Assembly (NCBI RefSeq): GCF_023516555.1 | Contig: NZ_JAMGBD010000001.1 | Location: 434,001 to 498,000 of the forward strand | DNA: 64,000 bases | Source of the DNA: Sphingomonas alba | GTDB taxonomy: Bacteria > Pseudomonadota > Alphaproteobacteria > Sphingomonadales > Sphingomonadaceae | Reading direction: 5' to 3' | Part shown: piece after piece, positions 1-64,000 of the stretch | Position numbering within the stretch: position 1 is the stretch's first letter | How the letters are laid out: each line of letters begins with the position of its first letter | The notes under the pieces: model-generated | Seen by the model: only the letters and a program-made list of their open reading frames with translations | What the model was told of the DNA's origin: nothing | The model's database searches: none | Translations under genes and position numbers: made by a program

Positions 1-341
1 TTCACTTCCGGCACGATCAACGGGACGTCCGGGTCCATGCGGTAGAGCGATGAATTGTCGATCACCGTGCAACCGGCCGCGGCAGCGCGCGGCACATGAA
101 CCTTGCTGATTTCCGAACCGGCTGCGAACAGCGCGATATCCCAGCCCGAGAAATCGAAATGCTCCAGGTTTTTGACCTTGAGCTCCTCGCCGCTGTCACC
201 GAAATCGATGATGTCGCCGGTCGAGCGCGGCGACGCCACCGCCGCCAGCTCGTCCAGCGGGAACTGCCGCTCGTGCAGGATATTGAGGATCTCGCGCCCG
301 ACATTGCCGGTCGCACCCACCACCGCCACGCGATAGCCCAC
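1..341 (-). CDS. asd: aspartate-semialdehyde dehydrogenase, N-terminal part (runs off left edge)
   Basis: Makes aspartate semialdehyde from aspartyl phosphate with NADPH, the branch point to lysine/diaminopimelate, methionine and threonine. About 113 N-terminal residues are visible. The product opens GYRVAVVGATGNVGR, the nucleotide-binding glycine loop of the family, and continues with the family's ERQFPLDELAAVASPRS and IALFAAGSEIS segments. The start is taken as GTG at 341, because GGGAG lies 8 nt upstream on the minus strand and translation from there begins exactly at the conserved first strand. The gene is divergent from the M28 peptidase gene, with under 90 bp between them. The C-terminal half with the catalytic cysteine and histidine lies outside the window. 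Confidence 0.93.
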   Translation of the reverse strand, partial: MGYRVAVVGATGNVGREILNILHERQFPLDELAAVASPRSTGDIIDFGDSGEELKVKNLEHFDFSGWDIALFAAGSEISKVHVPRAAAAGCTVIDNSSLYRMDPDVPLIVPEV

Positions 342-427
342 GGTGAAAACTCCCTTGAAACTGATGGCTTGCACCTAGGAAGAACGCTGCCAAAGTCAAC
401 GCTTCGGGGGCAAAGGGGGCGAGAGGC

Positions 428-2641
428 ATGGCAACAGTGGCGCGTGGATGGCGGTTGGCAGCCGCCTGCTTCTTGCTGCTGGCGGTGTTGGCCCTCAAAG
501 GCGTCCTGATCCAACCGCCGGCCGTGCCTGAGCATGTCAGCGCTTCCGAGTTCGATACCGGAAGAGCGTTTGCGCGGCTTAAGCGCATCCTTGGCGACCA
601 GCGTCCACACTCCGTCGACACCGCTGCCGACGATGCAGTGCGAGACCGGCTGATGGCGGAAATTTCCGCGATCGGCCTTAAGCCGGAAGTGCACGAGGCG
701 ATGGACTGCAGCGGCTTCCCCAAATCCCGCACCGTCAGTTGCAGCCGCGTGCGGAACGTCATTGCCGTCATTCCGGGCGGCAATTCGCCTGCCCTGCTGC
801 TCAATGCCCATTACGACAGCACGCCGACTGGGCCGGCGGCGGCAGACGACGGCATCGGTGTCGCGACCCTGCTCGAAATTGCAGCTCACCTGCGCAGCGA
901 GAAGCTGGCGAGACCAGTGATCCTGCTGTTCAACGAGGGTGAAGAATATGGTCTCAACGGCGCTGCCGCATTCGCCGAAAGCGACCCGCTGGCAAAGAGC
1001 GTCGGCAAGTTGATCAACATTGAGGCACGCGGGGTGGGCGGCCCCGCCTTCATGTTCGAGACCAGCGAGCCGAATGCCGTCCCAATTTCCCAGTTCAAGG
1101 CTGCGACCGCGCGGCCGTTCGCCAATTCGATCAGCACGGACTTCGCCAAGCTTATCCCCAACTCGACCGATGTCGTGAAGTTCAAGCCGCAGGGCTGGGA
1201 ATTCCTGAGCTACGCCATCATAGGCAACGAGACCCGCTATCACAGCCCAGGCGACAATCTGGGCGCGCTGAGCCAGGCGAGCCTTTACCACATGGGAAGC
1301 GCCGTCCTTGCCGCGAGCCGGGAGTTGGCCGGCGCGGATGCGCCTCCGAGCGATGGGCGCAGCCTCTTCATGGACGTTGGCGGGTGGTCGCTGGTGACAC
1401 TGTCGATCCTGGCGGGCGCGATCCTGCTGGCCCTGCTCGCTTTCTGCGCGGCGGTATTGGTCATCAGGCGCAGGGCATGGCGCCCCACACTCGGAATGGC
1501 CATCGCCGTCGTCTCGGGGACGGTCGCCGCCGGCGCCGTCTCGATTGTCTTGGGTTTCATCCGTGCGGGCGACTACTGGCGAGCCTATCCCTGGGTCACG
1601 ACGCTTGCGGTCGCGGCAACCGTTCTCGCGGTTCAGGCATGGCTGGTCGCGCGCTGGGCCGATCATCATGACCGGTCGCAGATGCGGCTGGCGGCGTGGG
1701 CGGTGGTCATCCTGTTCGGCGTCGTCGCGAGCATTGCATTGCCCGGCGCGATCATTTTCTTCGTGATCGGGCCAACGCTCGCCCTCATCGGTGTCGCCGT
1801 CCGGCCGAGATCGCAAGGCTGGTGCCGAGGGCTTTCCTGGCTGGGTGCTGGAATTCAGCTCGTCATCTTGACGGAGCTGATCGCACAGATCGAACTGACG
1901 CTGATCGACGGACCGGTGGCTGCGGTCGCGCCGCTAGTCGCGCTGGCAGCGCTGCCAATCCTGGCCGAAGTCGGGCGGGGGCAGTCGCGAAGGGGCGTCG
2001 GATTGGTGGCCCTGGCCGCACTGGGCCTGTGGATCGGCGCAATGCTCATGCCGCGCGCATCCGCTGAACGGCCGCTCGCCTTCACGCTGGATCATGTCCA
2101 GGACGAGCGCACTGGCAAGGCCGTCTGGGCCGCGGCGACGAAACAGGCGCCAATGCCGGAGGGATTTGCCCGTTTCGGCCCATGGAAGCCCGGTCCCCTG
2201 CCCTACAACAAGCGCGTACGCTGGCAGGCGGCCGCGCCCAGACTCGACGGACCGCGTGGCGCGCTGACCGTCATTGGCGAGGCGGCAGATGAACATGGGC
2301 GGCTTGTGCGAGTACAACTCGACCGCGGCGGCGCCGATGGCATCCTGCTTCGGTTCGATGAGAAGACCCCGGTGCTGGCCATGGGCCTGCCGCATCGGCT
2401 GCAAATGATCGACAAGCACGCCGACAAGGGGCCGTCCTTCATCCGTTGCTCGGGTCGCAGCTGCGACGGGCTCAAGGTCGACCTGCTCTTCGGCGAAGCA
2501 ATGCCGGTAACGGCGATGCTGGTCGTTCAGCGTTTTGCACCGCCAGCCCAGGCTGCGGCCCTGCTGGCGCTCCGGCGGAAAACTGCGCAGTCACAATATT
2601 CCCCGGACAGCCAGGTTCACATCCAGGCAGTGAAGCTATGA
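428..2641 (+). CDS. membrane-anchored M28 family zinc aminopeptidase
   Basis: Probable exopeptidase of the M28 family fused to a multi-pass membrane domain (737 aa). An N-terminal hydrophobic segment (residues 8-25) is followed by the peptidase domain to about residue 300. Visible M28 zinc ligands are the H in NAHYDST (about 128), the D pair in AADDGIG (about 139-140), the E pair in FNEGEEYG (about 171-173) and the H in RYHSPGD (about 271). From about 318 to 550 there are several hydrophobic helices, and a soluble C-terminal domain ends the protein. This architecture resembles the Fxna/ERMP1-type membrane M28 enzymes, with the catalytic domain probably in the periplasm. The substrate is not evident. 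The gene stands alone and reads away from asd. Confidence 0.85.
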   Translation: MATVARGWRLAAACFLLLAVLALKGVLIQPPAVPEHVSASEFDTGRAFARLKRILGDQRPHSVDTAADDAVRDRLMAEISAIGLKPEVHEAMDCSGFPKSRTVSCSRVRNVIAVIPGGNSPALLLNAHYDSTPTGPAAADDGIGVATLLEIAAHLRSEKLARPVILLFNEGEEYGLNGAAAFAESDPLAKSVGKLINIEARGVGGPAFMFETSEPNAVPISQFKAATARPFANSISTDFAKLIPNSTDVVKFKPQGWEFLSYAIIGNETRYHSPGDNLGALSQASLYHMGSAVLAASRELAGADAPPSDGRSLFMDVGGWSLVTLSILAGAILLALLAFCAAVLVIRRRAWRPTLGMAIAVVSGTVAAGAVSIVLGFIRAGDYWRAYPWVTTLAVAATVLAVQAWLVARWADHHDRSQMRLAAWAVVILFGVVASIALPGAIIFFVIGPTLALIGVAVRPRSQGWCRGLSWLGAGIQLVILTELIAQIELTLIDGPVAAVAPLVALAALPILAEVGRGQSRRGVGLVALAALGLWIGAMLMPRASAERPLAFTLDHVQDERTGKAVWAAATKQAPMPEGFARFGPWKPGPLPYNKRVRWQAAAPRLDGPRGALTVIGEAADEHGRLVRVQLDRGGADGILLRFDEKTPVLAMGLPHRLQMIDKHADKGPSFIRCSGRSCDGLKVDLLFGEAMPVTAMLVVQRFAPPAQAAALLALRRKTAQSQYSPDSQVHIQAVKL

Positions 2642-2685
2642 TGGCAGGCAATTGCCTACAGCGACGCACGGACTAAAGGGCATTC

Positions 2686-3639
2686 ATGGCCCGCAGTTAC
2701 TCCAGCCGCAAACGCGTCCTCGTCACCGGCGGCGCCGGTTTCCTCGGCTCCCACCTCTGCGACCGGCTGATCGCCGACGGCCACGAGGTCATCTGCGCCG
2801 ATAATTTCTACACCGGCGACAAGTCCAATATTGCGCATTTGCTGAAGAACGAGCGCTTCGAGCTCCTGCGGCACGACGTGACTTTTCCGCTCTTCGTCGA
2901 GGTGGATGAGATCTACAATCTCGCCTGCCCCGCTTCGCCGATCCATTATCAGCATGACCCGGTCCAGACCACGAAGACCAGCGTCCACGGCGCAATCAAC
3001 ATGCTCGGCCTGGCGAAACGGCTGAAGGTGAAAATCCTGCAGGCATCGACCAGCGAGGTTTATGGCGACCCGTCGGTGCATCCGCAGACCGAGGATTATT
3101 GGGGCAACGTCAATCCGATCGGCCCGCGCAGCTGCTATGACGAGGGCAAGAGGTGCGCGGAGACCTTGTTCTTCGACTATCATCGGCAGCTTGGGCTGCA
3201 GATCAAGGTGGCGCGCATTTTCAACACCTACGGGCCGCGCATGCACATCGCCGATGGCCGCGTGGTGTCCAACTTCATCGTCCAGGCCCTGCGAGGCGAG
3301 CCGATTACCCTCTACGGCGACGGTGAGCAGACAAGAAGCTTCTGCTACGTCGACGACCTGATCGAGGGGCTGGTGCGGCTGATGGACAGCCCGGACGAGG
3401 TCACGGGCCCGATCAACATCGGCAATCCGGTGGAATTTTCGATGGCGAGCCTGGCCGCGCTGGTGATCGCGGCGACCGGCAGCAAGTCGGAAGTCAGCTA
3501 CGCACCGTTACCGGCCGACGATCCGCGCCAGCGCAAGCCGGACATCACCAGGGCCCGCGACATCCTCGGCTGGGAGCCGACGGTGCCGCTTGAGGACGGC
3601 CTGCGACGGACCATCGAAGAGTTCCGCGGCCGCATTTGA
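2686..3639 (+). CDS. UDP-glucuronate decarboxylase (UDP-xylose synthase), SDR family
   Basis: Short-chain dehydrogenase/epimerase of the UXS type, which converts UDP-glucuronate to UDP-xylose via a 4-keto intermediate with bound NAD. It is cytosolic and supplies surface polysaccharide synthesis. The 317-aa protein shows the NAD loop GGAGFLG (15-21), the active-site serine/threonine region QASTSEVYG (about 120), and YDEGK with the catalytic Tyr about 151 and Lys about 155. It also has the UXS-typical [12 protein letters not shown] and [10 protein letters not shown] segments. The start ATG follows AAAGGG. A hairpin lies just after the stop, between it and the convergent rplS. The close match to UXS motifs makes a dTDP-glucose dehydratase less likely. 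Confidence 0.9.
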
Positions 3640-3653
3640 GCCGCGCACAAGAA

Positions 3654-3688
3654 AACGGCCGGACTCGCTGGGAGCCCGGCCGTTGAAA
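3654..3688 (-). terminator. rho-independent terminator of rplS
   Basis: The arms AACGGCCGG and CCGGCCGTT (3654-3662 with 3676-3684) form a long GC stem that extends inward with CTC/GAG around one mismatch. On the minus strand the stem is followed by TTTTC, so it fits best as the end of the rplS operon. It also sits just after the plus-strand UDP-xylose synthase gene and may work in both directions. Confidence 0.8.
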
Positions 3689-3708
3689 CTTGACCCTGAA
3701 AAGCGGGC

Positions 3709-4107
3709 TTAAGCTTCGCTCTTCTCTGCCTTTTCGGCTTCGCGGCGGGGGTCGCGGCGCTCGGCGATGCGAGCCGACTTACCGGTGCGGCCACGCAGAT
3801 AGTAGAGCTTGGCGCGACGGACGGCGCCACGGCGCACGACCTCGATGGAATCGATGCCCGGGGAATAGAGCGGGAAGACGCGCTCGACGCCCTCGCCGAA
3901 CGAAATCTTGCGGACGGTGAAGCTGGAACCGATGCCCTTGTTCGACCGGGCGATGCAGACGCCCTCGAAGTTCTGGACACGGCTGCGGTCGCCTTCGACG
4001 ACCTTCACGCCAACGCGCAAGGTGTCGCCGGGACGGAATTCAGGGATCGGGCGATCCTGGGTGAGCGCGTCAATCGCCTCGCGCTCAAGGGTCTCGATGA
4101 GGTTCAT
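3709..4107 (-). CDS. rplS: 50S ribosomal protein L19
   Basis: Large-subunit ribosomal protein at the 30S-50S interface. The 132-aa product contains the L19 signature stretch [16 protein letters not shown], followed by [20 protein letters not shown] and the [15 protein letters not shown] segment. The C terminus has a charged tail ([17 protein letters not shown]) slightly longer than in E. coli, as is common in alphaproteobacteria. It is the last gene of the ffh-rpsP-rimM-trmD-rplS cluster, 12 bp after trmD, and is followed by a terminator. Confidence 0.97.
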
Positions 4108-4119
4108 TTCGTAACGACC

Positions 4120-4842
4120 TTACTTCTTCCGCTGCGCGCCAGAGGGCGGTGCCTGCGATGCGCCCCCATGGCGCTCGATCAGGTCCGGCCGCCTTAGCCG
4201 TGTATCTTCGACTGCCTTGGCGTGTCTCCACGCCGCAATCTTCGCATGATCCCCCGATCGCAGCACTTCGGGGATCGTGCGTCCTTCCCAGTCAACTGGT
4301 CGGGTATAGTGCGGATATTCGAGAAGCCCCGTTTCGAAGCTCTCCTCCTCACCGCTGGAGGCCGCGCCCATTACCCCGGGGAGCAGGCGAACGCAAGCGT
4401 CGAGGACGATCATCGCGCCAAGTTCTCCGCCGGACAGGACATAGTCGCCGACGGACACCGGTTCGATGTCGCGCGCCTCGAAGATTCGCTCGTCGAAACC
4501 CTCGAAACGGCCGCAAAGGAGGATGACGCCCTCGCCCGCCGCCAATTCGCGGACGCGGGCCTGGGAAAGCGGCTTGCCGCGAGGGGTGAGCGCCAGCATC
4601 GGGCGGCCGTCAGCGACACTGTCGAGCGCGGCGGCGAGCACGTCGGGCTTCAAGACCATCCCTGCCCCGCCTCCGGCGGGCGTGTCGTCGACGCTGCGAT
4701 GCTTGTCGGCAGCGAAATCGCGGATCTGGACCGTGTCGAGCGACCAGCTGCCTTCCGAAAGCGCGCGTCCCGCGAGGCTGACTCCCAACGGCCCCGGAAA
4801 CATCTCCGGGTAGAGTGTCAGGACGGTCGAACGGAAGGACAT
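4120..4842 (-). CDS. trmD: tRNA (guanine-37-N1)-methyltransferase
   Basis: Methylates G37 next to the anticodon using S-adenosylmethionine, which prevents +1 frameshifting. The 240-aa protein has the SPOUT/TrmD hallmarks: [18 protein letters not shown] in the N-terminal part, [12 protein letters not shown], and the knot motif [11 protein letters not shown] with the following [20 protein letters not shown]. The C-terminal domain includes [11 protein letters not shown]. It directly precedes rplS, as in most bacteria. Upstream, rimM does not follow directly: a plus-strand oxidoreductase gene lies between them, so trmD must have its own promoter in the 50 bp between the two divergent start codons or be read through from rimM. 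Confidence 0.96.
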
Positions 4843-4892
4843 GGCGGCGGCCTAGGCCGGAACCTACCGCCCGGCAATCCATTGGGCCGCCA

Positions 4893-5858
4893 ATGAACGG
4901 AGACAAGCCTCTAGACTGCCTGGTGATCGGTGGTGGGCCTGCGGGCCTGACGGCGGCCATTTACCTGGCGCGGTTCCACATGGACATCCTTGTCGTCGAC
5001 GAGGGCAAGAGCCGCGCGAGCTGGATCCCATGCACCCGCAACGTCTCGGGTTTTCCTGAAGGCATCAAGGGCACCGACCTGCTCGGCCGGATGCGCGACC
5101 AGGCGCAGAAATATGGCGCCAAGATCCTGACCGAGCGTGTGACCAAGCTGGAACGGGATGAGGGCAATTGCGTGTTCACCGCAACCTGGGGATCGGGCTG
5201 CGTTCAGGCCCGAAAGGTATTGCTGGCGACGGGTGTCACCAATCGCCGCCCTCCGATGGACGAGGCGTTGCATGACGACGCGCTCGCTCGCGGCCTCATC
5301 CGCTACTGCCCGATCTGCGACGGGTTCGAGGTCACCGACAAGAAGGTCGGCGTGATCGGCAGCGACAGCCACGGCGTCGCCGAGGCCGTTTTCATCCGCA
5401 GCTATACCGCCGACGTCACCCTGATCGCGCCGGACAAGGCGCTGAGCCTCAAGCCGGAAGATCAGGAGAGACTGAAAGAAGCCGGCATCGGCTGCATCGA
5501 CGGTCCTGCCCTTGCTGCGGCAATCTCGGACGAATTCATCGTCGTCGAGACAGCGGAAGGGCCGCACACGTTCGATACGGTCTATCCAGCGCTCGGAAGC
5601 GACACGCATGTCCAGTTGGCGGATTTGGTCGGCGCGGCCTTGAACAAAGATTGCAACATCACCGTCGATAGCCACCAGCGTACCAGCGTGCCCGGACTCT
5701 ATGCGGCGGGCGATGTGGTGATCGGCCTCGACCAGATCAGTCACGCCATGGGCGAAGGCGGCGTCGCCGCGACGACGATCAGGAACGACCTATGCACCGA
5801 GCAGCCGCGCCTGCGCGAACCGACGGAGGCGATGGAGGAAGCCGAGAGCGGGTCCTAG
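4893..5858 (+). CDS. thioredoxin-reductase-like FAD oxidoreductase with an atypical NADPH site
   Basis: Flavoprotein of 321 aa in the thioredoxin reductase fold. It shows the FAD loop GGGPAGL (13-19), a CxxC redox pair in YCPICDG (Cys 139 and 142, the position of the TrxR disulfide) and the second FAD motif GLYAAGDVV. The NADPH loop, normally GGGDSA, is here GVIGSDSHGVAE, and the HRR-type phosphate-binding arginines are not visible, so an ordinary NADPH-thioredoxin reductase role is doubtful. ATG 4893 was chosen over an earlier in-frame start at 4815, which would lie inside trmD and lacks homology-like sequence. The gene is antisense to its neighbours inside the rimM-trmD cluster, and its TAG stop overlaps the rimM stop within one CTAG. 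Confidence 0.8.
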   Translation: MNGDKPLDCLVIGGGPAGLTAAIYLARFHMDILVVDEGKSRASWIPCTRNVSGFPEGIKGTDLLGRMRDQAQKYGAKILTERVTKLERDEGNCVFTATWGSGCVQARKVLLATGVTNRRPPMDEALHDDALARGLIRYCPICDGFEVTDKKVGVIGSDSHGVAEAVFIRSYTADVTLIAPDKALSLKPEDQERLKEAGIGCIDGPALAAAISDEFIVVETAEGPHTFDTVYPALGSDTHVQLADLVGAALNKDCNITVDSHQRTSVPGLYAAGDVVIGLDQISHAMGEGGVAATTIRNDLCTEQPRLREPTEAMEEAESGS

Positions 5859-6349
5859 GCCAGGAAAGCGGGATCGAGGACGATCCGGGCGTCAACGAGA
5901 TCGGCAATGCCGGGCTTGAACGGGATGAGCGAGCGACTCCCGTCAACCTTTTCGATCTCGAGCAAGTCGCCTGCGCCGAAATTCTCTACCCCGACAACGG
6001 AGCCGACTGTCTCGTCATCCTTGGAAAAGCAGGTCAGGCCGATCAGGTCGGCGTGATAATATTCGCCCTCTTCGAGCGGTGGTAGCGAGGCGCGGTCAAT
6101 TTCGATCAGCTGGCCGCGCAGCGCTTCGGCGGCGGTGCGGTCCGAAATGCCGTCGAGCACCGCGATGGCGGTCTTGCCAGCCAGCTTGGCGGCCTTGAGC
6201 GCAAGCTCGCGGCCACCGACAAAGACTTTGGACTGCGCGGCAAGCCCCTCGAGGCTACCGAACAATTTCAGGCGGACTTCGCCCTTGATGCCATGGGCCC
6301 CGGCGACCGCGGCCAGCGCGATGCGCTTCCCGGTCGCCGGGGACTCCAT
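5855..6349 (-). CDS. rimM: 16S rRNA processing protein RimM
   Basis: Assembly factor for the 30S head that binds S19 and helps 16S maturation. The 164-aa protein has the N-terminal RimM domain (AAVAGAHGIKGEVRLKLFG and the following DRTAAEALRGQLIEIDR) and a C-terminal PRC-barrel (YYHADLIGLTCF through GAGDLLEIEKVDG and LIPF). It starts two bases after the rpsP stop and belongs to the rpsP operon. Its stop overlaps tail-to-tail with the stop of the convergent TrxR-like gene through the palindrome CTAG at 5855-5858. Confidence 0.95.
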   Translation of the reverse strand: MESPATGKRIALAAVAGAHGIKGEVRLKLFGSLEGLAAQSKVFVGGRELALKAAKLAGKTAIAVLDGISDRTAAEALRGQLIEIDRASLPPLEEGEYYHADLIGLTCFSKDDETVGSVVGVENFGAGDLLEIEKVDGSRSLIPFKPGIADLVDARIVLDPAFLA

Positions 6350-6351
6350 GA

Positions 6352-7062
6352 TTACTCGGCCTTTTCGGCTTCGTCGGCCGAACCTTCGGCGGGCTCCTGC
6401 GAGCTCTCGCCAGTAACGGCGGCAGCTTCATCGCCGGCGTCGCTGTTCGGGGTCGCCTCATTGGCTTCGGCAGCTTCCTCAACGGCCGGGGCCGGCTCTT
6501 CGGCGGCGGCCTCGGCCTGGGGAGCCTCTTCACCAGCCGAAGCTTCTTCGGTGGCTTCGGCGGCCACAGCCTCTTCGACCGGCAGGTCGGCGGTGTCGGC
6601 CGGAGCCTGCTCGGCGGCGACTTCAGCTTCCTCGGTCGACGCTTCCTCAGTCACGGCTTCAGCAGCCGGAGCCTCTTCAACGGCAGGGGCCTCTTCAACC
6701 GGAGCATTGGCGGCTTCCTCGGCGGCTGCCAGCTTGGCGGCACGCTCCTCGGCGCGCTCCTTGGCCTTCTCGCCCGGCTCCGCCTTCTTCGGGTTGTTGC
6801 GAGCCGGACGCTCCTTGATGCCGGCGGCATCAAGGAAGCGCAGGACGCGGTCCGACGGCTGGGCGCCGACCGACAGCCAGTGCGAAATGCGGTCGGCGTC
6901 GAGCTTCACGCGCTCCGGCGAATCCTTCGCGAGGAGCGGATTATAGGTGCCGACCTTCTCGATGAATCGGCCGTCACGCGAGTTGCGGCTGTCGGCCACG
7001 ACAACGCGATAATAGGGGCGCTTTTTGGAGCCACCACGGGCGAGGCGAATTGCTACTGCCAT
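6352..7062 (-). CDS. rpsP: 30S ribosomal protein S16 with a long acidic Ala/Glu-rich tail
   Basis: The first ~85 residues are ordinary S16: [20 protein letters not shown], then [16 protein letters not shown] and [17 protein letters not shown]. Most S16 proteins end at 80-120 residues, but this one is 236 aa. From about 95 on it carries a lysine/arginine-rich linker ([22 protein letters not shown]) and then more than 100 residues composed almost entirely of Ala, Glu, Pro, Val, Thr and Ser, with repeated EEAPA/VEEA-like units. The tail is predicted to be disordered and strongly acidic. Codon use stays GC-rich and the frame is intact up to the stop next to rimM, so this is a real extension rather than a frameshift. 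Confidence 0.94.
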
Positions 7063-7089
7063 ATCTTTAGTCCTTCTTCTAAATCTCTG

Positions 7090-8562
7090 TTATTTCTTAC
7101 CAAATTTATCGAAACCTGGGGGCAGGTTGAACGGCTGGGCGCCGCCGAGGCCAGGAAGCCCGGGCATGCCGCCCGCGCCGCCGAGACCCGGCATTCCGCC
7201 GGCGTCGCCGGCTCCGCCCATCCCGCCGAGGCCACCGCCGCCGCCGAACATGGCGGCCAGCTTGCCGAAACCGCCCATCTTCTTGAGGCGCTTCATGGCG
7301 TTGGCCATTTCCTGATGCATCTTGAGCAGCTTGTTCACCTCCTGGACGGTGGTGCCGCTGCCCTTGGCGATGCGGATCTTGCGCTTGGCGTTGATGATGT
7401 CGGGACGGCCGCGCTCCTTGGCAGTCATCGAACTCATCATCGCCTCGAGGCGAACCAGCGCCTTGTCGTCGACATTGGCGGGCGCCATGCCCTTCATGCC
7501 GGGCAGCATCTTGGCGAGCGCGCCAAGGCCGCCCATGCGCTGCATCTGCGAAATCTGCATGCGAAGATCGTCGAGGTCGAACTTGCCCTTCGCCATCTTG
7601 GCGGCGATCGCCTCGGCCTCTTCGATCTTGACCGTCTCGGCGGCGCGTTCGACCAACGAGACGACGTCGCCCATGCCGAGGATCCGGCCGGCGACGCGAT
7701 CCGGATGGAATGCCTCAAGGGCATCAATCGCTTCGCCGGTACCCGCGAACTTGATCGGCTTGCCGGTGACCGCACGCATCGACAGTGCCGCGCCGCCGCG
7801 AGCATCGCCGTCCATGCGGGTCAGGATCACGCCGGACAAGTCCACTTCGCCGGCAAAGCCCTTGGCGACGTTGACGGCGTCCTGGCCGGTCAGGCTGTCG
7901 ACGACGAGCAGAGTCTCGGCCGGGTTCGAGGCGGCGTAAACCGCATTCATCTCGGCCATCAACTGATCGTCGACGTGCAAGCGGCCGGCGGTGTCGAGCA
8001 GGACCACGTCGAAGCCCTGAAGCTTCGCCGACTGAAGGGCGCGCTTGGCAATGTCGACCGGCTGCTGGCCGGCGACGATCGGCAAGGTTTCGACGTTCGT
8101 CTGCCGGCCCAACACCGCCAGCTGCTCCTGCGCCGCCGGTCGGGCAACGTCGAGCGAGGCCATCAGGACTTTTTTGCGGTCACGCTCGGTCAGGCGCTTG
8201 GCCAGCTTTGCGGTGGTGGTCGTCTTGCCCGAGCCCTGGAGGCCGACCATCATGATGACGGCGGGCGGCGAGACGTTGAGGTCAAGCTCGGCGGTGTCCG
8301 AGCCCAGCATCTCGATCAAAGCGTCGTTTACGATCTTGACGACCATCTGGCCCGGAGTGACCGAGCGGATGACGTCCTGGCCAACGGCCTTTTCGGTGAC
8401 CTGGTCGACGAAATCGCGGGCGACCGGGAGCGCGACGTCGGCTTCCAACAAAGCCACGCGGACTTCGCGCATCGCCGAGCGCACGTCGGCCTCGCTGAGC
8501 GCGCCGCGCCCGCGAAGCTTGTCGAATACGCTGCCTAAGCGATCGCTAAGACTGTCGAACAA
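7090..8562 (-). CDS. ffh: signal recognition particle GTPase Ffh
   Basis: SRP54 homologue that binds 4.5S RNA and signal peptides and delivers ribosomes to FtsY (also in this window). The N domain begins LFDSLSDRLGSVFDKLRG. The G domain has GLQGSGKTTTTAKL, DTAGRLHVD, TRMDGDARGG and the DVARPAAQEQL insertion. The M domain runs from about residue 300 with MGGLGALAKMLPGMKG and the RIAKGSGTTVQEVNKLLK motif. The tail is Gly/Met/Pro-rich and ends FGKK. I place the start at TTG 8562, because GGGAG is 8 nt upstream and translation begins at the family's usual first residues. The ATG at 8595 would add 11 unlikely residues. Length is 490 aa. Confidence 0.95.
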   Translation of the reverse strand: MFDSLSDRLGSVFDKLRGRGALSEADVRSAMREVRVALLEADVALPVARDFVDQVTEKAVGQDVIRSVTPGQMVVKIVNDALIEMLGSDTAELDLNVSPPAVIMMVGLQGSGKTTTTAKLAKRLTERDRKKVLMASLDVARPAAQEQLAVLGRQTNVETLPIVAGQQPVDIAKRALQSAKLQGFDVVLLDTAGRLHVDDQLMAEMNAVYAASNPAETLLVVDSLTGQDAVNVAKGFAGEVDLSGVILTRMDGDARGGAALSMRAVTGKPIKFAGTGEAIDALEAFHPDRVAGRILGMGDVVSLVERAAETVKIEEAEAIAAKMAKGKFDLDDLRMQISQMQRMGGLGALAKMLPGMKGMAPANVDDKALVRLEAMMSSMTAKERGRPDIINAKRKIRIAKGSGTTVQEVNKLLKMHQEMANAMKRLKKMGGFGKLAAMFGGGGGLGGMGGAGDAGGMPGLGGAGGMPGLPGLGGAQPFNLPPGFDKFGKK

Positions 8563-8704
8563 ATCCAAATCTCCCAGCCGATGACCGCGCTTCAACGCAA
8601 AACACGCCGGCGGACGAAACCTCGTTGGCCGGCGGGTCCCGAAGGACGATCATCGATGTATGTCCGTTAAGACGCGCCGCCCCTAGCTCAAGCCGGCGGG
8701 AAGT

Positions 8705-9427
8705 TCAACTCCGAGCCGCCGATCCCACAGCGACATCCTTGCCTTCGGGCTGTTCGAAAGTCGGCTGGCAGACCGCCACTTGCTTCAGCAATTCGTCCGA
8801 CACAGTGTCGGGTTTGATTGATTTGACGCCCAATTCGGCGGCGATCTTGTTCGAGATATCCATGTTCGGAGCCCACACCCGATTAAATATCCTGGCGGTC
8901 CGCACGTGTCCGTAGAGCATTCGACGGTCTTCCAGCGAGACCGGCCCGGGAAGCGCGAAGCGCTGGAGCTGCAGCCACTCGTCCAGTTCCTTCTGGATGA
9001 TCAGCGAGTTACTCTCGAGCTCATCGTAGAATTCCGCATATTTCTGGCGGTCCTTGGCCGGGACATGGGCGAAGACATCACCATCGCGGGTATCCCAGGC
9101 GCTCCGATACGGGGACAAAGTCATGGGCGCCGCCGCGATGATCTTGGGCAAGCTCTGCCCGTCGCGGGCCGACATAACCCAATCGGTCAGCTCCTTGAGC
9201 CGCTTCTCGTTGCAGTCGCTGCCGCGTGTGCGAACCTGATAGACGAACAGGTTGAGGCCGATTTCATGGTTGATAGTTCGTCGGAACTCACGGACAGCCG
9301 ATCGCATCTGCACGTCCTGGACGAGCTGCTGTGCGCCGAGCGCGAGCAGGACACCCAGGACGATCACGCCAACTTCGCCGATGAAGGCCCGCCAACCGTG
9401 CAGTGGCGTTGGAACGCGTACGCTCAT
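8705..9427 (-). CDS. single-helix membrane-anchored protein of unknown function
   Basis: Not assigned to a named family. The 240-aa product has a short cytosolic N terminus, one hydrophobic helix (about residues 16-36: EVGVIVLGVLLALGAQQLV) and a long soluble, helix-rich domain with a late Cys (VAVCQPTF). ATG 9427 was chosen because a strong purine run (GGGAGGGGG) sits just before it; an earlier ATG at 9454 lacks one. The same layout, including the E(V/L)xVIVxGVLxAL helix and a following charged helix, recurs in the protein at 23611-24417, so the two look like distant paralogues. The gene stands alone downstream of the ffh start on the same strand. Confidence 0.7.
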   Translation of the reverse strand: MSVRVPTPLHGWRAFIGEVGVIVLGVLLALGAQQLVQDVQMRSAVREFRRTINHEIGLNLFVYQVRTRGSDCNEKRLKELTDWVMSARDGQSLPKIIAAAPMTLSPYRSAWDTRDGDVFAHVPAKDRQKYAEFYDELESNSLIIQKELDEWLQLQRFALPGPVSLEDRRMLYGHVRTARIFNRVWAPNMDISNKIAAELGVKSIKPDTVSDELLKQVAVCQPTFEQPEGKDVAVGSAARS

Positions 9428-9553
9428 GCCCCCTCCCGTTCGCGACCATCGCAAAGCTGGCGGCCCCTCGCAACCTTCACGGGGTCAATTTCCGGAATCC
9501 CCCTGATGGTGGCGGCAGCGCAGCGCACCTAGCCCTGCCTTTGGAGGTGTCCC

Positions 9554-9940
9554 ATGCCGCATCGCACCGTCGCGCCCGTCCTGATCGCGCTTCTGACTAC
9601 CGCCCTCTCCGCAGCAGTCGGGCAGAGCCTGCCCTCAATCCCCGGCGCATCCTCTTTGATGAAGGGTGTCCCCAACGTCTCATCGATCAGCCCTGGCAAT
9701 GCCGCAGGCGTGCTCGGCTATTGCGTCCAGAACAAGGTGCTGGGCGGAGGTAGCGCTACGTCCACGCTCGGCAGCCTGATGAAGAAACCGGGCATCACCT
9801 CCGCCAGCGGCTACTCGGCAGGCAAGGCAGGCAATATCCTGACCGGCAACGGCCAGAAGTTCTCGCTGAACCAGGTTCCAAGCAACCTGAAATCGCAAGC
9901 CTGCAACGCAGTCCTCAAGCAGGCGCCGAAGTTCCTTTAG
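9554..9940 (+). CDS. DUF2501 (YjjA-like) secreted protein
   Basis: Small exported protein of 128 aa. It has a signal peptide (MPHRTVAPVLIALLTTALSA, probably cleaved around residue 22) and the DUF2501 core: GNAAGVLGYCVQNKVL, then a GS-rich segment, and a second conserved Cys in LKSQACNAVLKQAPKFL. The two cysteines probably form a disulfide in the periplasm. The function of the family is not established. GGAGG precedes the start. Its TAG stop overlaps the TAA stop of the convergent gene on the other strand (TTAG at 9937-9940). Confidence 0.8.
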   Translation: MPHRTVAPVLIALLTTALSAAVGQSLPSIPGASSLMKGVPNVSSISPGNAAGVLGYCVQNKVLGGGSATSTLGSLMKKPGITSASGYSAGKAGNILTGNGQKFSLNQVPSNLKSQACNAVLKQAPKFL

Positions 9941-10362
9941 CTGCCTTGCGGTTTCCGTGGTGGCCGGGGCCCTTTTCCTGGGCCGTTGCCGTTAGGACGG
10001 CCGGGCCCGCGCCTGCCCGGTCCCCGGCGCACATCCCGGCGATCCATCGGTCCGCGCCGTTCTCCTGGGCCGCCTCGCTGCCGCTCGGGAACGCGGTCCA
10101 TTGGCCGCGACTGCACTTCGTTTCGCGGACCGACGGCGTAACCTTCCTTCAGTAGCTCCCCGAACGCGGAACGAACGCTCTGGACTATCGAATCCTGCAC
10201 TTCCTTCGGCAGGTCCTCGAACGCAGTATTGCGATGGATGCTCTGCAGGTCGCGGAGCATGTTGTTCGGCAGGCCCTTGGAAGACGCGCGCAACGCCTCG
10301 ATGGCGTCTATGACGGCGGAGAAGAGGACGGATCGGACAACGTCGGCGGCGGCTTTTGGCAT
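9937..10362 (-). CDS. hypothetical protein with helical N terminus and Pro/Gly/Arg-rich tail
   Basis: Unrecognised 141-aa protein. Residues 1-75 form a helical domain (DVVRSVLFSAVIDAIEAL... EDLPKEVQDSIVQSVRSAFGELL). From about residue 85 the chain becomes a highly basic disordered tail of repeated RRGPGRR/GPG-type units, a composition often found in nucleic-acid-binding tails. No signal peptide is seen. It is convergent with the DUF2501 gene and the two stops overlap. Coding is supported by the amino-acid contrast between the two halves and by a start ATG in a suitable position. The function is unknown. Confidence 0.65.
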   Translation of the reverse strand: MPKAAADVVRSVLFSAVIDAIEALRASSKGLPNNMLRDLQSIHRNTAFEDLPKEVQDSIVQSVRSAFGELLKEGYAVGPRNEVQSRPMDRVPERQRGGPGERRGPMDRRDVRRGPGRRGPGRPNGNGPGKGPRPPRKPQGS

Positions 10363-10537
10363 GGCGGCTCATTGCACCGCATTGGCGCATTTCGGCAAGA
10401 TGGGCCGCCTGCCCTCGCGGATTAATTTGCCATTCAGGCCCGCACGACGAGCCGAGACAATTGCAGGACAAAGCTCGCTGCAAGCTTCCGAGACGGTTCG
10501 TTTTAACCTCGAAACCCGCGTCTTAGGGAGAAAAGTA

Positions 10538-11029
10538 ATGACTATGTTCAAAACAATGATGGCTGGTGGCCTTGGCCTTGCGGCGCTTGCAGCCGCCGCC
10601 CCCGCCAGCGCCCAGTATGGGTACTACAATGGATATAACGGCTATCAGCAGCCTTACGGCAACGCCTACGGCTATTACGGCAATCGGGCCAACATGACCC
10701 AGGTCGCTGCCAACCAGTGCGCCGCCGCCGTCCAGGCTCGCCTGAACAACCGCGTCGGGGTCCAGGGCATTCTCGGTGCCGTCCTTGGCGCCAATACGCG
10801 CGGCCAGGTGATCTCGATTTCGTCGACCCAGCCGAGCAGCAACCGCATCCGCGTGCGTGGTTTGGCCTCTAGCGGCCGCTACGCCTACAACAACGGCTAC
10901 GGTGCCTATGGTTACGGTGCCTATGGTGCCACCGGCTACGGCTATGCCAACGCCGCCGACCTGTCGTTCAGATGCGACGTGGACTACAGCGGCCGTGTCC
11001 GCGACATCGACATCAACCGCCGCCGCTAA
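10538..11029 (+). CDS. secreted Gly/Tyr-rich protein of unknown function
   Basis: The 163-aa precursor has a clear Sec signal peptide (MTMFKTMMAGG through APASA, with the mature chain starting QYGYYNGYNG). The mature protein starts with a Tyr/Gly/Asn-rich stretch. A middle domain holds one Cys (ANQCAAAVQARL) and a segment resembling small periplasmic proteins (VISISSTQPSSNRIRVRGLASSG). A second Gly-Tyr-Ala repeat (YGAYGYGAYGATGYGYA) comes next, then FRCDVDYSGRVRDIDINRR with a second Cys. Start 10538 follows GGGAG; an upstream in-frame ATG is not credible because it would bury the signal peptide. A strong terminator follows. Location is presumably periplasmic or outer-membrane associated. Confidence 0.75.
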   Translation: MTMFKTMMAGGLGLAALAAAAPASAQYGYYNGYNGYQQPYGNAYGYYGNRANMTQVAANQCAAAVQARLNNRVGVQGILGAVLGANTRGQVISISSTQPSSNRIRVRGLASSGRYAYNNGYGAYGYGAYGATGYGYANAADLSFRCDVDYSGRVRDIDINRRR

Positions 11030-11053
11030 CGAGCAGCGGGCTTAGGCAAGGGA

Positions 11054-11084
11054 GAGCGCCGGTTCACGCCGGCGCTCTTTCTTT
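11054..11084 (+). terminator. rho-independent terminator after the Gly/Tyr-rich secreted protein gene
   Basis: GAGCGCCGG (11054-11062) pairs with CCGGCGCTC (11069-11077) around a 6-nt loop, and TTTCTTT follows on the plus strand. It separates the secreted-protein gene from the dapF operon. Confidence 0.88.
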
Positions 11085-11130
11085 GTGCAAGGTGGACAGC
11101 GTGGGGCCCGCTCCCTAAGTCCGCGCGACG

Positions 11131-11931
11131 ATGGCGACGCGGTTCGACAAGATGCACGGGCTGGGGAATGACTTCGTCATCCTCGACGCCCGCGAGCAGG
11201 CGGTGGCGATGACCCCTGCCCTCGCCCAGCGCTTGGCCGACCGCCAGACCGGAATCGGCTGCGACCAGCTCATCCTGCTCGAGCCGTCGACCGTCGCCGA
11301 TCTCAAGATGCGGATCTGGAACCACGACGGCGGCGAGGTGCAGAGCTGCGGCAACGCCTCGCGCTGCGTCGTCGCGCTGACCGGCGCCAAGAGCCTGGAG
11401 ACGGGCGGCGGGATTGTCGAAGGCAGCGGTGCCGGCGATGACGTCGAGGTCAAACTGCCGGCACCGAAATTCGGCTGGGAAGACATTCCGCTGAGCTATC
11501 CGATGGACACATCGAGCCTGCCAATGGGCTGGGGACCGCTCGAAAAGCCGATGGCGGTCAATGTCGGCAATCCGCATGTTGTGTTTTTCGTGCCCGATCC
11601 ACGGCTGGTCGAATTGGGCAGCATCGGGCCAAGCATCGAGCATGATCCTGCCTTCCCCGAGCGGATCAACGTCAATGTCGCCAGCATCGGTGACGACGGC
11701 ATCACCCTGCGCACCTGGGAACGTGGCTCCGGACTGACCCGGGCCTGCGGCACCGGCGCCTGCGCGACTGCAGTCTGCGCCATTGCCTCGAAGCGCGTGA
11801 CTTCACCCGTCAAAGTGACGATGCGCGGCGGCACGCTGACCATCGGGTGGGAGCCAGGCGGCGAAATCAGCATGCGCGGAAGCGCGACGCACGTCTTCAC
11901 CGGGGAGATTGACCTCGGAGCCTTCAAGTGA
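11131..11931 (+). CDS. dapF: diaminopimelate epimerase
   Basis: Interconverts LL- and meso-diaminopimelate for lysine and peptidoglycan without a cofactor, using two cysteines as acid and base. Both are visible in the 266-aa protein: Cys 73 in SCGNASRC and Cys 206 in TRACGTGACATAV. The N-terminal KMHGLGNDFVILD is also diagnostic. It is the first gene of a six-gene run with 4-nt overlaps: its TGA overlaps the GTG start of mtaB. The upstream region is short (about 47 bp after the previous terminator) and must hold the promoter. Confidence 0.96.
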   Translation: MATRFDKMHGLGNDFVILDAREQAVAMTPALAQRLADRQTGIGCDQLILLEPSTVADLKMRIWNHDGGEVQSCGNASRCVVALTGAKSLETGGGIVEGSGAGDDVEVKLPAPKFGWEDIPLSYPMDTSSLPMGWGPLEKPMAVNVGNPHVVFFVPDPRLVELGSIGPSIEHDPAFPERINVNVASIGDDGITLRTWERGSGLTRACGTGACATAVCAIASKRVTSPVKVTMRGGTLTIGWEPGGEISMRGSATHVFTGEIDLGAFK

Positions 11932-13061
11932 CCGTCGAGGCGATTACCCTCGGTTGCCGGCTGAACTTCGCGGAGAGCGAGGCTCTCAAGGCGCGTGCCA
12001 AGGACAACAGCATCATCATCAACAGCTGCGCGGTGACGGCCGAAGCGGTGCGCCAGACGCGCCAGGCGATCCGCCGCGCCCGCCGCGAGCGGCCCGATGC
12101 GCGTATCGTCGCCACCGGATGCGCGGTGCAGCTCGAGCCTGACGCGTTTCGCGCGATGCCAGAGGTGGACGAGGTCTTGCTCAAGGATTTCGATCGTCCC
12201 GCGATTGCCGCCGGATTTCGCCAACGTGTCCGCAGCTTCGTTGCCGTCCAGACGGGGTGCGATCATCGCTGCACCTTCTGCACCATCTGGCAGGCGCGCG
12301 GGCCGAGCCGCTCGCTTCCGTTCGAGGCGATCCGCGACGCGGTTGCTCGCGAACTCGAGGATGGAGCGGCGGAGGTCGTCCTCACCGGTGTCGACATCAC
12401 CTCCTACGGAGGTGGCCTTGGCCCGCTTTGCGAGAAGCTGCTGGCCGCGCTTCCAAACCTCCAACGGCTCCGCCTTTCCTCACTCGACAGCATCGAGATC
12501 GACGAGACCTTGTTCGCACTGATCGCCGGCGAGCCGCGGCTGATGCCGCATTTCCACCTGTCGCTGCAGGCGGGCGACGATCTGATCCTCAAGCGCATGA
12601 AGCGCCGCCACAGCCGTGCACAGTCGGTCGCGTTGGTCGAGCGGATCAAAACAGCGCGGCCGGACGCAACGATCGGCGCCGACTTGATCGCGGGCTTCCC
12701 GACCGAGACCGAGGACGCGGCCTTGAATTCCCTTCGCCTGTTGGATGACTGCGACATCATTGCCGCGCACGTCTTCCCCTTCTCGCCCCGGCCCAACACG
12801 CCGGCGGCGCGGATGCCGCAGCTTGAGCGCGAGATCATCAAGGCGCGAGCTGCCCGGCTGCGCGAGGCTGCTGCGAAGCGGCGCTCGGTCTGGCTAAACA
12901 GCCTTGTCGGATCGACCCAGCCGGTGCTGATCGAGAATGGGGAGAAGGGTCACACAGATGCCTTTGCGCCGGTGTTTATCGCCGGCTCGAAGCGCGGCGA
13001 CACTGGGCCCGCTACAATCACAGGACTGAAGGACGATATACTGGTCGGGGTATTTGCATGA
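11928..13061 (+). CDS. mtaB: tRNA t6A37 methylthiotransferase MtaB
   Basis: Radical-SAM enzyme that adds a methylthio group to t6A at position 37 of ANN-decoding tRNAs. The 377-aa protein has the N-terminal UPF0004 domain with its own cluster cysteines (LGCRLN, Cys 10; INSCAVT; ATGCAVQ). The radical-SAM triad is CDHRCTFC (Cys 111, 115, 118), followed by TGVDITSYG, and a short TRAM-like tail ends the protein. The sequence LGCRLNFAE and the MtaB-type spacing favour MtaB over MiaB or RimO. Start is GTG 11928, overlapping the dapF stop, and its own stop overlaps the ftsY ATG. Confidence 0.92.
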   Translation: MTVEAITLGCRLNFAESEALKARAKDNSIIINSCAVTAEAVRQTRQAIRRARRERPDARIVATGCAVQLEPDAFRAMPEVDEVLLKDFDRPAIAAGFRQRVRSFVAVQTGCDHRCTFCTIWQARGPSRSLPFEAIRDAVARELEDGAAEVVLTGVDITSYGGGLGPLCEKLLAALPNLQRLRLSSLDSIEIDETLFALIAGEPRLMPHFHLSLQAGDDLILKRMKRRHSRAQSVALVERIKTARPDATIGADLIAGFPTETEDAALNSLRLLDDCDIIAAHVFPFSPRPNTPAARMPQLEREIIKARAARLREAAAKRRSVWLNSLVGSTQPVLIENGEKGHTDAFAPVFIAGSKRGDTGPATITGLKDDILVGVFA

Positions 13062-13972
13062 GTTGGCTCGACCGGCTGACCGCCGGCTTCAAGAAGACCG
13101 CGGACAAGGTCGGGGAGAACCTGACTGGCATCGTCAAGGAACAGGCGCTCGACACCGCGACCCTCGACGATATCGAGGAAGCGCTGATCGCTTCGGACCT
13201 CGGACCCGAAGCATCCAAACGCATTCGCGAGGCCATCGCCGCCCGCAAGTTCGAGCAACTCGACGAGCGCGGCCTGCGCACGATCCTCGCCGAGGAAATT
13301 GAAAAGATCCTGGCGCCGGTGGCCAAACCGCTCGACGTCTGGGGCTTCCCGCGACCGCACGTCATCCTGGTGATCGGGGTCAACGGCTCCGGCAAGACCA
13401 CGACGATCGGCAAGCTCGGCCATTGGCTGAAGGAGCAGGATTATGGCGTCCTCCTGGCTGCCGGAGACACATTCCGGGCGGCGGCCATCGAGCAATTGCA
13501 GATCTGGGGTGATCGCATCGGCGCTCCGGTCATTGCCGGCAAGGAGGGCGGCGACGCCGCCGGCATCGTCTATGACGGGGTCAAGCAGGCAACCGCACAG
13601 GGCATCGACTGCCTGATCGTCGATACGGCCGGCCGGCTGCAGAACAAGACGCACCTGATGGAAGAATTGTCCAAGGTCCGCCGCGTCCTCGGCCGCCTCA
13701 ACCCCGAGGCACCGCACGACATCCTGCTCGTCCTCGACGCCACGACCGGGCAGAACGCGCTCAACCAGATCGAAGTCTTCAAGGAGAGCGCCGGCGTGAC
13801 GGGCCTCATCATGACCAAGCTCGACGGCACGGCACGCGGCGGCGTCCTGGTCGCGGCGGCGGAGAAGTTCGGAATGCCGATCCATGCAATCGGCGTCGGC
13901 GAAGGCGCCGGGGACCTTCGGCCCTTCGATCCCCGTGCGGTTGCGCGCGCCATTGCAGGTCTGCCAGCATGA
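13058..13972 (+). CDS. ftsY: signal recognition particle receptor FtsY
   Basis: Membrane-associated SRP receptor GTPase, partner of Ffh. The 304-aa protein has a short amphipathic N terminus (SWLDRLTAGFKKTADKVGENL) rather than the long acidic A domain of E. coli. The NG domain follows: ALIASDLGPEASKRI, VNGSGKTTTIGKL, AGDTFRAAAIEQL, DTAGRLQNKTHLMEEL, TKLDGTARGG and GVGEGAGDLRPF. The short N terminus is normal for alphaproteobacteria. Its ATG overlaps the mtaB stop by 4 nt and its stop overlaps the start of yciB by 4 nt. Confidence 0.97.
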   Translation: MSWLDRLTAGFKKTADKVGENLTGIVKEQALDTATLDDIEEALIASDLGPEASKRIREAIAARKFEQLDERGLRTILAEEIEKILAPVAKPLDVWGFPRPHVILVIGVNGSGKTTTIGKLGHWLKEQDYGVLLAAGDTFRAAAIEQLQIWGDRIGAPVIAGKEGGDAAGIVYDGVKQATAQGIDCLIVDTAGRLQNKTHLMEELSKVRRVLGRLNPEAPHDILLVLDATTGQNALNQIEVFKESAGVTGLIMTKLDGTARGGVLVAAAEKFGMPIHAIGVGEGAGDLRPFDPRAVARAIAGLPA

Positions 13973-14598
13973 CCGAAGCGCCCACGAAAACCAAAAGCCC
14001 GAGCCCCTGGGTCCGCTACGCCATCGAATATGGCCCGCTGCTGATCTTTTTCCTGACGTACAAATTCGCGCCCTACGACCGGCTTACGGCGACTCTCCTT
14101 GCCACGGGCGTGTTCATGGCGGCGATCCTGGTCGCATTAGTGGCAGCGCTGGTCGTCCTGAAACGCGTGCCGCCGATTACCTGGCTCTCGGCGGTCCTTG
14201 TCATCGTCATGGGCGGGATCACGCTTTACCTGCACGACGCGCGCTTCATCCAGATGAAGCCGACGATCATCTACGCCGTCCTCGCTGCCATCCTGTTCAT
14301 CGGCATTCTCAGGAAGAAGCCGGTGTTGAAATGGCTGTTCGGCGAGATTTTCCCCGGTCTGGACGAGACGGGCTGGCTGAAGCTCACCCGCAACTGGGCC
14401 TTCTATTTCCTCTTTCTCGCCCTCGCCAACGAGGTCATCCGCGCAACCATGAGCTTCGACGCCTGGCTGACCATCAAGGTCTGGGGGGTTACGATCCTTT
14501 CGATCGTCTTTGCCGCCGCCAACGTGCCCATGCTTCTCCGCCATGGCCTTGATCCTGAAGAGAAAGACAAGCCGCTGGACATTGGAGCCGTCGAATGA
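13969..14598 (+). CDS. yciB: inner-membrane septation protein A (YciB/IspZ family)
   Basis: Multi-pass inner-membrane protein implicated in cell-envelope integrity and septation. The 209-aa product has the family opening [15 protein letters not shown] and about five to six hydrophobic helices. The diagnostic [14 protein letters not shown] and [20 protein letters not shown] segments are present, as is the late [19 protein letters not shown]. The N-terminal 15 residues are polar and variable. It is the fourth gene of the overlapping dapF operon, between ftsY and an ABC transporter. Confidence 0.93.
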
Positions 14599-15530
14599 GC
14601 GCCATCCTTTCGATCCGGGGCTTGCGCAAGTCGTACGCGACCGGCGTCGAGGCGCTGAAGTCGGTCGACCTCGACATCAACAGGGGCGAGATTTTCGCGC
14701 TGCTCGGGCCCAACGGCGCCGGCAAGACGACGATGATCAACATCGCCTGCGGTATCGTTACCCCTACCGAGGGCGAAGTGCTGGTCGACGGCAGGAATTG
14801 GCAGACCGATTACCGCCATGCTCGCACCCGCATTGGCCTGGTGCCGCAGGAACTGAGCACCGACGCCTTCGAAAGCGTCTGGAACACCGTCAGCTTCAGC
14901 CGCGGCCTGTTCGGCAAGCCGCGCGATGCCGGCAAGATCGAGACTTTGCTGAAGCGCCTGTCGCTATGGGACAAGCGGAAGTCGGAAATGCGTTTCCTGT
15001 CGGGCGGCATGAAGCGGCGCGTGATGATCGCCAAGGCACTTAGCCACGAACCGGACATTCTTTTCCTCGACGAGCCGACCGCCGGCGTCGATGTCGAGTT
15101 GCGCCGGGACATGTGGGACATCGTCCGCGACCTAAGGCGCGACGGCACGACCATCATCCTGACGACGCACTACATCGAAGAGGCCGAGGAAATGGCCGAC
15201 CGCGTCGGCGTCATCAGCAAGGGCCAATTGATCGCCATCGACGAAAAGAAAGCACTGATGGCGAAGATGGGCCGCAAGACCCTCAAGATCACTCTCAGCG
15301 ACCCCGTCGAGGCGGTCCCGGCAGGCCTCGAGGAATGGAATTTGGTGCTGGAGGACGACGGACACCAGCTTTGCTACGCCTTTGACAGCAATGCCGAGCG
15401 GACGGGCATCGCATCGCTGATGCGGCGGCTGAGCGAACTGCACATCGGCTACAAGGATCTGTCGACCCGCCAGTCGAGTTTGGAAGACATCTTCGTCCAG
15501 CTGGTCCACGCACCGGAGAAAGCCGCATGA
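14595..15530 (+). CDS. ABC transporter ATP-binding protein (YadG-like)
   Basis: The 311-aa nucleotide-binding subunit shows Walker [10 protein letters not shown] (about 38-46), Q-loop VPQEL, signature LSGGMKRRV, Walker [14 protein letters not shown] and H-loop [15 protein letters not shown]. The C-terminal ~90 residues are a variable regulatory region ([17 protein letters not shown]). The pairing with a 253-residue ABC-2 permease, overlapping by 4 nt, matches YadG/YadH, an ABC-2 exporter of unknown substrate. Daunorubicin-type resistance pumps have the same form, so the substrate should not be inferred. Confidence 0.92.
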
Positions 15531-16288
15531 ACGTCCATGGGATGGCGGCGATCTATCGCTTCGAAATGGCCCGCGCCGGCCGGACCCTGTGGCAGAGCCT
15601 GGTCACGCCGGTCATCACTACCGCCCTCTATTTCGTAGTCTTCGGCGCCGCGATCGGCAGGCACATGGCGGACATGGACGGGGTGAGCTTCGGCAGCTTC
15701 ATTGTCCCCGGCCTGACCCTGCTCAGCGTCTTCATGCAGTCGATCTTCAACGCCAGCTTCGGCATCTACTTCCCGAAGTTCGTCAGCACGATCTACGAGT
15801 TGCTATCCGCCCCCATATCAAGCCTCGAAACGGTCATCGCCTATGTCGGTGCGGCCGTGTCCAAGTCGATCATCCTGGCATTGGTGACACTGGCGACGGC
15901 GACACTCTTCGTCCACGTGCGCGTCGAACATCCGCTCCTGATGGTCCTGTTCCTGGTGCTGATCACCACAGGCTTCTGCCTGATGGGGTTCGTCATCGGC
16001 ATATGGGCGGGAAATTTCGAACAGCTGCAGATCATCCCCATGCTGATCATCACGCCCCTGACCTTCCTGGGGGGCGCCTTCTATTCGGTCAGCGCGCTCG
16101 CCGAGCCGTTTCGGACGATCACTTTATTCAACCCCGTCGTCTATTTGATCAGCGGGTTCCGCTGGACCTTTTACGGCGTCGCCGATGTGCCGGTCTGGGC
16201 GAGCTTGGCGGTGATGATTGCAATCATCGCGGTTTGCCTTGCCGTGACCGGCTGGATGTTCAGGACCGGCTACAGGCTAAAGCAATAG
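15527..16288 (+). CDS. ABC-2 type permease (YadH-like)
   Basis: The 253-aa integral membrane subunit is partner of the preceding ATPase. About six hydrophobic segments are evident, with family-typical stretches such as [52 protein letters not shown] and [12 protein letters not shown]. It is the last gene of the dapF operon. A long palindromic repeat lies just after its stop and before the convergent sodB, probably serving as terminator. Confidence 0.91.
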
Positions 16289-16302
16289 ACCGAGGGTACC
16301 GA

Positions 16303-16398
16303 ACTCGCTCGTCCTGAGCGAAGTCGAAGGGCGCCCCGCGAGGGGGTGCGAGACGCCCTTCGACTACGCGCTATTGCGCTCCGCTCAGGACGAACGGA
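16303..16398. repeat. REP-like palindromic repeat between convergent genes
   Basis: An imperfect inverted repeat is built from a unit of the form CTCGTCCTGAGCGAAGTCGAAGGGCG (quoted here in parts: CTCGTCCTGAGCG and AAGTCGAAGGGCG). The left copy lies at 16307-16333 and the inverted copy ends at 16398 with CGCTCAGGACGAACGG. The arms GAAGGGCG and CGCCCTTC bracket a GC-rich loop. Repeats of this type are common between convergent genes of sphingomonads. It fills nearly the whole gap between the permease and sodB. Confidence 0.75.
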
Positions 16399-16406
16399 TT
16401 GCTGGA

Positions 16407-17060
16407 TTAGGCCGTCTCGGCTTCGCGCGCCGTTGCCGGTTCCTGGTCGGCGCGGCTCAGGCCATCGCCGTCGAGGTTCCTGGCCACGAAATCCCAGTTG
16501 ATGATCTTGCCGAGCACGCTTTCCGCGTAGCGCGGCCGTTCGTTGCGATAGTCGATGTAATAGGCGTGCTCCCACAGATCGAGCGTCAGCAGGGGCTGCA
16601 TACCGTCATAGACGATCGGCGTGTCGGCATCGTGGAGCGAGGTCACTTCCAACTTGCCTCGGTTGAGGACCAGCCAAGACCAGCCGTTGGAGAAATGATT
16701 GACGGATTCGTCTTTCAGCTTCGCCAGAAGCGCGTCAGTGCCGCCAAAGCTTTCGGCGATCAGGTCCTTGAGTTTACCGGTCGGTTGCTGGCCGTCGGCC
16801 GGTGCCAGGCATTGCCAGAAGAAACTGTGGTTCCAGATCTGCGCGGCATTGTTGAAGACCTTCTTGTCGCCGCTTTGGTGAGCCTGCCGGACCACCTCGA
16901 CGAGATTGGTTTCACGCGCCTTCCCTTCGGTCAGGAAGCCGTTGAGCTTGTCGACATAAGCCTTGTGATGCTTGCCGTGGTGGTAATCGAGCGTCTCGCC
17001 CGACATGACCGGGTCCAGGGCATTACGGTCGAATGGCAATTCGGGAAGCTGGAAAGGCAT
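16407..17060 (-). CDS. sodB: superoxide dismutase, Fe/Mn family (Fe-type)
   Basis: Dismutates superoxide to peroxide and oxygen in the cytosol. The 217-aa protein has metal ligands in DYHHGKHHKAYV (His about 27), NHSFFWQCL (His about 78) and DLWEHAYYIDY (Asp and His about 162-166). AAQIWNHSFFW and FGGTDALLAKLK point to the iron type. The C-terminal ~18 residues (DGDGLSRADQEPATAREAETA) extend beyond the usual end and are low in complexity. It is convergent with the ABC permease and divergent from the PuuD-like gene. Confidence 0.95.
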   Translation of the reverse strand: MPFQLPELPFDRNALDPVMSGETLDYHHGKHHKAYVDKLNGFLTEGKARETNLVEVVRQAHQSGDKKVFNNAAQIWNHSFFWQCLAPADGQQPTGKLKDLIAESFGGTDALLAKLKDESVNHFSNGWSWLVLNRGKLEVTSLHDADTPIVYDGMQPLLTLDLWEHAYYIDYRNERPRYAESVLGKIINWDFVARNLDGDGLSRADQEPATAREAETA

Positions 17061-17198
17061 GAGTCTTCATCCTCAATCTTGAGTTCCCTCCCTCAACGCA
17101 GATGGGGATGCGGAAGCTCCGCTTCCAGCCCTACAAATGCTTGCGGTCGGGCGTGCTGGGGGCGTAACAAATCTACTGCAAGAGACGGGGGAGTTTCG

Positions 17199-17768
17199 AT
17201 GGACAAGTTATTTGCGAACCTGAACGCTGTGATCGGCATCGGCCTGGTGCTGGCACTGGCGTTGATGGGTGTTTTTCACGCCGACACGATCACGGCCGCG
17301 GTCGTCTTCCGCTGGCTGCATGTCTTCTTCGGCATCATGTGGATCGGCCTGCTCTATTATTTCAATTTCGTGCAGATCCCGACCATGCCGACCGTGCCCG
17401 CCGAGCTGAAGCCGGGCGTCTCCAAATATATCGCACCGAACGCCTTGTTCTATTTCCGCTGGGCGGCGGCGCTCACCGTGCTGATGGGCCTGATCCTCGC
17501 CTATTTGAATGGCTATGCGAAAGAAGCGCTGACCTTCCAGTCGGGCTTCCAACTGATCGGCACCGGCATGTGGCTGGGCCTCGTCATGGCATTCAACGTC
17601 TGGTTCATCATCTGGCCGAACCAGAAGAAGGCGCTGGGCATCGTTGAAGCGGATGACACGACAAAGGCTGCCGCCGCGAAAACGGCCATGATTGCCTCGC
17701 GGCTCAATACCTTGCTGTCCATCCCGATGCTTTACGCGATGGCCAGCTTCCAGACTCTGCCCCGCTAG
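17199..17768 (+). CDS. PuuD-like membrane protein (urate oxidase N-terminal domain only)
   Basis: The 189-aa protein has four to five hydrophobic helices and conserved histidine and tryptophan residues in VVFRWLHVFFGIMWIGLLYYFNF and GMWLGLVMAFNVWFIIWPNQKKALG, resembling the membrane part of PuuD-type urate hydroxylases. Full PuuD proteins are about 400 residues and end in a c-type cytochrome; here there is no CxxCH motif and the chain stops after the membrane part. Urate oxidation is therefore unproven. No purine-catabolic genes are nearby. Start 17199 follows GGGGGAG. Confidence 0.7.
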   Translation: MDKLFANLNAVIGIGLVLALALMGVFHADTITAAVVFRWLHVFFGIMWIGLLYYFNFVQIPTMPTVPAELKPGVSKYIAPNALFYFRWAAALTVLMGLILAYLNGYAKEALTFQSGFQLIGTGMWLGLVMAFNVWFIIWPNQKKALGIVEADDTTKAAAAKTAMIASRLNTLLSIPMLYAMASFQTLPR

Positions 17769-17777
17769 GGGCGAGGC

Positions 17778-18335
17778 CTATTTCTTGACGACCTTGTAGC
17801 GCGCCAGGTCCCGGGTTGGCTCATCCCAATCCGGGGCCAGCTCGTGGGCGTGCTTGTAGTCGTAATAGGCCTGGCGGATGTCTCCGTTGCGCTCGTTGAG
17901 GACGCCCCGGCTGTAATAGGCCAGCGCCTGTTCCTCGGTGTTGAGCGCCAGGGCCTTTTCTATCCACGGCATGACGGACGTGTCATTCTCGTTTCGTTGC
18001 AGGCGCGAGATCGCCAGGTTCAGATAGGCTTCCGGGTTCTTGTCGTTCGTCGACACGGCCCGATTGAAGTCGCGGTCGGCGGACGAATAGTCCCGGTTGC
18101 GCATGTAGAGCACGCCCCGATTGACGAGCGTCGCCGCCCGGTTAGCCGCGTCCAGCCCCTCCTGATCCAACGCCAGATTGCAATGGTTCAAAGCATTGGT
18201 GTCGTGGTCGCGCGCATGCGCTGCCTGCCAGCAATCGCGGGCGTAGCTATTTCCGACGGAGTAAGTCCCGGCGTTTGCCGGTGTCATCGTGATCACGCCG
18301 GCAATGCCGACGGCGGCGGTGAAAAGAGACCTCAT
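17778..18335 (-). CDS. secreted TPR-repeat protein
   Basis: The 185-aa precursor has a signal peptide (MRSLFTAAVGIAGVITMTPANA, mature chain beginning GTYSVG). About four TPR-like helix pairs follow: AATLVNRGVLYMRNRDYSSAD, EAYLNLAISRLQRNE, ALAYYSRGVLNERNGDIRQA and YYDYKHAHELAPDWDEP. Such periplasmic TPR proteins act as interaction scaffolds; the partner is not evident. ATG 18335 is chosen because GAGGAGG lies close upstream. It is convergent with the PuuD-like gene and lies just downstream of pspF on the same strand. Confidence 0.78.
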   Translation of the reverse strand: MRSLFTAAVGIAGVITMTPANAGTYSVGNSYARDCWQAAHARDHDTNALNHCNLALDQEGLDAANRAATLVNRGVLYMRNRDYSSADRDFNRAVSTNDKNPEAYLNLAISRLQRNENDTSVMPWIEKALALNTEEQALAYYSRGVLNERNGDIRQAYYDYKHAHELAPDWDEPTRDLARYKVVKK

Positions 18336-18416
18336 GGAAACCTCCTCTCGTTGAGAGGATGCTGTTTTACGCCTTTCGAGGCGTACGTTCACGCAATTTT
18401 CGACAGACGGCGAGAC

Positions 18417-19475
18417 TCAGCTCGCGCCGGCGTCCAGCAGCTTGTGGCGCTTCAGGGCGTGGCGCAGCTGGTCGTAGCTGAGCCCCAAAGCCGCCGCGGT
18501 CGCCCGCTGGTTGAAGCGGTTGGTCGCAAGGGCGTCCTCCAGCAAAGCCCGCTCATAGGCCGCAACTGCCCCGCGGAAATCGTCGGTCGACTGGGTTGGC
18601 CTGACAGTTGCCGGTGTGACCGCATCGGAAATGACTTCCGCGATTCCGGCGCTGGGCCGGTCGATCGGATCGACCGCGACGACCTCCCCCTTCCCCGGCG
18701 CCCAGGGCGATTTGAACGGATCGAACTGAATGGATTCGATCGCCCGTTCCGGGTCTTCGGCCCGATAGACCGCGCGCTCGACAACGTTGCGGAGCTCACG
18801 AACATTGCCCGGCCACGGATAGGATTCCAGGTCGGCCAAAGCCTTGGGCGAAAAGCCGGGCCAGTTGGGCCAATCAAGCTCCACCGCCATCCGGCGCCCG
18901 AAATGCTCGGCAAGCAGCGGGATATCGCCGGCTCGCGAACGCAGAGGCGGCAGTGTCACGACCTCAAATGACAATCGGTCGAGCAAATCGGCGCGGAAAC
19001 GGCCTTGCTCGACAAGGCTTGGGAGATGCTCGTTGGTTGCGGCGACGATGCGGACGTCGACTTCGATCGGCTTTGATGCGCCGATCCGGGTAACCTCGCC
19101 ATATTCGACCGCGCGCAACAGCCGATCCTGCGCCGGCGACGACAGGGTCGCCAATTCGTCGAGGAACAGGGTGCCGCCGTCGGCCTCTTCGAACCGGCCA
19201 TGGCGTGTTTTGGCGGCACCCGTGAAACTGCCGGCCTCGTGCCCGAACAGTTCGGCTTCGATCAAATTTTCCGGCAGGGCCGCGCAATTCATCGTGATGA
19301 GCGGCCCTGACCAGCGCGAAGACAAATGGTGGAGGCGTTCGGCGATCAGTTCCTTGCCGGTGCCGCGCTCGCCGATCACCAGGACGGGCCGGTTCAACGG
19401 CGCCGCGCGGCTCGCCCGCTCGACGGAGTCGAGAAAGGCCAAGCTCGACCCGACGAATTGATTGGCCCGTTCCAT
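18417..19475 (-). CDS. pspF: phage shock operon sigma-54 activator PspF
   Basis: AAA+ enhancer-binding protein that activates RNA polymerase-sigma54 at the psp promoter and is inhibited by PspA. The 352-aa protein has Walker A GERGTGKE (35-42), the sigma54-contact loop AGSFTGA (82-87; Ser replaces Ala of the usual GAFTGA), Walker B GTLFLDEL, and the R-finger region FRADLLDRLSFEVV. A C-terminal Fis-type helix-turn-helix (QRATAAALGLSYDQLRHALKRHK) follows a low-complexity linker. Like E. coli PspF it lacks an N-terminal sensor domain. Start 19475 is the ATG that gives the standard short N terminus; longer in-frame starts upstream are rejected. It is divergent from pspA. Confidence 0.93.
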   Translation of the reverse strand: MERANQFVGSSLAFLDSVERASRAAPLNRPVLVIGERGTGKELIAERLHHLSSRWSGPLITMNCAALPENLIEAELFGHEAGSFTGAAKTRHGRFEEADGGTLFLDELATLSSPAQDRLLRAVEYGEVTRIGASKPIEVDVRIVAATNEHLPSLVEQGRFRADLLDRLSFEVVTLPPLRSRAGDIPLLAEHFGRRMAVELDWPNWPGFSPKALADLESYPWPGNVRELRNVVERAVYRAEDPERAIESIQFDPFKSPWAPGKGEVVAVDPIDRPSAGIAEVISDAVTPATVRPTQSTDDFRGAVAAYERALLEDALATNRFNQRATAAALGLSYDQLRHALKRHKLLDAGAS

Positions 19476-19530
19476 GTGCGGACAATTGGTGTTTCTCACC
19501 ACCCTTTGGCAAGATGTTTCATGTCGATTT

Positions 19531-19576
19531 GTTGCAGAAAACGGCGATTTTTTGACTGTTCCGGCATTTCTGCAAC
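19531..19576. promoter_or_regulatory. inverted repeat upstream of pspA, possible PspF binding site
   Basis: GTTGCAGAAA at 19531-19540 is repeated in perfect inverted form as TTTCTGCAAC at 19567-19576. The half-sites are 36 bp apart centre to centre, and the second ends 3 bp before the sigma-54 promoter. The position in the pspF-pspA gap fits an enhancer or autoregulatory site. Assignment to PspF is inference. Confidence 0.5.
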
Positions 19577-19578
19577 AT

Positions 19579-19594
19579 TGGCATGGAACCTGCA
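19579..19594 (+). promoter_or_regulatory. sigma-54 promoter of pspA
   Basis: TGGCATGGAACCTGCA matches the -24/-12 consensus TGGCAC-N5-TTGCA, with the invariant GG (19580-19581) and GC (19592-19593) at the correct 12-nt distance. It lies 45 bp before the pspA ATG and faces away from pspF, the expected activator. Confidence 0.85.
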
Positions 19595-19638
19595 TAGTTC
19601 TCGGCAATAGGCGCCAAGGAAGTGCACGGAGTGCAGTG

Positions 19639-20307
19639 ATGGGTATTTTTTCCCGGACGCGGGATATCTTCGCAGCGAATTTCACCGAGCTGCTCGACCG
19701 GGCCGAGGACCCGGCGCGGATGATCCGCATGATCATCCTCGAAATGGAAGAGACTTTGGTCGAGGTGCGCGCCTCCGCGGCCCGCTCGATCGCCGACGGC
19801 AAGGAAATGCGCCGAGCCATCTCCCGGCTCGACGAACTCCAGAACAGCTGGACCGAGAAGGCCGAGCTCGCCCTCTCCAAGGATCGCGAGGACCTGGCCA
19901 AGGCTGCGCTCATGGAGCGGCAGAAGGCGGCCGACATGGCCGATGGCCTTCGCGCCGAGATCGCCGTCATCGAAGAAACGCTGAAGAGCTATGAGGCAGA
20001 CATCGCCAAGCTTCAGGGCAAGCTGCGTGAAGCTCGTGCTCGGCAGAATGCGATCGCCAATCGGATCGAAAGCGCCGTCACCCGTGCGAAGGCCCGTGAG
20101 CTGCTGAACGGCGGACGTACTGAAGATGCATTTTCGCGGTTCGACATCCTCGAGCGCCGTGCCGATTTCGCCGAAGGGCGCGCCGAGGCGCTGGGCATGA
20201 CCGGCCCGAAGTCGCTCGAGGAAGAGATTGCCGAGTTGAGGGCGTCGGAGAAGGTCGACGCGGAACTGGAGGCGCTGAAGGCCTCGCTAAAGTCCAAGGG
20301 GGCGTAA
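19639..20307 (+). CDS. pspA: phage shock protein A
   Basis: Peripheral inner-membrane ESCRT-III-like protein that binds stressed membrane and restrains PspF. The 222-aa protein is almost entirely coiled coil, with the amphipathic N-terminal helix MGIFSRTRDIFAANF, the family region LDRAEDPARMIRMIILEME, and the long KAELALSKDREDLAKAALMER helix. ATG 19639 was chosen because the family begins MGIFSR and upstream in-frame sequence belongs to the promoter region. The pspB GTG follows its stop without a gap. Confidence 0.95.
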   Translation: MGIFSRTRDIFAANFTELLDRAEDPARMIRMIILEMEETLVEVRASAARSIADGKEMRRAISRLDELQNSWTEKAELALSKDREDLAKAALMERQKAADMADGLRAEIAVIEETLKSYEADIAKLQGKLREARARQNAIANRIESAVTRAKARELLNGGRTEDAFSRFDILERRADFAEGRAEALGMTGPKSLEEEIAELRASEKVDAELEALKASLKSKGA

Positions 20308-20577
20308 GTGGAAGATCTGATTCCGGCAATTGCAATTGTAACCCTGTTCATCGCGCTTCCGTGGCTGGTTTTCCACTACATCACCAAGTGGAAGACGGCT
20401 GCGAAGCTGACGGGTTCGGACGAGAAGTTGCTCGACGAGCTGCATGACGCCGCCCGCAGGCTCGACGACCGGTTGATGACGATTGAGCGCATCATGACCG
20501 CGGAGAACCCCAATTGGCGGCAGAACACGCTGCCCGAGCAGCGCCAGCGCCTGCTCAGCGACGGAGATTACAAGTGA
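20308..20577 (+). CDS. pspB: phage shock protein B (membrane anchor with coiled coil)
   Basis: Small inner-membrane regulator that together with PspC recruits PspA during envelope stress. The 89-aa protein has an N-terminal hydrophobic helix (LIPAIAIVTLFIALPWLVFHYI), a basic WKTAAKL turn, and the PspB helix DELHDAARRLDDRLMTIERIM, then AENPNWR as in other PspB proteins. Start is GTG 20308, immediately after the pspA stop; the stop overlaps the pspC ATG (TGATG). The C-terminal LxxRLxxIExI unit recurs in the six genes downstream of pspC. Confidence 0.92.
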   Translation: MEDLIPAIAIVTLFIALPWLVFHYITKWKTAAKLTGSDEKLLDELHDAARRLDDRLMTIERIMTAENPNWRQNTLPEQRQRLLSDGDYK

Positions 20578-20966
20578 TGTCCACGCAACCTCCAAGCCGC
20601 ACGCGTTTCTATCGCGACACCGTCAACGGCAAGGTGATGGGTATCTGTGCCGGCATCGCCGACTACACGGGCATGGATGTCACCTTGGTCAGGATCATGA
20701 TGCTGGCAGCCATCCTGCTGGGCAGCGGCTCGCCGATCATGCTGTATTTCATCGCCGGCTGGATGACCCCGAAGAAGCCGCACGGCCTCGATTATATCGA
20801 CGATGAGGACAAGAAATTCTGGCAGGGTGTGCGCGCTTCGCCGACACGTAGCGCCCGCGACATCAGCAGCCGCATGCGCGACATCGACCGTCGGCTCGCC
20901 GACATCGAAAGCTATGTCACCACTGAAAACCGCAGCCTCGCCAGCGAAATCGAGCGCCTGCGCTAA
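20577..20966 (+). CDS. pspC: phage shock protein C
   Basis: Membrane sensor of the Psp response. The 129-aa protein has the PspC domain: RFYRDTVNGKVMGICAGIADYTGMD, then a hydrophobic helix MLAAILLGSGSPIMLYFIAGWM and the KKPHGLD turn. Its C-terminal region (residues 85-129) is a charged coiled coil, RMRDIDRRLADIESYVTTENR..., ending SEIERLR, which matches the module found in the small proteins that follow. ATG 20577 overlaps the pspB stop; the earlier in-frame start lies inside pspB. A 23-bp gap with GGGG precedes the next gene. Confidence 0.92.
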   Translation: MSTQPPSRTRFYRDTVNGKVMGICAGIADYTGMDVTLVRIMMLAAILLGSGSPIMLYFIAGWMTPKKPHGLDYIDDEDKKFWQGVRASPTRSARDISSRMRDIDRRLADIESYVTTENRSLASEIERLR

Positions 20967-20989
20967 GTATCTGATAAAAGGGGAATCAC

Positions 20990-21334
20990 ATGGACCCGGA
21001 AGCCCAACAAGCGCTCGATTTTGTAGTCACCATCCTGCCATGGGTCGTCGCCATCCTGGTGATCACCGTCGGCGGGTGGATGTTCAACACCTGGCTCAGG
21101 ATCAAGAACGGCTATCCGCTGGAAAACAGCTGGGGCAAGGCGATCCACCCGATCACCGACCGGGAGTCGGCCGAGCGGATCAAGCTCCTGACCAGCGAGA
21201 ATGCCGAGCTCCGCGCCCAATTGGGTTCGGTCAAGGACAGGCTTGAGACCATCGAGCGGATCATCACCGACCAACCGCATCGGCTCGCCCAGGAAATCGA
21301 TTCACTGTCGCTCATCGACGGAGGGAAAAAGTAA
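20990..21334 (+). CDS. PspB/PspC-type small membrane protein 1 of the extended psp operon
   Basis: The 114-aa protein has no named family that I recognise. A transmembrane helix (about residues 11-31, VVTILPWVVAILVITVGGWMF) is followed by a linker and a coiled coil from about residue 60 (ERIKLLTSENAELRAQLGSV). The end module is VKDRLETIERIITD...LAQEIDSL, the same pattern as the PspB helix and the end of PspC. A GGGG-containing Shine-Dalgarno site precedes the ATG. Its TAA overlaps the next ATG (TAATG). Probably an inner-membrane partner in PspA control; this is inferred from position and shared module only. Confidence 0.8.
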   Translation: MDPEAQQALDFVVTILPWVVAILVITVGGWMFNTWLRIKNGYPLENSWGKAIHPITDRESAERIKLLTSENAELRAQLGSVKDRLETIERIITDQPHRLAQEIDSLSLIDGGKK

Positions 21335-21633
21335 TGGGACCCGGCGAAGTCCTGATCGCTTTCATCGTCGTCGGCCTGCCGACGCTCGTCATCTACCACG
21401 GCTTCAAGCGCTTCTTCAGCTTCCGCGAAAAGAAGCTTGAGGTCGAGGCGGCCGGGGCGATCGAGAAGGCGGCGCAATATGCCGCCAGCAACGCCGAGCT
21501 CGAAGCGCGCGTCCGGGTCCTCGAGAAGATCGTGACTGACGGCGGCGTCCAGACGGCGGCCCAGATCGAAGCGCTGCGTGAAGTTCCACCGGCAGCACCG
21601 CGCCAGGTAACTAGGGAAGCCAGCAATGGATAA
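21334..21633 (+). CDS. PspB/PspC-type small membrane protein 2 of the extended psp operon
   Basis: The 99-aa protein has an N-terminal helix VLIAFIVVGLPTLVIYHGF, a basic KRFFSFREKKLEVEAA junction like that of PspB, and the coiled-coil module LEARVRVLEKIVTDGG... QIEALR. The tail is short and Pro-rich. It is most like the next gene product: the segments LEARVRVLE and TDGGVQTAAQIEALR are almost identical, which points to a tandem duplication. It overlaps the previous gene by 1 nt and the next by 8 nt, so translation is probably coupled. Confidence 0.8.
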   Translation: MGPGEVLIAFIVVGLPTLVIYHGFKRFFSFREKKLEVEAAGAIEKAAQYAASNAELEARVRVLEKIVTDGGVQTAAQIEALREVPPAAPRQVTREASNG

Positions 21634-21898
21634 TGTAGCGTCGTGGATCTGGGTCCTGATCCCGCTGGCAGCGATTGGCATCGCGCCGTTCAAGATGTGG
21701 ATACGCGTCAAGGAAAAGCAGATAGAGGCGCAGACTAACCTCGCCGCCGAAAAGAGCGCGCAATATGCTGCGCATGTCGAACGGCTCGAAGCGCGTGTCC
21801 GCGTACTCGAACAAATTGCAACCGACGGCGGAGTTCAGACCGCCGCCCAAATCGAGGCGTTGCGTGCGCCGCAGCTTACCCGAGAGTCCCAGCAATGA
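21626..21898 (+). CDS. PspB/PspC-type small membrane protein 3 of the extended psp operon
   Basis: The 90-aa protein has an N-terminal helix (ASWIWVLIPLAAIGIAPFKMW), a basic RVKEKQIEAQTNLAAEK turn, then the module LEARVRVLEQIATDGG... QIEALR. It is clearly a sister of the preceding protein. The last four bases (ATGA) are shared with the start of the next gene. Function is inferred only from operon membership and shared architecture. Confidence 0.8.
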   Translation: MDNVASWIWVLIPLAAIGIAPFKMWIRVKEKQIEAQTNLAAEKSAQYAAHVERLEARVRVLEQIATDGGVQTAAQIEALRAPQLTRESQQ

Positions 21899-22170
21899 AT
21901 CCCTTCGAAATGGTTGTCCTCATCGTGTTCATCGTCACGGTGGGGGGTGTGCTCCGAGGGCGCTCCGGCTTCCGCAATCGCCGCAGTGGCGTCGACAACG
22001 CCGCCTCGGTTGAAGATCGCGCTGAGACCATGCGCCTTCGCCAGGAAGTCTCCGACCTAAAGGAGCGCATCAAGGTGCTCGAACGCATTGCCGTCGAGAA
22101 GGAGGACACGCTCTCGCGGCAGATTGAGGAGCTGCGCACGCCGCAGCTTAGCGGAGATACGAAGCAGTGA
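21895..22170 (+). CDS. PspB/PspC-type small membrane protein 4 of the extended psp operon
   Basis: The 91-aa protein has a hydrophobic N terminus (FEMVVLIVFIVTVGGVL), a short Arg-rich segment (RGRSGFRNRRSG) and the coiled-coil LRQEVSDLKERIKVLERIA, then VEKEDTLSRQIEEL. The C-terminal half is nearly identical, in protein and DNA, to that of the next gene, so these two arose by recent duplication. It overlaps both neighbours by 4 nt. Confidence 0.8.
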   Translation: MNPFEMVVLIVFIVTVGGVLRGRSGFRNRRSGVDNAASVEDRAETMRLRQEVSDLKERIKVLERIAVEKEDTLSRQIEELRTPQLSGDTKQ

Positions 22171-22415
22171 GGGCGCCGGAGTTCATCCTCATCTTGATCT
22201 CGATGATGTTCGTGTTCAGCATCATCAGGCACAAGATGGGCATTCCGGCCCGCTCCATGCGCCAGATGCGCGGCGGCCCGGAGGACAGCCAGGAAACGCT
22301 CCGGCTGCGCCAGGAAGTCGGCGAGCTCAAGGAACGCATCAAAGTGCTCGAACGCATCGCGGTCGAGAAGGAAGACACGCTGTCGCGCCAGATCGAGCAG
22401 CTGCGCGACCAATAG
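22167..22415 (+). CDS. PspB/PspC-type small membrane protein 5 of the extended psp operon
   Basis: The 82-aa protein starts at GTG 22167 inside the preceding stop region (GTGA overlap). Its N-terminal hydrophobic helix is FILILISMMFVFSII, followed by a short basic linker and LRQEVGELKERIKVLERIA, then VEKEDTLSRQIEQL. The N-terminal half differs from its sister at 21895-22170 while the C-terminal half is almost the same, so the coiled-coil end is the conserved part. Confidence 0.8.
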   Translation: MRAPEFILILISMMFVFSIIRHKMGIPARSMRQMRGGPEDSQETLRLRQEVGELKERIKVLERIAVEKEDTLSRQIEQLRDQ

Positions 22416-22433
22416 GTTAGGCACGGGGGCTTT

Positions 22434-22718
22434 ATGAACGACGAGACTGCTGTTTTCCTGCTTCTGATCGGGTTCTGGTCGCTCTTGGCAATTGTCATGT
22501 TCCAGCGCTTTTGGACGATCCGCCGCCTGCGGAACAAAGTTGAGAAACTGACCCATGATGCGATCCGGAATGCGGCGGCCCAGGTCGCACCGAAGCAGGT
22601 CCCGGAGTCGGAAGATCTCATTCGGATCAGCAAGCGCCTGCAGGTGCTGGAGCGGATTGCTGTCGAGAAAGAAAACAGCCTGACCCGCGAAATCGAGGAT
22701 CTGCGCGCCGCCGGGTGA
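22434..22718 (+). CDS. PspB/PspC-type small membrane protein 6 of the extended psp operon
   Basis: The 94-aa protein is the last of the series. Its N-terminal helix is AVFLLLIGFWSLLAIVMFQRF, followed by a basic WTIRRLRNKVEKL segment as in PspB and an Ala/Pro-containing linker. The module is ISKRLQVLERIAVEKENSL then REIEDLR. An 18-bp gap with GGGGG separates it from the previous gene. sufE starts 31 bp after its stop on the same strand, so read-through into sufE is possible. Confidence 0.8.
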   Translation: MNDETAVFLLLIGFWSLLAIVMFQRFWTIRRLRNKVEKLTHDAIRNAAAQVAPKQVPESEDLIRISKRLQVLERIAVEKENSLTREIEDLRAAG

Positions 22719-22749
22719 TTTCGAAGCATCGCACTGCTAGGGCCGTCAC

Positions 22750-23166
22750 GTGACCGCCCTGCCTCCGCTTTCCGACGTCTACGACGACTATCAGCTGCTC
22801 GACAGCGAGGACCGCTATCGACTGCTGATCGACCTCGGCCGGATGCTGGAGCCCATGCCGGATGCGTTGAAGACCGACGCGACCAAGGTGCGCGGCTGTT
22901 CTTCTTCAACCTGGGTGTATCCGACGCGGTTGGACGACGGCAGGTTACATTTCCTGGCGGACAGCAATGCGGCGATCACCAAAGGGATTGTCGCCCTTAT
23001 CCTTTCGATCGTTCAGGACCGCCCGCCGGAAGATATCGTCAACCTCGACATCCATGCCGAGCTCGAACCGTTCGACCTGAAGCGCGAGCTAAGCTCCAAT
23101 CGCACCCAGGGCGTGCCCAACATGATCAAGCTCATCCAGGAAACAGCGAAGAGGCTTGCTGTATGA
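22750..23166 (+). CDS. sufE: SufE-type sulfur acceptor protein
   Basis: Accepts persulfide sulfur from the cysteine desulfurase SufS for Fe-S cluster assembly. The 138-aa protein shows the SufE core: DRYRLLIDLGRML, then VRGCSSSTWV with the acceptor Cys at residue 50, and the helix ITKGIVALILSIV. Start is GTG 22750. It stands apart from any suf operon, downstream of the psp genes, and overlaps the next gene by 4 nt. Confidence 0.92.
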   Translation: MTALPPLSDVYDDYQLLDSEDRYRLLIDLGRMLEPMPDALKTDATKVRGCSSSTWVYPTRLDDGRLHFLADSNAAITKGIVALILSIVQDRPPEDIVNLDIHAELEPFDLKRELSSNRTQGVPNMIKLIQETAKRLAV

Positions 23167-23621
23167 GTGAGCCGCTAACCCCAGAGGCGGACGCCGCCGG
23201 ACGACCGGGCTTCGACCCCGCCCGCTTCTTCGAAGTCGCCCGCAAGGTCGGCCACGGCCGTGCCCTTGGCGTTGAATATCGCGATTCCGGACCGGATTGG
23301 GCCGAGCTCGCGCTACCATGGAAACCCGAGCTGATCGGCAGGCCCGAAAGCGGCATCCTCGCCTCAGGTGCGATCGTCAGCCTGATCGACACTGCGTCGG
23401 GCACCGCCGTCTGGATCAAGATGGGCCATTTTCAGCCCATCGTGACGCTGGACCTACGCCTCGATTACCTACGGCCGGCGGTCGAGGGCGAAACCGTCGT
23501 CGCGCGCTGCGAATGCTACAAGCTCACCAAATCGATCGGCTTTGTCCGTGGCATCGCCCATGGCGGCGATCCTGAACGTCCCATCGCCCACAGCGCCGCA
23601 ACCTTCATGCTCAACCCTTAG
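23163..23621 (+). CDS. PaaI-type hotdog thioesterase
   Basis: Predicted acyl-CoA thioesterase of 152 aa. The hotdog fold shows in GILASGAIVSLIDTASGTAVWIK (the long central helix with the catalytic acidic residue) and TLDLRLDYLRPA, followed by strands VVARCECYKLTKSIGFV and HSAATFML. The substrate cannot be told from the sequence. The gene is translationally coupled to sufE. Its 3' end overlaps the 3' end of the convergent membrane-protein gene by 11 bp. Confidence 0.85.
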   Translation: MSEPLTPEADAAGRPGFDPARFFEVARKVGHGRALGVEYRDSGPDWAELALPWKPELIGRPESGILASGAIVSLIDTASGTAVWIKMGHFQPIVTLDLRLDYLRPAVEGETVVARCECYKLTKSIGFVRGIAHGGDPERPIAHSAATFMLNP

Positions 23622-24417
23622 GCAGTTCCGCCGGCTCGTTGAACGGATTGCGTTCGCGGGCCACGCATGGCCGCCAATTAACACCCTGCGCTCGAATAGA
23701 AGCCTGATCCTCGCGGATGGTCCTGTCGATCGCGGCCTTGTCGTTCCAGCCGAGCGCGCGGAGGTGGTCCATGAATTCGGGTATCGAGAACGCGAACATA
23801 AAGCGGCCGCTATCGACCTCGTACAAAGCCTGCAGCATCCGTGTCCTGGTCTCGGGCGTCAGTTCCTGCGGAAGGGTAAGCGCCGACAATGTCGACGCTG
23901 CTCGATCTTCTCGATCGCGCTGGGCGGCCAGAAACTCGATCTGATCATAAAGCGCGACCAGGGTCGAAAATCGCTTTCGGTCCATCGGTGCCAAGGCCCC
24001 GGTCGTCAGCGCCGAGCTCCAGGCGGAGCTCGTAAAAGCATCGTGGGGCCGCGTCCAGACGCCCTGGATGACGGTCTGCACACCCGCCGCATCGCCGATC
24101 GAGACCGGCAACAATGCGTTTTCGTTCAAGCCCGGCCAATGCGAGCCCGGCTTCTGCAGCATGGACTTCAGAAGCTCCGCCCGTTCGATGTGGCACTTGC
24201 TGATGGCCTGGCGCCAGATGAGGCTTTGCAGTGACGCTCGAACCTCGTCGTGGACGGCGTCCTCCGCGGCCTTCATTTCCTGAGCCGCTCTGCGCTGCTC
24301 GCCCCACTGCTGAAGCCACAAAGCGATGAGAACGCCCGCGACGACGATGACCAATTCCATCAACCAATGGCCGATGGTCCTCCTGCGCTCAGCGGTAAGC
24401 CTGGTGAACCAGAACAT
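23611..24417 (-). CDS. single-helix membrane-anchored protein of unknown function (relative of 8705-9427)
   Basis: The 268-aa protein has a short basic N terminus, one transmembrane helix (about residues 17-38, LMELVIVVAGVLIALWLQQW) and a soluble helical domain of about 225 residues. Conserved-looking features include VHDEVRASLQSL after the helix, a mid-protein DAFTSSAWSSAL motif and a C-terminal GVNWRPCVARER. Compared with the protein at 8705-9427, both share the helix type, length, a DAFTSSAW/SPYRSAWDTR-like motif and a KRFSTLVALYD/QKYAEFYDELE-like helix. I know no function for the family. Confidence 0.72.
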   Translation of the reverse strand: MFWFTRLTAERRRTIGHWLMELVIVVAGVLIALWLQQWGEQRRAAQEMKAAEDAVHDEVRASLQSLIWRQAISKCHIERAELLKSMLQKPGSHWPGLNENALLPVSIGDAAGVQTVIQGVWTRPHDAFTSSAWSSALTTGALAPMDRKRFSTLVALYDQIEFLAAQRDREDRAASTLSALTLPQELTPETRTRMLQALYEVDSGRFMFAFSIPEFMDHLRALGWNDKAAIDRTIREDQASIRAQGVNWRPCVARERNPFNEPAELPKG

Positions 24418-24467
24418 GACGCCACCCCCGCCGCATTCATCTCATGCGGCAAGGCGGTTCGCAACAT

Positions 24468-25007
24468 TCAGGCGGGTTTGCCCGTCTTCCTCTCCTCGGC
24501 AGCCTTCAGCACGTCATAGGCCGCCTGGATCTCGCGGAAGCGCTGCTCGGCGTCCTTGTCGCCCTGCTTCAGGTCCGGGTGATGCTCTTTCGCGAGCTGG
24601 CGATAAGCGGTGCGGATTTCCTTATATTCGGCGTCGCTATCGAGACCGAGCACCGATAATGCCCGCATCTCGTCCCGGCTTCGGGTGCCGTCGCCGGGGC
24701 CGCCCCACTGGTAATGCGCTGACCGCCGGAACGCCGACGCGCCCGCCTCTTCCTCGGCGGCGCGCTTGGCGGCTTCCTCTTTGCTGAGGCCCACGAAGTA
24801 ATTCCAGTTCTTGTTGTACTCGGCGGCATGGCCTTCGCAGAAGTACCAGCGCTCCTTGCTGTTCGGCGATTTGGGCGCCGGCCGATCGCCGGGCAGGTCG
24901 CAGCCGACCCGGTCGCACAGCCGTACGCGGGCGGCGTCCCTGCTCTTGGCGCCATAAGGCCGCCAGCGCGGGAAGCCCCAGTCGTCCGATCTCTTCTGGC
25001 GAGTCAT
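24468..25007 (-). CDS. J-domain protein with N-terminal Cys-rich region
   Basis: The 179-aa protein has its DnaJ domain at the C terminus: LSVLGLDSDAEYKEIRTAYR, then AKEHHPDLKQGDKDAE with the Hsp70-activating HPD, and FREIQAAYDVLK. The N-terminal 70 residues have Cys/His pairs (RLCDRVGCDLPG and WYFCEGHAAEYN) that could bind zinc. The placement of the J domain at the end, without the G/F and zinc-finger regions of DnaJ, marks it as a specialised co-chaperone. It is followed downstream by the membrane-protein gene and preceded by rnpB, all on the minus strand. Confidence 0.88.
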   Translation of the reverse strand: MTRQKRSDDWGFPRWRPYGAKSRDAARVRLCDRVGCDLPGDRPAPKSPNSKERWYFCEGHAAEYNKNWNYFVGLSKEEAAKRAAEEEAGASAFRRSAHYQWGGPGDGTRSRDEMRALSVLGLDSDAEYKEIRTAYRQLAKEHHPDLKQGDKDAEQRFREIQAAYDVLKAAEERKTGKPA

Positions 25008-25062
25008 ATGGATTCCAGCCTAGCCCGTCACCGGGCCGTTTGCGAGGCGATGATCGGGGAAA

Positions 25063-25440
25063 ATTGCCAGGGGACCTGTAAGCCGGGTTCTGTACTTCCC
25101 CCGAGCGTTACAGGGAAAGCGGCGACCATTCCTCTAGGACGGAGGTTGCCCTCCGCCTCAAGCGACCAACCCGGGCGACGAGCCGGAACAGGCCCATATG
25201 CCGCCCCTATTCGGTCTTGCACCCGGTGGGGTTTACCGTGCCGCCACTGTTGCCAGCGACGCGGTGCGCTCTTGCCGCACCCTTTCGACCTTACCCGTCC
25301 GAAGCCGGGCGGAATGCTTTCTGTGGCACTATCCCTCGGAGGCGAACCTCCGGCCGGGCGTTACCCGGCACCGTTGTTCCGTGGAGCCCGGACTTTCCTC
25401 GGCGAAGCAAGCTTCGACGCGGCCGCCCGGTCCCCTGGCG
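25063..25440 (-). ncRNA. rnpB: RNase P RNA, catalytic subunit
   Basis: On the minus strand the 5' region contains GAGGAAAGTCCGGGCTCC, the universal P3/CR-I landmark, and the 3' region contains TACAGAACCCGGCTTACAG. The ends pair to make P1: GCCAGGGGACC near 25439-25429 with GGTCCCCTGGC at 25076-25066. AATTTT follows on the minus strand as a likely terminator. About 378 nt. The short ORFs predicted inside are spurious. Exact ends are set from the P1 pairing and could move by a few bases. Confidence 0.93.
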
Positions 25441-25463
25441 GCGGGTCTTATAGAGAACTGGAA

Positions 25464-26681
25464 CTAGCGCGAAAAGACCGCGCCGTGGGGAGTGCCTTCC
25501 CCGGTCCAGCCGTGTGGCCATTTTCGGGTGGCGAAGCTGAAGCCGCGTTTGCCGTCGGTGTCGCGGAATCCATCATCGATGCTGAGGGCGCCCGTCTTCT
25601 GGTCAAGCTTGAGGAGATAGAGGCGGTCACCCTGCCTGCCCGAGGTGATGACGAGGCGCTTCGCCTTTGCATCCCAGGCGGTCCAGTGCGGGCTGAAATC
25701 CCCATCGATGGTCAGGCGCGAAACTTCGCGGACGGCGTCGGGATTGCCGATGTCCAGAACTGCGAAACCGTGGATCGTGGGCACGCTTTGGACAAGGTAG
25801 CGGCCGACGATCGTCGGAACGCCACAGAAATCGCCCGGAAACTTGTGGACCAGCTTCGCTTTTGGTTCGGGCGTATCGAGGCCGGTAATGCGTTGAATAC
25901 CGCAAGACAGGGTCTGGACATAGACCGAGCCGTCAGCAGCGACGCGCGCCTCCTCCGGCGCGACATTGCCGTTGCCAGTGGGACCCGGATCGAGCCGGTA
26001 CGTGCCCAAAAGCTTGAGGTCGGACAGTCGGAAGATTTGATAGGTGTTGCTCGACAACAGGTAGGCGTCCTGCATCGGGCTGTTCGTAACGACCACCCGG
26101 TCGATCTTGGGGAGGACGGCGAGGCTGTAGGGCAAGAGGCCGTCTTCCGGCAGCGCCGGGTCGGCATTGCCGACCGCGCGGATGGCCTTGCCGGCATCGT
26201 CGATTTCGACCAGCCCGCCGGACTTGCCGTTCATCATCGCCTTGTGGTCGCCGTGGCCAGTGTGATCGCCGAACTGGAAGCTGGCGAGGACGTTGCCGTT
26301 GGGCAGGCGCAGGAAACTGTGCGGCATTCCGTAGCCGGCCAGGCTGGAAAAGCGCGCAGCGACGCTGGGTTTCAGGGGATCGCGAAGATCGAAGACGACC
26401 GTCTGATTGGAATCATGATCGTTGGCGAACAGCATGCCGCTGGCTGGCATTTCATATTCGGTATGGTGGATACGGACCGATTTGATGTCGGTGCCTACAC
26501 CCGCGACGAGCTTGCCGTAATGGGGTGAAGCCGGGTCGGCATCGATCACCGCCAGGAAGTCGTTGCTCACCTTGGCCTGATCGGCGGTCCATACGAAGAG
26601 GTAATGGCCGTGGCTTGCCGCCTGGGCCGGCACCGCCGAAGACAATCCGGCCGCAACCAGAGACACGATCCACCAGCGCAT
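25464..26681 (-). CDS. secreted beta-propeller protein
   Basis: The 405-aa precursor has a Sec signal peptide (MRWWIVSLVAAGLSSAVPAQA, mature chain from ASHGHYLFVW). The rest is a run of WD/YVTN-like blades, for example VFDLRDPLKPSVAAR, GYGMPHSFLRLPNGNVLASF, EEARVAADGSVYVQTL, FAVLDIGNPDAVREV and SPHWTAWDAKAKRLVITSG. The HHTEYEMP and ANDHDSN segments and the overall order recall the selenium-binding-protein/methanethiol-oxidase superfamily, but the match is loose and a general lactonase-like propeller is equally possible. No enzymatic role is assigned. Confidence 0.72.
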   Translation of the reverse strand: MRWWIVSLVAAGLSSAVPAQAASHGHYLFVWTADQAKVSNDFLAVIDADPASPHYGKLVAGVGTDIKSVRIHHTEYEMPASGMLFANDHDSNQTVVFDLRDPLKPSVAARFSSLAGYGMPHSFLRLPNGNVLASFQFGDHTGHGDHKAMMNGKSGGLVEIDDAGKAIRAVGNADPALPEDGLLPYSLAVLPKIDRVVVTNSPMQDAYLLSSNTYQIFRLSDLKLLGTYRLDPGPTGNGNVAPEEARVAADGSVYVQTLSCGIQRITGLDTPEPKAKLVHKFPGDFCGVPTIVGRYLVQSVPTIHGFAVLDIGNPDAVREVSRLTIDGDFSPHWTAWDAKAKRLVITSGRQGDRLYLLKLDQKTGALSIDDGFRDTDGKRGFSFATRKWPHGWTGEGTPHGAVFSR

Positions 26682-26718
26682 GAATAGTCTCCCCCAAGGA
26701 GCGACGAGTGATGCGCTG

Positions 26719-27408
26719 CTACTGCGGTCTTGGCAACAAGAGCGCGAGCAATTTGGCCCGGCATTCGCCGTCGATGATGCCGTCGATCCGGTCGGGGCGG
26801 AAGCGGCGCTGGAAGGCGATCACCGCCTTCTGGCTGTCCGTCACTTCATAGCCGAACCGCTCCAGCGCGAGCAGGAAGCCGGCGTCCGTCCAGAAGGGGT
26901 CCATGAGGTCGCGGGTCGGGCTCGGCAGCGCCAGGCGCCGCTTGGCGAAGGCGTCCCAGGGGAAGAGTTCGCCGGGGTCCTCCTTACGCGCGGGTGCGAC
27001 GTCGCTGTGGCCGACGACATTGCCGCGACTGACGCCGTGGCGTTCCTTGATGTCGGAGACGAGCGGGATCAGCGCCGCGACCTGCTCGTCTGGAAAAGGG
27101 CGATAGCCGAATTCATGGCCGGGATTGACGATCTCGATGCCGACGCTGGCGGAATTCACGTCCGTCACCCCGCGCCAATAGCTCTTGCCGGCGTGCCAGG
27201 CGCGCTTGGCCTCGTCGACCAGCCTGTAGACGGTGCCGTCTTCGTCGACGCAATAGTGGGCCGAGACCTTCGCTTCCGGCGAGGTCAGCCGGTCCATTGC
27301 CCCCTGGCAGTCGGGCATGCCCGTATAATGGAGGACAATCATGGTCACCGGCAGCGCCCGCTCGTCATAATTGGGCGATGGGCGATCGACGAAGTCCATG
27401 GCGGACAT
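26719..27408 (-). CDS. N-acetylmuramoyl-L-alanine amidase (AmiD/AmpD-like)
   Basis: Zinc amidase that cleaves the lactyl-peptide bond of peptidoglycan. The 229-aa protein has the amidase_2 domain: MIVLHYTGMPDCQ (His 27), SAHYCVDEDGTVYRLV, AKRAWHAGKSYW, SASVGIEIVNPGH and VGHSDVAPARKEDPG with the zinc His and Asp. A C-terminal domain (FGYEVTDSQKAVIAFQRRFRP, DGIIDGECRAKL) is a peptidoglycan-binding repeat. No signal peptide is seen, so it may act in muropeptide recycling in the cytosol or use another export route. It is the last gene of the minus-strand chemotaxis stretch, 31 bp after cheR. Confidence 0.88.
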   Translation of the reverse strand: MSAMDFVDRPSPNYDERALPVTMIVLHYTGMPDCQGAMDRLTSPEAKVSAHYCVDEDGTVYRLVDEAKRAWHAGKSYWRGVTDVNSASVGIEIVNPGHEFGYRPFPDEQVAALIPLVSDIKERHGVSRGNVVGHSDVAPARKEDPGELFPWDAFAKRRLALPSPTRDLMDPFWTDAGFLLALERFGYEVTDSQKAVIAFQRRFRPDRIDGIIDGECRAKLLALLLPRPQ

Positions 27409-27439
27409 CCGTCACTTTTACGGGTGCGGCGTCAAGTCC

Positions 27440-28294
27440 TCAGGCGACGCGCGGCTCGCGGCGGTCGGCGTTGGGATCCTCGGTGAGGCGATAAAGGCCG
27501 CGACAATCGCGATCCGCGGCAAGCTTCTTCGTCTGGCCGATCACCGTCTCGCCCGCGCCGAGCATCAGCGCTCCGTCCGGCGCGAGGGCGGAGGCCAACC
27601 GTTCAAAGGCAAGAGTCCGCTTCTCGGCGCTGAGGTACAGCAGCACGTTCCGGCAGAGGACGATGTCGAACTGGCCGGGATGCGGCGGCGGCTCGAGGAG
27701 GTTGTGCACCTGGAAACGAACCGGCTTGCGGAGCGGCTCGACGGCCCGCCAGCCGGCGTCGCATTCCTCGAACCAACGGATCATCTGGGTGATGCCGAGC
27801 CCGCGCTGGACTTCGAACTGCGTGTAGGTGCCGCTGCGCGCACGGTCGACGACCGCGCTGGACACGTCCGTCCCGAGAATATCGATCGTCCATCCGGCCC
27901 ACTGCATCGGATTTTCGGCGAACAGCATGGAGAGCGAATAGACCTCCTGCCCCGTCGAGCAGCCTGCAGACCAGATGCGCAGCCTTTTCTTGTCCGCACG
28001 TGCGATGGCGAGTGCCGGCAGGGCCTGCGCGGCCAGGAGGTCGAACGGCTGCCGGTCGCGGAAGAAATAAGTTTCGTTGTTCAACAGCGCCTCGACGACA
28101 TGGTTCGCCAGGGCCGGTTCGCGGCCCATTACAAGGATGGTGATGAGCTCGTCCAACGTGGCGATTCCGCGCTCGCGCAGCAGTCCGGCGACGGCCGTCT
28201 CGATCCGCCAGCGCCGGTTCATCGTAAGTTGTTGGCCGGTACGCGCTTCCAACAGGCCGGCGAGGATGCGGCTGGAGCTATCGCTGACCTGCAT
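27440..28294 (-). CDS. cheR: chemotaxis protein methyltransferase CheR
   Basis: Methylates glutamates of chemoreceptors with S-adenosylmethionine. The 284-aa protein has the N-terminal helical CheR domain (LAGLLEARTGQQLTMNRRWRIETAVAGLL) and the catalytic domain with NETYFFRDRQPFDLL, RIWSAGCSTGQEVYSLSML, DILGTDVSSAVVDRARSG and FDIVLCRNVLLYL. ATG 28294 overlaps the cheB stop (TGATG). An earlier in-frame start lies inside cheB and is rejected. It lacks the NWETF-type end seen in CheB partners, and no receptor gene is in the window. Confidence 0.94.
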   Translation of the reverse strand: MQVSDSSSRILAGLLEARTGQQLTMNRRWRIETAVAGLLRERGIATLDELITILVMGREPALANHVVEALLNNETYFFRDRQPFDLLAAQALPALAIARADKKRLRIWSAGCSTGQEVYSLSMLFAENPMQWAGWTIDILGTDVSSAVVDRARSGTYTQFEVQRGLGITQMIRWFEECDAGWRAVEPLRKPVRFQVHNLLEPPPHPGQFDIVLCRNVLLYLSAEKRTLAFERLASALAPDGALMLGAGETVIGQTKKLAADRDCRGLYRLTEDPNADRREPRVA

Positions 28295-29394
28295 CAATCG
28301 GCTCCCGCCCTTGCCGCGACGCGGCGGGCGATCTTGGCAGGCGGCAGCACGGCGCAGGCAAGGCCCGCGTCGGCGACCGCGCGCGGCATACCCCAAACGG
28401 CTGAGGTGGCTTCGTCCTGGACGATGACAGACCCGCCGGCGGCAATCAGCGCCATCGCGCCTTCCAGGCCATCGCGCCCCATTCCGGTAAGGACGATGCC
28501 CAGCGCTTCGGAACCCAGCAATGTTGCGGCCGAGGTCAGCATGGGGTCCACTGAAGGCAGGCAACCGCTCGATACCCGGTTGCGCGTCAGTCGGGCGATC
28601 AACCGGCCGCCAGAAATGTCGACCGTCAGGTGCGCATCGCCGGGCGCAATGACGATGCGGTCGGGAAGCAGGCGCAGGCCATCTTCGGCGACGATCGCCT
28701 CCCGGCCGGAGGCGTTACTGAGCTGGCGCGCAAAGACGCTCATGAAGGGCGCGGGCAGGTGCTGGGTGACCAGGATCGGCACGCCGATCTTCGACGGCAA
28801 TGCGTCGAAGAAGGTCGACAGTGCGTGAATGCCGCCGGTCGAAGCGCCGATGGCGACCAGCCGGAGGGTGCCAACTGCCTCGGCCCGCAATGGCATCACG
28901 CGGGTCGGTATCGAGGCGACGGAACGCGGCGGCGCCGGGTGCTGGTTTTCGACCCGGCCCAGCGCTCGCAGCTTCGCCATCAGCACTTCCGAGAAACGAC
29001 CGTTGAAGCGGCCCGTGCCCGGCTTCGGGATCGTGTCGGCGGCGCCAAGGGCGAGAGCGGCAACCGTTTCCTCGGCACCTTCCTCGGCCAGCGAAGAGAC
29101 GATCATCACTTGGGCGCCGTGCGCAGCTTCAAGGATTTTCGGAATGGACTTGAGGCCGCCCGCGCCCGGCATTTCCAGGTCGAGGAGAATGATGTCGACG
29201 CGGACCTGCGCCAGTGCGTCGATCGCGTCTTCGGCAGTCCCGGCAACGGCGGCAATCTCGAAGCCGCCGTCGGCCTCCAGCATGCGCGTCAGCACGGCGC
29301 GGGCGACCATGGAGTCGTCGACGACCATCAGGCGGATGCGAGGTGCTTCCCCCCGTCCGTAGCCTGGCCCCGTCCTGGCGAGCGAAGATTTCAC
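28294..29394 (-). CDS. cheB: chemotaxis response regulator protein-glutamate methylesterase CheB
   Basis: Demethylates or deamidates chemoreceptors when phosphorylated by CheA. The 366-aa protein has a receiver domain (LMVVDDSMVARAVL, IILLDLEMPGAGG with the acceptor Asp, IVSSLAEEG) and a linker. The methylesterase domain has the Ser in AIGASTGGIHAL, the His in LVTQHLPAPFM and the Asp in LTGMGRDGLEGA. Start is GTG 29394. It lies 10 bp after cheY and overlaps cheR. Confidence 0.95.
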   Translation of the reverse strand: MKSSLARTGPGYGRGEAPRIRLMVVDDSMVARAVLTRMLEADGGFEIAAVAGTAEDAIDALAQVRVDIILLDLEMPGAGGLKSIPKILEAAHGAQVMIVSSLAEEGAEETVAALALGAADTIPKPGTGRFNGRFSEVLMAKLRALGRVENQHPAPPRSVASIPTRVMPLRAEAVGTLRLVAIGASTGGIHALSTFFDALPSKIGVPILVTQHLPAPFMSVFARQLSNASGREAIVAEDGLRLLPDRIVIAPGDAHLTVDISGGRLIARLTRNRVSSGCLPSVDPMLTSAATLLGSEALGIVLTGMGRDGLEGAMALIAAGGSVIVQDEATSAVWGMPRAVADAGLACAVLPPAKIARRVAARAGAD

Positions 29395-29404
29395 GAGCGC
29401 CGCC

Positions 29405-29770
29405 TCAGGCGACGCCGACGAGCTGGAGCTTGATGTGGAGCGTCTCGCGGTCGAAAGGCTTCATCACATACTCATCCGCACCGGCTTCCAGAGCCGCGCG
29501 GATATGCGCCATGTCATTCTCGGTGGTGCAGAACACGACTTTCGGCTGGTCGGCATGGCCGCGCTGGCGAAGCAGCTTCAGGAATTCCATGCCGCTCATG
29601 ACCGGCATATTCCAGTCCAGCAGGACGACATCCGGCATTGAGGCCTCGCAGCGGGTCAGTGCCTCGCGGCCGTCGCCGGCTTCATCGACCTGGAACTCAA
29701 GCGTCTCCAGGATATGCCGGGCAACCTTGCGGATCACCTTGCTGTCATCAACAATCAGGCAGGTCTTCAT
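29405..29770 (-). CDS. cheY: chemotaxis response regulator CheY
   Basis: The 121-aa single receiver domain is the target of CheA. Visible residues are acidic pocket VDDSKVIR, phospho-acceptor Asp in VVLLDWNMPVMSG, Thr in VVFCTTEND and Lys in YVMKPFDRETL. The position inside the operon between cheW and cheB supports the chemotaxis assignment over a general response regulator. Spacing is 54 bp after cheW and 10 bp before cheB. Confidence 0.93.
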   Translation of the reverse strand: MKTCLIVDDSKVIRKVARHILETLEFQVDEAGDGREALTRCEASMPDVVLLDWNMPVMSGMEFLKLLRQRGHADQPKVVFCTTENDMAHIRAALEAGADEYVMKPFDRETLHIKLQLVGVA

Positions 29771-29824
29771 GTTCGTTTTCCGTCCGGTTCGGTGTGGGTG
29801 TAGCTATTAAGGGTAACTTTTGGC

Positions 29825-30268
29825 TTAAGCCGCGCGCGCTTCTGTCGCGGTGCCGGCAATCAGCTTTTCGATGTCGATCAGGAGCAACGGGCCTTCCTCT
29901 GTTTCGACCATGCCTTTCGACACCCGCTCCCAGCCGGCGCCCATTGCGGCGCGGACGGCAGAGGGGTCGGACAGGGCTTCCACGACGTCCTCAACGACAT
30001 CGACGATGAGCGCGTAATGGTGGCCATCGACCTCGACGACCGCTGCTTCACGAATGCCGTTGGTGCAATCGGTCGCGCCGAGCTCCAGGGATTGCATGCA
30101 GTCGATCACCGTCAGCACTCTGCTGCGCAGCGCCGACAGGCCAGCCACGTGGGCCGGAGCGCGCGGCACAGGAATCAGGGTGTCCAGTTCAACCACGGAC
30201 TCAACTGCGGCCGCAGGAAGCGCAACGCGGCTACCGCCGACGGTAACGATCAACAGGAGCTCGTTCAT
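29825..30268 (-). CDS. cheW: chemotaxis coupling protein CheW
   Basis: Links chemoreceptors to CheA. The 147-aa protein matches the CheW fold: LLLIVTVGGSRVALPAAAVESVVEL, then IPVPRAPAHVAGLSALRSRVLTVID, and YALIVDVVEDVVE with LLLIDIEKLI near the end. Its ATG overlaps the cheA stop by 4 nt, consistent with coupled synthesis. Confidence 0.93.
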   Translation of the reverse strand: MNELLLIVTVGGSRVALPAAAVESVVELDTLIPVPRAPAHVAGLSALRSRVLTVIDCMQSLELGATDCTNGIREAAVVEVDGHHYALIVDVVEDVVEALSDPSAVRAAMGAGWERVSKGMVETEEGPLLLIDIEKLIAGTATEARAA

Positions 30269-32601
30269 TTGCCCCTCCCTGAGGCAGCCTTGAGGGCCAT
30301 CAGCAGGCCGGCGCGGTCGTAACGATAGATGGACTCGCCATCTTCACCTTCAGGATCGGACCGAAGGACGATGGTCTTGGCCTTGTCGGAGCTCTCGACC
30401 GGCCTGTCATCGGACGCGATGACCAGGTCGGGGATCAGCTCGTCTTCCTCGCCAATCACGACATAGCCAGCGGCCTCGACGATCGGTCGAAGCATATTCT
30501 GCATCCAGGGGTCGTCGCTTGGCAGGCGACAAACGCCACGATCGGCCGGCTTCACGGCCGCGCCCAGATGGTTGGAGAAGAGCCAGTGAGCGTCCACCAG
30601 TTCCGCCGGCTCTTCGCCGATCAATGTGACGCCGCTGACTGCACCAGGATTGTCGGCCGGGATCAGCTCGCCATCCATCGGCATGAGGTCGATGACTTCC
30701 CTGAAAGCGTAGCCGATTTCGTGGCTGCCATCGTTGAGGCGGAAGACTCGAACCTTCTCTTCGCCCTTCTCGAGCGCCTCGGCGCCGGCGAGCGGCAGGA
30801 TGGTATCCCCGAGCTGGACTCGAAGCTGTCCAGCAGCCTTTCGCACAGCCTTGCGATCGACTTCTTCGATACGGTCGACGACAGCCAGGCGAAGCGCCCG
30901 GCGACCACCGTCGAGGCCCCGGAACAGCAACACGCTGTTGTCGCGCTGGGCAGTAGTGGTTGCCACCTCAACGACGCGAGCCGAGCGCTCCTGCGCTTCA
31001 AGCTTCACTCCGCCGACCTGGGCGACACCCGCGGGATCGAACAGAAGGATTGGGCTGCCGTCATCGGCAAGCGTAGTGCCCGCATAAAGCCCGGTCGCCA
31101 TAACCGCCGGGGCGGCCGGCTTCACGACCAGTTCCTCGTGATCGTGGATTCGATCGACCGCCAGCGCATAGACGTCGCCGCCTGCGGGACGCAGCACGAC
31201 CAGGCTGCCTTCCTCGTCGGAAACTCCGCTTTGGAGGCCGAGGACCTCGGCAAGCGAAACCTCGGGCACGCGGCGGCCGCGGATCGTCGCGACGCCCGCT
31301 CCGCCGATACGGTCGAGGGTTACCGAACCGCCGTTGACCCGCACGATTTCTTCGATTGCCGAGCGCGGGATGGCGAAATGCTGGTTGGCGATGGAAACGG
31401 TCAGTGCCGGAATGATTGTCAGGGTCAGCGGCACGCGCAAGGTCATGCGAGTCCCCTCGCCGAGCTTGCTGTCGACCTCGACGATACCGCCAATCCGCTC
31501 GACGTTCGACCGGACGACGTCCATGCCGACACCGCGTCCGGAAATGGCGGTGACTTCCTTGGCGGTGGACAGGCCGGCTTCAAAGATCAGTGCGAGTTGC
31601 TCGCGCGGCGACAGCGCCGACGCCTCGGCTTTGCCGAGCGCTCCGGAAGAGATCGCCTTCTCGACCAGCTTCTTCCCGTCGATGCCGCGACCGTCGTCGA
31701 CAATGTCGATGAGGATCTGGTTGCCGGATTGACGAGCTGAAACGCAAAGCAAGCCAATCTCGCGCTTGCCGCCTTTGATGCGGTCGGCCGGCGTCTCAAT
31801 GCCGTGATCGACGGCGTTTCGGATGATGTGCGTCAACGGATCGCGGATCATCTCGATCATCTCGCGGTCCAGCTCGACATCGCCACCGTCGATATCGACA
31901 AGCACCTGCTTGCCGAGCTCGGCCGACAGGTCGCGGACCATGCGCGGCAGGGCGACGAAGAGGTTTTCGATCCGCTGCATGCGCGTCCGGGTGATGGCGT
32001 CGCGCATTTCCGCGATGATGCCGGACAGGCGCTCAAAGGCGCCGTCGACGGTAACGTCGGTTGGAGTCTCGCGGAGGCGGCGGGCCAGTTCATTGCGGGC
32101 CAGCACCATGTCCGACACGCCGCTCATGACCCGGTCGAGCAATTCCACTGACAGGCGAATCGTGCGCGGCGCGGAGGCAGCCCCACCCTTCCCTTCCGCG
32201 ATGGCGGCGGCAACCGGTGCAGCAGCGCCTTCAGCTCCGGGCGCGAGCGCAGCGATCAGGCTGCTGTCGTCGCCGGCTGGAAAGTCTTCACCGGCCTCAA
32301 TGCAGCCGATCATCTCGCCGATGCGGTCGATGATTGCCAGAACGGCGCTGACCAGCGCGGCATCCGGGGTGCGCCGGCTAGCGCGGACGTCGGCCAATGC
32401 ATCCTCGGCCGCGTGGCTCAGCGCCTCAAGCCGCGGGAAATCGAAAAAGCCGCAATTGCCTTTCACGGTGTGGACGAAGCGGAAGATGGAATCGAGGCGC
32501 GCGCGATCATCGGGCTGGGCTTCCCAGGCAACGATTTCGCCGCCCAGCGCTTCCAACATTTCCCGGCACTCGGCCACGAAATCGGCAATCAGGTCATCCA
32601 T
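30265..32601 (-). CDS. cheA: chemotaxis histidine kinase CheA with two CheW-like domains and a pseudo-receiver
   Basis: The 778-aa protein begins with an HPt domain (phospho-acceptor His 44 in FRFVHTVKGNCGFF) and has no clear P2 docking domain before the dimerisation helices (about 140-230, ELLDRVMSGVSDMVLARNELA). The ATPase domain (about 240-390) has HIIRNAVDHGIE, DIVDDGRGID and SGRGVGMDVV. The first CheW-like domain spans about 395-530. A second CheW-like region follows at about 550-690 (DNSVLLFRGLDGGRRALRLAVVD). The end (690-778) resembles a receiver that has lost its acidic residues (VVIGEEDELIPDLVIASDD). It is the second gene of the operon, after chpT. Confidence 0.93.
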   Translation of the reverse strand: MDDLIADFVAECREMLEALGGEIVAWEAQPDDRARLDSIFRFVHTVKGNCGFFDFPRLEALSHAAEDALADVRASRRTPDAALVSAVLAIIDRIGEMIGCIEAGEDFPAGDDSSLIAALAPGAEGAAAPVAAAIAEGKGGAASAPRTIRLSVELLDRVMSGVSDMVLARNELARRLRETPTDVTVDGAFERLSGIIAEMRDAITRTRMQRIENLFVALPRMVRDLSAELGKQVLVDIDGGDVELDREMIEMIRDPLTHIIRNAVDHGIETPADRIKGGKREIGLLCVSARQSGNQILIDIVDDGRGIDGKKLVEKAISSGALGKAEASALSPREQLALIFEAGLSTAKEVTAISGRGVGMDVVRSNVERIGGIVEVDSKLGEGTRMTLRVPLTLTIIPALTVSIANQHFAIPRSAIEEIVRVNGGSVTLDRIGGAGVATIRGRRVPEVSLAEVLGLQSGVSDEEGSLVVLRPAGGDVYALAVDRIHDHEELVVKPAAPAVMATGLYAGTTLADDGSPILLFDPAGVAQVGGVKLEAQERSARVVEVATTTAQRDNSVLLFRGLDGGRRALRLAVVDRIEEVDRKAVRKAAGQLRVQLGDTILPLAGAEALEKGEEKVRVFRLNDGSHEIGYAFREVIDLMPMDGELIPADNPGAVSGVTLIGEEPAELVDAHWLFSNHLGAAVKPADRGVCRLPSDDPWMQNMLRPIVEAAGYVVIGEEDELIPDLVIASDDRPVESSDKAKTIVLRSDPEGEDGESIYRYDRAGLLMALKAASGRGK

Positions 32602-32665
32602 TGGCGTTGAAGGCCTCGCGCTCGTGTTCAGCGCCGCCTTATGGGGCTAAGGAGTTAACGCGCCG

Positions 32666-33307
32666 TTATCCCTGGTTGGGAAGCGTGACGCCGATCAAAA
32701 GCACCTCGTCGGCCGGGCCCGAGAGCCGGATTTCGCCGCGTGCCTGGTTCGCCAACTCATGCGCCAGCCACGCTCCTGCAGCGCGCGGCTCAACATTGCC
32801 GTCGCTACTGCCTTTGGCGATCGTTTCACGAAGCGTCGGGTCCAGCAGGATGCGCGGCCCTTCGGCACGGATGACCAGTTCCAGCCCGCCATTCCCTCGC
32901 TCTGCCCCGACATCCAGCCGGCCGCCGCGGACCAAGGCATCGCCGGCGATCAGCGCGAGGTTGAGGAGCAGCTTGACCGCCCCTTTCGGAAGCTCGTCGT
33001 CGGCGACCATCCATCCGAGTTGGACGCGCTTATCGGCGCCGAACAGCCCTTCCAGCGCTGCCCGCGCTTCCCGGGTATCGATCTGGTCACCGAACCCGCC
33101 GGCGGCGCCAAACGCCAGCCGGAAGAATTTCAGCTTGCTTGCCGACGCTCGGGCGCTCTCGTTGAGCAGCTCCAGGCAACGCTCGCGCATCTCCGGGTCC
33201 TGCTCGTCGGCCATCAGTTCGAGGCCGTTATTCAGCGCCCCGACCGGCGAAAGCAGGTCGTGGCACAAGCGGGAGCAGAGCAGGCTGGCGAGGTCGACGG
33301 CGTTCAT
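32666..33307 (-). CDS. chpT: histidine phosphotransferase ChpT
   Basis: In alphaproteobacteria ChpT carries phosphate from CckA to CtrA and CpdR. The 213-aa protein has the ChpT signature at its N terminus, ASLLCSRLCHDLLSPVGALNNGLELMAD (quoted here as two parts: LCSRLCHDLLSPVGA and NNGLELMAD), with the phospho-accepting His. A degenerate ATPase-like domain follows (KLLLNLALIAGDAL, WLAHELANQARGE). It lies 64 bp before cheA on the same strand. cckA, its presumed donor, is 22 kb away in this window; ctrA is not in the window. Confidence 0.9.
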   Translation of the reverse strand: MNAVDLASLLCSRLCHDLLSPVGALNNGLELMADEQDPEMRERCLELLNESARASASKLKFFRLAFGAAGGFGDQIDTREARAALEGLFGADKRVQLGWMVADDELPKGAVKLLLNLALIAGDALVRGGRLDVGAERGNGGLELVIRAEGPRILLDPTLRETIAKGSSDGNVEPRAAGAWLAHELANQARGEIRLSGPADEVLLIGVTLPNQG

Positions 33308-33407
33308 GGGTCCGGTTGATGCTTCAACCTCCGCCGGAGCGCAACCCGCCCAGATTTAACCTGCTTTGTTGACTATTGGCGCGAAGGAGCCGATTTTTGC
33401 TGACGTC

Positions 33408-33623
33408 ATGAAGCCAACCGAACAGCTGGTCTCGGCCATCCGCGAGCTCCGTTTCGCGATCGACCGCGTCTCCGAGCAGGAACTGCGCGAGGATGAGTCG
33501 CCCGCGGCCCGCGCGGCGCTGACGACCCAGCTCCAGGCGCTTCATGCCGATGTCGAGCGCCTCCTCGAACAGGTTGGCGCGATCAGCGAGGCGGAAGCGT
33601 TCGAGAGGGACTTCGCCTCGTAG
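33408..33623 (+). CDS. small helical hypothetical protein
   Basis: A protein of about 71 residues from ATG 33408 (KPTEQLVSAIRELRFAIDRVS to EAEAFERDFAS), consisting of two amphipathic helices likely to form a coiled coil. The only clear Shine-Dalgarno-like site (AAGGAG at 33384) is too far from this ATG, and an in-frame TTG at 33366 would add 14 residues, so the start is uncertain. It is divergent from chpT and just before rluD. No function recognised. Confidence 0.55.
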   Translation: MKPTEQLVSAIRELRFAIDRVSEQELREDESPAARAALTTQLQALHADVERLLEQVGAISEAEAFERDFAS

Positions 33624-33673
33624 CCACTCCGGGCCCCTTGAATCGAATTGAAATCATACCACATTTGTAGGGA

Positions 33674-34627
33674 ATGGCCGGGGGGCACAGCATCATATCT
33701 GTCTCGCTCGACGCCGGCCATGCGGGCTGGCGGCTCGACCGTGCACTCGCCGATGCGGTTCCGACCATGTCGCGCGAGCGCCTCAAGGCCCTGATCAACG
33801 CGGGCGCACTGGAGCGCGAAGGCACAGCCGTCCGCGACCCGTCCGCCAAGGTGAAGGGCGGCGAAAGCTTCAGCCTCGCTATCCCCGCGCCCGAGCCGGC
33901 GCATAACGCGCCGCAGGACATCCCGCTGAACATTGTCTTCGAGGACGAGCATCTCCTCGTCGTCGACAAACCAGCGGGCCTGGTCGTCCACCCTGCAGCG
34001 GGCAATCGCGAAGGGACCCTGGTCAACGCCTTGCTCCACCACTGCGCCGGCCGTCTTTCGGGGATCGGCGGAGTGGCAAGACCGGGAATTGTCCATCGCA
34101 TCGACAAGGATACGTCGGGGCTACTCGTCGTCGCCAAGACCGATGTCGCGCACGAAGGCCTCGCCAAGCAGTTCGCGGCGCACAGCATCGACAGGCGCTA
34201 CCTCGCCATCGTCAACGGTGTGCCGATGACCGCGGAGGGCAAGGTCGACGCCCCGCTCGCCCGCTCGGCGCACGATCGCAAGAAGATTGCCATCGTCGAA
34301 GGCAATCGCGGCAAGCGCGCAGTAACGCACTGGAAGCGCCTGAAGGTTCTTAAGAATGCGGCCCTGGTCGAATGCCGGCTTGAGACCGGCCGCACCCACC
34401 AGGTGCGGGTTCACATGGCCTCCATCGGCCATCCATTATTGGGCGACCCCGTCTATGGGCGCGGGAAAAGCGTTCACAGAAAGTTGCTTAATCAATTGGA
34501 CTTCCATCGCCAGGCGCTTCACGCTGCCGGCCTTGGGTTCACTCACCCCGTAACGAAGGCACGTTTGTCGTTCGAGAGCGCCCTTCCGTCGGACATGCAG
34601 GAACTGTTCACGGCACTTGGTGTATAA
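33674..34627 (+). CDS. rluD: 23S rRNA pseudouridine synthase of the RluA/RluD family
   Basis: The 317-aa enzyme isomerises uridines in 23S rRNA. An N-terminal S4 domain (WRLDRALADAVPTMSRERLKALI) precedes the catalytic domain, with DKPAGLVVHPAAGN, the catalytic Asp in HRIDKDTSGLLV, RYLAIVNG, and LETGRTHQVRVHMASIGHPLLGDPVYG split across the family motif. Domain order and length match RluD rather than RluC. It lies directly before rpoH, a neighbourhood common in alphaproteobacteria. Confidence 0.92.
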   Translation: MAGGHSIISVSLDAGHAGWRLDRALADAVPTMSRERLKALINAGALEREGTAVRDPSAKVKGGESFSLAIPAPEPAHNAPQDIPLNIVFEDEHLLVVDKPAGLVVHPAAGNREGTLVNALLHHCAGRLSGIGGVARPGIVHRIDKDTSGLLVVAKTDVAHEGLAKQFAAHSIDRRYLAIVNGVPMTAEGKVDAPLARSAHDRKKIAIVEGNRGKRAVTHWKRLKVLKNAALVECRLETGRTHQVRVHMASIGHPLLGDPVYGRGKSVHRKLLNQLDFHRQALHAAGLGFTHPVTKARLSFESALPSDMQELFTALGV

Positions 34628-34673
34628 GAATTCAACGGCTAGGGGCCGCACAGACGGTCCCGGCGCAGGGAGA

Positions 34674-35597
34674 ATGACGAAGAGCATGGCACAAGCAGCA
34701 AAACGCGCGATCTCGATCCCCGCTTCGGGCGGGGAAGCCGGGCTCAACCGCTACCTTGCCGAAATCAAGAAGTTCCCGATCCTAGCGCCGGAGGAAGAGT
34801 ATATGCTCGCCAAGCGCTGGCGCGAGCATAACGACACGGATGCGGCGGCGAAGCTCGTCAACTCCCACCTTCGCCTCGTGGCGAAGATCGCCATGGGCTA
34901 CCGCGGCTATGGCCTGCCGGTCAGCGACCTCATTTCCGAGGGCAATGTCGGGCTGATGCAGGGCGTCAAGAAGTTCGAGCCGGACCGGGGCTTCCGCCTC
35001 GCCACCTACGCCATGTGGTGGATCCGCGCCTCGATCCAGGAATTCATCCTGCGCGCCTGGAGCCTCGTGAAGATGGGCACGACAGCGAACCAGAAGAAGC
35101 TCTTCTTCAACCTGCGCCGCATGAAGAACCAGATCAACGCCTTCGACGAGGGCGACCTGAAGCCCGCGGACGTCACCAAGATCGCCACTGATCTCGGCGT
35201 CAGCGAGGAGGAAGTCGTCTCGATGAACCGCCGCATGGGCATGGGCGGCGACACCAGCCTCAACGCCCCGCTGCGCAGCAGCGAGGACGGCGAAGGCCAG
35301 TGGCAGGACTTCCTGGTTTCCGACGAGCCGCTTCAGGACGAGATCATCGCCGACGAGGAAGAGCGTCAGGTTCGCCATGAACTCCTCGCCAATGCGATGG
35401 AGAGCCTGAACGAGCGCGAGCGCCATATCCTCACTGAACGCCGCCTGGTCGACGAGCCCCAGACGCTTGAAGACCTGAGCCAGGTCTACGGCGTCAGCCG
35501 CGAACGCATCCGCCAGATCGAAGTGCGCGCGTTCGAGAAGCTGCAGGCCGCGCTGATCAGGCTCGCGGGCGAACAGCGGCTGCTTCCGGCGGCCTGA
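34674..35597 (+). CDS. rpoH: heat-shock sigma factor RpoH (sigma-32)
   Basis: The 307-aa sigma70-family factor contains region 2 (LRLVAKIAMGYRGYGLPVSDLISEGNVGLMQ, quoted in parts: LRLVAKIAMGYRG and DLISEGNVGLMQ), RGFRLATYAMWWIRASIQE and the RpoH box NQKKLFFNLRRMK that separates RpoH from other sigmas. Region 4 is TLEDLSQVYGVSRERIRQIE. The start is taken as ATG 34674 after GGGAG; an ATG four codons later is possible. Start context and mRNA folding often regulate RpoH, but I cannot see a clear thermosensor. It is 46 bp after rluD. Confidence 0.95.
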   Translation: MTKSMAQAAKRAISIPASGGEAGLNRYLAEIKKFPILAPEEEYMLAKRWREHNDTDAAAKLVNSHLRLVAKIAMGYRGYGLPVSDLISEGNVGLMQGVKKFEPDRGFRLATYAMWWIRASIQEFILRAWSLVKMGTTANQKKLFFNLRRMKNQINAFDEGDLKPADVTKIATDLGVSEEEVVSMNRRMGMGGDTSLNAPLRSSEDGEGQWQDFLVSDEPLQDEIIADEEERQVRHELLANAMESLNERERHILTERRLVDEPQTLEDLSQVYGVSRERIRQIEVRAFEKLQAALIRLAGEQRLLPAA

Positions 35598-35657
35598 TCC
35601 GCCAAATTCCTTTCGGGCGTCTTGGGTTTGCCTTGATTGCCCGCTAGGGGCCTCGCC

Positions 35658-37526
35658 ATGCTCACAATCAACGGTATCACGGTGCGCCTCGGCGGGCGCG
35701 CAATCCTCGACCGCGCTTCGGCGTCGATCACCCCCGGCAGCAAGGTCGGGCTGATCGGCCGCAACGGCGCCGGCAAGTCGACGCTGATGAAAGTCATCGT
35801 CGGCCAGCTCGAGGCAGATGAGGGCGAGATCGAAATGCCCCGCCGCACGCGGCTCGGCTACATCGCCCAGGAAGCGCCGAGCGGCACCACCACCCCGTTC
35901 GACGCCGTCCTCGCCGCCGATACCGAACGCGCCGCGCTGCTCGATGAGGCGGAGCACTGCACCGATGCCCATCGCCTCGGCGACATCCACGACCGCCTGC
36001 TCGCCATCGACGCCTACAGCGCCCCGTCGCGCGCCGGCCGGATCCTGCTCGGCCTCGGCTTTGATGACGAAATGCAGGGGCGCCCACTCGACAGTTACTC
36101 CGGCGGCTGGAAGATGCGCGTCGCGCTCGCCGCCCTCCTTTTCTCCGCGCCCGACATCCTGTTGCTCGACGAGCCGTCGAACCACCTCGACCTCGAAGCG
36201 ACTTTGTGGCTGGAGAATTTCCTGAAGGGCTATGCGGGCACGCTCGTCGTCATCAGCCACGAACGCGACCTCCTGAACAATGTCGTCGACACGATCCTCC
36301 ACCTCGAACGTGGCAAGATCAGCCTCTATTCGGGCAATTACGACGGCTTCGAGAAGCAGCGTGCCGAGCGCGCCGCGCAGCTCGCCGCCGCCAGCGCCGC
36401 CCAGGATGCCCAGCGCGCGCGCCTGCAGGACTATATCGCCCGTAACAGCGCCCGCGCCTCGACCGCCAAACAGGCCCAGTCGCGCGCCAAGATGCTGACG
36501 AAGATGCAGCCGATCGCCGCCCTCGCCGAAGACCCAAGCCTCAGCTTCGACTTCCCCAACCCCAGCGAGCTTCGCCCGCCGCTGATCACGCTCGACATGG
36601 CCGCGGTCGGCTATGCCGCCGATACCCCGATCCTGCAGCGGCTGAACCTGCGCATCGATCCCGACGACCGCGTCGCGCTGCTCGGCCGCAACGGCAACGG
36701 CAAGACCACGCTCGCCCGCCTCCTCGCCGCCCAGCTTACGCCCATGGCCGGCGCCATGAACGCGTCGGGCAAGATGAAGGTCGGCTATTTCACCCAGTAT
36801 CAGGTCGAAGAGCTCCACGGCGACGAAACGCCGCTCCAGCACATGACCCGTGCCATGGAGGGCCACACGCCCGGCGCCGTCCGCGCCCAGCTCGGCCGCT
36901 TCGGTTTCTCGGGCGAAAAAGCGACCACTCTTGTCGGCAAGCTATCCGGCGGAGAGCGCGCCCGTCTCGCCCTCGCGCTCATCACGCGCGACGCACCGCA
37001 CCTGCTCATCCTCGACGAGCCGACCAACCACTTGGACGTCGATGCCCGCGAGGCGCTCGTCCAGGCGCTCAACGGCTACGACGGCGCCGTCATCCTCATC
37101 AGCCACGACCGCCACATGGTCGAACTGACCGCCGACCGCCTGGTGCTGGTCGATCAGGGGGCCGCCGTCGACTATCCGGGCAGCATCGACGACTACATCG
37201 ACTTCATCCTCGGCCGGAACCAGCCAAAGGCAGACAAGGGCCCGAAGCTTTCAAAGGCCGACAGCAAGGCGAACAACAAGGCCCGCGAAGATGCCAGCGC
37301 GCTCAAGAGAGCCGCCGCCGAAGCCGAAGCCGCAAGCGCCCGCCTCGCCTCGCACTGCCAGGCGCTTGACCAGGCCATGGCCAACCCCGCCGCTGCCGAA
37401 CCGACCCTCGCTTCGCTTCCGATCTCGGAGCTGAGCCGCCGCCGTGCCCAGGCTGCGGCGGACCTGGAAGCCGCCGAAGCCCGCTGGCTGGAAATCAGCG
37501 AGCAACTGGACCAACTCGCCGCCTGA
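35658..37526 (+). CDS. ABC-F family ATPase
   Basis: Soluble twin-ABC protein of 622 aa that probably acts on ribosomes. The first ABC has GRNGAGKSTLM, the signature DSYSGGWKMRVALA and DILLLDEPSNHLDL. The second ABC has GRNGNGKTTLARL, KLSGGERARLALA and HLLILDEPTNHLDV. Between them lies a charged linker rich in Ala/Gln/Arg (about 235-300). The C-terminal ~90 residues form a coiled coil (AAAEAEAASARLASHCQAL). These features suit the Uup/YheS-type group. ATG 35658 begins MLTINGITVRLGG, the usual N terminus. Confidence 0.93.
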   Translation: MLTINGITVRLGGRAILDRASASITPGSKVGLIGRNGAGKSTLMKVIVGQLEADEGEIEMPRRTRLGYIAQEAPSGTTTPFDAVLAADTERAALLDEAEHCTDAHRLGDIHDRLLAIDAYSAPSRAGRILLGLGFDDEMQGRPLDSYSGGWKMRVALAALLFSAPDILLLDEPSNHLDLEATLWLENFLKGYAGTLVVISHERDLLNNVVDTILHLERGKISLYSGNYDGFEKQRAERAAQLAAASAAQDAQRARLQDYIARNSARASTAKQAQSRAKMLTKMQPIAALAEDPSLSFDFPNPSELRPPLITLDMAAVGYAADTPILQRLNLRIDPDDRVALLGRNGNGKTTLARLLAAQLTPMAGAMNASGKMKVGYFTQYQVEELHGDETPLQHMTRAMEGHTPGAVRAQLGRFGFSGEKATTLVGKLSGGERARLALALITRDAPHLLILDEPTNHLDVDAREALVQALNGYDGAVILISHDRHMVELTADRLVLVDQGAAVDYPGSIDDYIDFILGRNQPKADKGPKLSKADSKANNKAREDASALKRAAAEAEAASARLASHCQALDQAMANPAAAEPTLASLPISELSRRRAQAAADLEAAEARWLEISEQLDQLAA

Positions 37527-37538
37527 AGACCCCCTCCC

Positions 37539-37564
37539 GTCATCCCCGCGAATGCCGGGATGAC
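37539..37564. repeat. palindromic GTCATCCC repeat after the ABC-F gene
   Basis: GTCATCCC and GGGATGAC flank the loop CGCGAATGCC. This is a common intergenic hairpin of GC-rich proteobacteria and can act as a transcription terminator for the upstream gene. A degraded relative lies at 38538-38560 (GTCATTCCCGCG and AAGCGGGGAA). Confidence 0.75.
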
Positions 37565-37590
37565 AAAGATAGTTTAGCTAATGGCAGCTG

Positions 37591-37606
37591 TGGGTCGAAA
37601 GCGGAC
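37591..37606. repeat. TGGGTCGAAA repeat, copy 1
   Basis: TGGGTCGAAAGCGGAC, one of five copies of a short motif within 1.6 kb. This copy retains the right arm GCGGAC, while the left arm is degraded. Confidence 0.6.
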
Positions 37607-37835
37607 GTAAGGCGGCGCGCGATTCTCGCTTATTGATGCGAGAGGGTGGAATGCCACGACGAGCCCCCAATGTGGCCTGGGGCGCCCCCTTGTATCAGTA
37701 TTAAAGAGCGCCACCTTGGTCGGGCTACCAGTCGCAATGACGGTGCTTGGCGCTAAGCCGCTCCTTTCCCCCTCTCTTGGCTTCTCTAGCCATCGCCCGG
37801 GCCATCCGGCAGCGGGCCCTTGAAAGGAACAAATC

Positions 37836-38042
37836 ATGTTGTTCGGGAAAATCCAAAAGTTCGACGAAGTCAGTGGCAAGGGCATCATCAAGCCGGAAAA
37901 CGGCAATGCCGAGCTGCATTTCGAGAAGAGCGCAGTGAATTGGGGCGACGCAACGACTCCGAAGACCGATCGCCGCCTGTCCTATGAGGTCGGCAAGAAC
38001 GACGCGGGCGCCGATTGCGCCGTGAAGCTCCAGCCTGCCTAA
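37836..38042 (+). CDS. cold-shock-domain protein, divergent
   Basis: The 68-aa protein is of the size and layout of CspA-type nucleic-acid-binding proteins: LFGKIQKFDEVSGKGIIKP resembles the first strands and RNP1, AELHFEKSAV aligns with RNP2, and RLSYEVGKNDAGADCAVKL with the last strands. The aromatic residues that usually stack on RNA (KGFGFI and VFVHF) are mostly missing here (KGIIKP and ELHF), so binding may be weak or altered. GAAAGGAAC precedes the ATG. A strong terminator follows about 60 bp after the stop. Confidence 0.72.
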   Translation: MLFGKIQKFDEVSGKGIIKPENGNAELHFEKSAVNWGDATTPKTDRRLSYEVGKNDAGADCAVKLQPA

Positions 38043-38096
38043 GCTTATGGGGCGGCAGCCGCGTAATGGCTTCCGCCGCCAGAGCTAAAAGCGGGG

Positions 38097-38132
38097 GAAG
38101 GAGTCAGTTCGGGAGAACTGGCTCCTTTTTCT
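38097..38132 (+). terminator. rho-independent terminator after the cold-shock-like gene
   Basis: GGAGTCAGTTC pairs with GAACTGGCTCC around GGGA, with a T/G wobble-like interruption, and TTTTT follows. A second stem (GGCGGCAGCC with GGCTTCCGCC, 38051-38080) lies just upstream. Confidence 0.85.
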
Positions 38133-38190
38133 CGACATCGTGCCGGCGCGGAGTTCGTGGGGATTGAATTATGATTTTGGCGGCGGCCTT

Positions 38191-38220
38191 AATGTCCGCA
38201 ATGGGTCGAAGGCCGTCATT
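38191..38220. repeat. TGGGTCGAAA repeat, copy 2
   Basis: TGTCCGCAATGGGTCGAAGG with imperfect arms AATGTCCGC and GCCGTCATT around the conserved loop. The best-formed member of the family is at 38656-38685. Confidence 0.6.
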
Positions 38221-38262
38221 GAAACATCGTGTAATTGAGACGCGCTGTGCTAGGGGCACGGC

Positions 38263-38421
38263 ATGACACCCGAGAGACGCTGGACGCAGACCGACATTTC
38301 CGCACTGCGAAACCGATTGGATGACGGAGAGTCATCTGCGGAAATTGCCTTGGCGCTCGAAAGGTCAGCAGAAAGCATCGTGGGGATGATGTCGCGCCTA
38401 CGCCTGCGTGCCCGCGTCTAA
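38263..38421 (+). CDS. small helical protein with a possible HTH (52 aa)
   Basis: Short frame from ATG 38263 to TAA 38421 coding MTPERRWTQTDISALRNRL, then a linker and SAEIALALERSAESIVGMM with a basic Arg-rich end (SRLRLRARV). The pattern of a Trp-containing first helix and a SAEIALALERS helix-turn-helix matches small SANT/Myb-like or SAM-independent DNA-binding ORFs found in alphaproteobacteria. No good Shine-Dalgarno site is visible (GGGGCACGGC before the ATG). Coding is supported by third-position GC and composition, but the assignment remains tentative. Confidence 0.5.
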   Translation: MTPERRWTQTDISALRNRLDDGESSAEIALALERSAESIVGMMSRLRLRARV

Positions 38422-38435
38422 AGTTTAGCCCGCTT

Positions 38436-38451
38436 TGGGTCGAAGACTGAC
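38436..38451. repeat. TGGGTCGAAA repeat, copy 3
   Basis: TGGGTCGAAGACTGAC, a degraded copy directly after the 52-aa gene. The left arm CCCGCT is preserved only in part. Confidence 0.5.
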
Positions 38452-38655
38452 TCTAGTGATCTAGCGGCAGGAATCCGTGGAAAGCGGACATGAGCCCTTC
38501 CACCTCATCCCGCGAAGCCGGAAATTCGCCTCTCCACGTCATTCCCGCGAAAGCGGGGAACGAAGTGACCGCCAGGTCAATCCCGCTGCCTTCAGGCATT
38601 GATCGTCTCGAACAGGTCGTCCCAGTCCGAATCTGGCGCTTTTTGCTGCAGTGCA

Positions 38656-38685
38656 AGAGTCCGATTTGGGTGGAAACCGGACTCT
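38656..38685. repeat. TGGGTCGAAA-type hairpin, copy 4 (best formed)
   Basis: AGAGTCCG (38656-38663) and CGGACTCT (38678-38685) are perfect inverted arms around the loop ATTTGGGTGGAAAC. The loop carries the same TGGGTxGAAA core as the other copies, which shows the family is a hairpin repeat with a conserved loop. Confidence 0.7.
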
Positions 38686-38705
38686 AAGCCGGTTAGCCCT
38701 TCGCC

Positions 38706-39098
38706 ATGACAATCGCAGACTTTCACGCTTTGGAATCGCGGGTCGCCGCTGGCGAGCAACTGACGGATGAGTTTCGACGGCTTCATTCGTTGGCCCGTGA
38801 GACCATACGAGACGGCGACGATGTGTTTCCGTGGGCAGAGTCCTTTGCGCTGGCTTTCCAGCACAGGGGCCTTTTCCCACCCTTGCAGGCGGCAATAGCC
38901 TTGGTCGACGTGGCTCTGGCGGCAGATGAAACGATGCCGATTGTTGCGCCGTATGACTCCCAAATGAAGGAAGCTCTTTCACCGACGGAACGGGCCGAAA
39001 TGTTCGACTACATCGCCAAGCGCATCGGTGATAATCGCTCACCGCAGTCGTTTTCAGCAGCCGCAGACTTGGCGGACTATCTTCTGGATGTTGGATAG
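38706..39098 (+). CDS. hypothetical protein, helical
   Basis: Unrecognised 130-aa protein without signal peptide or membrane helix. It is rich in amphipathic helices (ADFHALESRVAAGEQLTDEFRRLHSL, AERAEMFDYIAKRIGD, SAAADLADYLLDVG). Codon use is less strongly GC-biased than in the neighbours, and it sits between TGGGTCGAAA hairpins, so it may be a recent arrival. No Shine-Dalgarno site is obvious at the ATG. No function can be proposed. Confidence 0.55.
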   Translation: MTIADFHALESRVAAGEQLTDEFRRLHSLARETIRDGDDVFPWAESFALAFQHRGLFPPLQAAIALVDVALAADETMPIVAPYDSQMKEALSPTERAEMFDYIAKRIGDNRSPQSFSAAADLADYLLDVG

Positions 39099-39126
39099 CC
39101 TTCCCGCTCGCTCCTGGCGGCAGGTT

Positions 39127-39142
39127 TGGGTCGAAAGCAGAC
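39127..39142. repeat. TGGGTCGAAA repeat, copy 5
   Basis: TGGGTCGAAAGCAGAC, lying between the hypothetical gene and the HTH protein gene. The left arm is not preserved. Confidence 0.55.
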
Positions 39143-39228
39143 ACTACCGCATCGCAGCATTTTTCTGTCCTACACTTCCCTTCGTTGATACGCCTTCGGG
39201 GCCTCCCGCTTTCGCCTGGGAGGAAACC

Positions 39229-39846
39229 ATGGACATACCGCAATTCCCCGACCTGCTGCCGCAGGACGCGCTGGCTGCCACCGACCCTGACGCCGAGCCC
39301 GCGATAGACTTCGCGGCTGTCCCCCGGCGCCGCCAGCGGCGGAACGGCTGGACGGAGAAGCGCCAGCGCGAATTCATCGCCGCCCTTGCCAAATGCGGCA
39401 GCGTGTCGGCTGCGGCCAAGGCCATCGGCATGACGGCGCGGTCCGCTTATCGGCTGCTCGATGCCGAGGGTGCGGACGATTTTGCACGGGCCTGGGACGA
39501 TGCGTTGGACATCGGCATGGAAAGGCTCAGATGCGACGCGCTCGAACGGGCCATCTCCGGCGCCTGGGTGCCGGTCTATCGCCGCGGCAAGCTGGTGAAG
39601 GTGGAACATCGGAAGAGTGACCGGTTGGCCATTGCCATGTTGAGTGGTCGCCCGAACGAGATTGAGGGGTATCGCCGCACGGCCGTTTCTCGCCGCCTGC
39701 ATCGCCAGGACATGGCCGAGCTCGACGCCGCGCGGGCTGAGCGCGATCGCCGGGTTGAAGCGGCCGAGGCCGACTATCAGGCCGAAGCGGACCGCCTGGT
39801 CGAAACCGTCATCGGCCGCTGCCAGCCGCGCATCGTCGCGCTCTGA
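39229..39846 (+). CDS. HTH domain protein resembling terminase small subunits
   Basis: The 205-aa protein has a disordered N terminus and then WTEKRQREFIAALAKCGSVSAAAKAIGM with TARSAYRLLDAEG, a helix-turn-helix of the type seen in phage terminase small subunits and related DNA-binding proteins. The second half is a charged region (RAISGAWVPVYRRGKLVKVE, SRRLHRQDMAELDAARAERDRRVEA). GGGAGG precedes ATG 39229. No phage genes are near, so I treat it as a chromosomal HTH protein, perhaps domesticated. The function is unknown. Confidence 0.65.
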   Translation: MDIPQFPDLLPQDALAATDPDAEPAIDFAAVPRRRQRRNGWTEKRQREFIAALAKCGSVSAAAKAIGMTARSAYRLLDAEGADDFARAWDDALDIGMERLRCDALERAISGAWVPVYRRGKLVKVEHRKSDRLAIAMLSGRPNEIEGYRRTAVSRRLHRQDMAELDAARAERDRRVEAAEADYQAEADRLVETVIGRCQPRIVAL

Positions 39847-40030
39847 AGGCGGTAAAATGGCGCTTCATCCCGAGACTTTTGTGACTTTTGCGAACTTAAG
39901 GGCAAACCGTTCCGTGTGCGCGATAATCCCCACTTGCCTTCGTTCGCAAAGAGTCCGACGCTGGATGTTTGGAGAGCGCCCTGAGCGCCTCGCGCGACTC
40001 GGCGCCCGCATTCGGACGAAGGAGAGTCGC

Positions 40031-42061
40031 ATGCCTGGACAAGCTGCAAATGGCACCCGAGTAATCGCGCTGGTCGGACCGGCCGGCGCGGGAAAGACAA
40101 GCCTGGCCGAAGCGCTCCTCTTCGCATCCGGCACGACCGACCGGCAGGGGTCGACCGACAGCGGATCCAGCGTCGGCGATTCGAGTCCTGAAGCCCGGGC
40201 CAGAGGCGGCTCGACCGAACTCAACCTCCTCAACTTCGACTATCTCGGCGAGCATTTCGCCATCCTCGACGTCCCCGGCTCGATCGGCTTCGCGGCCGAC
40301 GGCGCCCATGCCGTCGCCATCGCCGATCTCGCCATCGTCGTCGTCGATCCCGATCCCGCCCGCGCGGCCTTGGCCGCGCCGGCGCTCCGGATGCTCGACG
40401 AGCTCGGCATCCCGCACCTCATTTTCGTCAACCGCATCGACCAGGCCCGCGGCCGGGTCCGCGATCTCCTGACCGCGCTCCAGCCGATGAGCGTCTCTCC
40501 ACTCATCGCGCGGCAGATTCCGATTTGGGACGGCGAAAAGATCTCCGGCTTCGTCGATCTCGCACTCGAGCGCGCCTATCATTACCGGCCCGGAGCCGCC
40601 TCCGAGCAGATCGCCATGCCCGAGGAAGTCCAGCAGCGCGAGGCGGAGGCCCGCACGCAAATGCTGGAGCGGCTCGCCGACCATGATGACACATTGCTCG
40701 AGCAATTGCTGATGGACCAGGCGCCGGAAGCGCACACCATCTTCACCGACCTCGCCCGCGAAACCGGCGAGAATCTTGGCGTGTCCTTGCTGTTCGGGTC
40801 GGCATCGAGCAGTTGGGGCGTTCGCCGTCTCCTGAAGGCCTTGCGGCACGAAGCCCCCGGGCCCGATACGACGGCACGTCGCCTATCGGTCAGCGATCCG
40901 TCACTCTACGCCTTCAAGATCAACCATGGCGGGTCGGTGGGCCGTCTGGCGCTCGCGAGGGCCCTTGGCGGCGAGATCGCCGAGGGCGTCGACCTCAAGG
41001 GTCGCGATGACGCAGTCCGCCTTGGCGCGCTCTTCTCCGTTCAGGGCGAAAAGACCGCCAAGGTCGCAAAAGCTTCGAACGGCGACATCGTCGCCGTCGG
41101 CAAGGCGGATGAACTCAAGGCGGGACAGTGGCTGTCGAAGGGTGCCCTCCCGCCAGACCTCGAAGTCACATTGCCGGCGCGCAACGCCAAGATCGCCGTC
41201 CGTCCCGCCGACCGGAAGGATGACGTCCGGCTCGCGAGCGCGCTCGCCAAGCTTGCCGAAGAGGATTCGGCGCTCAGCATCGAGCATGACGACGCCAGCC
41301 ACGAACTCCGTCTGCGCGGCGTCAACGACGAACATCTCAACCTTGTCACCGCCCGGCTCAAGCGGCGTTACGGGGTTGAAGTCTCATCCCAGCCCTGCTC
41401 GATCGGCTATCGCGAGAGTATCCGCCGGCCGGTCAAGCAGCATGGCCGACACAAGAAGCAGTCGGGCGGCCACGGCCAGTTCGGCGATGTCATCATCGAA
41501 ATCCGGCCCCTGACGCGTGGTGAGGGCTTCCAGTTCGAGGAAAAGATCCACGGCGGTTCCATCCCGCGCCAGTATATCCCGGCAGTGGAGCAAGGCGTGA
41601 AGGACGCTCTCGACAAGGGCCCGCTAGGCGGGTTCCCGGTCGTGGATGTCTCCGTGACTTTGGTGGATGGCAGCTATCATTCGGTCGACAGTTCGGAACT
41701 GGCCTTTCGGACCGCGGGCCGGATCGCGATGAGCGACGCGCTGGCGGCTGCGACGCCTCACCTCTTGGAGCCGGTGCAGAAAATCGTGGTTGTCACGCCG
41801 TCGGCATCGACCTCGCGGGTCAGTTCGACGGTTGCCTCGCGGCGCGGTCAGATGCTTGGCCTCGGGCCGCGCGAAGGCTGGCCGGGCTGGGATCGTGTCG
41901 AAGCCTTGATCCCGGAAGCCGAGCTGACCGGCCTCGAAGCCGAATTGCGCTCGCTCAGCCAGGGTCTGGCGACTTACGAAGCCGAGTTCGACCATTTGGC
42001 CGAGCTCAACGGCACCCTGGCCGACAAGGTCGTCCAACAGGGCGTCGCCGAACCGGCCTGA
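40031..42061 (+). CDS. elongation factor G-like GTPase (EF-G paralogue)
   Basis: The 676-aa protein follows the EF-G domain order. Its G1 is VGPAGAGKTSLAEAL. The G3 motif is DVPGSIGF instead of DTPGHxDF, and G4 is FVNRIDQARG, so several G motifs differ from true EF-G. Domains III-V are clear: SQPCSIGYRESIRRPVKQ, HKKQSGGHGQFGDVII, GGSIPRQYIPAVEQGVKDAL, LGGFPVVDVSVTLVDGSYH and the SRRGQMLG region. These changes mark a secondary EF-G rather than the housekeeping FusA. ATG 40031 has GGAGAG upstream; a longer in-frame start at 39857 is not supported by homology. Confidence 0.88.
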   Translation: MPGQAANGTRVIALVGPAGAGKTSLAEALLFASGTTDRQGSTDSGSSVGDSSPEARARGGSTELNLLNFDYLGEHFAILDVPGSIGFAADGAHAVAIADLAIVVVDPDPARAALAAPALRMLDELGIPHLIFVNRIDQARGRVRDLLTALQPMSVSPLIARQIPIWDGEKISGFVDLALERAYHYRPGAASEQIAMPEEVQQREAEARTQMLERLADHDDTLLEQLLMDQAPEAHTIFTDLARETGENLGVSLLFGSASSSWGVRRLLKALRHEAPGPDTTARRLSVSDPSLYAFKINHGGSVGRLALARALGGEIAEGVDLKGRDDAVRLGALFSVQGEKTAKVAKASNGDIVAVGKADELKAGQWLSKGALPPDLEVTLPARNAKIAVRPADRKDDVRLASALAKLAEEDSALSIEHDDASHELRLRGVNDEHLNLVTARLKRRYGVEVSSQPCSIGYRESIRRPVKQHGRHKKQSGGHGQFGDVIIEIRPLTRGEGFQFEEKIHGGSIPRQYIPAVEQGVKDALDKGPLGGFPVVDVSVTLVDGSYHSVDSSELAFRTAGRIAMSDALAAATPHLLEPVQKIVVVTPSASTSRVSSTVASRRGQMLGLGPREGWPGWDRVEALIPEAELTGLEAELRSLSQGLATYEAEFDHLAELNGTLADKVVQQGVAEPA

Positions 42062-42068
42062 ATAGGGT

Positions 42069-42707
42069 TTACATCTGGCCGATGAAGCGCCCGAGCTTTC
42101 GTTTCATCCGTCCGATGATGCGATGGCCCAGTTGGTGTTTGCCGCGCGTCTTGATGCCGCTGAGGTAGTTCATCTGTAGTGATAGCCGCTTGCCGGGCAC
42201 TGCTTTGTGACCATGCCAGCAGTCGGGCGTGACCTTGAAGGCAACCATGGTGCCAAGGTCCGGCGGGATTTCGGCGACGTAATCGTCGAGGTCGCGGCCA
42301 TTGTTGAGGATGCGCAGGCTTGTTGCGTCCGCCTGCCCCGGCTCATTGAAGTATAGCAGGACCGTGACGAGCTTGGATGGCGTATCGGTGTGAATATTGC
42401 CGTCGGTCAGCCGCATCTGTCCGCGAACGTTGATGACGATATCCCGGTCTTCGAGGTCGAGGCCAAATTTTTGTCCCACCAGCTTTCGGAAGGCGTCGCT
42501 TCTCAAGTCATCGACGAGCAAGGCGAATTCGGGACCATATTCGGTGTCCTCGAGATCGATAGCGCCGGGACGTTCGATCGCCGGAAAATCCTTGGCCGCC
42601 TTGCGGGCCTCCTTCGTGTTGACCGCTTGGGGCACCACGAAAAAGGGATAGGGCGATTGCGTCACCGGTGCTTCGCGAATTCGATCGAGATCAAGCATAG
42701 CCGCCAT
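42069..42707 (-). CDS. 2-oxoglutarate/Fe(II)-dependent oxygenase
   Basis: The 212-aa enzyme has the double-stranded beta-helix iron site: His and Asp in IHTDTPSKLVTVLLYF (about residues 106 and 108), the distal His in TPDCWHGHKAV (about 165-167), and the 2-oxoglutarate-binding Arg in GKRLSLQMNYL. The substrate is not known; the location next to a polysaccharide flippase suggests an envelope or sugar-modifying role, but that is inference. ATG 42707 was preferred over a longer frame from 42749. The gene is convergent with the EF-G-like gene and divergent from the flippase gene. Confidence 0.8.
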   Translation of the reverse strand: MAAMLDLDRIREAPVTQSPYPFFVVPQAVNTKEARKAAKDFPAIERPGAIDLEDTEYGPEFALLVDDLRSDAFRKLVGQKFGLDLEDRDIVINVRGQMRLTDGNIHTDTPSKLVTVLLYFNEPGQADATSLRILNNGRDLDDYVAEIPPDLGTMVAFKVTPDCWHGHKAVPGKRLSLQMNYLSGIKTRGKHQLGHRIIGRMKRKLGRFIGQM

Positions 42708-42813
42708 GTAGGTGCGCTTCGTCCCGCCTGCAATTCCAGCACCGCGCATAGGGGGCGACAGCGCCCAAGCTTTCAGCTAATTCCCCGCCAGACTTTTCGC
42801 GCACCGGGTTGCA

Positions 42814-44115
42814 ATGAGACATTGGTTCAACGACCAGCATTTCCGGTCGCTCCTCAAAAATACATCGTATCTCGCTGTATCCAAAGGGATTGCAGCCATC
42901 GCAGCGATTGGCACTCTTGCTTTCGCGAGCCGTTCATTGGGGCTGCAGGGTTTCGGCACACTGATCCTGATCGCCTCTTATGCACAGGCCGCCAACGGGC
43001 TGGCTAAATTCCAGAGCTGGCAGTTGGTCGTACGATACGGCGCCGCTGCACTTGCCAAGGGCGACCCGCGCGGGTTCAAGAATGCAGCCAGCTTTGCCAT
43101 GGGGCTGGACTTGCTCAGCGGGCTGGTCGGGATGGCCGCCGCTATGGCGCTTTTGCCCTTCATCGGCGGCTGGTTTGGGCTCGACAACCGGTATCTGAAT
43201 CTCGCGCTTATCTACTGCCTGCTGGTCCCGACCATGGGTGCTTCAAGCCCGACCGGGATGATGCGGTCGATGGATCGGTTCGACCTCATCAGTTGGCAGG
43301 GGACAGTGACCCCCATCGCTCGCTGCGTCCTGACCGGCATTGGCTTCTGGCAAGGCTGGTCGTTTCCGGCATTCGTCGCAATCTGGTTCGCGACCGACCT
43401 CGCGGGTGACCTCTACATGTGGTTCATCACCTGGCGAGAGCTTGGCCGGCGGGGACTAGGCGCAGGAATCCGACCGACACTGCGTCCCAGTGACTTGGAG
43501 AATGGCTGGCGCTTTGCGGTGCAAACCAACCTGACCTACTCGCTCGAAAGCGCCTGGGGGCCGCTGGCGCGGCTCATTGTCGGTGGGTTACTTGGACCCG
43601 CCAGCGCCGCTCTTTACCGCCTTGCCTCCAGTCTTGCGGACAGCGCACGCAAACCTGCCGACTTGCTTGCGAAGGCTTACTATCCCGAGGTCGTGAGGAT
43701 GGACGCGGCCACCAAGCATCCGTGGCGTCTCATGCTTCGCGCCACGGCATTGGCCGGCGGGTTTGGAATGGCTGCGGTGCTGATCCTCGTTATTGGCGGC
43801 GAACCTCTCATCAGGGTCTTGTTCGGCAAGGACTTCCTGGGAGTTTACCCGATCCTCCTTGTGATGATCGGAATTCCGCTAATCGCGATTCTGAGCTTTC
43901 CGTTGATACCAATGCTTCTCGCCCTCGACCGCCCCGACGCGACGTTGAAGTCCCGTCTCGTCGGCACTTTGGTTTACTTGGCAATAATTGCCCCGCTGTG
44001 CTGGCGCTTCGATGTTCAGGGCGCCGCGGCGGCCATGGTAATCGGCAATCTCGTGATGGTCGGCGTTCAGGTCTTTTACTTGAGAACTGAACATCGACGG
44101 ATCCGAGGGCGATGA
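42814..44115 (+). CDS. polysaccharide flippase of the MOP/Wzx type
   Basis: The 433-aa integral membrane protein has about twelve hydrophobic helices. Features of oligosaccharide flippases are the N-terminal KNTSYLAVSKGIAAIAAIGTLAFASRSLG (quoted here as KNTSYLAVSKG and LAFASRSLG), a lone LIVGGLLGPASAALYRLASSL helix and the end helix with DVQGAAAAMVIGNLVMV. It presumably moves lipid-linked saccharide across the inner membrane. It overlaps the next gene by 4 nt, which groups the pair with the Kdo genes downstream, although those are on the other strand. Confidence 0.88.
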   Translation: MRHWFNDQHFRSLLKNTSYLAVSKGIAAIAAIGTLAFASRSLGLQGFGTLILIASYAQAANGLAKFQSWQLVVRYGAAALAKGDPRGFKNAASFAMGLDLLSGLVGMAAAMALLPFIGGWFGLDNRYLNLALIYCLLVPTMGASSPTGMMRSMDRFDLISWQGTVTPIARCVLTGIGFWQGWSFPAFVAIWFATDLAGDLYMWFITWRELGRRGLGAGIRPTLRPSDLENGWRFAVQTNLTYSLESAWGPLARLIVGGLLGPASAALYRLASSLADSARKPADLLAKAYYPEVVRMDAATKHPWRLMLRATALAGGFGMAAVLILVIGGEPLIRVLFGKDFLGVYPILLVMIGIPLIAILSFPLIPMLLALDRPDATLKSRLVGTLVYLAIIAPLCWRFDVQGAAAAMVIGNLVMVGVQVFYLRTEHRRIRGR

Positions 44116-45095
44116 GAGGGTCTCGAGTCTGGGTGTTGCTCGGACCTCGAACCGGCGACAACAATCAGGCGCTCGCGCTCGCCGAGGCGCTGGAACTGCC
44201 CTTCGAGACGCGGACTCTCAGCTACAATCCGCTGCAGGCGCTCAGTGTCTGGCTTCCCGGGACAGCGGCGACGTTGGACTCAAAGAGTCGAAAGGAACTC
44301 CACAAGCCTTGGCCCGACTTGGTGATCGCCATCGGCCGTCGCAGTGTGCCTGTCGCCCGCTGGATCAAGCGCAAAAGCCGGGGCCAAACCAAGCTGGTCC
44401 GCATTGGGCATCCTAGGATCGATCCGAACCTGTTCGACCTTGTCATCACCACCCGGCAATATCCCGTTCCGCCGGGCGAAAACGTCCTGTTGCTGCCGTT
44501 GGCGATGAGCAGGTTTTCGACTGCCCCCATCGCAACGGATAAAGAAGCGGCCTGGCTCGCCGCCTTGCCGTCACCACGAAGGCTGCTCGCAATTGGCGGT
44601 GCGACCAAATACTGGTCGTTATCGGCTGAACGTGTCGCGGAGGCGGTAGAGCGCCTCCAAACGAACGACGGCACGCTCATCGTCGCCACCAGCAGACGCA
44701 CCGATCCCGAAGTCTCCAAGGCAGTCCGGGGCGTCCTTTCGGCGAAGTCCACCCTGGTCGAAGGAGCCTTTCCGCGTTTTCCTGTCCTGCTCGACCAGGC
44801 CGACGAGATCTTCGTCACCGGTGACAGCGTCTCTATGCTTTCGGAGGCAATCCTTACCGGGAAGCCGGTTGGACTGGTGCCGATCCAGCAGGACGAGAAG
44901 GGGCGCCGCAAGCTGGGTGAGGCGCCGCTGGAGTCCGGACCCGATGCGCGCCGCCGCGACCTCAGGAGGTTTTGGAACTACCTTCAGGAAGAGAAGATCA
45001 TCGGCACTGTTGACGCGCCGGTCGCCGCCAAGGTCGAGAACCCGGTCGAGACGGCCGCTCGCGCAGTCCGGAACCTGCTAGGCGACCTCGGCTAG
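44112..45095 (+). CDS. ELM1/GtrOC1-family protein (DUF1022)
   Basis: The 327-aa protein belongs to the family named after mitochondrial fission protein ELM1. It has the N-terminal VWVLLGPRTGDNNQALALAEAL, a mid-domain DLVIAIGRRSVPVARWIKR, and the C-terminal DEIFVTGDSVSMLSEAILTGKPVG motif. In bacteria such genes sit in LPS or Kdo clusters and are thought to be glycosyltransferase-like, without proof. Here it follows the flippase with a 4-nt overlap and faces the Kdo operon, in keeping with a lipopolysaccharide role. Confidence 0.85.
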   Translation: MRGSRVWVLLGPRTGDNNQALALAEALELPFETRTLSYNPLQALSVWLPGTAATLDSKSRKELHKPWPDLVIAIGRRSVPVARWIKRKSRGQTKLVRIGHPRIDPNLFDLVITTRQYPVPPGENVLLLPLAMSRFSTAPIATDKEAAWLAALPSPRRLLAIGGATKYWSLSAERVAEAVERLQTNDGTLIVATSRRTDPEVSKAVRGVLSAKSTLVEGAFPRFPVLLDQADEIFVTGDSVSMLSEAILTGKPVGLVPIQQDEKGRRKLGEAPLESGPDARRRDLRRFWNYLQEEKIIGTVDAPVAAKVENPVETAARAVRNLLGDLG

Positions 45096-45956
45096 GCCGT
45101 TCCAGCCACGGTAGCGATCGACCAGTTCAAGGCTATCGTGGCGGACGTGATTGGCGGCCATCTCGGTCACCAGCTCCTGCTTGGAAACGTCGCCCCGGTC
45201 GACGAGATCGGCGAGCAGCGAATAGACCAGCGCCTCCTGGTTGGAATCGGGGTGGCGCTCATAGCGCTGTCGCTTCAGCCGGCGCAGGAAATCCAATGGC
45301 CCGCGCTCGCGCAACGTGTAATCGATTGGCAGCCCGGCCTTCCAAGGTTGGGTCCGACGCTTGGTCGTGTGCAGGATCTTGGTATCCGGCGTCAGCCGGT
45401 CGAAATCGTTCCATTCCGGCTCCAGGAAGCCGATCGTCGCCGGGTCCTCGCGCTTCAGTTCGATCCAGTCGATGTAATCGAAGCGCTTGGCAAAGAGATC
45501 GTCCAGCAGCTGATCGAACTGCCAATGCTTCAACTTCGCATTGTCGAGCAGCATGACCGACGTGGCGATGTAGTCATTGCGGCGGTTATGGCCGGGCCGG
45601 GCGACCGCCATGATCGCCTTGCCACTCATGTCGCGATCGAACAGGTCCGCAACATCGCCGACACCGAAGCAATCGGGATCGGTGACCAGCGCCCTGCCCC
45701 GGAACTTCATCAGGCTCGGCGGCGCGAAACGCAGCGGGGTGAAGCTCTGTAGGTCGTCCGGATCCCAATCGCGGATATGGCCGGCGCGCAGGATCGACTG
45801 GCCTTCCTGCATCAGGCGTGGATATTTGGCCGCATCCATGATCCGGACGTCGAAGCTGTCGGGCCGACGGCTTGCCTTCTTGTAGCTGAGCGCGCTGATC
45901 TTGGCGCCCAGCATCTGCCGGGCATTGGCCTGGATGAAGACCGTGTTGAGCGTCAC
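45078..45956 (-). CDS. glycosyltransferase-like protein at the end of the Kdo operon
   Basis: The 292-aa protein has no clear named family. [20 protein letters not shown], with an acidic DPD pair, and the [19 protein letters not shown] and [13 protein letters not shown] segments are reminiscent of GT8-like glycosyltransferases that use a nucleotide sugar and Mn2+. The start is GTG 45956, which overlaps the kdsA stop by 4 nt; an upstream open extension inside kdsA is a shadow. Its 3' end overlaps the convergent ELM1-like gene by 18 bp. It probably acts in lipopolysaccharide core assembly; that is inferred from its location. Confidence 0.68.
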
Positions 45957-46804
45957 AGCGCCATTTCCTCGAATCCCGCTTCCTTCACGGTCCTGTCGAT
46001 CGTCACCAGAGTGGTCAGCAGGCTTTCCATATGGTCCAGTGGCCAGGCGTTCGGTCCGTCGCTGAGCGCCTGCGACGGATCGGGGTGCGTTTCCATGAAG
46101 AGACCGCTGATGCCAGCGGCGACCGCAGCGCGCGCCAATACCGGCACGTGTTCGCGCTGCCCTCCGGAGCTCGTCCCCTGCCCACCCGGCAATTGCACGC
46201 TGTGCGTGGCGTCGAACACGACCGGACAACCAGTCTCCCGCATGATGGCGAGGCCGCGCATATCCGAGACGAGATTGTTGTAGCCAAAGGAGGCACCGCG
46301 TTCGCAGACCATGATGGTCTCTTCGTTGATGCCCGCCGCCTGCGCCGCATTCTTCGCCTTCTCGACCACGTTCTTCATGTCGTGCGGGGCCATAAACTGG
46401 GCCTTCTTGATGTTCACGGGCTTGCCGCTGGCGGCGACCGCATGAATGAAGTCGGTCTGGCGGGCGAGAAAGGCCGGCGTCTGAAGAATGTCGACCACCT
46501 CAGCGACCGGCTTGATCTGCGGAATGTCGTGGACATCGGTCAACACCGGCACGCCGAGCGCGTCGCGGACCTTCTCGAGGATGCGCAGTCCCTCGTCCAT
46601 GCCGGGACCGCGAAAGCTCTTGTCCGAAGAGCGGTTTGCCTTGTCGAAGCTCGACTTGAAGAAAAACAGGATCCCGAGCTTGTCGGTAATTGCCTTCAGC
46701 CGCTCGGCGGTACGGAGCTGCAGCTCCTCGCTCTCGATGACGCAGGGACCTGCGATGAGGAAAATGGGCTGGTCCAGCCCGATCTTGCGGCCGTGAATTT
46801 GCAT
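45953..46804 (-). CDS. kdsA: 3-deoxy-8-phosphooctulonate synthase (Kdo-8-P synthase)
   Basis: Condenses arabinose-5-phosphate with phosphoenolpyruvate to Kdo-8-phosphate. The 283-aa protein shows [86 protein letters not shown] and [13 protein letters not shown], all typical of KdsA. It is in an operon with kdsD, kdsB, a HAD hydrolase and a glycosyltransferase-like gene. Confidence 0.97.
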
Positions 46805-46813
46805 GGTCTGCCT

Positions 46814-47614
46814 TTAGCGGAGCGAGTCGACGACGGCCACCGGTGACCAGTCGCCAAGGCCATATTGTGGCGCGAAGTCGTCGGGAAAAGGTTCGCCGGC
46901 ATGAATTCCGCTTTGCACGAACACGGCGCCGAAGCCTTGGCGAGCAGCGCCGAGCATGTCGGTAATGAGCGCATCGCCGACCGCCAGCACCGCCTCATGC
47001 GGCGGATTGCCGGCCAGGCTCATAGCGTAATCGTAGATGCTGTGGAACGGCTTGCCGTACCATTCGACGCGGCCGCCAATGCCTTCATAGATATCGGCCA
47101 GTGCGCCGGCGCACGGCTCGGTCACTCCGCCGCGGACGACGATCCGATCGGGGTTGAAGCAGTGAAAAAGGACGTCGCGCGCTGCCAAGCTTTCAAGCTG
47201 TGCTCGATATTCCTCGACCCGCTCGCGCTCATCATCGAGCCCCGTAACGGCAATGTCGGTGAAGGCGCTCTCGACAAAGGATAGGTCGTGATCCTCAAGG
47301 ATCCGGCGGTCCTGACGGGTGCCAAGGAAGCCGGTCGGGTGCGCCAACGTTTTGATCGCGTCGATGCCCGCCTCGCCGCTTGTGGCGATTCCGTCCCAGG
47401 CGTCGCGCGGCAGCCCGATCTTGCCGAGCTGAGCCTCGACGGCCTCGGCGGTTCGCGGTGCATTGGTAATCAGGATAACCTTGCGCCCTTGCTCGCGCCA
47501 CTCGCGGAGCCGGTCCGCCGAGCCCGGGTAGAGATTCACGCCATCGTGAACCACTCCCCAGATGTCGCACAGGATCACCGAATATTTCGGATCCAGCGAG
47601 TCCCAAAAACTCAT
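46814..47614 (-). CDS. HAD-family hydrolase of the TIGR01459 type, in the Kdo operon
   Basis: The 266-aa class IIA HAD protein has the catalytic loop VILCDIWGVVHDG, ILITNAPRTAEAVE (motif II Thr), a middle cap domain, and GKPFHSIYDYA ending VGDALITDMLGAARQGFGAVFVQSG (motif III and IV region). It resembles NagD/pyridoxal-phosphatase relatives and not the small KdsC phosphatase. It lies between kdsB and kdsA, overlapping kdsB by 4 nt, in the place where a Kdo-8-phosphate phosphatase would make sense. Whether it performs that step is unknown. Confidence 0.85.
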   Translation of the reverse strand: MSFWDSLDPKYSVILCDIWGVVHDGVNLYPGSADRLREWREQGRKVILITNAPRTAEAVEAQLGKIGLPRDAWDGIATSGEAGIDAIKTLAHPTGFLGTRQDRRILEDHDLSFVESAFTDIAVTGLDDERERVEEYRAQLESLAARDVLFHCFNPDRIVVRGGVTEPCAGALADIYEGIGGRVEWYGKPFHSIYDYAMSLAGNPPHEAVLAVGDALITDMLGAARQGFGAVFVQSGIHAGEPFPDDFAPQYGLGDWSPVAVVDSLR

Positions 47615-48408
47615 TCTAGGCCGGCCGCAGCCAGCGCGGCCTCAATCGGCTCGACATCCTCGGGATTGTTCAACTCGCGGAGGGTGAAGGGTGGGGTGTC
47701 AACTTCGACAACATCCACCGGAATTCCCGCAGCGAGGAACCGCAGCTGCTCGAGCCCCTCTAGCTGCTCAAGATCGCTGATCGGCGTCGCGACGTAAGTC
47801 GCAAGGGCGCTCGGTCGATAGGCGTAAATGCCGATGTGGAGGCGCACCGGCGACAGTTCCCCATCCAAGGCGCCTTTTGGAAGATATGGGATGAGCTTCT
47901 TCGAGAAATAAAGCGCGCGGCCATCATTGGCCGTAACGACGCTAGTACCGCCAACGCGACCTTGAGCTTCCTCGGCCTGCAACACCCGCACCTCGGAAGC
48001 GCGTTGCCGCATGGCCGGGGTCGCGACATCGGTATTCGGGTTCGCATCCATATGATCGATGAGCGCGGTTACGAAACCCGGGGGCGTCAGCAACGCATCG
48101 CCCTGGAAGTTGATGACGAGGTCCGGCTCGTACAGTTGCGCAGCGGCCTCGGCGCAACGCTCCGTGCCGTTCCGGCACTCCGGAGAGGTCATGAGGACAC
48201 CGACTCCAAACCCGGCGCAGGCATCGGCGATGCGGTCATCATCGGTGGTAACGAAGACGCCGCTGACGCCGGGCACACGCCGTGCGGCCTCGATGCTGCG
48301 CTGGATGAGAGTCTTGGCTGTGCCTTGGCAGCCTTTCAGCTCCACCAGCGGCTTTCCTGGGTAGCGGGTCGAGGCATAGCGCGCCGGAATTAGGATGACC
48401 GTGTTCAT
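47611..48408 (-). CDS. kdsB: 3-deoxy-manno-octulosonate cytidylyltransferase (CMP-Kdo synthetase)
   Basis: Activates Kdo as CMP-Kdo for transfer to lipid A. The 265-aa protein starts NTVILIPARYASTRYPGKPLVEL, contains CRNGTERCAEA, INFQGDALLTPPGF, and YAYRPSALATYV, then the C-terminal PPFTLRELNNPEDVEPIE. ATG 48408 was chosen over an extra 5-residue start inside kdsD. It overlaps kdsD by 4 nt. Confidence 0.95.
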   Translation of the reverse strand: MNTVILIPARYASTRYPGKPLVELKGCQGTAKTLIQRSIEAARRVPGVSGVFVTTDDDRIADACAGFGVGVLMTSPECRNGTERCAEAAAQLYEPDLVINFQGDALLTPPGFVTALIDHMDANPNTDVATPAMRQRASEVRVLQAEEAQGRVGGTSVVTANDGRALYFSKKLIPYLPKGALDGELSPVRLHIGIYAYRPSALATYVATPISDLEQLEGLEQLRFLAAGIPVDVVEVDTPPFTLRELNNPEDVEPIEAALAAAGLE

Positions 48409-49340
48409 CGCACCGCCGGGCAATCGTGAATGTGCAGGACGCCGACCGGCTTGCCCCCGTCGACCACGAATAGTGTCGTGATGCGATGTTCTTCGAACAG
48501 GGTCAGCGCATCATCGACGAGCGAATCCGGCGACACGGTCTTGGGACTGGCGGACATAAACACTGACGCCGGGTGATCGAGCCCCTTTTCCATGTGCCTG
48601 CGCAAATCGCCATCCGTGATCACGCCGATCAAGCTGCCGCCCGCGTCGGTCACGCCGACCACGCCGAGGCGCTTTTCCGACATCGTGACGATGACGTCGT
48701 GCATGTTTGTGTCCTGGTCGACGAGCGGCAATTGATCACCGCCGTGCATCAGTCGCTTGACCGGCTTCAGGCGCGCGCCGAGCGAGCCGCCAGGATGCAG
48801 GCGGCCGAAGTCGGTGCGGGTGAAGCCCTTTTCCTTCATCACGGTCATCGCCAAAGCGTCACCCAAGGCAAGGGTCATGGTCGTCGACGTCGTTGGCGCC
48901 ACCGCCTCAGGCCCGACCTCCGGCCAGTGCGGCAGGACGAGGGGTGCGGTTGCGGCTTCCCCCAGCATCGACCGGGCTTTGCCGGTTATGGCGATGATCG
49001 GGATGCCGACATGATCGAAATGATCGATGACCGGCTGCAGTTCGATTGTCGCTCCGCTCTGGGAAATGAGGAGGGCGACGTCGCCGGGGGCGGCAATTCC
49101 CAAATCGCCATGAATCGCTTCTGCCAGGTGGAGGAATGTAGCCGTCGTACCGGTTGAGGCGAATGTAGCAGCAATCTTGCGGCCGATGTGGCCCGACTTG
49201 CCGAGACCGGAGACGATCAACTTGCCCTTAGATTCAAGTATCAGGCGACACGCCTCTTCGAAGTCCGCGCCCAGGGAATCCGCCAGGGCATCGAGCGCCC
49301 GCGCCTCGTCGTGAACCAGCTCCTTGCCGAAATCGATCAT
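48405..49340 (-). CDS. kdsD: arabinose-5-phosphate isomerase KdsD (KpsF/GutQ family)
   Basis: Makes arabinose-5-phosphate from ribulose-5-phosphate, the first step of Kdo synthesis. The 311-aa protein has the SIS domain (GLGKSGHIGRKIAATFASTG, HLAEAIHGDLG, LLISQSGATIELQ) and a pair of CBS domains (from about 195 and 265: PLVDQDTNMHDVIV and SVFMSASPKTVSPDSLVDDA). TDFGRLHPGGSLG is the KpsF-type linker. It is the first gene of the Kdo operon. Confidence 0.95.
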   Translation of the reverse strand: MIDFGKELVHDEARALDALADSLGADFEEACRLILESKGKLIVSGLGKSGHIGRKIAATFASTGTTATFLHLAEAIHGDLGIAAPGDVALLISQSGATIELQPVIDHFDHVGIPIIAITGKARSMLGEAATAPLVLPHWPEVGPEAVAPTTSTTMTLALGDALAMTVMKEKGFTRTDFGRLHPGGSLGARLKPVKRLMHGGDQLPLVDQDTNMHDVIVTMSEKRLGVVGVTDAGGSLIGVITDGDLRRHMEKGLDHPASVFMSASPKTVSPDSLVDDALTLFEEHRITTLFVVDGGKPVGVLHIHDCPAVR

Positions 49341-49435
49341 GCGGCGGGCCTAGCGGGCAAAGGCACGACCCTCAAGCTTGACGCAGCTCGCCCGAGCGGC
49401 TTGGTACCCACCACCCGACTATTGGAAGGCCACTC

Positions 49436-50752
49436 ATGGCGAAGAATTTGACTCGTTATATCCTCTTCGCCCTGGTCCTGGGCATCATAGCCGGTTGGGC
49501 GACCAATGCAGCCATCGACGACGGCAGCCCGGCAAGTGCGGAGCGCTTGAAGGAAATCGCCGAGTATCTGAGCATAGTAACCGCACTGTTCCTGCGCCTC
49601 ATCAAGATGATCATCGCGCCGCTGGTCTTTTCGACGCTCGTCGCGGGCATCGCCCACATGGGCGACATTGCGGCACTCGGCCGCGTCGGCCTCCGGTCGC
49701 TCGTCTGGTTTATCGGCGCCAGCTTGGTGTCGCTGACTTTGGGCCTGATCCTGGTGAACGTCCTGCAACCCGGCGTCGGGCTGAATCTTCCGCTGCCGCC
49801 AACCACCGCCGCCAGCGGCGTCGAAACGGCCGCATTCAACCTCAAGGATTTTGTCACTCACCTCGTGCCGGCTTCGATTTTCGACGCCATGAGCACCAAT
49901 GAGATCCTGCCGATCGTCATATTCTCGATCTTTTTCGGAGTCGCACTCACCGCGATCGGCGACGGCGGCAAACCGATCGTCAAAGGCGTCGAGAGCCTGG
50001 TGAAGGTGATGCTGCAAGTCACGGATTATGTCATGCGCTTCGCGCCGTTGGCGGTGTTCACGGCGGTCGCCAGCGCCATTGCCGAAAAGGGTCCGGAGAT
50101 CCTCTTCACGTTCGGCAAGTTCGTCGGCAGCTTCTATCTCGGCCTTGCACTGCTCTGGGGCCTGCTGATTGTTGCGGCCTTCCTGATCGTCGGCCCGCGC
50201 ACGAAACATCTCGTCCGTTACATTCGCGACCCGATCGTCCTCGCTTTCTCGACCGCTTCATCCGAAGCCGCTTACCCGCGCACGCTGGAAGCGCTCGATC
50301 GCTTCGGCGTACCGCCGCGTATCGCCAGCTTTGTCCTGCCGCTGGGCTATTCGTTCAATCTCGACGGCTCGATGATGTACATGACCTTCGCGACGATCTT
50401 CATCGCGCAAGCCTATGGCATCGACCTCAGCATTGGCCAGGAAATCACTATGCTGCTGGTGCTGATGATCACGTCGAAGGGCATGGCCGGTGTGCCCCGT
50501 GCCAGCCTTGTCGTGATTGCCGCTACCATGTCCATGTTCAGCATCCCGGAGGCCGGCCTGCTGCTCATTCTGGCAGTCGATCACTTCCTGGACATGGGCC
50601 GCAGCGCAACGAACGTCGTCGGCAATGCCGTCGCTTCAAGCGTCGTCGCACGCTGGGAAGGGGATCTCGATCCCGAGGAGCCAGCCGACATCGAGCCGCC
50701 ACACGCCCCGACGCACCGGCCCAAGCCGGCTCCCGGCAGCGAGCATTTTTAG
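49436..50752 (+). CDS. dicarboxylate/amino acid:cation symporter (DAACS family)
   Basis: The 438-aa transporter takes up C4-dicarboxylates or glutamate/aspartate with sodium or protons. It has the DAACS hallmarks: FLRLIKMIIAPLVFSTLVAGI, the Ser-rich loop FSTASSEAAYPRTLEAL, and LPLGYSFNLDGSMMYMTFATIFIAQA, then SKGMAGVPRASLVV and the final RSATNVVGNAVASSVVARWEG. It lies alone, with a GAAGG-type site before the ATG. The closest named types are GltP and DctA; the substrate cannot be settled from the sequence. Confidence 0.93.
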   Translation: MAKNLTRYILFALVLGIIAGWATNAAIDDGSPASAERLKEIAEYLSIVTALFLRLIKMIIAPLVFSTLVAGIAHMGDIAALGRVGLRSLVWFIGASLVSLTLGLILVNVLQPGVGLNLPLPPTTAASGVETAAFNLKDFVTHLVPASIFDAMSTNEILPIVIFSIFFGVALTAIGDGGKPIVKGVESLVKVMLQVTDYVMRFAPLAVFTAVASAIAEKGPEILFTFGKFVGSFYLGLALLWGLLIVAAFLIVGPRTKHLVRYIRDPIVLAFSTASSEAAYPRTLEALDRFGVPPRIASFVLPLGYSFNLDGSMMYMTFATIFIAQAYGIDLSIGQEITMLLVLMITSKGMAGVPRASLVVIAATMSMFSIPEAGLLLILAVDHFLDMGRSATNVVGNAVASSVVARWEGDLDPEEPADIEPPHAPTHRPKPAPGSEHF

Positions 50753-50757
50753 GGCGT

Positions 50758-52017
50758 TTAACTGAAGGGCTGATCGATCGAAGGCGGCGGGACCGTGAAC
50801 CATTTCGGCCCGCTGGGCGTGATGTGGAAGCAATCCTCCAGCCGGATACCCCATTTGCCGGGAATGTAGATTCCCGGCTCGTTCGAGAAGCACATTCCCG
50901 GGGCCAGAGGCGTTGTCTCGCCGTGCACCAGATTAACCGGCTCGTGGCCTTCCATGCCGATGCCGTGACCCGTGCGGTGCGACGTTCCGGGAAGCTTGTA
51001 TCCGGGCCCATAGCCCCAGCTTTCATAGGCACCGCGAACGGCATCATCGACATTGCCGGCGGGCGCGCCGACCTTGGCGGCGGCCATGGCGATGTCCTGC
51101 CCACGCCTCATCTGGGTCCAAACCTTGCGCTGGTCCGCGGTCGGGTCGGCGCCGAAAATGAAAGTGCGGGAGATATCCGACTGGTAACCGTGGACCGAGC
51201 AGCCGCAATCGAAGAGGACGTTAGAGCCCTTGACGACGCGCATCGGCGTCCGGGTGCCGTGGGGATAGGCAGTGCCTTCGCCGATCAGGACCAGGCCGCC
51301 GTCATATGAGCCGCCCAACGTTCGCGTCGCCTCGCCAATGATCGCGTCGATCTCGCCTGGCCCCATCCCCTCTCGGACTCGCGGCCAAGTGTAGCGGAAG
51401 GCGGCGATCGTGACGTCTGCGGCGGCCTGCATCAAAGCGAGCTCGGCGGGCGACTTGATCATCCGCTGGGCGCGGACGACGGAGTTGGCGCTGACGATCG
51501 GCGTGTCCGGCAATTGCCGCTTCAGCCGGTCCATCAGGAAAAAGCGGTTGGTCTCCTCGAAGGCGATGGGTGAGCTCGCGACGCCGCGCTCCTTGAGGAA
51601 ATCGGCGACCAGCTTCAGCGGCTCCTGATCCTCCTGCCAGGTGCGGATCTCGGCTGGGACGACCAGCATCTCCTTGATGCTGGGTTGCTCGAAGAAGGGG
51701 GTGACGACGATCGGGTCGCCGTCAGCGGGGATCACGACGCCGGTCAGGCGCTCGCTCCGCCACCACTGGATGCCGGTGTAATAGTCGAGGCTGGGGCCTG
51801 CTTCGACGAAGACCGCGCCAAGTCCCTGCTGCCGCATCATCGCCTTGGCCTTGGCGAGGCGCTGTATTCGCTCGGCCGGGGCAATGGGTGGCGGACTGAG
51901 CAGTGGTTTCAAAGATCGTGCTTCGCCGGCTGCAGCCCAAGCGGCGGAGCCGCGATCCAACAAGGTTGTCGCAGCCACGGCAGCACCTGTCGCTAGCATT
52001 GTCCGGCGGTTCAGCAT
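50758..52017 (-). CDS. Tat-exported M24 family Xaa-Pro peptidase
   Basis: The 419-aa precursor has a twin-arginine signal (LNRRTMLATGAAVAATTLLD, cut near SAAWAAAG). The chain has a creatinase-like N domain and an M24 catalytic domain. The metal ligands are visible in LFDCGCSVHGYQSDISRTF (two Asp), HRTGHGIGMEGHEP (His), SNEPGIYI (Glu) and RLEDCFHI (Glu). It is probably a periplasmic aminopeptidase P-like or dipeptidase enzyme. ATG 52017 gives the intact twin-Arg region near the N terminus. It is divergent from the MFS gene. Confidence 0.9.
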   Translation of the reverse strand: MLNRRTMLATGAAVAATTLLDRGSAAWAAAGEARSLKPLLSPPPIAPAERIQRLAKAKAMMRQQGLGAVFVEAGPSLDYYTGIQWWRSERLTGVVIPADGDPIVVTPFFEQPSIKEMLVVPAEIRTWQEDQEPLKLVADFLKERGVASSPIAFEETNRFFLMDRLKRQLPDTPIVSANSVVRAQRMIKSPAELALMQAAADVTIAAFRYTWPRVREGMGPGEIDAIIGEATRTLGGSYDGGLVLIGEGTAYPHGTRTPMRVVKGSNVLFDCGCSVHGYQSDISRTFIFGADPTADQRKVWTQMRRGQDIAMAAAKVGAPAGNVDDAVRGAYESWGYGPGYKLPGTSHRTGHGIGMEGHEPVNLVHGETTPLAPGMCFSNEPGIYIPGKWGIRLEDCFHITPSGPKWFTVPPPSIDQPFS

Positions 52018-52079
52018 GGCGGCCCCCTCTCCAACTTTGTTGTGTTGCACAGCGGTAGGGATTCCGCCAGCAGCGGCCG

Positions 52080-53351
52080 ATGTTTGACCCTGCCCTCCAT
52101 GGCGGCGCGCGGCGCCTGCCCGGTACCAAGGAAACCGTAGCGTTGCTGGCGGGGCTGATGGCGCTCAACGCCTTCGCGATCGACGCAATGATCCCGGCGC
52201 TGCCGCAAATCGGCGCGGATCTGGGCGTTTCGAGCGAGAACGAGCGGCAATTGGTCGTCATTTGCTACTTCTTCGGCTTCGGATTGACGCAGCTGGTGTG
52301 GGGTCCGCTCGCCGACCGTTACGGCCGCAAGCCGATCCTGGCTGCCGGCATCGGACTCTACGTGCTGTTCGCCAGCCTGTGCGGTATCGCGGGAAGCTTC
52401 CCGCTGCTGATCGCCAGCAGGATCGCCATGGGCGCGTCGGCTGCGGTGACCCGGGTGCTGGTGGTGGCCATGGTTCGCGACCTCTTCGACGGCGAGGCCA
52501 TGGCGAGGATCATGAGCCTGGTGTTCATGGTCTTCATGGTGGTGCCGGTGCTGGCGCCGAGCGTCGGCCAGGGCATATTGCTGTTCGCGCCATGGCGGGC
52601 GATCTTCGGCGTGCTCGCCGCCTATGGCCTGACGATGCTGCTCTGGTCGTGGATCAGGCTGCCGGAGACGCTGCATCCCGAGTTCATGAGGCCCCTCAAT
52701 CTCGGGGCAATCGGCGCCGGCATCACGGCGACTCTCCGCGACCGTCAGTCGATCGGCTACACCGTCGCGCTCGCCGTCGTCTTCGGCGGGCTGACGGCCT
52801 ACATCGCTTCAATCCAGCAGATCGTCTTCGATACGTTCCACGAAGGCCGCTACCTGCCGCTTGTCTTCGCCTCGATCGCGGCGCCGATGTCGCTTGCCAG
52901 CTGGTACAATTCAAAGGTCGTGACGCGCTTCGGGCTGAGGCATGTCGGGCATCTGGGTGTCGTCGGCTTTGCGGCGATTGCCGTAACGCACCTTCTGATC
53001 GCCGAGGTCATTGACGAGCCCTTGTGGCTATTCGTCGTCATGCAGTCGCTGGTGATGTGCGCCTTCGCCTTCACCTCGGCGAACCTGTCGACGCTGGCGA
53101 TGGAGAATATGGCACCGATCGCGGGCACGGCGTCGTCGGTTCAGGGCATTATCGGCACGATGGGCGGCGCCAGCATCGGCCTGGTGATCGGCCAGATGTT
53201 TGATGGCACCCAGCTGCCCTTCCTGCTTGGTATTGCCAGCTGTGGATTGGGCGGCCTGCTGCTGACCCTCATAACCGAGAAGGGCCGGCTGATGCGGGGA
53301 CCGCTCCAGCCGACCCCTTTGGTCGAAGAACAAATCCAGTTTCCGGAGTAA
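52080..53351 (+). CDS. MFS multidrug exporter of the Bcr/CflA family
   Basis: The 423-aa transporter has twelve hydrophobic helices. Bcr/CflA features include LNAFAIDAMIPALPQIGADLG, FFGFGLTQLVWGPLADRYGRKPI (the family's motif A), RIAMGASAAVTRVLVVAMVRD and VLAPSVGQGIL, plus the late FTSANLSTLAMENMAPIAGTASS (quoted in parts: FTSANLSTLAMEN and APIAGTASS). It exports drugs or small metabolites with protons. Its stop lies 1 bp from the stop of the convergent recA. Confidence 0.91.
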   Translation: MFDPALHGGARRLPGTKETVALLAGLMALNAFAIDAMIPALPQIGADLGVSSENERQLVVICYFFGFGLTQLVWGPLADRYGRKPILAAGIGLYVLFASLCGIAGSFPLLIASRIAMGASAAVTRVLVVAMVRDLFDGEAMARIMSLVFMVFMVVPVLAPSVGQGILLFAPWRAIFGVLAAYGLTMLLWSWIRLPETLHPEFMRPLNLGAIGAGITATLRDRQSIGYTVALAVVFGGLTAYIASIQQIVFDTFHEGRYLPLVFASIAAPMSLASWYNSKVVTRFGLRHVGHLGVVGFAAIAVTHLLIAEVIDEPLWLFVVMQSLVMCAFAFTSANLSTLAMENMAPIAGTASSVQGIIGTMGGASIGLVIGQMFDGTQLPFLLGIASCGLGGLLLTLITEKGRLMRGPLQPTPLVEEQIQFPE

Positions 53352-53352
53352 G

Positions 53353-54432
53353 TTACTCGGTCTCGCCCTCGTCGTCAGCCGAGGGGCCGACCATCAAGGC
53401 TTCACCGACCTCATCGGTCTTGCCGCGAATGGCGTTCTCGAGGCGCTGGGCAACGTCTGGATTTTCTTTCAGGTAGACCTTGGCATTCTCGCGGCCCTGG
53501 CCGATGCGGATCGAGTCATAGCTGAACCAGGCGCCCGACTTCTCGACCAGGCCGGCCTTGACGCCGAGGTCGAGAACCTCGCCGACCTTGGAGACGCCTT
53601 CACCGTACATGATGTCGAACTCGACCTGCTTGAACGGCGGCGCGACCTTGTTCTTCACCACCTTCACGCGGGTGGTGTTGCCGACGATATCGTCGCGGTC
53701 CTTGATCTGCCCAGTGCGGCGGATGTCGAGGCGGACCGACGCGTAGAACTTCAGGGCGTTGCCGCCGGTCGTCGTCTCTGGATTGCCGTACATGACGCCG
53801 ATCTTCATGCGCACCTGGTTGATGAAGATGACCATGCAGCGCGAGCGGCTGATCGAGCCGGTCAGCTTGCGCAGGGCCTGGCTCATCAGGCGAGCCTGGA
53901 GGCCGACGTGACTGTCACCCATCTCGCCCTCGATTTCGGCCCTCGGCACCAAGGCCGCGACGGAGTCGACGACGAGCACGTCGATAGCGTTGGAGCGGAC
54001 GAGCGTATCGACGATTTCCAGTGCCTGCTCGCCCGTGTCGGGCTGCGAGACGATCAGTTCGTCGATGTCGACGCCAAGCTTCTTGGCATAGGCCGGGTCG
54101 AGCGCATGTTCGGCATCGACGAAGGCGGCGGTGCCGCCGCCCTTTTGCGCCTCGGCGATGGCATGAAGCGCCAGCGTCGTCTTGCCCGAGCTTTCCGGCC
54201 CGTAGATCTCGATGACCCGGCCGCGCGGCAGGCCGCCCACGCCCAAAGCGATGTCGAGGCCGAGGCTGCCGGTCGAGATGGTTTCGACTTCCATCTGTTC
54301 GCGGCTGCCGAGCTTCATCGCCGAGCCCTTGCCGAACGCCCGGTCGATTTGTGCCAGAGCCGCCTCAAGCGCCTTCTGCCTGTCAATGCTCATGGATTCT
54401 CCGCCTGCGACGACCTTAAGTTGCGCTGCCAT
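53353..54432 (-). CDS. recA: recombinase RecA
   Basis: Catalyses strand exchange and triggers LexA self-cleavage. The 359-aa protein has [21 protein letters not shown], the Walker [48 protein letters not shown], the L2 region [22 protein letters not shown], and a C-terminal acidic tail (ADDEGETE). The first ~13 residues ([13 protein letters not shown]) precede the usual SIDRQKALE start; the ATG at 54393 is the alternative. An SOS site lies in the upstream region. Confidence 0.96.
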
Positions 54433-54494
54433 TCCCCTGTCTCCTCGTCAATCGGATACCGAATAACATTGATGTATCTGATTTGTTCTGTGAG

Positions 54495-54509
54495 AACAAG
54501 TGAGGAACA
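54495..54509 (-). promoter_or_regulatory. LexA (SOS) operator upstream of recA
   Basis: GAAC-AAGTGAG-GAAC on the plus strand, that is GTTC-N7-GTTC read on the recA strand, is the alphaproteobacterial SOS box. A further GTTC at 54486 makes a partial GTTC-N5-GAAC overlap. It sits 63 bp before the recA start, at promoter distance. Confidence 0.85.
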
Positions 54510-54525
54510 AACGGCGTGCCTAAAT

Positions 54526-55290
54526 TTACTTCTGCGTTGATTTTGAAATATTTAGTGCATCAAAGGCATCGTGCATGGCCTGGCGGAATTCGGCGCGTTG
54601 ATAAATGTCGTTGTGGCCGGCGTCCGGGATCGTCCGGTCAAACACGAGATAGGGCACTTGTTTCCGCAGGCCTGCGGTGCGTGCCGGGCGGATCAGAGTA
54701 TCGTCCTCTGCCGCCACAATCGCGACCGGGACATGGGAGCCCTTCAGGAATTCCGCCGAATTAATCTCATGCTGGAAGATCAACGAGACCGGCAGCCAGG
54801 GATAGAGATCGCCGACGGACGCCTCGAGAGAGTCGAACGGAGTCACGAGGATCAGTCCGTCGAGATGCCGCTTGGCGGAGAGGCTGGCGGCAACCCCACT
54901 GCCGATACTCATGCCGACGGCAATCGTCCGCTTCGGTTTCACGCGACCGACGGCGAAATCATAGACGAGCGGCGCGTCCGCCATCAGTGCCTTGGACGAA
55001 GGCTCGCCCTGGGACGGCGCATATCCGCGATAGTGGAAGGCAATGACGTCGGCGTCCGGATAAAGCTCATGCAGGAAAGCGGCGACGTCCGAGCCGTTCC
55101 AGGCATTTCCGCCGAAGCCGATCACCAGGACGCCGGAGCGATCCGAGGCGTCCGGCGCGATATGAATCCCGCGGAGAGCCTCGCCATCGGCGGACGTGAT
55201 GCTGACCTGCTCCGCGCCATCGGGCAACGGCCCAGCTCGTGCGACCATGCCCGTAGGAAAGAGCAACTGCGCCTGGAACGAACTAATCAC
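54526..55290 (-). CDS. alpha/beta hydrolase, probably membrane anchored
   Basis: The 254-aa hydrolase has the fold's nucleophile elbow GMSIGSGVA (Ser), the acid in IVAAEDDTLIRP and the His in DAGHNDIYQ. VIAFHYRGYAPSQGEPS and LVTPFDSLEASV resemble bacterial YqiA/BAAT-like lipases. It starts at GTG 55290 by default, but the frame stays open for about 20 residues upstream and encodes a hydrophobic helix (LIAFVAAVSIVALCAFAV) without an ATG/GTG/TTG codon, so the true start may be a rare CTG at 55353 next to the upstream gene's stop. Confidence 0.72.
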   Translation of the reverse strand: MISSFQAQLLFPTGMVARAGPLPDGAEQVSITSADGEALRGIHIAPDASDRSGVLVIGFGGNAWNGSDVAAFLHELYPDADVIAFHYRGYAPSQGEPSSKALMADAPLVYDFAVGRVKPKRTIAVGMSIGSGVAASLSAKRHLDGLILVTPFDSLEASVGDLYPWLPVSLIFQHEINSAEFLKGSHVPVAIVAAEDDTLIRPARTAGLRKQVPYLVFDRTIPDAGHNDIYQRAEFRQAMHDAFDALNISKSTQK

Positions 55291-55358
55291 GGCGAATGCA
55301 CATAAAGCTACGATCGATACGGCAGCGACAAATGCGATGAGCCGGTTGAGCAGCCAGG

Positions 55359-55715
55359 TTACCCAGCCAGTGCCGCTTCCAGCGCGGGGGTGACGCGGTC
55401 GATGGTGTAGGGCTTGTCGATCATCGGCACGTCCCTGAACTCGGCCGGCGGTGGATCGACGTGGCCGCCGCTCGCGATGATGAACGGGATCTCGCGGTCG
55501 CGCAGCTCGGCGGCGACCGGCCAGACGCTTTCGCCCTTCAGGTTCACATCGAGGATGGCGACGTCGAAGTCTGCATTCTGGACGGCCGTCAGGGCTTCGC
55601 CGACGCTTTCACAGGTCGCGCGGACCTCATGACCCAGCGACAAGAGGAAGTCCTCCAGCATCATGGCGATGAGAGGCTCGTCCTCGACGATCAATATGCT
55701 TCTGGTTGCGCTCAC
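55359..55715 (-). CDS. single-domain response regulator of FATGUY-like type
   Basis: The 118-aa receiver has RSILIVEDEPLIAMML, the phospho-acceptor Asp in DVAILDVNLKGES, and IDKPYTIDRV (Lys). The segment IPFIIASGGHV after strand 4 is close to the PFxFATG motif of the FATGUY class that acts in the sphingomonad general stress response. No output domain follows. Start is GTG 55715; the longer frame overlaps cckA. It is 40 bp downstream of cckA on the same strand. Confidence 0.85.
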   Translation of the reverse strand: MSATRSILIVEDEPLIAMMLEDFLLSLGHEVRATCESVGEALTAVQNADFDVAILDVNLKGESVWPVAAELRDREIPFIIASGGHVDPPPAEFRDVPMIDKPYTIDRVTPALEAALAG

Positions 55716-55755
55716 GAAACAGGCAATAATTGGCGCATGCGACAGTGGAAAGACA

Positions 55756-58134
55756 TTATTTGCCAGCGTCTTCCGCAAGCGCGAGGCGCACGGCCTCGGC
55801 GAGTTCCTGAACCGAGAAAGGCTTGGGCAGGAAGGCGACATTGTCGATGTCGATGGACTTGCGAAGCTGCTCCTCCGCATAGCCGGACATGAAAAGGATC
55901 GGCATGTCCGGGAAGCTCTTGCGTGCCTCGCGGACCATGGTCGGACCGTCCATCAACGGCATGACGACGTCGCTGACCAGCAGGTCGACCGTCTCCCCCT
56001 GCCCCAGGATCTCCAGCGCATCCTCGCCATTGTTGGCGGTCAGCACCTTGTAGCCGTGGCGCGTCAGAGCCCGCTCGGCGACAGTCCGGACCATCGGCTC
56101 GTCCTCGACCAGCAGGACGGTGCCGGTGCCCCACAGCTCGTTTTCCTGCGGCTTGGCGGCGCGGGAGCGGGTGGCCTTCGCTTCCACCTCGTGGGCCGGC
56201 AGGTAAATGGTGAAGCGCGTCCCCTCGCCGACCTTGGAATCGGCAAAGATGTAGCCGCCCGACTGCTTGACGATGCCGTAGACGGTCGAGAGCCCGAGAC
56301 CAGTGCCCTTGCCGACTTCCTTGGTCGTGAAGAACGGCTCGAACACCTTGCCGAGCACATTGGCCGGGATGCCGGTGCCGGTGTCGGCGATCGACAAGGC
56401 TGCATAGTCGGCAATGGGCAAGATGTCGGAGCCGAGCTCGGCAACCTGGTTCGATTTCACGGAGTATGTCTGGATGGTGAGCGTGCCGCCGCCCCCGGCC
56501 GCCATGGCATCGCGGGCGTTGACGGAGAGGTTGACGATCACCTGCTCGAGCTGGCCGGGATCGGCGCGAACCGGGAAGAGGTCGCGGCCATGCTTGACGA
56601 CCAGCTGCACGGTTTCGCCGAGCAGGCGCTTGAGGAGGTGAGAAACTTCCGAGACGACGTCGGGCAGCTGCAGCACTTGTGGCCGCAAGGTCTGTTGCCG
56701 CGAAAAAGCAAGCAACTGGCGAGTCAGGCCTGCGGCGCGGTTCGAGTTCGACTTGATCTGCTGGATGTCGTCATAATCGCTGTCGCCCGGCGAGTGGCGC
56801 ATCAGCATCAGGTCGCAATGGCCGATGATGGCGGTCAGGATATTGTTGAAGTCGTGGGCGACGCCGCCGGCAAGCTGGCCGACCGCCTGCATCTTGGTCG
56901 CCTGGGCGACCTGGCGCTTCAATTTGGCTTCCTCGCTGTTGTCCTTGAGCAGCAGCAGCACCGCCGCTTCGCCAAGGCCGCGCAGGCCCGCGACCGTCAG
57001 GGCCACGGGTTCGGCCGGCTGGGCGTTGAGGCGGATCGGCAAGTCGCCCGACATGGCCGGGCCGCGCGCATTGCGGCGAACGGCGTCGGCGACGGCGGCC
57101 TTGTCCTCCTTGATGACCAGGTCACCCGGATAAACCGGAGGATGGCCCTCCTTGATTCCGCCTGCGACCTTGAAGGCCTTGTTCATGGTCAGGAAGCGGC
57201 CGTCACGGTCAACCAGCGCCAGCCCAAGGGGAAGCAGGTCGAGCAGGGCCAGCATGTTGTTGGAATCGGGCTGGCTGGGCTCGATCGTATCGATCAGCAG
57301 CATCAGGCCGGCGCCTTCGCCTTTCTCCGTGTCGACGGGCACGTGGACGAGGCGCAGCGGCGGGGCGGTCTCGCCCTCAATGACGAGGCGGAGCGCATTG
57401 TCGCGCAGCTCGGCGATCTCGCCGAAGTGAAGGCCGACGACGGCTGCACGGTCGCCACCGACGCGCTCGACGAAGGCGCTGTTCGCGGCGAGGATGCGGC
57501 CGTCGTCGTCGACCGCCGAGGCCATCACGCCGCTCTGCGCGAACAAATAGCCCTCGAGGCCGGAGACACGCTTGACCAGGGTCGCGAGCATGTCGGGCTG
57601 GCCACGGGCGATCCGCCACATGAGCAGGTCGCTGGCGGCGCCGACGCGCTCGACCGTCGTCGGCAGGCGGCCGCTTTTGTAGGCGATCTCGGCCGAGGCC
57701 TTGCCATCGCGCCACGCCTGCGACGCCAGGGCCTCGATCGCCTGTTTGGCCTTGACCGAGCTGGGCAATGTCTTGGGAATGCCGTCGCCATAGCGGGCAC
57801 GCCAGGCGGAATTGGTGCCCAGCAACTGGCCCTCGCCGTCGGTCAGCGCGGCAGGATCGCGGGTCAGGTTGAGCGCCGCGGAGGCCATCGCATAATCGGG
57901 CGCGGCAGGTGCCACTGGCGCCGCCTCGACGGTGCCATTGCGCTTGTCGAGGACGAAGGCGGCAACGAGCATTGCAACGACGCCGGCAAAGAAAAGGCCG
58001 GCGAACAGAGGCTCGCCGACCGACATGAACAGCAAAGCCCCGCTCAAGGCCGCCGCCGCGACCAGCGCCGGCACAAGCCAGCGCAGGCCGCCAAGCGGCT
58101 CAGCTTCGAGCAAGGCTAGCTGTCTATCAAGCAC
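55756..58134 (-). CDS. cckA: hybrid histidine kinase CckA (cell-cycle kinase)
   Basis: The 792-aa kinase has two N-terminal membrane helices (about residues 18-38 and 43-62), a long PAS-like sensing region (about 90-380), the DHp helix GGVAHDFNNILTAIIGH with the phospho-His, and the ATPase domain NLSVNARDAMAAGGGG, DTGTGIPANV and GTGLGLSTVYGIV. A C-terminal receiver (VLLVEDEPMVRTV, DLLVSDVVMPLMDG with Asp, FLPKPFSVQEL) ends it. These features, including the HDFNN box, mark CckA, whose partner ChpT is at 32.7 kb. Start is GTG 58134. The upstream 270 bp is an inverted-repeat element. Confidence 0.92.
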   Translation of the reverse strand: MLDRQLALLEAEPLGGLRWLVPALVAAAALSGALLFMSVGEPLFAGLFFAGVVAMLVAAFVLDKRNGTVEAAPVAPAAPDYAMASAALNLTRDPAALTDGEGQLLGTNSAWRARYGDGIPKTLPSSVKAKQAIEALASQAWRDGKASAEIAYKSGRLPTTVERVGAASDLLMWRIARGQPDMLATLVKRVSGLEGYLFAQSGVMASAVDDDGRILAANSAFVERVGGDRAAVVGLHFGEIAELRDNALRLVIEGETAPPLRLVHVPVDTEKGEGAGLMLLIDTIEPSQPDSNNMLALLDLLPLGLALVDRDGRFLTMNKAFKVAGGIKEGHPPVYPGDLVIKEDKAAVADAVRRNARGPAMSGDLPIRLNAQPAEPVALTVAGLRGLGEAAVLLLLKDNSEEAKLKRQVAQATKMQAVGQLAGGVAHDFNNILTAIIGHCDLMLMRHSPGDSDYDDIQQIKSNSNRAAGLTRQLLAFSRQQTLRPQVLQLPDVVSEVSHLLKRLLGETVQLVVKHGRDLFPVRADPGQLEQVIVNLSVNARDAMAAGGGGTLTIQTYSVKSNQVAELGSDILPIADYAALSIADTGTGIPANVLGKVFEPFFTTKEVGKGTGLGLSTVYGIVKQSGGYIFADSKVGEGTRFTIYLPAHEVEAKATRSRAAKPQENELWGTGTVLLVEDEPMVRTVAERALTRHGYKVLTANNGEDALEILGQGETVDLLVSDVVMPLMDGPTMVREARKSFPDMPILFMSGYAEEQLRKSIDIDNVAFLPKPFSVQELAEAVRLALAEDAGK

Positions 58135-58137
58135 TTA

Positions 58138-58403
58138 GGGTCTGAACCTCCTGCCAACGAGACCGTGATGGTGACGAAAATGCGTTCTGGGAGTGAGCGA
58201 GTGCGGCCAGATAGTGGACACTATCTGGCAATCGAGCAAGCGTGCCAGGGCGCATTTTCGTCCCACCCGGAGGGCATGGCCCTGCCGGCACTGCGCTTCG
58301 TCGAGGCGCTCGATCGGGGCTTCAGCCCCGCTCTTCACACCTCTCCTAGCGCAGCCCTCGGCAGAGCCATGTCACGGTTCTCGCTGGCAGGAAGTTCAGA
58401 CCC
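58138..58403. mobile_element. 266-bp inverted-repeat element (MITE-like) between M13 peptidase and cckA
   Basis: The left end (58138-58170, GGGTCTGAACCTCCTGCCAA...) and right end (58368-58403, the reverse complement GGGTCTGAACTTCCTGCCAG...) match over about 33 of 36 bases, with small changes. Nested inside are GACGAAAATGCG (58173-58184) against CGCATTTTCGTC (58251-58262) and the perfect hairpin CCAGATAGTGGACACTATCTGG (58207-58228, quoted as CCAGATAGTG and CACTATCTGG). No coding frame is likely. It carries the Shine-Dalgarno-like AGGAGG of cckA in its left end and could also fold as an RNA. Confidence 0.65.
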
Positions 58404-58405
58404 TT

Positions 58406-60472
58406 TTACCAGATACGCACCCGCGCATCCGGCGCAAGATAAAGTGCCTGACCAGGCTGGATATTGAAGGCGCGATACCAGTCGTCGAAGTTGCGAACGA
58501 CGGCGACGCGCTGCTCTGACGGCGAGTGCGGATCCGTCAGCAGGCGCTGGCGGAGGTTCTCTTCGCGATACTTGCGGCGCCAGACCTGCGCCCAGCCGAG
58601 GTAGAAGCGCTGGTCGCCGGTCATGCCGTCGATCACCGGTGCTTCCTTGCCGCCGAGCGAGGCTTTGTAGGCATCGTAGGCGAGGGTCACGCCGGCGAGG
58701 TCGGCGACGTTCTCGCCCATCGTCAGCTTGCCCTGGACGTGCATACCGGGAAGCGGCTCGTAGGCGTCATATTCTTTGCCGAGCGCATCGAGGCGGCTGT
58801 TGAAGGCGGCGACGTCCTGCGGAGTCCACCAGTCGCTGAGGCGGCCGGTCTTGTCGTACTTCGCGCCCTGGTCGTCGAAATGGTGGCTGAGCTCGTGCCC
58901 GATCACCGCGCCGATGCCGCCGTAATTGACGGCCGGGTCGGCGTTCGGATCGAAGAACGGCGGCTGCAGGATGGCGGCCGGGAAGACGATCTCGACCATG
59001 CCGAAATTGGCATAGGCGTTGATGGTCATCGGGGTCATGCCCCATTCCCAGCGGTAGATCGGCTTGCCCAGCTTGTTGACGTTATAGGCATAGTCGAACT
59101 GGTTCGAGCGCATGGCATTTCCGAGCAGGTCGCCGCGATCGATGACGAGGCCCGACATGTCGCGCCACTGGCTGGGATAGCCGATCTTCGGCGTGAAGGA
59201 GGCGAGCTTTTCGTGCGCCTTCACCTTGGTACCGGCGCTCATCCAGTCGAGCTTGTCGATGCGGCGGTCCATGGCGCCGATGATGTTGTGCACGAGCGTG
59301 TCGGCGGCCGCCTTGGTCTCGGGCGGGAAGTAGCGCTCGACGTAGAGCTTGCTGACGTCGTCCTGGAGGACGCCGGTGGTGAAGTTCACCGCCCGCTTCC
59401 AGCGGACTTCCTGCTCAGGCGTGCCGTTGAGAGTCGTGCCGTAGAAGGAGAAATTCTCGGCATCGAAGGCTTTCGGCAGGTAATCCGAATATCCGTCGAG
59501 CGAGCGGACCAGCAGCTGGTCCTTGATGACGCTTAGGGGCGCGGCCTTCACGAGATTGACGATGCCGGTGATCGCGCTCGGCTGGGCGACGATGAGCGAA
59601 TCGACGCCTTGCAGGCCGCCGGCCTTGAACATGCTCGGGAAGTCGAAGCCAGGAGCCTTCTGGGCGAGCTGGCCAAGCGTCATCTTGTTGTAGGTCTTGG
59701 TGGCGTCGCGGCTGTCGATACGGCTCCAGCTGACCTTGGCGATCTTGGTTTCGAAGTCGACGATCGCCTTGGCGCGGGCCGCGGCATTCTTCTCACCGGC
59801 CAGGTTCAGCATGTTGGTGAGGTGCGTCAGATATTTGGCGCGCGTGTCGGCGAGCTTGGCGTCCGGCTTCAAATAATAGTCGCGGTCCGGAAGGCCGAGG
59901 CCCGCCTGGAAGAAGTTGACGATATACTGGTCGGGCGCCTTGTCGTCCTGGCCGACGAAGCCGCCGAACGGCGTGCCGATGCCGAGTTCGCGGGCCTTGG
60001 CGAACATGACCGGAAGCTCGGCCTTCGACTTGATGCCGCGGACCTGGTTCAGCCAGGGCTCGAACGGGGCAAGGCCCTTCGCCTCGACCGCCGCTTCGTC
60101 CATGAAGCTCGCGTAGACGGCGCCGATGCGGCTGTTGGGGTCGTTGGCCGACTGCTCGATTAGCGTCTTGGTCCGCTCGCGCGACAAATCGTCGAGAGCG
60201 ACGAACATGCCGTAGTTCGACTTGTCGGCCGGGATCTCGGTCTTCGCGTCCCAGGCGCCGTTGGCATATTTGTAGAAGCTGTCGCCGGGCTGGACCGACT
60301 TGTTCATGCCTGCCTCGTCGAAACCAAAGGCGCCGATTTCCGGCTTCGGAGCGGGCGGCGCCTCGACCACCGGCGGTGCCGCTTCGGCGACCGCGACGGG
60401 CGGCGGCGTTTCGCTTGTGGTGCAACCGGCAAGGGCAGTGGTCGCGGCAAGGCCGATCAAAATACGCTTCAT
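58406..60472 (-). CDS. M13 family zinc metallopeptidase, lipoprotein
   Basis: Neprilysin/PepO-type peptidase of 688 aa. It has a lipoprotein signal (MKRILIGLAATTALAGC, lipid anchor at Cys 17) and a Pro/Ala-rich linker. The M13 domains hold the zinc site GHELSHHFDDQG (HExxH), the downstream Glu in GENVADLAGVTLAYDA, and NAYANFGMVEIVFPA, the family's substrate-binding NAxY segment. The ending HSPSEQRVAVVRNFDDWYRAF is also typical. It probably faces the periplasm. ATG 60472 after GGGGAG is the lipoprotein start. Confidence 0.95.
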   Translation of the reverse strand: MKRILIGLAATTALAGCTTSETPPPVAVAEAAPPVVEAPPAPKPEIGAFGFDEAGMNKSVQPGDSFYKYANGAWDAKTEIPADKSNYGMFVALDDLSRERTKTLIEQSANDPNSRIGAVYASFMDEAAVEAKGLAPFEPWLNQVRGIKSKAELPVMFAKARELGIGTPFGGFVGQDDKAPDQYIVNFFQAGLGLPDRDYYLKPDAKLADTRAKYLTHLTNMLNLAGEKNAAARAKAIVDFETKIAKVSWSRIDSRDATKTYNKMTLGQLAQKAPGFDFPSMFKAGGLQGVDSLIVAQPSAITGIVNLVKAAPLSVIKDQLLVRSLDGYSDYLPKAFDAENFSFYGTTLNGTPEQEVRWKRAVNFTTGVLQDDVSKLYVERYFPPETKAAADTLVHNIIGAMDRRIDKLDWMSAGTKVKAHEKLASFTPKIGYPSQWRDMSGLVIDRGDLLGNAMRSNQFDYAYNVNKLGKPIYRWEWGMTPMTINAYANFGMVEIVFPAAILQPPFFDPNADPAVNYGGIGAVIGHELSHHFDDQGAKYDKTGRLSDWWTPQDVAAFNSRLDALGKEYDAYEPLPGMHVQGKLTMGENVADLAGVTLAYDAYKASLGGKEAPVIDGMTGDQRFYLGWAQVWRRKYREENLRQRLLTDPHSPSEQRVAVVRNFDDWYRAFNIQPGQALYLAPDARVRIW

Positions 60473-60574
60473 CTGGAAATTCTCCCCGGACTTCTGATTC
60501 TCAAAAGCTGTGGCTGCATAGGGCCGTAAGCCGCTAGCGCCAAACGACAATCGGGCGGCCCAGGCCGACAAACG

Positions 60575-61141
60575 TCACTTGGTTGCAGCGCGACGCTCCA
60601 TGCGGCGCGCCCGCCACTTGCTGCGCACCCAGAAATTCCAGAGCAAGAGACTGACGATGTAGCCGGTCGTGGAGGCGATCAGGGCGATGGTCAGGACGCC
60701 GAGCGCGATCGGGCCGGACGCTTCATGGACCCAGAACAGGAGCTTGCTGAGCTCGCCGGAAACCTGCGCTGCCGCGTTCGGGTCAACCACCACCTCGTGA
60801 TGCAATTCCCACGCACCGACCTTGTAGGCCGCGTAATAGAGCGGCGGTATGGTCAGCGGGTTGACCAGCAAGGTGCAGGCTGCGGCGAGGAGGACGTTGG
60901 CGCGGGTCGGGATCGCCAGGACCGAGGCGACGACGATGTGCATCACCGGAATAATGACGCCGACGCCAAGTCCCAACGCAACGCCACGAGGCACGGAACG
61001 ATGGTTGAAGTGCCAGAGGTTGGGTTGCGACAATTGCTTCGCGAAGGGACGAAGGAAGCGGTTGTGCTGGATCGTCTCACGAGTCGGAATGTGACCGCGC
61101 ACCCAAGACATGAAGCCGCCGGACTTCGGTTCGTCAGCCAC
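60575..61141 (-). CDS. DUF2062 membrane protein
   Basis: The 188-aa protein has two or three hydrophobic helices ([48 protein letters not shown] and [20 protein letters not shown]). The segment [18 protein letters not shown] with [13 protein letters not shown] identifies the DUF2062 family, of unknown function. In sphingomonads it sits next to smpB and here overlaps it by 8 bp at its start, suggesting a common transcript. Confidence 0.85.
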
Positions 61142-61616
61142 GGGCCCGCATGATCCTTGCCTGGTCGCGCTTCCAGTCGCGTTCCTTGATGGTTTCGCGC
61201 TTGTCGTGGACCTTCTTGCCCCGCGCGAGGCCGAGCTCGACCTTCGCCTTGCCGTTGGCGTTGAAATAAATGGACAGCGGAATCAGCGTCAGACCCTGAC
61301 GGTGGATAGCGCCCGTCAGCTTGTTGATCTCGCGGCGCTTGAGGAGCAGGCGCCGCCTGCGCCGCGGGTCGTGGTTCATCCAGCTTCCGGCCTTGTACTG
61401 CGGGATCGAGGCATTGATCAGGAAGACCTCCTCGCCATCGACCGTCGCATAGCTCTCCGCGATCGACCCTTCGCCGATACGCAAGGCCTTCACTTCCGTG
61501 CCCTGAAGCGAAATGCCAGCCTCGAACCTGTCTTCGATGAAATAGTCGAAGCGCGCGCGCCGGTTCTCGGCGACGACCTTCGCTTTGTCGAACGGGGCAG
61601 AAGGCTCTTTAGGCAT
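61134..61616 (-). CDS. smpB: SsrA-binding protein SmpB
   Basis: Binds tmRNA and the ribosome in trans-translation. The 160-aa protein has [46 protein letters not shown], and the end [22 protein letters not shown] as in the family. ATG 61616 is chosen; GTG 61628 upstream, with GGAGGA further off, is possible and adds four residues. The gene is divergent from the tandem sulfotransferase-like genes. Confidence 0.95.
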
Positions 61617-61705
61617 GGGCGAGTGCACATAGGGAGTGCATCCTCCGAACGGAAGCAGCTAAAGGGCGCACAAATTGCCTCTGAGCGGGTTGCAAGGATT
61701 TCTGG

Positions 61706-62725
61706 ATGAATGATGTGTCTGTGCGGGATCTGGTAAAAAATCCCGAATGGTTGCCGCACACCTATGGCCCGGAAGGACAGACACTGATCTTCGTCCATGT
61801 GCCACGCGACGCGCGGTCACGACTAAGATTCCTGTTCGACGAACACTTCAAGGGGAATTTCACCAAAGTGAGCGCGGGTCTCAGCGACATCGAAGCCGAG
61901 ATCAGGTCCGCCCAACGGGGTCCGATCCATTTTATTTTTCACACCTCTTTCTGTGGCTCCACGCTGATGACGAGGGCTCTCGAAATCCCCGGTGTCGCGA
62001 CATCGATGAGCGAACCGGCGGTCATGATCAATGTCGCCAACCGGCTCATCCGCAGCAACGATCGCTCGAACATTGAGCGGCTCGAGCTGGTCCTTCGACT
62101 GTTGGAACGTCCACTAGCCGCCGGCGAAAGCGTCGTTGCCAAGCAATCGAATTTCGCCAATCGGGTGGCCGACCCTGCTCTTCGTTTGCGGAAAGAGAGC
62201 CGGGCAGTGCTGCTTTACTCTGATCTCGAAACCTATCTGATTTCCAGCCTTAAACGAGGCATGTGGGGCAGAATCCTCGGTCGCAAATGGTTCAACTACT
62301 TAAGGAGTTGGAGCCCGCTTCAGCTTGGCTTCGACGCCAACGAAATTCTCGAGCTCACCGACATGCAAGCCGCGTCGCTCGCCTGGTTGATGCAAATCCA
62401 CCACTTCGGCGAGCTGGCCAAAGCCTTCGGATCGCGCGTCATGCTGCTTGAATCCGGCGATATGTTCGCTGCTCCAGCGGATGCCCTGCACCGGGTAACG
62501 ACGCTGTTTGGACTTGCGCAGACCGAGAAAGACGCGGCCGACATCGCTGCCGGCCCGATTTTCGCAAAGCACAGCAAGTTCATGGATCGTGACTACAGCG
62601 TCGAAGAGCGCAAGCGGGAGACCGAAGCCGTTGGGAATGCAAATGCTGAAGAAATCTCGATGGTCGTGAAATGGCTCTCATCCTTCGCCGACCACCACGG
62701 GGTCTCCCTCCGGCCGGCCGCGTAG
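61706..62725 (+). CDS. sulfotransferase-like protein, copy 1
   Basis: The 339-aa protein is not in a family I can name. The segment HFIFHTSFCGSTLMTRALE around residues 76-92 resembles the PAPS-binding P-loop of sulfotransferases (TSxxGSTLL), and FAKHSKFMDRD near 285 and VLLYSDLETYLISSLKRG resemble their later motifs. Together they suggest a cytosolic sulfotransferase or kinase-like P-loop protein. It is followed after 12 bp by a diverged tandem copy. It has an ordinary ATG start; no signal peptide. Substrate unknown. Confidence 0.68.
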   Translation: MNDVSVRDLVKNPEWLPHTYGPEGQTLIFVHVPRDARSRLRFLFDEHFKGNFTKVSAGLSDIEAEIRSAQRGPIHFIFHTSFCGSTLMTRALEIPGVATSMSEPAVMINVANRLIRSNDRSNIERLELVLRLLERPLAAGESVVAKQSNFANRVADPALRLRKESRAVLLYSDLETYLISSLKRGMWGRILGRKWFNYLRSWSPLQLGFDANEILELTDMQAASLAWLMQIHHFGELAKAFGSRVMLLESGDMFAAPADALHRVTTLFGLAQTEKDAADIAAGPIFAKHSKFMDRDYSVEERKRETEAVGNANAEEISMVVKWLSSFADHHGVSLRPAA

Positions 62726-62737
62726 TGAGGAGTTGGT

Positions 62738-63751
62738 ATGAGTGATCCCTCGAGAGGCGAAGTGGTCGGCGACCCTGAGTGGCTCCCGCACGCGTTCGAT
62801 GCTGATGGTAAGACCTTGACCTTCGTGCAAGTGCCTCGCGACGCCCGCGCTGAGCTCATGTTTCTATTCGATGCCCATTTCGCAGGCCGATTCAAAAAGG
62901 CCAGCTTCCCGACGATGGAATTGCTGACGGAAAGCCAATCCACAGTCCGGGCGCCAATGCATTTCATATTTCATACGTCATTCGCAGGATCGACGCTGCT
63001 GGCGAGAGCGCTCGAAATGCCAGGGATCGCGACGTCGATGAGCGAGCCGGCCATTTATGCCAATCTTGCCAACCGAGTGACCGATCGCAGTGAGAGGGCC
63101 GCTGCCAATCGACTCGAACTGGTCCTGCGCCTGATGGAACGCCCGTTTGTGCAGAATGAGTCGATCATCGTGAAGCAATCCAGCTTCGCCAACGGGCTGG
63201 CGGAGCAGATTCTTCGGGCACGCACCGAGAGCTGCGCCGTCCTCCTATATTCCGACCTCCAGACTTACCTCCTGTCCTTGCTTAAGCGGGGCCTGAAGGG
63301 CAGGATCTGGGGCCGCAAGCTGTTCACGACGGTCAGGAGCTGGAGCGGGCTGAGGCTCGATCTTCCGGAAGGCGAGCTTTTTGAACTGACAGACATGCAA
63401 GTGTCGGCCTTGGCCTGGCTGTTACAGATTCATCACTTCGGCGAGCTGAAGAGAGCTTTCGGCCCCCGCGTCATGCCACTTGATTCGGACGACTTCTTCT
63501 CGGATTCCGCCACGACGCTGCACAGAGTGAGCGCTTTATTCGGCTTAGGGTTGAATCAAGAACGTGCGATCGAAATCGCGGCCGGGCCAGTTTTCGCCAA
63601 GCACAGCAAATTCACCGATCGCGATTACGACGTTGAGGCGCGTCGCCGAGATTCAGAAGCAGCGGAAAATGCGAACGCTGAAGAAATCTCGATGGTCGTG
63701 AAATGGCTCGCCACATTCGCTGCGCATCTTGGAGTCAATCTTCGACCCTAA
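62738..63751 (+). CDS. sulfotransferase-like protein, copy 2
   Basis: The 337-aa tandem paralogue of the previous gene shares GDPEWLPHAFDADGKTL, HFIFHTSFAGSTLLARAL (the P-loop), VLLYSDLQTYLLSLLKRGL, GPVFAKHSKFTDRD and ANAEEISMVVKWLATF. The copies differ throughout, including at the codon level, so the duplication is not recent. A GAGGAG site precedes the ATG 12 bp after the previous stop, so the two are probably co-transcribed and both active. The sulfotransferase role is inferred from the P-loop. Confidence 0.68.
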   Translation: MSDPSRGEVVGDPEWLPHAFDADGKTLTFVQVPRDARAELMFLFDAHFAGRFKKASFPTMELLTESQSTVRAPMHFIFHTSFAGSTLLARALEMPGIATSMSEPAIYANLANRVTDRSERAAANRLELVLRLMERPFVQNESIIVKQSSFANGLAEQILRARTESCAVLLYSDLQTYLLSLLKRGLKGRIWGRKLFTTVRSWSGLRLDLPEGELFELTDMQVSALAWLLQIHHFGELKRAFGPRVMPLDSDDFFSDSATTLHRVSALFGLGLNQERAIEIAAGPVFAKHSKFTDRDYDVEARRRDSEAAENANAEEISMVVKWLATFAAHLGVNLRP

Positions 63752-63779
63752 GCCCAGTTCGCTTATGGGGCCCAGCGTT

Positions 63780-64000
63780 TTAGAGCAGGCCGGCGTGCGC
63801 CAAGGCCGCATCGACCGCAGCCTTCGACGCTTGCGATGGCTCGGTCATCGGCGCTCGAAGATCGGCGGGAAAGTCATTCTTCACGCGTGAGACGGCATAT
63901 TTGACCGGTCCCGGCGAGGCGTCGCTGAACAAGGCCGCATGGAGCGGGAACAGGCGGTCCTGAAGCTCCAGCGCCTCGTCCCACCGGCCCTCGCGCGTTG
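63780..64000 (-). CDS. dapA: 4-hydroxy-tetrahydrodipicolinate synthase, C-terminal end (runs off right edge)
   Basis: Condenses pyruvate with aspartate semialdehyde on the lysine/diaminopimelate path. Only the last ~72 residues are in the window: WDEALELQDRLFPLHAALFSD, PGPVKYAVSRVKNDFPAD, LRAPMTEPSQASKAAVDAAL and AHAGLL, typical of the DapA C terminus. The stop is the TAA at 63782-63780. It is separated from smpB, its usual neighbour in sphingomonads, by the two sulfotransferase-like genes. Confidence 0.85.
   Translation of the reverse strand, partial: TREGRWDEALELQDRLFPLHAALFSDASPGPVKYAVSRVKNDFPADLRAPMTEPSQASKAAVDAALAHAGLL

Follow-up and report, generated by a model that had tools for sequence, protein, structure and literature searches.

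The Psp system is a model for the sensing and repair of inner-membrane damage, and it raises the question of how a few small proteins can tell stimuli apart. The psp locus of E. coli has one PspB and one PspC, and PspD and PspG are extra small Psp-regulon proteins of gammaproteobacteria. In Yersinia, according to the consulted sections of PMC5596341, PspA is bound in the on state by the cytoplasmic C-terminus of PspC, and PspBC counter secretin toxicity independently of signalling; the title of one cited paper states that contacts between the cytoplasmic domains of PspB and PspC silence the response. For E. coli the consulted part of PMC3068692 maps the PspB-PspC contact to membrane regions, reports a PspB leucine-zipper mutant that kept PspC binding and lost ArcB binding, and places the zipper of PspC in a periplasmic or two-topology region. 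Psp operons with "PspB duplicates" (example AOL22920.1), or with a "PspC fused to a divergent C-terminal PspB", are described in a section of PMC11237479.

We have analysed a 64,000 nt stretch of the Sphingomonas alba genome (NZ_JAMGBD010000001.1, positions 434,001 to 498,000), hereafter the window, in which profile matches place PspF, PspA, PspB and PspC in Psp-operon order, followed by six further small genes, x1 to x6, here called the tail. The gene for the divergent sigma-54 activator PspF is on the minus strand (18417..19475, ATG at 19475-19473; NCBIfam TIGR02974, 483 bits against a cut-off of 443.55), while the plus strand carries a sigma-54-like promoter, TTGGCATGGAACCTGCAT (19578..19595, pattern match 19579-19593), 5' of pspA. 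Because this pattern has two matches in the window where 1.33 are expected by chance, the support for the putative promoter is its position; a site resembling it lies 44-55 nt 5' of pspA in 14 of 25 loci of the genus, the window counted. The plus strand continues with pspA (19639..20307; TIGR02977, 262.7 bits, cut-off 242.95), a canonical pspB with a GTG start (20308..20577; PF06667, 89.2 bits; TIGR02976, 84.4 bits, cut-off 51.7) and pspC, whose product has a C-terminal module (20577..20966; PF04024, 62.5 bits; TIGR02978, 126.1 bits, cut-off 104). The tail genes, all on the same strand, are x1 (20990..21334), x2 (21334..21633), x3 (21626..21898), x4 (21895..22170), x5 (22167..22415, GTG start) and x6 (22434..22718); the overlaps x1/x2 to x4/x5 are 1, 8, 4 and 4 nt and the gap between x5 and x6 is 18 nt, and the coordinates confirm the original prediction of six co-directional, overlapping genes after pspABC. 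By position and overlaps x1 to x6 sit in the psp operon, in an operon-like layout from which a common transcript is predicted. A search for sigma-70-type promoters between 19400 and 23400 found none, and the plus-strand terminator-like sites of this interval are a weak one within pspB (20351) and one past the tail at 22969. The tail ends at a sufE/csdE-like gene (22750..23166, plus strand; TIGR03391, 93.3 bits, under the cut-off of 136.4), and in the tail-less locus L281 a gene that looks similar by eye lies directly 3' of pspC.

A tail HMM built from 80 relatives, with the window sequences excluded, was applied to the 476 ORFs in the window that have at least 45 aa. It ranked x1 to x6 on top, with E-values from 1.1e-28 (x3) through 7.7e-27 (x4), 9e-27 (x1), 1.7e-25 (x5) and 3.9e-23 (x2) to 2.5e-15 (x6), followed by PspC (4.6e-6) and PspB (2.4e-5), the remaining ORFs scoring no better than 2.2. 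Judged by these profiles, x1 to x6 form a genuine family with a relationship both to PspB and to the C-terminus of PspC. One ORF (L050, 4246-4479) was taken out of the tail set as it has no membrane helix. Each of x1 to x6 has one hydrophobic segment near its N-terminus (best 19-residue Kyte-Doolittle mean 1.95-2.50), no second hydrophobic span was seen in tail proteins by a simple hydropathy test, and in a charge test the more positive flank of the helix was the C-terminal one for 319 of 375 tail proteins, as for 35 of 36 PspB. Hydropathy and charge together predict, as for PspB, a single N-terminal membrane helix and a cytoplasmic helical C-terminus for x1 to x6. The claim that every product of the locus has one N-terminal helix holds by hydropathy for x1 to x6 but not for PspC, of which only the C-terminus is common to the group. 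A single-chain AlphaFold2 model of x1 (helices 3-40 and 57-110; mean pLDDT 74.2, pTM 0.29) indicates a helix-linker-helix arrangement and nothing beyond it. Mean pN/pS was 0.29-0.54 over five sets of genus relatives chosen by eye, and pN was equal to or above pS in 0 of 150 pairs. Protein searches of the same kind matched 3301 protein clusters with x1 and 79 with x6, and among the 120 clusters listed of the 3301 the sole source-given name was "hypothetical protein". A search of solved structures gave six matches, none convincing (best E 0.35), a plasmid search gave one record of 72,556, and neither PspD nor PspG was among the family-scan matches of x1 to x6.

The relationship to PspB and PspC lies in a short helical module. 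In hhalign comparisons the tail profile scored 93% against PspB (E 2.6e-7) and 93% against the PspC C-terminus, with controls at 0.8% (PspA) and 0.9-6.9% (reversed profiles); with a larger family set the values were 92% each, 1.7% and 1.5-10.3%. Compared directly, PspB and the PspC C-terminus reached 4% only. At E<=0.01, TIGR02976 matched 35 and TIGR02978 30 of 86 tail proteins; within the window x1 matched positions 72-121 of TIGR02978 (E 0.0085), and x3 and x4 matched TIGR02976 (E 7.9e-4 and 1.9e-4). It should be noted that x1 to x6 remain far under the curated cut-offs for PspB (at most 13.7 bits against 25.6 for PF06667, and at most 21.7 against 51.7 for TIGR02976) and for PspC, that the PspC domain PF04024 had no match in them, and that they matched TIGR02978 in its C-terminal part only. 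Of the module, the PspB consensus holds the opening half alone (R..IERIMTA), so the proposal of one module across PspB, PspC and x1 to x6 is upheld as profile homology but fails for the I(E/D)xL end, which this consensus lacks. When the module start was searched for with a strict regular expression, 38 of 74 PspB/PspC proteins fitted, many of the misses being one or two positions off by eye. A second PspB match above the Pfam cut-off occurs in six other family genomes, one of which needs neighbouring frame pieces, and in G071 the second PspB match coincides with a tail match. As the module is short and helical, common ancestry of the whole proteins is less certain than that of the module. That the module likeness is a chance coiled-coil pattern is a disfavoured and highly improbable reading: the region is short and heptad-like, and unrelated coiled-coil Pfam models were also matched (e.g., bZIP_1 in six of 86 tail proteins), but PspA, a coiled coil from the same genomes, and the reversed profiles do not match, and no other window ORF scores with the tail HMM.

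Four old paralog classes, f, a, m and z, recur across the loci of the family. Since C-terminal regular expressions left 94 of 400 proteins unclassed, classes were taken from a tree of 88 columns, with local support of 0.93 for f and m, 0.77 for z and a weak 0.42 for a. Among 102 loci (four of 106 were omitted as copies of genus loci) the commonest order is exactly f-a-m-z (39 loci), and class z stands last in 95. The window reads a-m-m-z-z-z, x6 being a divergent member of z, and in its genus number and order vary more (e.g., mmzaaz, mamaz), class f being found in 1 of 25. This ordering makes the "interchangeable" anchors of the original prediction doubtful family-wide, the order being looser in its own genus. 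Class a is over-represented in loci L194-L273, which are the best 80 of 343 relatives from class-a patterns; the presence counts within the family and the counts of other-family genomes come from samples free of this bias. The near-identical modules of x2/x3 and x4/x5, which had been read as stepwise duplication, are real (28 of 34 and 31 of 34 aa identical), and the identical residues use different codons at 15 of 28 and 11 of 31 positions. Given recurring paralog classes of this age, near-identical modules are no proof of recent stepwise duplication, which our data do not support. The tree sets x2 and x3 apart, in two clades that each include relatives from other loci of the genus; together with the many codon differences this led us to reject a recent stepwise duplication of the pair; the N-part of x3 is 96% identical to a relative in L040. 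The rejection is confined to x2/x3, the modules of x4 and x5 sitting on anchors from different sub-clades of one class. Anchor and module halves were nearest to different classes in seven of 375 proteins. The clearest exchange candidate is L034_3869 (anchor a, module m), L242_4627, L261_4344 and L272_4556 are possible cases (6/7 anchor votes), and for x6, L205 and L268 the anchor identity behind the call is poor or gapped; the evidence for anchor/module exchange is suggestive only.

The distribution of the tail was addressed in 149 sampled Sphingomonadaceae genomes, of which 136 carry tail genes. Scored by presence in the genome, tail and psp occur together in 135 and neither occurs in nine, in none of which PspA, PspB or PspC was found; three have psp without an f/a/m/z tail (G089, G115, G157), one has a psp contig that ends (G137), and one (G122, 66% complete) has tail genes on a 3.9 kb contig and no psp gene found. 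With G137 counted as tail-less, G122 omitted and related species treated as independent, co-inheritance gave a Fisher p of 9.8e-12. Within the family tail genes come and go with psp, and the tail is the norm, usually with about four genes (six in the window); one PspB plus one PspC, originally taken as normal, describes E. coli but not this family. Tail genes alone in psp-free genomes, named beforehand as an observation that would make the shared module a chance coiled-coil pattern, were not found in the family, the incomplete G122 being the exception. Outside it, PspB is encoded in all 16 genomes of other families that were sampled, ten of which have no located tail-profile match (PspB aside) beside PspB; five other-family genomes have a tail copy no more than 1 kb from pspB. 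The relative is the next gene after rpoD in three loci of other families, and the tree puts 15 of 16 outside-family relatives into the clade of class m. Solitary relatives at a distance from psp, including the three beside rpoD, suggest recruitment into the operon and, as relatives outside the family are often located elsewhere than psp, a Psp role does not follow from a module plus a membrane helix. These relatives and their class m placement are what would be expected if the tail genes had a Psp-independent job and were merely co-transcribed, with an ancestor that was a membrane-anchored coiled coil of generic kind and came to be included in the operon; we consider this unlikely, as the tail is absent from all nine family genomes in which no PspA, PspB or PspC was found, and tail copies do lie near pspB in the five other-family genomes. 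Genome G080 bears on function: its PspC covers only positions 3-67 of the 121 of TIGR02978, the genome has no PspB match, and pspC is followed by two tail genes, one of which matches TIGR02978 52-121 and TIGR02976. It seems to be a natural case in which tail genes take over from PspB and from the module of PspC.

We lean towards the reading that x1 to x6 are extra PspB-type Psp subunits presenting the PspC/PspA contact module, and in these bacteria the Psp alarm is likely to include sensor or anchor subunits beyond those of the textbook system. At the level of sequence this draws on the family itself, the module homology, the operon-like arrangement, the predicted topology, the co-inheritance with psp and the loss case of G080. 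The proteins would be of PspB type, spanning the inner membrane once with the N-terminus out and the C-terminus in, each presenting the helical C-terminal module common to PspB and PspC, and would probably be expressed with pspABC from one PspF/sigma-54-driven transcript. Through the PspB/PspC contact surface they may pair with PspB, PspC or one another and may mask the module of PspC or take its place, which would set the time and place of PspA recruitment to the membrane, with any division of stimuli falling among the tail classes. The E. coli contact map and zipper placement, as given in the consulted part of PMC3068692, fit poorly with a simple cytoplasmic module-module contact. A rather doubtful alternative makes the tail proteins PspF-regulon stress effectors outside signalling, i.e., membrane-anchored helical scaffolds for stabilising the bilayer or holding PspA oligomers, with several versions serving dose or different membrane zones. 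The place of the tail after pspABC, its commonness across the family and the signalling-independent action of Yersinia PspBC (PMC5596341, in part) would suit such effectors, but the module is specifically that of PspB/PspC by hhalign, and the tail genes kept in G080 despite the loss of PspB and of the PspC module are in keeping with a contact role. The effector and contact-subunit readings are mutually compatible. Starting from a PspA-recruiting module that is on PspC in E. coli and Yersinia, the contact-subunit reading can tentatively be extended to a multi-input sensor, in which this module would be spread over a set of some four to six single-span proteins whose membrane anchors differ, each reading a different membrane state and competing for PspC/PspA via a common coupler; in certain lineages they would replace PspB and the PspC module altogether.

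The family-wide, ordered set of PspB-type paralogs and the G080 case offer genetic material to separate the sensing from the coupling parts of the system, and a tail family would give context to many unnamed proteins, such as the clusters found with x1. Duplication of PspB within psp operons has been published before (PMC11237479), and no description of the ordered tail set was found in the literature consulted. The word stem "sphingo" is absent from the main text of PMC11237479; its section 17 shares with our loci the extra operon copies of PspB and the PspB-like end of PspC, and differs in having no ordered set, classes or stand-alone relatives. Compared with PspC, the tail proteins resemble its C-terminal region (TIGR02978 about 72-121), including the EIxxL-like end of the full module, but are without the PspC domain (PF04024). 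With PspB they share one N-terminal membrane helix, a basic flank, the predicted topology, the place in the psp operon and a C-terminal helix with R..(V/I)(L/I)ERI, whereas the window tail proteins fall below the PspB cut-off and carry the full module with its EIxxL-like end, the PspB consensus diverging after R..IERIMTA.

A candidate promoter, the sigma-54-like site at 19579-19593, lies ahead of pspA, and pspF (18417-19475; TIGR02974, 483 bits) is divergent to it. The genes pspA, pspB and pspC lie downstream in that order, each exceeding an NCBIfam cut-off, and are followed by six small co-directional genes, x1 to x6 (20990-22718), with a sufE-like gene directly after x6. The overlaps between these genes and the membrane helices of their products, both part of the original prediction, were found as claimed. 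A similar sigma-54-like site is present 44-55 nt 5' of pspA in 14 of 25 loci of the genus; a search of the psp/tail region ("tail" denoting x1-x6 and their relatives) gave no sigma-70-type promoter and, on the plus strand, just two terminator-like sites, a weak one within pspB and one past the tail. The whole set may be co-transcribed.

With an HMM built on 80 tail proteins, all taken from other genomes, x1-x6 ranked as the top six among the window's 476 ORFs of 45 aa or longer (E 1.1e-28 to 2.5e-15), followed by PspC (4.6e-6), PspB (2.4e-5) and an ORF at 2.2. Mean pN/pS was 0.29-0.54 across five sets of relatives chosen by eye, and in none of 150 pairs did pN reach or exceed pS. Homology to PspB and PspC is apparent in a C-terminal helical module. 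When 86 tail proteins were scanned one by one (E<=0.01), TIGR02976 (PspB) was matched by 35 and TIGR02978 (PspC) by 30, while a Pfam scan gave PspB for 16 of the 86. In profile-profile comparisons the tail set matched PspB and the PspC C-terminus at 93% each (PspA 0.8%, reversed profiles 0.9-6.9%), a larger family set matched both at 92% (PspA 1.7%, reversed 1.5-10.3%), and relatives outside the family Sphingomonadaceae matched PspB at 93%, the PspC C-terminus at 75% and PspA at 5.5%. Since direct comparison of PspB with the PspC C-terminus gave just 4%, it is the tail family which bridges the two; the PspB consensus matches the first half of the module and then diverges. Flanking charges predict a C-terminus-in topology in 319 of 375 tail proteins and likewise in 35 of 36 PspB, and an AlphaFold2 model of x1, of modest confidence (pLDDT 74.2, pTM 0.29), has helices at 3-40 and 57-110. 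By eye, a short repeat, ERIATERIAVEKE, can be made out within the module of the last tail gene (start 4898) in one relative's locus (L195).

A tree of 427 distinct sequences (88 columns) split the tail proteins from PspB (local support 0.78) and resolved four paralog classes, f, a, m and z, of which class a is weak (0.42). Of 102 loci, 39 have exactly the order f-a-m-z and 95 end with z; a and m are present in 93 each and f in 58. Orders are more varied within the genus, where 24 of 25 loci have m, 23 z, 17 a and one f; that of the window is a-m-m-z-z-z. The x2/x3 and x4/x5 duplications look mostly old because x2 and x3 belong to different clades, and x4 and x5 to different sub-clades. Occasional module exchange between tail proteins is possible, given that the two halves conflict in class for seven of 375 proteins, one of them convincingly. 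In protein searches, performed with x1 and x6 only, x6 was less represented (79 matches versus 3301 for x1).

Judged by sequence, the tail is linked to the psp genes and co-inherited with them. Tail genes occur in every one of the 24 same-genus loci retrieved, one to six in each, and the sole one-gene locus, L042, ends at a contig end. Within the family sample the tail profile matched in 138 of 149 genomes (E<=1e-3); upon inspection the G089 locus had no matches but PspB and PspC, and the G157 locus none but these two and a more distant relative, so that removal of both leaves 136 of 149. Nine family genomes of seven genera (G057, G075, G101, G110, G128, G133, G158, G173 and G183) lack PspB and tail; searches for PspA and PspC also found neither, an apparent loss of the whole psp system. 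The psp-positive genomes without an f, a, m or z gene are G089, with nothing, and G115 and G157, with a distant fifth class only. This fifth class of small membrane proteins (RGW.GWL.LK ... ELADLKER(I/V)RKLE) is encoded 3' of pspC or of the tail (L278:4606-4959; L282:3303-3539; L285:3399-3623). The contig stops inside pspC in G137, the tail adjoins PspC close to a contig end in G105, and in G122 (66% complete) the contig with the tail is 3.9 kb long and searches of the genome gave no psp gene. Among the best 80 of 343 relatives, whose loci span Sphingomonas, Sphingopyxis, Novosphingobium, Sphingobium, Blastomonas and others, 77 have PspA and PspC within the locus, the exceptions being L201 and L234, which start at, or within a few hundred bases of, a contig end, and L259, where PspC is a 39-residue piece only; 46 of the 80 have exactly four tail genes. 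PspB was not found in locus L240. At the level of titles and abstract starts, with subscription journals partly covered, no description of this sphingomonad tail set was found in the literature; in the portions available, one sphingomonad genome paper mentions, of psp, only PspC, in a table (PMC5443232), and another speaks only generally of phage shock protein genes (PMC9241875).

In the order sample (E<=1e-5) there were 2-6 matches in each of the 35 same-family genomes listed and 1-2 in each of 56 other-family genomes, and in the class sample of 289 genomes four outside the family matched, three weakly. Sixteen other-family genomes were checked, with the place relative to PspB established for all but G515: a tail copy lies <=1 kb from PspB in five, all of one family (G037, G480, G503, G543 and G544), and in ten no tail-profile match except PspB itself adjoins PspB. 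One of these ten, G507, has a second PspB-profile match adjoining PspB (C6:187682-187843; 36.5 bits, over the Pfam cut-off), which the tail profile missed at E 1e-5. A tail relative lies directly 3' of rpoD in three loci (L156:6012-6284; L157:5996-6268; L158:6005-6277), and G503 and G037 each have one rpoD-linked and one psp-linked copy. The occurrence of relatives away from psp and the coexistence of rpoD-linked and psp-linked copies suggest, without proving it, that a stand-alone protein was recruited into psp and then expanded. In another family of the order the psp operon includes a second PspC-like gene, which is short and lacks the module, and then one tail-type gene (L159:5724-5966; L168:3236-3490; L277:5040-5276).

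The most telling case for the mechanism is the family genome G080 (L274:4306-5907), in which PspC spans only positions 3-67 of the 121 of TIGR02978, no canonical PspB was found, and two tail genes follow, one of them matching TIGR02978 52-121. On sequence grounds this is an apparent natural replacement of PspB and of the PspC module by tail genes. Cytoplasmic contacts between PspB and PspC reportedly, to go by the title of one paper, silence the response. As far as the available portions of two sources go, PspB and PspC are partners in a complex of the inner membrane, with PspA bound by the cytoplasmic C-terminus of PspC in the on state so that PspF is freed (PMC5596341), and PspB self-associates and the leucine zipper of PspC, whose topology differs, is required for PspA contact (PMC3068692). 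A simple module-module contact is not favoured, as PspB contacts PspC via membrane regions and a zipper mutant of PspB retains PspC binding (PMC3068692, same portions). The tail amplifies the PspC-type C-terminal region, the one that binds PspA in the on state, and its proteins may themselves take part in binding, PspA recruitment and regulation.
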